Of a stretch of DNA of 14,020 nt, positions 1 to 14,020 are shown piece by piece; the stretch's first letter is position 1, and each line of letters starts with the position of its first letter. Source of the stretch: Candidatus Omnitrophota bacterium. GTDB lineage: Bacteria > Omnitrophota > Gorgyraeia > 2-02-FULL-51-18 > JAGOUK01. Position numbers and translations under genes: made by a program. Under the pieces are notes generated by a model, which searched no databases, had not been told where the DNA came from, and saw only the letters and a program-made list of their open reading frames with translations. The stretch lies in assembly GCA_020058965.1 (NCBI GenBank), contig JAGVCY010000105.1:1-14020 (forward strand), in the 5' to 3' direction.

Positions 1-2
1 CC

Positions 3-2078
3 CACCCTTTTATGGTGCTCGAAGCGATCTTTGACGACTCATTTATGCCAACCAACGTGTACCTCAACGAGCTTGTGATCCGTCACGGCCAAATCGCCGT
101 CCTCCCCGCCGCCGGCGGCCAGCCGATCGAAGTCCTCAAAGAAATTCATTTCCGCACCCTGCTCGAACGCAGACCTCAGATCCCGATCGAAGCGGACTTC
201 AGGACCAGCTTCGGCCGTGGAAGTTTTCACGCGGAGGGCTTGGTGAATCTTTCGGACAGTCGGCATCGGGTCCGGCTCTCCGGCAACATGGAGCGCCTGC
301 CGTCCTGGCTCATCGCCCCGTTGGCCGCCAAAGACGCCCGCGTTCCGATCCTCCGCGGCGATATCGCCCTTGATCTGAGTTTTGACGGACGTTCACTCAT
401 GCGCTTCACGCTGGATACCAAAAAAACTTTGACTCAAGCCGCTTGGGGCCGGCGCGAGATCAGCGGCGAGCTGGGAGCTCACCTGGTGGGCTCGTACGAT
501 CTCTCAAAAGGCGCGATGACTGTCACCGACGGGGTCTGTGACGGCAAGGTTCTTGTGGTCAAAAACCTCACGGATGCCGTCCCCGAGATCAAGATCAGTT
601 CCGCGTCCGTCGCGTGGAATCCGGAGCTCATCGAATTTCCGCGCGTGCAAGGCGCGTGGGGCCCGACGACCTTCACGCTCGAGGGAACGCTCGACCGCGC
701 CGAAGGCCACAGCACCAAGCTCGAATTTCACCAGTCGCTTCAAGACCTGAGTGTGTATCAACCCTTCGCCGCCAAGCTCTTCGCAAATCCGATCAACCTC
801 AGCTCGCTCAAAGGAAAACTCCGTGTCGACGCCTCTCTCTCCGGTCCGATGAAAGACCTCGCACATAACATTCACCTGATCAAGATCGAAGCGCGCGACG
901 CGACGCTGCAGCCAAAAATGCTCAAGACGCCGATCAGCGACATCAACGGAACCCTCCGTATCCAAAACCTGCGCGTGTTCGAGACGGACGATCTGTTTTT
1001 TAAACACGCGAAGGAAGATTACACGCTGAGCGGGCAGATCAATTCGGCGCCGGGCGGCGTGGGCCGGCTTCATGTGAAGCAAAAAAAGTGGGAAGCCAAC
1101 GCGCGCTTCCGCCTCTACCCGGACCGGGCCGAGTTCTCGACCTTCACGCTTGAGTCGGGCGCGTCGTACGCTGGCGCGACCGGAACGATACGCAACTTCA
1201 GCCAGCCGGCGGTCGACGCGGACTTTAGAGCGCATCTCCTGCCGGACGGCCTGGCCGCCGACTGGCAGAACCGCGTGACGTGGCTAAAAAGCCTCAAGCT
1301 CAAAGGGATCGTTGACGCGACCGGAACGATCAAGGGCCCTCTGCAAGTGCCAGCGCAATTGCATCTCAAGCTCAAGGCCAACTCCGCGCGGCTGGTTTAT
1401 TCCGACATGGTGATCTTTGAACCGATCGAAACGGACCTCGCGTATGACGCCGGGATCCTCGACATCAGCTACGCCAAGGCCGGTTTTTACGGAGGGGAAG
1501 CGCGCGCCACCGCGAAGGCGGATTTCACCAACCCCGCCAAGCCCTATTTCGAATCGCACGTGTTCACGCAAGACACGGATCTCAAAAAATTCTGTGAAAA
1601 GTTGGATTTTATAAAAAATAAATTCTCCGGGACGCTCAACACCGATGTGGTTCTGCAGGGATACCTGAACGACGCGAAGTCGATCAAGGGTCATGGTAAT
1701 TTTAGGGCGAGCCAAGGTCAGCTGTGGCAGACAGAACTTTTTAAGCGACTCAAGAAGGTGATGTTTCTGACGATCGAGGGCGCCGAAAACCTAATGTTCA
1801 ACACTGCCGACGGGTCATTCAAAATTGAAAACGGCGGGATCCAGTCCGAGGACTGCGTGCTCTCGTCCAATATCATCGATGTGCATCTGAACGGCCGCAT
1901 CGGCTTCGACTCCAAGCTCGCGCTCAGCGTCATCTCCCGCTTCACCTCCAGCATCATCAAAGAAACCTACGAAGTCGGCGGCCTAGCCCCCGCCCTCATG
2001 AACATCGCCGAGAAAAAAATCACGCCTTACCGCGTCTCCGGCACCCTCAAAGACCCCGTCTTCGCCCCTCAATCCTAG
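3..2078 (+). CDS. AsmA/YhdP-like envelope protein, 5'-truncated
   Basis: The frame is open from the first base of the window, so the ATG at 12 is probably internal and the true start lies upstream. About 690 residues are visible. They show the low-complexity beta-strand pattern of the AsmA superfamily (AsmA, TamB, YhdP), with repeated 'G.L....G.....A.L' type strands. The last ~150 residues (from about nt 1620) match the AsmA-like C-terminal region: FSGTLNTDVVLQG, then GNFRASQGQLW, GSFKIENGGIQSEDC, and a closing YRVSGTLKDPVF strand. Family members are large periplasmic proteins anchored in the inner membrane that help lipid transport to, or assembly of, the outer membrane. That role is known for the family and is inferred here. 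The N-terminal membrane anchor would lie outside the window. It runs toward rdgB, with a large palindrome between the two. Superfamily placement is fairly sure; the exact subfamily is not. Confidence 0.82.
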   Translation, partial: HPFMVLEAIFDDSFMPTNVYLNELVIRHGQIAVLPAAGGQPIEVLKEIHFRTLLERRPQIPIEADFRTSFGRGSFHAEGLVNLSDSRHRVRLSGNMERLPSWLIAPLAAKDARVPILRGDIALDLSFDGRSLMRFTLDTKKTLTQAAWGRREISGELGAHLVGSYDLSKGAMTVTDGVCDGKVLVVKNLTDAVPEIKISSASVAWNPELIEFPRVQGAWGPTTFTLEGTLDRAEGHSTKLEFHQSLQDLSVYQPFAAKLFANPINLSSLKGKLRVDASLSGPMKDLAHNIHLIKIEARDATLQPKMLKTPISDINGTLRIQNLRVFETDDLFFKHAKEDYTLSGQINSAPGGVGRLHVKQKKWEANARFRLYPDRAEFSTFTLESGASYAGATGTIRNFSQPAVDADFRAHLLPDGLAADWQNRVTWLKSLKLKGIVDATGTIKGPLQVPAQLHLKLKANSARLVYSDMVIFEPIETDLAYDAGILDISYAKAGFYGGEARATAKADFTNPAKPYFESHVFTQDTDLKKFCEKLDFIKNKFSGTLNTDVVLQGYLNDAKSIKGHGNFRASQGQLWQTELFKRLKKVMFLTIEGAENLMFNTADGSFKIENGGIQSEDCVLSSNIIDVHLNGRIGFDSKLALSVISRFTSSIIKETYEVGGLAPALMNIAEKKITPYRVSGTLKDPVFAPQS

Positions 2079-2093
2079 TGTTCGGTATCGTGC

Positions 2094-2239
2094 TCCCGCT
2101 TTGTCCGAGTAGATTTCTCTTCGCGGGAGCGCGGCGCCGCCAAGAGTGGCGGCTTGCTCTGCTGCGCCGCTGCGCGATCTAAAGGTCGCTACGCGGCGCA
2201 GGAGTCCTGCGAAGAGAAATCTACTCGGACAAAACGGGA
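2094..2239. repeat. 146-bp near-palindromic element with nested hairpins
   Basis: Two 31-bp outer arms, 2094-2124 and 2209-2239, are complementary at 30 of 31 positions. The single mismatch is at 2099. The interior holds two further hairpins: GCCGCC (2136-2141) pairing with GGCGGC (2148-2153) across a 6-nt loop, and CTGCGCCGC (2162-2170) pairing with GCGGCGCAG (2193-2201). The whole can fold into a cruciform or three-way junction. It lies between the stop of the AsmA-like gene (2078) and the stop of rdgB (2251), which converge, so it could end transcription from both sides. Its size and symmetry also suggest a dispersed palindromic or MITE-like repeat. It encodes nothing convincing. The structure is seen directly; its role is inferred. 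Confidence 0.88.
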
Positions 2240-2250
2240 ACCTGAACCTT

Positions 2251-2853
2251 TTAGAAAAGGTGTTTTTTGAGGAACGCTTTCGTGGCGGAGAGGGCGCGGG
2301 CGCGGTGGCTGATCTGGTTTTTTTGGGCGGGGGTCATTTGGGCGAAGGTTTTTTTGGAGCCGGACGGGATGAAGACGGGGTCGAAGCCGAAGCCGTGAGC
2401 CCCCTTCATGGAGTCGGCGATACGGCCGCTGCAGATGCCTTTGAGGACTTTGATCTTTTTTCCGCGTTGATACAACGCAATGGTGGAGCAGAAAAAAGCG
2501 GAACGCTTTGAAGTGGCCTTGCCGGCGAGCAAGCGGAGTAATTTTTTATTGTTGTCGAGATAGTTGCAGCCGGGGCCGGCGAAGCGCGCTGAGTACACAC
2601 CGGGCCGATTGTTTAGCGCGCGGACGCAGAGGCCTGAGTCATCGGCCAGTGTTAGGTGATCGGAGAGCTTCGAATACGCGCGCGCTTTTTTGCAAGCGTT
2701 GGCCTCAAACGTCCGCCCGTTTTCGATCACCTTCGGCGCGTTAGGAAAATCCGCCAGCGTCAGAACTTTGACTTTAAAATCCGCTAGGAGCCGCTCTAAC
2801 TCTCGGGCCTTATCCTTGTTGGCGCTCCCGATCACAATCGCAAAAGACTTCAC
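2251..2853 (-). CDS. rdgB: XTP/dITP diphosphatase (RdgB/HAM1 family)
   Basis: The 200-residue protein has the usual family length. It hydrolyses non-canonical purine nucleoside triphosphates (dITP, XTP) to the monophosphate plus pyrophosphate, keeping them out of DNA and RNA. Visible family motifs are the N-terminal IGSANKDKARELE substrate loop, the LADDSGLCVRAL metal-binding motif followed by RPGVYSARFAG, GFGFDPVFIP, and the C-terminal ISHRARAL. The start is GTG at 2851-2853, directly abutting the TAG stop of rph (2854-2856), so the gene is translationally coupled to rph and has no separate promoter. No strong Shine-Dalgarno is visible inside the rph tail. The rph-rdgB pairing is common in bacteria. 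The gene ends 11 bp before the large palindrome. Confidence 0.96.
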   Translation of the reverse strand: MKSFAIVIGSANKDKARELERLLADFKVKVLTLADFPNAPKVIENGRTFEANACKKARAYSKLSDHLTLADDSGLCVRALNNRPGVYSARFAGPGCNYLDNNKKLLRLLAGKATSKRSAFFCSTIALYQRGKKIKVLKGICSGRIADSMKGAHGFGFDPVFIPSGSKKTFAQMTPAQKNQISHRARALSATKAFLKKHLF

Positions 2854-3570
2854 CTATTTGATCGCTTTTTTCTGCAATTGAACCAGCTCCTGAATTCCGG
2901 ACTTAGCCAACGCGATAAGCTTTTTCATCGCGGCGTCGTCGAAGGGCTCGCGCTCCGCGGTGCCCTGCACTTCGATGAACTTGCCGGAGCCGGTCATGAT
3001 GATATTCATGTCGACATCGGCCGTTGAATCCTCGGTGTAGCACAGGTCCAGGCACGGTACGCCGCCGACCACGCCCACGCTCACCGCGGCCACATGATCC
3101 CGAATGGGGTTTTCTTGAATAGCGCCGTCCTTGAGCAGCTTCTGCACCGCATGCGCCAACGCCACAAATCCGCCCGTGATGGCCGCGCAGCGCGTCCCGC
3201 CGTCGCCCGACATCACGTCGCAATCGATCAGGATCGTTCTCTCGCCGAGCTTGGCCATATCGACCACGCTACGCAAGCTGCGACCAATCAGCCGCTGAAT
3301 CTCGGAACTCCGCCCGTCAATTTTTCCTTTAGAAATATCGCGCGGCACGCGGGTCGGACAGGACCGCGGCAGCATCGCGTACTCGGCCGTGACCCAACCC
3401 TTCCCCGCTCCCTTCATGAACGGCGGCACGCGATTCTCGACCGTCGCGGTGCTAAGCACCTCCGTCTCCCCCACCGTCACCAGACACGACCCCTCCGCAT
3501 GCCGGTTGGCTCCCGCCTTCAGCCGCACCGGTCTCATCTCATTTGCCTTCCGCCCGTTCAATCGCTTCAT
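2854..3570 (-). CDS. rph: Ribonuclease PH
   Basis: The 238-residue protein is the normal size for RNase PH, a phosphate-dependent 3'-to-5' exoribonuclease that trims tRNA 3' ends and works as a hexameric ring. Diagnostic stretches are the N-terminal [17 protein letters not shown], then [30 protein letters not shown] (phosphate-binding arginine region), the active-site segment [17 protein letters not shown], and [18 protein letters not shown] near the C-terminus. The active site reads SGDGGTRCA where many homologues have QADGGTRTA; the key Asp and Arg are kept. The ATG has a strong ribosome-binding site just upstream (3573-3580), which settles the start. It is the first gene of the rph-rdgB pair. 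Its upstream gap holds a TTGTCG-N17-TATACT promoter. Confidence 0.97.
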
Positions 3571-3572
3571 CG

Positions 3573-3580
3573 CTTCCCCT
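3573..3580 (-). promoter_or_regulatory. Ribosome-binding site of rph
   Basis: AGGGGAAG on the minus strand sits two bases before the ATG of rph. It is one of the clearest Shine-Dalgarno sequences in the window and supports that start. Confidence 0.7.
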
Positions 3581-3647
3581 ATTCGTTCTGTTGAGCTAAG
3601 CAGTGGATTTATGAGACCCGTCGCAAAAGGCGCCGTTCTTGTGATTC

Positions 3648-3676
3648 AGTATAGGTGTTCGAGGGGGTTCCGACAA
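3648..3676 (-). promoter_or_regulatory. Sigma-70-type promoter for rph-rdgB
   Basis: On the minus strand, TTGTCG (3671-3676) is followed after exactly 17 bp by TATACT (3648-3653). The same hexamers and spacing appear upstream of the DASS gene and of the histidine kinase. Identity with the copy at 9506-9534 runs on for a 13-base block, GTTGTCGGAACCC, covering the -35 box. Transcription would begin near 3641, giving a leader of about 70 nt before rph. The rest of the longer repeat seen at the other two sites is not recognisable here. GGGTT-gtcgg-AACCC can also form a hairpin, so a weak terminator for the upstream DASS gene may overlap. Confidence 0.65.
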
Positions 3677-3688
3677 CCCGCGGTCTCT

Positions 3689-5083
3689 TTATTTAAAAAT
3701 GAACGGGACGAACCCCGCAGCTATCCAAACGATGGGAATACACGCCAAGTCAGCAAGCAGGCCGACATAGATCATATCCCGAAGGCGAATCAACTTGGAT
3801 CCGTAGACCATCGCGTTGGCCGGCGTAGAAACCGGAAGCGTCAAACCCAGGCTCGTTCCAAATGTTGCGGCAAATGCCAGCGAAAGGCCCGCGATCTTAT
3901 CCTGTCCGACCGCCGAAAGGACCAAAGGGATCATGACATTGGCCGCGGCCGTATTCGACGCAATGGTGCTGAACACCGCCGCCACGAGAACGGTGACCAG
4001 GATCAGAGGATAATAATTTCCTGAGGCCGGCGGCTGCAGCCAGGCACTGCCGAGAAAAGCGCCGAGGCCGGTATCAAATATGGCGCGGCCAAGCGCGATC
4101 CCTCCGCCAAAAAGCAGAACCGTCCCCCAATCGATGGCGAGCGTGTCCTTCCAGCGCAGAATTCGTTCGCCCCAAAACGCTCCGGACGGCAGAACAAAAA
4201 GGATCCCGGAGGCGAGGATACCGACAACCGCCGGCGGAAATCCAATCACCCAACACACCACGGCGCCGGCGAAGCAAAAAAAAGTGATGCGCTCGGCCAT
4301 CGACCATGCTCCCGGCGGGTGGAAGGCCGCTTTTAAATTTTGGAGTTGTTTGGAGGCGCTTCGCGTGGGCGGGTGGAGCACAAAAATCACGATCAGGTAA
4401 CGCACGACAAGAATCACCGCCGCCAGCGGAAGTCCGATCACCATCCATTTAAAAAATCCAACCTTCACCCCGAGAATGTCGCTCATGAAGGCCACTGCGA
4501 TGAGATTGGGCGGGGTGCCTACCGGAGACGCCATTGCGCCGGCCGACGCCGCATACGGCAGAATGAGCAAAATCGCCGCCGCGTACCTGCGGTCTGACTT
4601 TTCGGCCATGCGGGCCAAGACCAGCGCCGCCGGCAGCAGCATAGCGACCGTCGTCGTGATGCTGAGCCACATGGCTAGACCCCATGCGACCAAGCCAAAC
4701 GCCCACAGCGTGCGGTGCGAATCGCCTCCCACCCAGGGATGGACGATCAACGCGTGCGCCACACGGTTGTCGAGCCCGTGCCGGTGCATGGCGTGGGCAA
4801 GCAAAAAACTTCCGATAAATAAAAAAAGGACCGGATCCGTGAACGATTGCATCAAGACCGCTGTGGACATGGCGCCCGCCGCCAGGCAGAGCGCGCAGCC
4901 GAGAAGCGCGGTGACCCAAAGAGGGGCCGATTCCATGATCCAAAAAGAGACCACCAGAACCATGATGGCAAGCAATCGGTGGGCTTCCGCGGACAGGCTT
5001 GGAATGGGTATAAGCCAAACCAATACGGCCAACACAACCCCAAAAATACTTTGAAACTTGATGCGGGCTACCGGATGCTTCAA
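3689..5083 (-). CDS. DASS (SLC13)-family anion-sodium symporter
   Basis: The 464-residue hydrophobic protein has the two-half layout of the divalent anion:Na+ symporter family, inner-membrane carriers for di- or tricarboxylates, sulfate or similar anions. Landmarks are TM1 at about residues 12-28, the first re-entrant hairpin motif at 140-150 (WLSITTTVAMLLP), GTPPNLIAVAF at 189-199, the second SNT motif at 376-378 (IASNTAAANVMIPL), and LPVSTPANAMVYGS at 416-429. The first hairpin reads SIT where the family usually has SNT; the SNT asparagines help bind substrate carboxylates, so substrate or affinity may differ. The start is TTG at 5081-5083 with no good ribosome-binding site. It is favoured because it keeps TM1 whole; a GTG at residue 17 would cut into it. 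The start codon lies at the edge of the promoter-bearing repeat. The substrate cannot be named. Confidence 0.88.
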   Translation of the reverse strand: MKHPVARIKFQSIFGVVLAVLVWLIPIPSLSAEAHRLLAIMVLVVSFWIMESAPLWVTALLGCALCLAAGAMSTAVLMQSFTDPVLFLFIGSFLLAHAMHRHGLDNRVAHALIVHPWVGGDSHRTLWAFGLVAWGLAMWLSITTTVAMLLPAALVLARMAEKSDRRYAAAILLILPYAASAGAMASPVGTPPNLIAVAFMSDILGVKVGFFKWMVIGLPLAAVILVVRYLIVIFVLHPPTRSASKQLQNLKAAFHPPGAWSMAERITFFCFAGAVVCWVIGFPPAVVGILASGILFVLPSGAFWGERILRWKDTLAIDWGTVLLFGGGIALGRAIFDTGLGAFLGSAWLQPPASGNYYPLILVTVLVAAVFSTIASNTAAANVMIPLVLSAVGQDKIAGLSLAFAATFGTSLGLTLPVSTPANAMVYGSKLIRLRDMIYVGLLADLACIPIVWIAAGFVPFIFK

Positions 5084-5154
5084 ATTTTGCGCTTGTGGAA
5101 GGGAGTGAAAATTGTCTGTTCGTCTATTTTCGGGGAGTTGCGCATTGTTGCATT

Positions 5155-5183
5155 AGTATATGCGCTCAAAGGGCTTCCGACAA
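5155..5183 (-). promoter_or_regulatory. Sigma-70-type promoter for the DASS gene
   Basis: TTGTCG (5178-5183) and TATACT (5155-5160) on the minus strand are 17 bp apart, matching the copies upstream of rph and of the kinase. A start near 5148 gives a leader of about 65 nt to the TTG start. It lies in the best-conserved part of repeat copy A. Confidence 0.68.
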
Positions 5184-5243
5184 CAAGACACTCAGTGGGT
5201 CTTGCGCCTACTATCGGCTATTATCGGCTGGTTGAGGCAGTTG

Positions 5244-5263
5244 TGGTATCCGAGTGGTATCCC
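5244..5263 (-). promoter_or_regulatory. Paired TGGTATCC boxes upstream of the DASS promoter
   Basis: TGGTATCCG (5244-5252) and TGGTATCCC (5255-5263) are direct repeats whose starts are 11 bp apart, about one helical turn. They lie about 60-80 bp upstream of the -35 box. Copy B at 9595-9614 keeps the same pair and spacing. This suggests a tandem activator or regulator site, but the regulator is unknown. Confidence 0.5.
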
Positions 5264-5272
5264 AAACAGAGA

Positions 5273-5287
5273 AATGCCCCGGGCATT
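5273..5287 (-). terminator. Possible weak terminator after the kinase-ATPase operon
   Basis: AATGCCC and GGGCATT form a short palindrome 23 bp past the stop of the receiver-ATPase gene. On the minus strand it is followed by a T-rich but interrupted run (ATTTCTCTGTTT). The perfect stem can be only about 5 bp once a loop is allowed, so this is tentative. Confidence 0.28.
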
Positions 5288-5309
5288 CGCTTTAGAGACG
5301 CTCGTTTTC

Positions 5310-7442
5310 TTAGAGTTGGTGGTGTTTAAGCACCAGTTTCATGCGCGCGATCAGCTTATCTTTGTCAAATGGCTTACACAGGTAGTCGTCCGCGCCGGCA
5401 TCGAGACCCGCGAGCTCACTTTCTTTGTCCTGACGGGCGGTAAGTATCATGATCGGGATCGAGGCGGTCTCAAGATTTTTTTTGAGGATCGAGGTCGCCT
5501 CGAAGCCATTCATTTTTGGCATGGTGACGTCAGTGATGATGATATCCGGATGGTGCTTTAGCGCTTTTTCCACAAGTTCTTCGCCGTCCCTCGCCTTGAT
5601 CACCTCATAGCCCGCCATCTCCAAGCGCGAAACAAGCACTTCGAGGATCCCTTCATCGTCCTCCGCGGCAAGCACACGGATGTTCGCACCTGGACGGCGC
5701 AATTGATGCATTCTTTCATCAATTTCCCAAACCTCCGCCACCCGCGCGAGTTCTTCGAGCGATGTGACACCCTGAGCGACTCTGCGCATCCCGGATTGGG
5801 CCAGTGATTTAAACCCGATTTTTCGGGCTTCTTTAAATAGCTCATCATCCGAGGCGCGCGCTGCGATGAGCGACCGCATCGCATCGTTGACCTCGAAGAT
5901 CTCAAAAATCGCCGTTCGGCCGTAGAATCCTGTGAACCTGCATCTCCGGCACCCCTTGCCCGTATGGAATTTTTGAATCCCCAGCTCGTCGATATGCACG
6001 CGATACTTCTCCAGCAGCTTCGGGTCCGGAGCATGCTCGGTCTTGCATTCACCGCAAATGACCTTGACCAGCCGCTGAGCAACGACCAATACCACCGAGG
6101 AGGCCACCAAATAGGGTTCAAGACCGATATCAAAGAGCCGCGTGATGGAGGATGCGGCATTCTTCGTGTGCAGCGTCGAAAAAACAAGACGTCCGGTCAG
6201 CGCGGCCTGCGCCGCCATGTCCGCGGTCTCTTTATCGCGGATCTCGCCGATCAGAACAATATCAGGATCCTGTCTGAGGATACTGCGCAGACCACTGGCG
6301 AATGTGATGTTCTTGATCGGGTTTACCGGAATCTGCGAAAGTCCGTCGATCATGTACTCAACGGGATCCTCCAGCGTGACAATGTTCTTCTTGGATAACT
6401 TGAGATGATTCAACGCGGCGTACAGTGTCGAGGTCTTGCCGGAGCCTGTTGGTCCGGTGACAAGAATCATGCCGTTTGGCTTGGACAACGACCGCATAAA
6501 AAGCTCGAGCTCCGGAGGATCCAACCCGATGTCCTTGATCTGGATCTTCGCCTCCTTGAAGTCGAGAATGCGGATCACCGCCTTCTCGCCGTGGATAGTC
6601 GGCACGATCGATATCCGCAGATCCACATCGCGGCCGTCGGCGGAGATCCGAGCGCGGCCGTCCTGTGCCTGGCGGTGCTCGGCGATGTTAAGGTTTGACA
6701 TGATCTTGATCCGCGAAATGATCTGAGGGTGAAGGGACTTGGCAAAAGTCGCGATCTCTTTCATTTCACCATCAATACGCTCGCGCACGACGAAGCCGCT
6801 CTCCTGCGCCTCCAGATGAATATCGCTCACGCGATTTTTTAGCGCGTCACTCAGAATGAAGCTGACCAGCTGCACGGCCGGCGAGTCATCATCCGCCAGT
6901 TGGTCGATCACGACTGTCGAGTCAAGTTGACCGCCGACGTCCGCGATCTCTCCCTCCGAAAGAGTGGCTATGTTCTTCAGAATCTCATAAATCTGGTCAT
7001 TGGCCTGGTAATGTTCGTTGATGCACGCGCCGATCGCCGTTTTGGACGCAAGAATCGGTTGGATGGGATGCTCGGCAATCGTCTCAAGCTCTTCTTTAGA
7101 ATTCAAATCTAACGGGTCACCCATCGCTACGACAAGCACCCGTCCTTCTAGCCTCAAAGGAAAAGCTCCGTACATTTTCGCGGTCTTGTATGACAGGAGC
7201 TTGAGTACAGCCGGATCCTTTTTTTCTTTATCAAGGTTATATGCGGAAATGCTGCAGGCGGTCGAATAGGACTTGAGATAGTCCTCCTCACTCAAAAATC
7301 CCATATCTATGAGGACTTCGTGAATGGGACGGCGGGCTCCGAGCCGCTTGTCCTCCGCATCACGGAGTTGTTCCCTGGTGATCCGCTTGTCTTTGAGAAG
7401 CGCTTCGGTGATGCTCACACCTGATCTTGCCGGATCAACCAT
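5310..7442 (-). CDS. GspE/PilB-type secretion/pilus ATPase with C-terminal receiver domain
   Basis: The 710-residue protein has an N-terminal GspE/MshE-like region (about 10-145), the hexameric assembly-ATPase core (about 185-575) and a response-regulator receiver domain (about 588-708). In the core: Walker A GPTGSGKT at 330-337, Asp box TLEDPVEY from 356, Walker B DPDIVLIGEIRD from 392, His box FSTLHT at 421-426, and a zinc-binding pair CGEC (463, 466) and CRRC (498, 501). In the receiver: acidic cluster E594-D595-D596, phosphoacceptor D638, T668 and K690, all the residues needed for phosphorylation. Such ATPases drive type IV pilus extension or type II secretion from the cytoplasm. The C-terminal receiver is unusual. 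The N-terminal region has only degenerate RLG-type repeats, so c-di-GMP binding is doubtful. It starts 4 bp after the free response regulator, with no obvious ribosome-binding site, so translation is probably coupled. No pilin or secretin genes are nearby. Confidence 0.95.
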   Translation of the reverse strand: MVDPARSGVSITEALLKDKRITREQLRDAEDKRLGARRPIHEVLIDMGFLSEEDYLKSYSTACSISAYNLDKEKKDPAVLKLLSYKTAKMYGAFPLRLEGRVLVVAMGDPLDLNSKEELETIAEHPIQPILASKTAIGACINEHYQANDQIYEILKNIATLSEGEIADVGGQLDSTVVIDQLADDDSPAVQLVSFILSDALKNRVSDIHLEAQESGFVVRERIDGEMKEIATFAKSLHPQIISRIKIMSNLNIAEHRQAQDGRARISADGRDVDLRISIVPTIHGEKAVIRILDFKEAKIQIKDIGLDPPELELFMRSLSKPNGMILVTGPTGSGKTSTLYAALNHLKLSKKNIVTLEDPVEYMIDGLSQIPVNPIKNITFASGLRSILRQDPDIVLIGEIRDKETADMAAQAALTGRLVFSTLHTKNAASSITRLFDIGLEPYLVASSVVLVVAQRLVKVICGECKTEHAPDPKLLEKYRVHIDELGIQKFHTGKGCRRCRFTGFYGRTAIFEIFEVNDAMRSLIAARASDDELFKEARKIGFKSLAQSGMRRVAQGVTSLEELARVAEVWEIDERMHQLRRPGANIRVLAAEDDEGILEVLVSRLEMAGYEVIKARDGEELVEKALKHHPDIIITDVTMPKMNGFEATSILKKNLETASIPIMILTARQDKESELAGLDAGADDYLCKPFDKDKLIARMKLVLKHHQL

Positions 7443-7446
7443 GCTT

Positions 7447-7818
7447 TTAACGCGGTTCTGTCAGCCGTTTGATCGTGGCGATAAGCTCTAAATGATCATA
7501 TGGTTTTTCAAAAAAAGCATCGGCACCGGCATCGAGCACGGCTTTTTTAAGCGCCGCATCTTTGGACCCGGTAAGGATCAGGATCGGAATCAAGTTGGTT
7601 CGCACCGATTGCCTGAGGTTGCGAAGAACCGAAAGCCCTCCACCGGCGGGCAGCATCAAGTCGAGGATGACCAAATTGGGCTTGAATTTGTGACATTCGC
7701 TGATGGCCATAATGGCGTCCGGCGCTGCCGCCACCTCATAACCCGCATCCTGGAGACGATGGCAGAGCACCATAGCGATATCCTGCTCGTCCTCTACGAT
7801 CAATACCCTCTTCGGCAT
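7447..7818 (-). CDS. Single-domain (CheY-like) response regulator
   Basis: The 123-residue protein is a complete receiver domain with no output domain. It has the acidic cluster E9-D10-E11, phosphoacceptor D53 (VILDLMLPAGGG), T83 and K105 followed by P. The frame stays open upstream to 7929, but the start is placed at the ATG at 7816-7818. That ATG is preceded by AAGGAG at suitable spacing, and the next residues (PKRVLIVEDE) are the normal beginning of a receiver. The longer version would overlap the kinase gene. It lies 31 bp after the kinase stop and 4 bp before the receiver-ATPase gene, so the three genes form one operon. It probably takes phosphate from the kinase and may act as a shuttle, a sink, or a binding partner of the ATPase. 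Those roles are inferred. Confidence 0.92.
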   Translation of the reverse strand: MPKRVLIVEDEQDIAMVLCHRLQDAGYEVAAAPDAIMAISECHKFKPNLVILDLMLPAGGGLSVLRNLRQSVRTNLIPILILTGSKDAALKKAVLDAGADAFFEKPYDHLELIATIKRLTEPR

Positions 7819-7825
7819 CAGCTGA

Positions 7826-7831
7826 CTCCTT
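7826..7831 (-). promoter_or_regulatory. Ribosome-binding site fixing the response-regulator start
   Basis: AAGGAG on the minus strand ends 7 bases before the ATG at 7816-7818. It argues for the 123-residue product over the longer open frame. Confidence 0.7.
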
Positions 7832-7849
7832 ATATTATGGCGCGGGTGA

Positions 7850-9382
7850 TCATTCTGCCGCGCGCCGCCGGTCCACGATCGGCAGTATAAAATAAAATAT
7901 TGATCCTTTGCCCAACTCCGATTCAACATTTATTTTACCATTTAGCTGCGTGATGATTTCTTTGGAAATTGCCAAACCGAGTCCTGAGCCGCCTGTTTTG
8001 CGCTCATGCATAGATTTTACTTGGCTAAAGCTCTGAAAAAGCTTGGGGAGGTCTTCCGGCCGCATTCCACCCGCCTGATCGATCACGTCGACACGCACGA
8101 AGTTATCACCGGATGAAGTCCGCACCCGCACTTCCGTGCCCGGGGACGAGAACTTGATCGCATTACCGATAAGGTTGTAAAGGACTTGAACGATCCGGCT
8201 TTGGTCAGATTGGATCACGGGCAAATTCTCTTGGGTCTGATTGATCAGCCGCACTCCGGCGGCTTCCGCGTTCACCGCGAGACTTTCGGCCGCCTCCGCA
8301 ACTGCCTCACCGATCCGCGTCGGGCCAATCATGAAGCTCATCGCTTTGGCTTCGAGCTTCTGGATATTGAGAAGATCATTGATCAGGGTCATAAGACGCT
8401 CGATATTTTTCATGATAAGGTCCGCAAATTTTTTCTGACGCTCGTTCAGCGGACCGGCGCTGCCGTCCTGGATAATAAGCGCGCCTTCCTTGATCACGGT
8501 GAGGGGGGTCCTTAGCTCATGGGAGATAATGTTCAAGAATTCGCTCTTGGCCTTCGCCAATTCAACGGCCTTGCGCTGTTCGATCACCTTCTCTTCGGCA
8601 AGTTTGCGATCGGTGATCGGCACGCGGATGGAGAGATACCGTTGAGGCTTCCCGTCAGATCCCATAAATGGCACAATCGTTCCATATACCCAGTAAACGG
8701 ATCCGTCCTTGGCGCGGTTGCAAACCTCGTCTTGCCAGACCCGACCCGCGCCGATAGTGGCCCACATCTCCCGGAAGAAGGTTTTGGGATGATGGCCGGA
8801 ATTCAAAACACGGTGATCTTTGCCTATGAGCTCCGCGCGGCTGTATCCGGATATTTGGCAAAAAAGATCGTTCACATAGGTGATTCGGCCCTGCGAGTCG
8901 GCTTCAGAAACGATCGCGATTTGGTTGAGTGCTTGTTCGTGAATGCTGAGCTGACGCGTGAGCTCCGCTCGCTTCGCCTCACTTTGCTTGATCGCATTGA
9001 CCATATCGTTAAATCTGCGGGCGAGATCGCCGATTTCATCCCGTCCAAGGTCCGGCACAAGCTCGTCTTCCCTCCCCTCAATATGGGCGGATATGACGTT
9101 CTGTATCCGCGCCACACGATTGATCACCATTAAGCGCAGAGTGATCAATAGTGCCGCGGACAGAATAAATGCGATGATAAACGCCATGCCAAAAACGATC
9201 CGGGTCAACTCACCCGGGTCGATTTCTATTCCTGCTCCCGCAGGCCGACCCGCAAGATGCTGGCTAATATGCCAATCCGACCACAGCCTTCCGAGAAACA
9301 TGCTCACGCCAAAAATAGCTGCTCCCACGAGGATCAGGCGTGACTGCAATGAGTGTATATTGAGAAGATTGCGAAGCTTCAT
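7850..9382 (-). CDS. Membrane-bound PAS sensor histidine kinase
   Basis: The 510-residue kinase has two membrane segments (about 15-33 and 61-84) enclosing a short periplasmic loop of under 30 residues. Next come a HAMP linker (about 85-135), a PAS domain (about 148-262; ITYVNDLFCQISGYSRAELIG), a HisKA dimerisation helix with phospho-acceptor H288 in ISHELRTP, and a HATPase_c domain with N-box NLIGNAIKFSS (403-413) and G2 motif GGSGLGLAI (464-472). The G1 motif reads DQAGGM (435-440), where DxGxG is usual. The small periplasmic loop suggests sensing within the membrane or through the cytoplasmic PAS. No receiver domain is attached; two receivers follow in the same operon. The ATG at 9380-9382 has GAAAGG (9391-9396) eight bases upstream as ribosome-binding site. 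The signal is unknown. Confidence 0.96.
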   Translation of the reverse strand: MKLRNLLNIHSLQSRLILVGAAIFGVSMFLGRLWSDWHISQHLAGRPAGAGIEIDPGELTRIVFGMAFIIAFILSAALLITLRLMVINRVARIQNVISAHIEGREDELVPDLGRDEIGDLARRFNDMVNAIKQSEAKRAELTRQLSIHEQALNQIAIVSEADSQGRITYVNDLFCQISGYSRAELIGKDHRVLNSGHHPKTFFREMWATIGAGRVWQDEVCNRAKDGSVYWVYGTIVPFMGSDGKPQRYLSIRVPITDRKLAEEKVIEQRKAVELAKAKSEFLNIISHELRTPLTVIKEGALIIQDGSAGPLNERQKKFADLIMKNIERLMTLINDLLNIQKLEAKAMSFMIGPTRIGEAVAEAAESLAVNAEAAGVRLINQTQENLPVIQSDQSRIVQVLYNLIGNAIKFSSPGTEVRVRTSSGDNFVRVDVIDQAGGMRPEDLPKLFQSFSQVKSMHERKTGGSGLGLAISKEIITQLNGKINVESELGKGSIFYFILPIVDRRRAAE

Positions 9383-9418
9383 TTCTACTGCCTTTCGATT
9401 AAAAACAGAGGCGCCGGT

Positions 9419-9443
9419 TTATCTCACACCCCAGATTTTGTGC
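9419..9443. repeat. Left 25-bp direct repeat (attL-like), copy of the queE 3' end
   Basis: This stretch is identical over 25 bases, and in the same orientation, to 12379-12403. There it encodes the last seven codons (HKIWGVR) and stop of queE. Here it has no gene in front of it, only the kinase leader, so it reads as a detached queE tail. Beyond 9443 the two sequences diverge. It marks the left border of the AT-rich AbiE segment. Confidence 0.85.
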
Positions 9444-9505
9444 TTGTGGGTAACGAGCATTTTTGGTTTGTCGTCTATTTGCGGGGAGTTTCGCATGGTT
9501 GCATT

Positions 9506-9534
9506 AGTATATGCGGTCAAAAGGGTTCCGACAA
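9506..9534 (-). promoter_or_regulatory. Sigma-70-type promoter for the kinase-ATPase operon
   Basis: TTGTCG (9529-9534), 17 bp, then TATACT (9506-9511) on the minus strand. A start near 9499 would give a leader of about 115 nt that runs through the queE-tail repeat to the kinase ATG at 9382. Hexamers and spacing are identical to the two other copies. Confidence 0.68.
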
Positions 9535-9594
9535 CAAGACGCTAGTCGGGCCTTTCGTCTACCTGCGTCTACTATCGGCTGGTAGTGGCAGCGA

Positions 9595-9614
9595 TGGTAT
9601 CCCAGTGGTATCCC
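9595..9614 (-). promoter_or_regulatory. Paired TGGTATCCC boxes upstream of the kinase promoter
   Basis: Two perfect copies of TGGTATCCC, at 9595-9603 and 9606-9614, start 11 bp apart. They lie about 60-80 bp upstream of the -35 box. The arrangement mirrors copy A and is consistent with a regulator binding two adjacent helical turns. Confidence 0.52.
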
Positions 9615-9624
9615 AAATCAGTGT

Positions 9625-10320
9625 TCAGCGCCGTCCAGGGATGTGCGGGTAAAGGTCTGGCACAAGATCCGACTGCCAGTATTGGTGACTGTCGATATCC
9701 ATGATGGTGAGCTTACCGCTCCAACCGCCGCCGGTATCCACGGCCCAAACGTTGCAGGCGTGAACAGGCTTGAGCGTTTTATAACATTCGGTAGTCGTAT
9801 GACCCACAAAGATGTCGTCCCATTTTCCGTAACGGTGGTCCGGCTTGTGTCTCGCGACCATCACGGCTTTGCTCAACAAATCCCTGTCCCACATCAAAAG
9901 CTCGGGGGATTGTTGGGTCATTTCCAAGTCGGGGTTAATTCCACCGTGAACGAATAATTTATTGTCCAATTCCATGAAAAGCGCGGCATCCTGCAATAGT
10001 TTTTTATGAGACCCCGGAACGCGCGCTCTGTCGCGCTGATAAGACTCCATCGTTGCCAGCCCGCCCTGGCTTGTCCAGATCTCCTCCATCCATCCGTCTT
10101 TCATCCACCGCAAGGTCCACTCGTCGTGATTACCTAAAATAAGTTTGAGATTCTTGATTCGCAACAGCTCGTCGATCACCTGACGAACTTCGGGCCAGCC
10201 GTCACAAAGATCTCCAAGCGAAATCAAAAGATCCCTTTCCGGATCAAATTTTGACCGTTCAAGGCACTGCACAAGCGCCTTGTGTCCGCCGTGAATATCG
10301 CCGATTACAAATCGTTTCAT
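9625..10320 (-). CDS. PPP-type metallophosphoesterase (Ser/Thr phosphatase or ApaH-like)
   Basis: The 231-residue protein carries the full metal-ligand set of calcineurin-like PPP enzymes: GDIHG (D8, H10), GDLCDG (D37), GNHDE (N64, H65), VHGG (H125) and GHT (H174), then DTGGGWSGKL near the C-terminus. The compact size and the closing DTG.....L.. motif match the bacterial and lambda-phage PP group, which dephosphorylates phosphoproteins; diadenosine-polyphosphate hydrolases share the same signature. Substrate cannot be decided. The ATG at 10318-10320 has AAGGGGAG in front of it, and the gene begins 10 bp after the AbiEii stop. It is therefore probably the last gene of the abiEi-abiEii transcript, an uncommon companion for that module. 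It sits just inside the putative islet. Confidence 0.9.
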   Translation of the reverse strand: MKRFVIGDIHGGHKALVQCLERSKFDPERDLLISLGDLCDGWPEVRQVIDELLRIKNLKLILGNHDEWTLRWMKDGWMEEIWTSQGGLATMESYQRDRARVPGSHKKLLQDAALFMELDNKLFVHGGINPDLEMTQQSPELLMWDRDLLSKAVMVARHKPDHRYGKWDDIFVGHTTTECYKTLKPVHACNVWAVDTGGGWSGKLTIMDIDSHQYWQSDLVPDLYPHIPGRR

Positions 10321-10324
10321 TTAG

Positions 10325-10332
10325 CTCCCCTT
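10325..10332 (-). promoter_or_regulatory. Ribosome-binding site of the phosphoesterase
   Basis: AAGGGGAG lies four bases before the phosphoesterase ATG and overlaps the stop codon of the toxin gene (10331-10333). It supports both the start and co-translation from the AbiE transcript. Confidence 0.65.
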
Positions 10333-11251
10333 ACCGCCACGGTCCGAGAGCTTTCCATTTGCCGTCAAAGCCCTTCTTCTGGGCAAGCGCTTTAACCGGC
10401 TTTTCAAGAAACGCTTCGATAAGTTTTGCAACTTCGCTTAGAGTAGCCGGAGCATGTTTTGCTTTAAGAATATTTAAAAATCCGCGCCATAGTTCTTGTT
10501 GGTCGGAGTTCGTTTCATAAATTGAATCAACAAAAAACGGCGGTTTATCCGGAAGCATGGTTTTGCGATGTGTGAACGTCTTATCAAGCGCTTTAACAAG
10601 ACTTTCTCCTTCAAAATCAAATTGCCGGATCATGAGCCAAACGTCATAAAAGTCCTTCATTCGGCTGTTTAAAACCCCAAGCTTTACCATCGCCTCAAAT
10701 TTTTCCGCAACAACGGTCTCCATCGGATATCCTTTAATTCTGGGCTTTGGAAGATCGAGGATTACGGGATAATCGATTATTTGAGGCTTGGGATAAATCG
10801 TATCCCCGAATCCGATATCAACCTGCATCCAAATACGCGACCGCTCAAGAAAACCCGTAAACTTTACACGAACGCCTTCGTATTCAGCGCCTTCTTTTAT
10901 CTTTCTGACCTTGACCGTATCGGGATCAAAAAGCAGGCCATCGCCAGCAACCTGGGCCCGGCAGATCTCTTTCATGATACTTTCGGCTTTGGCTATCCGA
11001 TTATCAAACTGTCCGAGAAGGTCGATATCCATCGTTGCGCGGCTTTCGCTCACCCGCCACACCGCAAACATGAGAGCGCCTTTTAGGATAAACCAATCCC
11101 TATATTCGGTTTGACCCAAACGATAGAGAAAGCGCTCCATCGCATAGTACTGAAGAATTTCGGAAAATGGCCGGCTCGTTTCTTTGCTTTTATTCGTCAG
11201 TCTTGCTTTAATTGATGCAGAAAGATTTTTAATTTCGTTTTCGTTTTTCAT
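10331..11251 (-). CDS. abiEii: AbiEii/AbiGii-family nucleotidyltransferase toxin
   Basis: The 306-residue protein has the AbiEii layout: a nucleotidyltransferase fold with LKGALMFAVWRV (56-67), the paired acidic motif RATMDIDL (metal ligands D75 and D77), WMQVDIGFGD (141-150) as the probable third acidic site, then ETVVAEKFEAMVKLG and RMKDFYDVW (lysines 184 and 190, D200, D203). Characterised AbiEii proteins bind GTP, arrest growth and give abortive infection against phage; the related MenT enzymes transfer nucleotides to tRNA. Its ATG overlaps the antitoxin stop in a 4-bp ATGA, the usual coupling in this system. It lies downstream of the antitoxin and upstream of the phosphoesterase. All catalytic residues appear intact. 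The gene is AT-richer than the housekeeping genes, in line with horizontal transfer. Confidence 0.92.
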   Translation of the reverse strand: MKNENEIKNLSASIKARLTNKSKETSRPFSEILQYYAMERFLYRLGQTEYRDWFILKGALMFAVWRVSESRATMDIDLLGQFDNRIAKAESIMKEICRAQVAGDGLLFDPDTVKVRKIKEGAEYEGVRVKFTGFLERSRIWMQVDIGFGDTIYPKPQIIDYPVILDLPKPRIKGYPMETVVAEKFEAMVKLGVLNSRMKDFYDVWLMIRQFDFEGESLVKALDKTFTHRKTMLPDKPPFFVDSIYETNSDQQELWRGFLNILKAKHAPATLSEVAKLIEAFLEKPVKALAQKKGFDGKWKALGPWR

Positions 11252-11850
11252 GAAAGGGTCTTAAGATACGGTTTGATTGATTTTTCTACGCGGCATATTT
11301 TTGCGTATCGCATAATATCGTTCGGTGAAATATGGTGCTCGGCAACCGCGGCTTTAAGTGCCTCTAGCCCGATATTCTCGCCTATTCTTAGTCGGAATTT
11401 AAAGCAGTCCGCTATCGTCTTGGCTAGAGAGTAAACACGAACTTTCCGCCCGTCTATCTCGTGTTCTTCAATGCCTGCTTCATACGCTTTTTTTGAAAAG
11501 TTATAATACCGAACCGGTGGATGATCGATTCGATTTGCCCAAGACCCCCTTGGAATCGCGAGATGAACCTCATGCGGGATTTGATCTGTGGCGCGATGAA
11601 ATGAGAGCGCGGAGATAAGGCACACGACAGCACGGGGAGCTTTGATGGAGGCCACCACGAGATCGGGATTCGAGAGACCTTTCCCACTCGATAGCTTGTA
11701 GAGCCCTCGATTTACTTTTTCAACTTTACCCGAACGCTGAGAGGCCCTCAGAGGGGTCGCAAGCCCTGCTTTTCGGATCTCCGAATAAGAGGCGATGCCG
11801 TGTCTTTCCTTAAGAAAGTTCGTGAGGGTCGCGCTTTTCTTTGTTTTCAT
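11248..11850 (-). CDS. abiEi: AbiEi-family antitoxin and transcriptional autorepressor
   Basis: With the ATG at 11848-11850 the protein has 200 residues. It has an N-terminal winged-helix region (about 1-60: LTNFLKERHGIASYSEIRKAGLATPLRASQRSGKVEKVNRGLYKL) followed by the AbiEi C-terminal domain (SALSFHRATDQIPHEVHLAIPRGSWA, then VYSLAKTIADCFKFR). AbiEi proteins repress their own promoter through the N-terminal domain and neutralise AbiEii through the C-terminal domain without a stable complex, the type IV mode. An in-frame GTG at 11869-11871 would add seven residues but begins inside the inverted repeat. The ATG is preferred, although neither has a strong ribosome-binding site. The stop overlaps the toxin start as ATGA. 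It is controlled from the promoter and operator at 11860-11910. Confidence 0.92.
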   Translation of the reverse strand: MKTKKSATLTNFLKERHGIASYSEIRKAGLATPLRASQRSGKVEKVNRGLYKLSSGKGLSNPDLVVASIKAPRAVVCLISALSFHRATDQIPHEVHLAIPRGSWANRIDHPPVRYYNFSKKAYEAGIEEHEIDGRKVRVYSLAKTIADCFKFRLRIGENIGLEALKAAVAEHHISPNDIMRYAKICRVEKSIKPYLKTLS

Positions 11851-11859
11851 GATATCTAT

Positions 11860-11910
11860 AATCCTATACACTTACTTAAAGAGTGTATAGGATTACGGCA
11901 TGTTTTTCAA
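11860..11910 (-). promoter_or_regulatory. abiE promoter with overlapping inverted-repeat operator
   Basis: AATCCTATACACT (11860-11872) and AGTGTATAGGATT (11882-11894) are perfect 13-bp inverted repeats separated by 9 bp. On the minus strand a promoter TTGAAA (11905-11910), 17 bp, TACACT (11882-11887) overlaps the distal arm, so a bound dimer would block RNA polymerase. Known AbiEi proteins autorepress by binding inverted repeats in their promoter, which makes AbiEi the likely ligand. The antitoxin ATG lies 10 bp past the proximal arm. Confidence 0.75.
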
Positions 11911-11927
11911 GAGGCGTTGAGCAAAAC

Positions 11928-12245
11928 TTATACCGATTCTTTTCCACGAAGACTCTTCCTCAGAAATAGGACCTGTCTAATGACCTGTGATAGCAATTTT
12001 CTGTAACGGGCCCTGCTATCTTTAATTTCTTTGTATTTCCGTAATTCTGCCTCGGATAGTTTTCCTTTGTAGACAAACCTTACTTTTTTATCTTCTCTTG
12101 AAATAAGGTAATAGTAAGCGTGGCCTTTTATCTTCTTTTTTACAAGACTGCCCTTCGGAAGCTTGGCAAGCTCCCGCTCATAACCCTTCTGCATACGCAG
12201 GGAGCTGGAGAGCTCTTCCTTTAAAACGCCTTTGATGGGACCCAT
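11928..12245 (-). CDS. Small conserved basic protein of unknown function
   Basis: This 105-residue, lysine-rich protein has a helical N-terminus (KEELSSSLRMQKGYEREL), a central beta-type segment (LPKGSLVKKKIKGHAYYYLISREDKKVRFVYKGKLS) and a helical C-terminus (EAELRKYKEIKDSRARYRKLLSQVIRQVLFLRK). The 'LPKGSL..K.IKG..YYYL..R....V...Y.GK' pattern recurs in small bacterial proteins that, from memory, often sit near nucleotidyltransferase toxin-antitoxin loci; no function is known to me. It is a real gene: an excellent ribosome-binding site (GAGGTGA at 12249-12255) precedes the ATG, and an elaborate operator region lies upstream. It ends about 17 bp upstream of the abiE -35 box and reads the same way, so it may belong to the same module. 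Confidence 0.78.
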   Translation of the reverse strand: MGPIKGVLKEELSSSLRMQKGYERELAKLPKGSLVKKKIKGHAYYYLISREDKKVRFVYKGKLSEAELRKYKEIKDSRARYRKLLSQVIRQVLFLRKSLRGKESV

Positions 12246-12248
12246 TTA

Positions 12249-12255
12249 TCACCTC
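12249..12255 (-). promoter_or_regulatory. Ribosome-binding site of the 105-residue protein
   Basis: GAGGTGA, three bases before the ATG at 12243-12245, is a near-consensus Shine-Dalgarno sequence. It is the main support for this small gene being expressed. Confidence 0.72.
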
Positions 12256-12272
12256 AATGTTTTATTGCCATA

Positions 12273-12363
12273 CATTGTCTGGGTATTCTTCTATTGTATG
12301 GTAACTTCCTTGTAATTAAAGTTACCATACAATATCCGTATATTCAATATTTGTATGGTAACT
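12273..12363 (-). promoter_or_regulatory. Four-site alternating operator and promoter region of the small protein
   Basis: ATTGTATGGTAACTT (12293-12307) and AAGTTACCATACAAT (12319-12333) form a perfect 15-bp inverted repeat with an 11-bp loop. A third copy, TTGTATGGTAACT, lies at 12351-12363, and a degraded inverted one (GCCATACATT) at about 12277-12286. The sites therefore alternate in direction across ~90 very AT-rich bases. On the minus strand TTGAAT, 17 bp, TAACTT is a candidate promoter whose -10 falls in the 12293-12307 / 12319-12333 palindrome. The TGTAT-GG core resembles TGTATAGG in the abiE operator, so AbiEi is one candidate ligand. This stretch otherwise fills the gap to queE. Confidence 0.68.
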
Positions 12364-12378
12364 AAAAACTAGGTGGGA

Positions 12379-12403
12379 TTATCTCACACCCCAGATTTTG
12401 TGC
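12379..12403. repeat. Right 25-bp direct repeat (attR-like) at the 3' end of queE
   Basis: The stop and last seven codons of queE are identical to 9419-9443 and in the same orientation. Here the sequence is part of an intact gene, so this copy would be the functional end kept or restored after insertion. Confidence 0.8.
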
Positions 12404-13113
12404 ATCTGGGGGATGACGCGGACATCTTTGAGCGAGGCGGAGGCGAGGGTGAAAAATTCTTTTTCGATCAACTGCATCGCGGGGACGCTCATGCCGGTCA
12501 TCAGGCTCTCGGGTTGGAAAATAAACGGGATGCGCGGGTCGACTTCGGCAACGAGTTGGATGGAGCGTTCGATGTCGGCGCGAGATACCGCAGGTGTGAT
12601 CACGGTTTTTACAAAAACTTTGGTGCGGCGGGCGATGGCCAGGAACTCGCGGTGTTCGTCCCAGTACGCGCGGTCACCGGTGCTGGTGGGGGGCTTCAAG
12701 TCCATCGCGACAATGTCGATCGAGCCGACCACCTGATCGAGGGCGCGCGGAAAAGTGCCGTTTGTTTCAAGATAAGTCGTCAGATTGCGGGCCTTGAGCT
12801 CCGGCAGGATGGCTTTGAGCGCGCCCAGATACATGAGAGGTTCGCCGCCGGTCAGACTCACCGAGTGGTGCTGTCCCTTCTCCCGCTCAAACACATCGAT
12901 TTGGCGGACCACATCGGCGACGGGCACCGACTGATACATCCCCTTCTGCATCTTATCGAGCTCGTCGCAGTAATGGCAGTGCATGTTGCAGCGGCCGAAG
13001 CGAACGAAGATCTGCTTTTTGCCAAGGTATGGTCCTTCGCCCTGAATAGACGAAAAAATCTCCGAAATCTCCGTCATCACCGGCGCGGTTTGTTTCTGAA
13101 TGTCGTTCTTCAC
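12379..13113 (-). CDS. queE: 7-carboxy-7-deazaguanine synthase (radical SAM)
   Basis: The 244-residue protein converts 6-carboxy-tetrahydropterin to 7-carboxy-7-deazaguanine, a step toward preQ0 and queuosine in tRNA. It has the QueE opening EIFSSIQGEGPYLGKKQIFVRFGRCN, the iron-sulfur motif C42-x3-C46-x2-C49 (CNMHCHYCD), the SAM-binding SLTGGEP at 86-92, LETNG, and the closing VIPQMHKIWGVR. The GTG at 13111-13113 overlaps the murI stop as GTGA, with GAGGAG eleven bases upstream, so the two genes are coupled. An ATG at residue 13 (13075-13077) is a possible alternative nearer the conserved domain. CDE follows the last cysteine where CDT or CDS is more usual. Other queuosine genes are not in the window. 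Its last codons double as the putative integration site. Confidence 0.95.
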   Translation of the reverse strand: MKNDIQKQTAPVMTEISEIFSSIQGEGPYLGKKQIFVRFGRCNMHCHYCDELDKMQKGMYQSVPVADVVRQIDVFEREKGQHHSVSLTGGEPLMYLGALKAILPELKARNLTTYLETNGTFPRALDQVVGSIDIVAMDLKPPTSTGDRAYWDEHREFLAIARRTKVFVKTVITPAVSRADIERSIQLVAEVDPRIPFIFQPESLMTGMSVPAMQLIEKEFFTLASASLKDVRVIPQMHKIWGVR

Positions 13114-13940
13114 GCGGCTTGGAACTCCTCGTCCAGCACCCGTTCCACGTACGGGATCGCCTGACCCAAAAATACTTCACCCAGTCGCTTAAAACTCGCC
13201 GCGTCGTCCGAAACGAAACATTTGAGCTGGGCGGCACGCTCCGATTCGGATGTCGATTGGGTAGCGGCTAGCCCAAGTTCTTTGAGTACAAATTTGGCTG
13301 AGAGCGCGGATTCCTCAGCCGGATCGATGAGCGCCACGTCCTCCGGCAGGACCTCACGAATGCGGTCGGCCAGGATCGGATAATGCGTGCAACCTAAGAT
13401 CAGCGCGTCGATTTTTTCCTGCGCGAGAGGTTCAATATATTCGCGCACAACCGCGTCCACGATCGGGCCGGACCTGCGACCCTCCTCCACCAACGGCACA
13501 AACAGCGGACAGGCCTTACTGAACACCCTCGCGTCCGGCTCCAGCCCATAGATCGCCCGATCAAACGAACCGCTCGAAATCGTCGAGCGCGTGCCGATCA
13601 CGCCGATGCGCTTGGTCTTGGACATCTTGACCGCCTTGCGCGCGGCCGGGTCGACCACGCCAAGAATGGGCAGGCCCGGAAATTCCGGCAAAACCGAATC
13701 CAGCGCCAGCGCTGACGCCGTATGACACGCGATCACGATCATCTTCACATCGTACTTTTTGAGGAAACGAATGATCTCACCCGAAAACCGGGTGATCGTT
13801 TCTTTAGACTTGGTTCCGTACGGAACGCGCGCGGTATCGCCGAAGTACACGATCGGCTCGTCCGGCAGATGGCGCAAAAAAGCCTTCACCACCGTGAGCC
13901 CGCCGAGCCCCGAATCAAATACGCCTATGGGTCGGTTCAT
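13110..13940 (-). CDS. murI: Glutamate racemase
   Basis: The 276-residue enzyme interconverts L- and D-glutamate, supplying D-glutamate for peptidoglycan. Family marks are IGVFDSGLGGLTV (D9, S10), YFGDTARVPYGTKS, the first catalytic cysteine C72 in IACHTASA, and the second, C184, in LILGCTHYP. The motif around C72 reads ACHTASA where ACNTASA is usual; both catalytic cysteines are present and length is normal. The ATG at 13938-13940 begins 8 bp after the stop of an upstream open frame, so murI is probably internal to a longer operon. No canonical ribosome-binding site is visible. It overlaps queE by 4 bp. Confidence 0.96.
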   Translation of the reverse strand: MNRPIGVFDSGLGGLTVVKAFLRHLPDEPIVYFGDTARVPYGTKSKETITRFSGEIIRFLKKYDVKMIVIACHTASALALDSVLPEFPGLPILGVVDPAARKAVKMSKTKRIGVIGTRSTISSGSFDRAIYGLEPDARVFSKACPLFVPLVEEGRRSGPIVDAVVREYIEPLAQEKIDALILGCTHYPILADRIREVLPEDVALIDPAEESALSAKFVLKELGLAATQSTSESERAAQLKCFVSDDAASFKRLGEVFLGQAIPYVERVLDEEFQAA

Positions 13941-13948
13941 GGGTTTTC

Positions 13949-14020
13949 TCAGGAGGCGCGCGAAAGAAGCAGTGTGTCGAGCTTTTCTTTAAGGACGGGG
14001 AGGATCGTGTCGTAGGTGTA
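13949..14020 (-). CDS. C-terminal end of an unidentified upstream gene (partial)
   Basis: On the minus strand the frame is open from the window edge for 23 codons (beginning YTYDTILPVLKEKLDTLL) and stops with TGA at 13949-13951. The helical, charged composition and the 8-bp distance to murI fit the end of a real gene in the same operon. Too little is visible to name it, and a chance open frame of this length cannot be excluded. Confidence 0.5.
   Translation of the reverse strand, partial: YTYDTILPVLKEKLDTLLLSRAS

Follow-up and report, generated by a model that had tools for sequence, protein, structure and literature searches.

The 3' end of queE is an integration hotspot in one order of Candidatus Omnitrophota

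Lambda-type attachment sites are built of arm and core sites. The inserts that we describe here, behind queE in the window (the whole 14,020-nucleotide stretch of a Candidatus Omnitrophota contig that was analysed) and in its relatives, have ends that resemble such sites in their paired arm repeats, which lie at a fixed distance, on both sides of the core and beside an integrase gene; compared with lambda-type sites, we infer arm function purely from the repeats and their spacing. Excerpts of the published account of the Dehalococcoides ssrA islands describe tandem islands behind the tmRNA gene and a CcrB-like recombinase, DsiB (PMC3146451). As in those excerpts, the inserts at queE are stacked behind one conserved gene, each is bounded by a short repeat of that gene's 3' end, some are without integration genes, and the end of the recombinase gene overlaps the attachment site. 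Unlike the ssrA islands as described there, with their tmRNA target and CcrB-like enzyme, here a protein gene is the target, the integrase belongs to the tyrosine recombinases, and a promoter and a start codon are conserved at the end (PMC3146451).

The accretion of CIMEs, as far as the consulted part of its description goes, also involves decayed inserts without recombination genes and later elements that enter the copy beside the target gene (PMC5704250). A CIME keeps both attachment sites, whereas the window's inserts have the core on both sides and no proximal arm repeats, and because of this they fall outside the CIME definition. In dusA islands and in SXT at prfC, the junction with host genes receives a promoter and start codon from the element end, as it appears to do here; in the sections of that work that we draw on, these elements enter the 5' end of their target and rebuild the target gene, whereas queE retains its own promoter, and that of the element points toward the genes downstream (PMC8409611). 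The open-access literature that we searched did not contain queE as an integration target. This gene of the queuosine pathway joins the protein-gene ends that serve as integration sites, in a phylum with little-described mobile DNA.

The repeated queE tail and the uninterrupted site

The features of the window are as follows.

2854-3570, minus strand: rph (RNase PH), far border of the inserted stretch, found directly after queE in relative G002 (profile search, comparison with G002)
3648-3676, minus strand: promoter relic upstream of rph, probable oldest layer (promoter comparison)
3689-5083, minus strand: sodium-sulfate-symporter-like transporter (PF00939, PF03600)
5068-5264, minus strand: decayed end module of layer 1, with arm repeats (5244-5264), promoter (5155-5183), start codon (5143-5145) and core relic (5068-5092, 15/25)
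5310-9382, minus strand: layer 1 cargo, namely a T2SSE ATPase with receiver domain (5310-7442), a response regulator (7447-7929) and a PAS histidine kinase (7850-9382) (profile search)
9419-9443, minus strand: queE-tail core, distal copy, layer 2 (25/25)
9419-9496, minus strand: short reading frame of 25 aa that opens with the start codon following the promoter and closes at the stop of the copied queE tail (module alignment)
9506-9534, minus strand: predicted outward promoter of layer 2, TTGTCG-17-TATACT, toward the kinase gene (motif comparison)
9562-9618, minus strand: integrase stump of layer 2 (last about 19 codons), arm repeats at 9595-9615 (DNA and protein match)
9625-10320, minus strand: calcineurin-like (NinI-like) phosphatase, layer 2 cargo (PF00149)
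10331-11251, minus strand: AbiEii-like nucleotidyltransferase toxin, layer 2 cargo (PF08843, E 2.7e-38; PADLOC, 1.8e-99)
11248-11871, minus strand: AbiEi-like antitoxin, layer 2 cargo (PADLOC, E 4.8e-66; Pfam AbiEi_4 below cut-off)
11928-12245, minus strand: small protein of 105 aa, layer 2 cargo (widespread family, precomputed PF20586 label)
12260-12366, no strand: AT-rich repeats, both inverted and direct (GTTACCATACAA-like), located upstream of the 105-aa gene (repeat search)
12379-12403, minus strand: queE-tail core attachment sequence, queE-side copy (repeat search)
12379-13113, minus strand: queE (7-carboxy-7-deazaguanine synthase, radical SAM), target gene (profile and homology searches)

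The sequence-only reading of this DNA reported an exact, same-orientation 25-bp repeat, and this is borne out: TTATCTCACACCCCAGATTTTGTGC, which comprises queE's final seven codons, its stop and one extra base, lies at 9419-9443 and at 12379-12403 with 25 of 25 positions identical. The calculated chance expectation of an exact 25-base repeat in 14 kb is about 1e-7. The end of the target gene is directly repeated at both borders, as expected of a tyrosine-integrase element. A 24-base piece of the repeat, allowing up to three mismatches, has no third site in the 1,680,464-base genome (72% complete); its two sites are the copies in the window. The core GCACAAAATCTGGGG is common to the window and its relatives in the order. 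The stretch between the copies is AT-richer, as had been seen, with 46.2% GC at 9444-12378 compared with 57.9% in queE-murI and 53.2% in the kinase block; within it, the AbiE and 105-aa genes stand at 44.0% and the phosphoesterase gene at 51.6%.

The queE protein has queE as its best NCBIfam match, with a score under the curated cut-off, and is 57-61% identical in genomes of the f2 family of the same order. The site without an insert is seen in G002 (same family, different genus), where the order is murI-queE-rph-rdgB, rph begins at the queE stop, and the queE end does not have the core sequence. This contradicts the ancestral order murI-queE-kinase-regulator-ATPase proposed from the sequence alone, as does the older decayed end module (5068-5264) that bounds the kinase block. 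Nor does queE followed by the kinase recur in relatives: the window's kinase, regulator and ATPase had no match below 1e-30 at the queE loci of 11 of them.

The uninterrupted site in G002, the end modules that follow queE in other genera, and a viral copy of the core indicate that the 3' end of queE is an integration hotspot in this order. The proposal of site-specific integration there is thus strongly supported, and an open integrase gene beside one module and the position of the viral queE-tail core, behind an integrase, back it further. Signs of such insertion were absent from five of the 12 queE loci of the order. A hotspot throughout the class was rejected: the closest tail matches at 32 queE loci from other orders reached 14-17 of 25, no better than the reverse-strand background of 13-17, in a survey that left out G021, G024, G025, G036 and G055 (queE matches below 1e-45).

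End modules, integrase and stacked layers

Each end module consists of two 10-bp arm repeats within the last integrase codons and, at a distance of 172 nt, the tail copied from queE; the promoter TTGTCG-17-TATACT and a start codon lie between them. The distance is 172 nt in all four modules that have an identified arm pair, the same in layer 1 as in layer 2. Control sets of 653,142 and 315,042 bases, figures that include both strands, did not contain the arm pattern. Module homologues in other Omnitrophota genera share a contig with queE, lie downstream of it and are oriented the same way relative to it, and proximal ends follow queE at +59/+60 in G004, G015, G013 and G007 and, by eye, in G011. 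The tail copies in G011 (17/25) and G013 (16/25) score within background and were identified by position. G013 combines two types of ends, and its contig C39 holds the one module found away from queE, with no queE tail there. A module query matched six of 384 class genomes, five of this order (its own included) and G300, where the match covers 24 nt only; it missed G011, which another search had found. All genomes compared are MAGs, in which the fixed end module offers a DNA handle for locating such inserts when the integrase is missing. Two other identities for the 150-nt repeat were rejected: a genome-wide dispersed repeat, since beyond the query itself it occurs at only two further places, both inside the window, and a structured RNA (no Rfam match at E up to 1; ordinary fold, z -1.21).

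In G011, an open gene for a 401-aa tyrosine integrase lies behind queE, and the end of that gene is the module. The integrase itself was detected in one of 16 genomes of the order. The window had been said to hold no integrase, which is true of a whole gene; the integrase 3' end is nevertheless present twice, as stumps, and the distal queE-tail copy, described earlier as having no gene attached, adjoins one of them. The layer 2 stump matches the G011 integrase end at 74% in DNA (E 1.6e-19); as proteins, the two stumps match weakly (E 0.07 and 0.16), and the layer 2 match, 58% over 19 residues, is weak taken by itself. In a viral contig, a core identical at 30 of 31 positions to this queE tail is placed behind the virus's own integrase gene, which suggests that viruses and cellular elements share the queE site. 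No viral contig carried the promoter and start part of the module, and annotated phages gave two chance-level matches to the queE tail (E 2 and 5).

We conclude that the queE 3' end is very likely the attachment site of a tyrosine-integrase family and the locus a tandem stack of decayed inserts. Segmental duplication or misassembly, with no site-specific recombinase, could be entertained for a single MAG contig whose window is without proximal arms. The same module and queE-tail copy recur, however, in other genera whose genomes were assembled separately, in one case with the integrase, and the core stands in a viral contig, so that we regard this origin as extremely improbable. Under site-specific integration, the integrase would recombine roughly the final 25 nt of queE with a core of matching sequence on the element, leaving the queE sequence intact and a tail copy at the insert's far end. 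A later element would take the queE-attached core and displace the older insert outward, and insert age would therefore rise with distance from queE.

The single islet first proposed is in fact two layers, probably three. Layer 2 (AbiE) spans 9419-12378 and layer 1 (kinase, regulator and ATPase) 5068-9418, with modules at 9419-9615 and 5068-5264; the relic at 3648-3676 suggests that the transporter is probably cargo of a third, oldest layer. The core decays with distance from queE, from 25/25 to 15/25 and then beyond recognition. Serial inserts are also visible in G004 and G003.

In the window, the integrase genes have eroded down to the module and none of the arm repeats that relatives carry on the queE side is found, so that the inserts here are probably fixed. 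It had been suggested that the islet is mobilised in trans or decayed; decay is supported, and trans mobilisation is doubtful for this copy. In five integrase-less modules compared, homology ends within about 45 nt of the arm repeats, as if the site alone were kept, and some 20 close members of the integrase family, at 50-78% identity, are present in public data. This is what might be expected if an integrase from elsewhere in the same cell or its population still moved such islets in the manner of CIMEs or satellites. However, the proximal arms are missing, the layer 1 core is decayed, and the window's own genome (72% complete) has no integrase of the G011 family at E 1e-30, all of which makes this unlikely.

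The outward promoter

An insert at the end of queE would separate the downstream genes from the queE promoter, since rph starts at the queE stop in G002. We tentatively propose that the module acts as an operon-repair device, its promoter allowing the next gene to be transcribed again and perhaps to be translationally coupled. The predicted transcription start falls a few bases before the AUG; the short frame would then run for 54 nt into the tail copied from queE, ending in layer 2 at the same stop codon. As a gauge of coding constraint on this frame, pairwise differences between copies at the three codon positions came to 112/82/112, and an alternative frame is interrupted by one stop among six copies, so that we claim no constraint. 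The host would retain the promoter after the death of the element, in keeping with three window layers that each have one promoter before the next gene block. Alternatively, and with similarly low confidence, the promoter may serve the element, reading in the excised circle across the joined ends into its first genes. A circularised module would indeed point into the proximal end, and the integrase-bearing G011 copy has the promoter and start codon too, but the boxes are kept in integrase-less copies and in a relic otherwise unrecognisable. If hosts do keep the promoter, an element landing inside an operon can be harmless at once, and its regulatory parts can outlast it. The genome has a fourth match to the promoter (C289), inside a gene and with no module there.

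Cargo of the AbiE layer

The toxin-antitoxin pair and phosphoesterase named in the sequence-only reading are confirmed by PADLOC and Pfam as AbiEii, AbiEi and a calcineurin-like phosphatase, and the adjacent AbiEi and AbiEii genes are consistent with an AbiE system. We claim AbiE alone and reject a defence island for the cargo in general: three of nine scanned proteins in relatives' cargo matched candidate (PDC) defence models, with weak Cas/CARF-like models also matched by one of the three, and the 1514-aa cargo protein of G011 matched no defence model. The 105-aa protein has 623 relatives at E<=1e-5; fresh scans gave no Pfam match at E 1e-3, and its PF20586 label was not reproduced. The AT-rich repeats at 12260-12366 are probably operators, and they occupy the spot of the relatives' proximal arm repeats. 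The phosphatase has a partial relative, 54% identical, within the G004 insert.

Repeated queE tails and layered inserts

The sequence-only reading had placed an AbiE islet at the 3' end of queE between 25-bp direct repeats, and the two copies are indeed identical throughout and in the same orientation.

12379-13113, minus strand: queE, with its 25-nt tail (the core) at 12379-12403
9419-12378: AbiE insert (layer 2), distal core at 9419-9443
5068-9418: kinase/regulator/ATPase insert (layer 1), core at 5068-5092
3571-12378: inserted stretch, with the relative G002 as reference
5120-5266 and 9471-9617: second, longer repeat (repeat finder), 83-84% identical
3648-3677: third, partial copy of the longer repeat (30 nt)

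Scatter of the 25-nt repeat was looked for in its own genome, a MAG of 1,680,464 bases that is 72% complete, and a 24-base piece of it had no further match at up to 3 mismatches. The insert had also been called AT-richer, which holds mainly for the AbiE and 105-aa genes (44.0% GC) and less so for the phosphoesterase gene (51.6%), against 57.9% for queE-murI; the names of the window genes are based on family scans. By eye, an inverted repeat, TAATCCTATACACT...AGTGTATAGGATTA (11858-11897), lies at the start of AbiEi and is probably its operator.

Compared with the living queE tail, the core at 9419-9443 matches at 25/25 positions and that at 5068-5092 at 15/25; 0.036% of 25-mers on the same strand reach at least 15/25. 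At 3648-3676 a promoter is the sole recognisable part, its pattern being expected 0.007 times in the window by calculation. As read from the sequence, this gradient of core decay fits repeated insertion next to queE, and a third layer is probable, though not certain. In layer 1, a T2SSE-type ATPase (5310-7442) has a response-regulator receiver domain fused at its C terminus and adjoins the kinase and regulator. A long inverted repeat with 47-nt arms, 87% complementary (2094-2239), lies between rdgB and the AsmA-like gene; its match to a plant microRNA model is weak and falls far short of the model's cut-off.

Filled and empty sites in the order

Attachment signs were present at 7 of the 12 queE loci of the order with downstream sequence (the window, G011, G013, G004, G015, G003 and G007) and were not found at the other five (G002, G005, G006, G009 and G012). 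G002, the sole other genome of the window's family with a full queE match, reads murI-queE-rph-rdgB with no insert, and the core is missing from its queE end; no full queE match was found in the same-genus genome G001. The window's kinase/regulator/ATPase block had no match below 1e-30 at the queE loci of 11 relatives, nor at 1e-4 when 29 loci were compared with flanks of up to 1.5 kb, and a kinase-regulator pair in the G013 insert is unrelated to it.

At the queE-proximal ends, a 10-bp arm pair stands at +59 past the queE stop in G004 and G015, a different arm pair at +60 in G013 and G007, and a diverged pair at +59 in G011, recognised by eye but not picked up by the pattern. In control sequence of 653,142 and 315,042 bases (counting both strands) the arm pattern had no matches, and in the window it found no arm pair after queE or after the core at 9419. 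The proximal end of G003 is 4.2 kb off, behind an additional tail copy (23/25), and G004 has a second proximal end at +14204, directly behind the first insert's distal core; stacking thus occurs in other genera as well. One G013 insert carries one arm type proximally and the other distally, which suggests a fusion of two elements. Directly behind queE in G005, CGAACTGTTATCCGCAAAGGGCAG by eye resembles, with gaps, a decayed proximal element end.

An integrase gene end and the proposed mechanism

The longer-repeat DNA is present in 6 of 16 genomes of the order: the window's own, G011, G013, G004 and, as 23-24-nt pieces, G015 and G003. All of these matches are downstream of queE on its contig, apart from the second of the two G013 copies, which is on contig C39. 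We aligned six modules without gaps, anchored on the promoter (two each from the window and G013, one each from G011 and G004). The arm region, promoter and start codon are common to all six, and five have a core or core relic; the exception, on C39, lacks the queE tail and is joined to a different reading frame. Pairwise identity, averaged per 20 nt, is 0.40-0.85 between arms and core and 0.21-0.31 outside; arms and core are 172 nt apart in the four modules with a pattern-detected arm pair (both in the window, G011 and G013). The C39 module (L054, 1483-1936) is joined in frame to an unrelated reading frame of 115 aa that has a membrane segment; the module's start codon could drive that gene.

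In G011 (JACPAX010000014.1, a Candidatus Omnitrophota MAG) an open gene for a 401-aa tyrosine integrase has the module as its 3' end. Across an alignment of eight, R214, H326, R329, H352 and Y362, residues that are catalytic in this family, are invariant. Both window copies hold the end portion of the gene alone, with weak protein matches (E 0.07 and 0.16), and the layer-2 copy matches the G011 integrase end at 74% in DNA (E 1.6e-19). This integrase was detected at E 1e-30 in one of the 16 genomes, mostly fragmented drafts.

What the sequences show is anatomy and homology. The best-supported mechanism is recombination, driven by an integrase, of the queE tail with a matching core on the element. 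The integrase gene end and arms would come to stand at the far side of the insert, and the core adjoining queE would be used repeatedly by later elements. The integrase gene would afterwards be lost down to the module and, in the window, the proximal arms would be lost too. We infer the order of the insertion events and the immobility of the window's inserts. The locus would work in the manner of the Dehalococcoides tandem ssrA islands (PMC3146451) and of the accretion of decayed elements (PMC5704250). The window's inserts fall outside the definition of a CIME because their proximal arms are missing. Within the open-access literature searched, queE was not found as an integration target.

An IMG/VR scan for the core returned one contig, UViG_3300021057_000009 (42,306 bases), whose 399-aa integrase shares 33% identity with the G011 integrase across 356 aa. 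The integrase is followed by AGATGCACAAAATCTGGGGAGTGAGATAATC, identical to the window's queE end at 30 of 31 positions and flanked on both sides, by eye, by TCTAACA repeats. The core suggests that the host belongs to this Omnitrophota group. The contig also has a primase-like gene (DUF5906, Pox_D5).

The putative promoter of the module

Across modules the boxes are TTGTCG or TTGTCC, then 17 nt, then TATACT or TATAAT. TTGTCS-17-TATAMT has four matches in the window's own genome, three at the layer borders and the fourth within a gene. A plain consensus scan gave 9 promoter-like sites in total, against a shuffled level of 8.0, and ranked the three border sites no better than others; position and conservation, rather than consensus score, would argue for these putative promoters. 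The promoter reading is a proposal, with precedents among elements that target 5' ends: dusA elements and, on a citation in the same source, SXT bring a promoter and start codon there (PMC8409611). The module may act for the host, for the excised circle, or for both. Another conserved promoter-like sequence, TTGTCCTTTCTTGATTAAAAT..TATACT with near variants, occurs at nine places in eight genomes of the order (for example G004 C58, G011 C49 and G013 C29).
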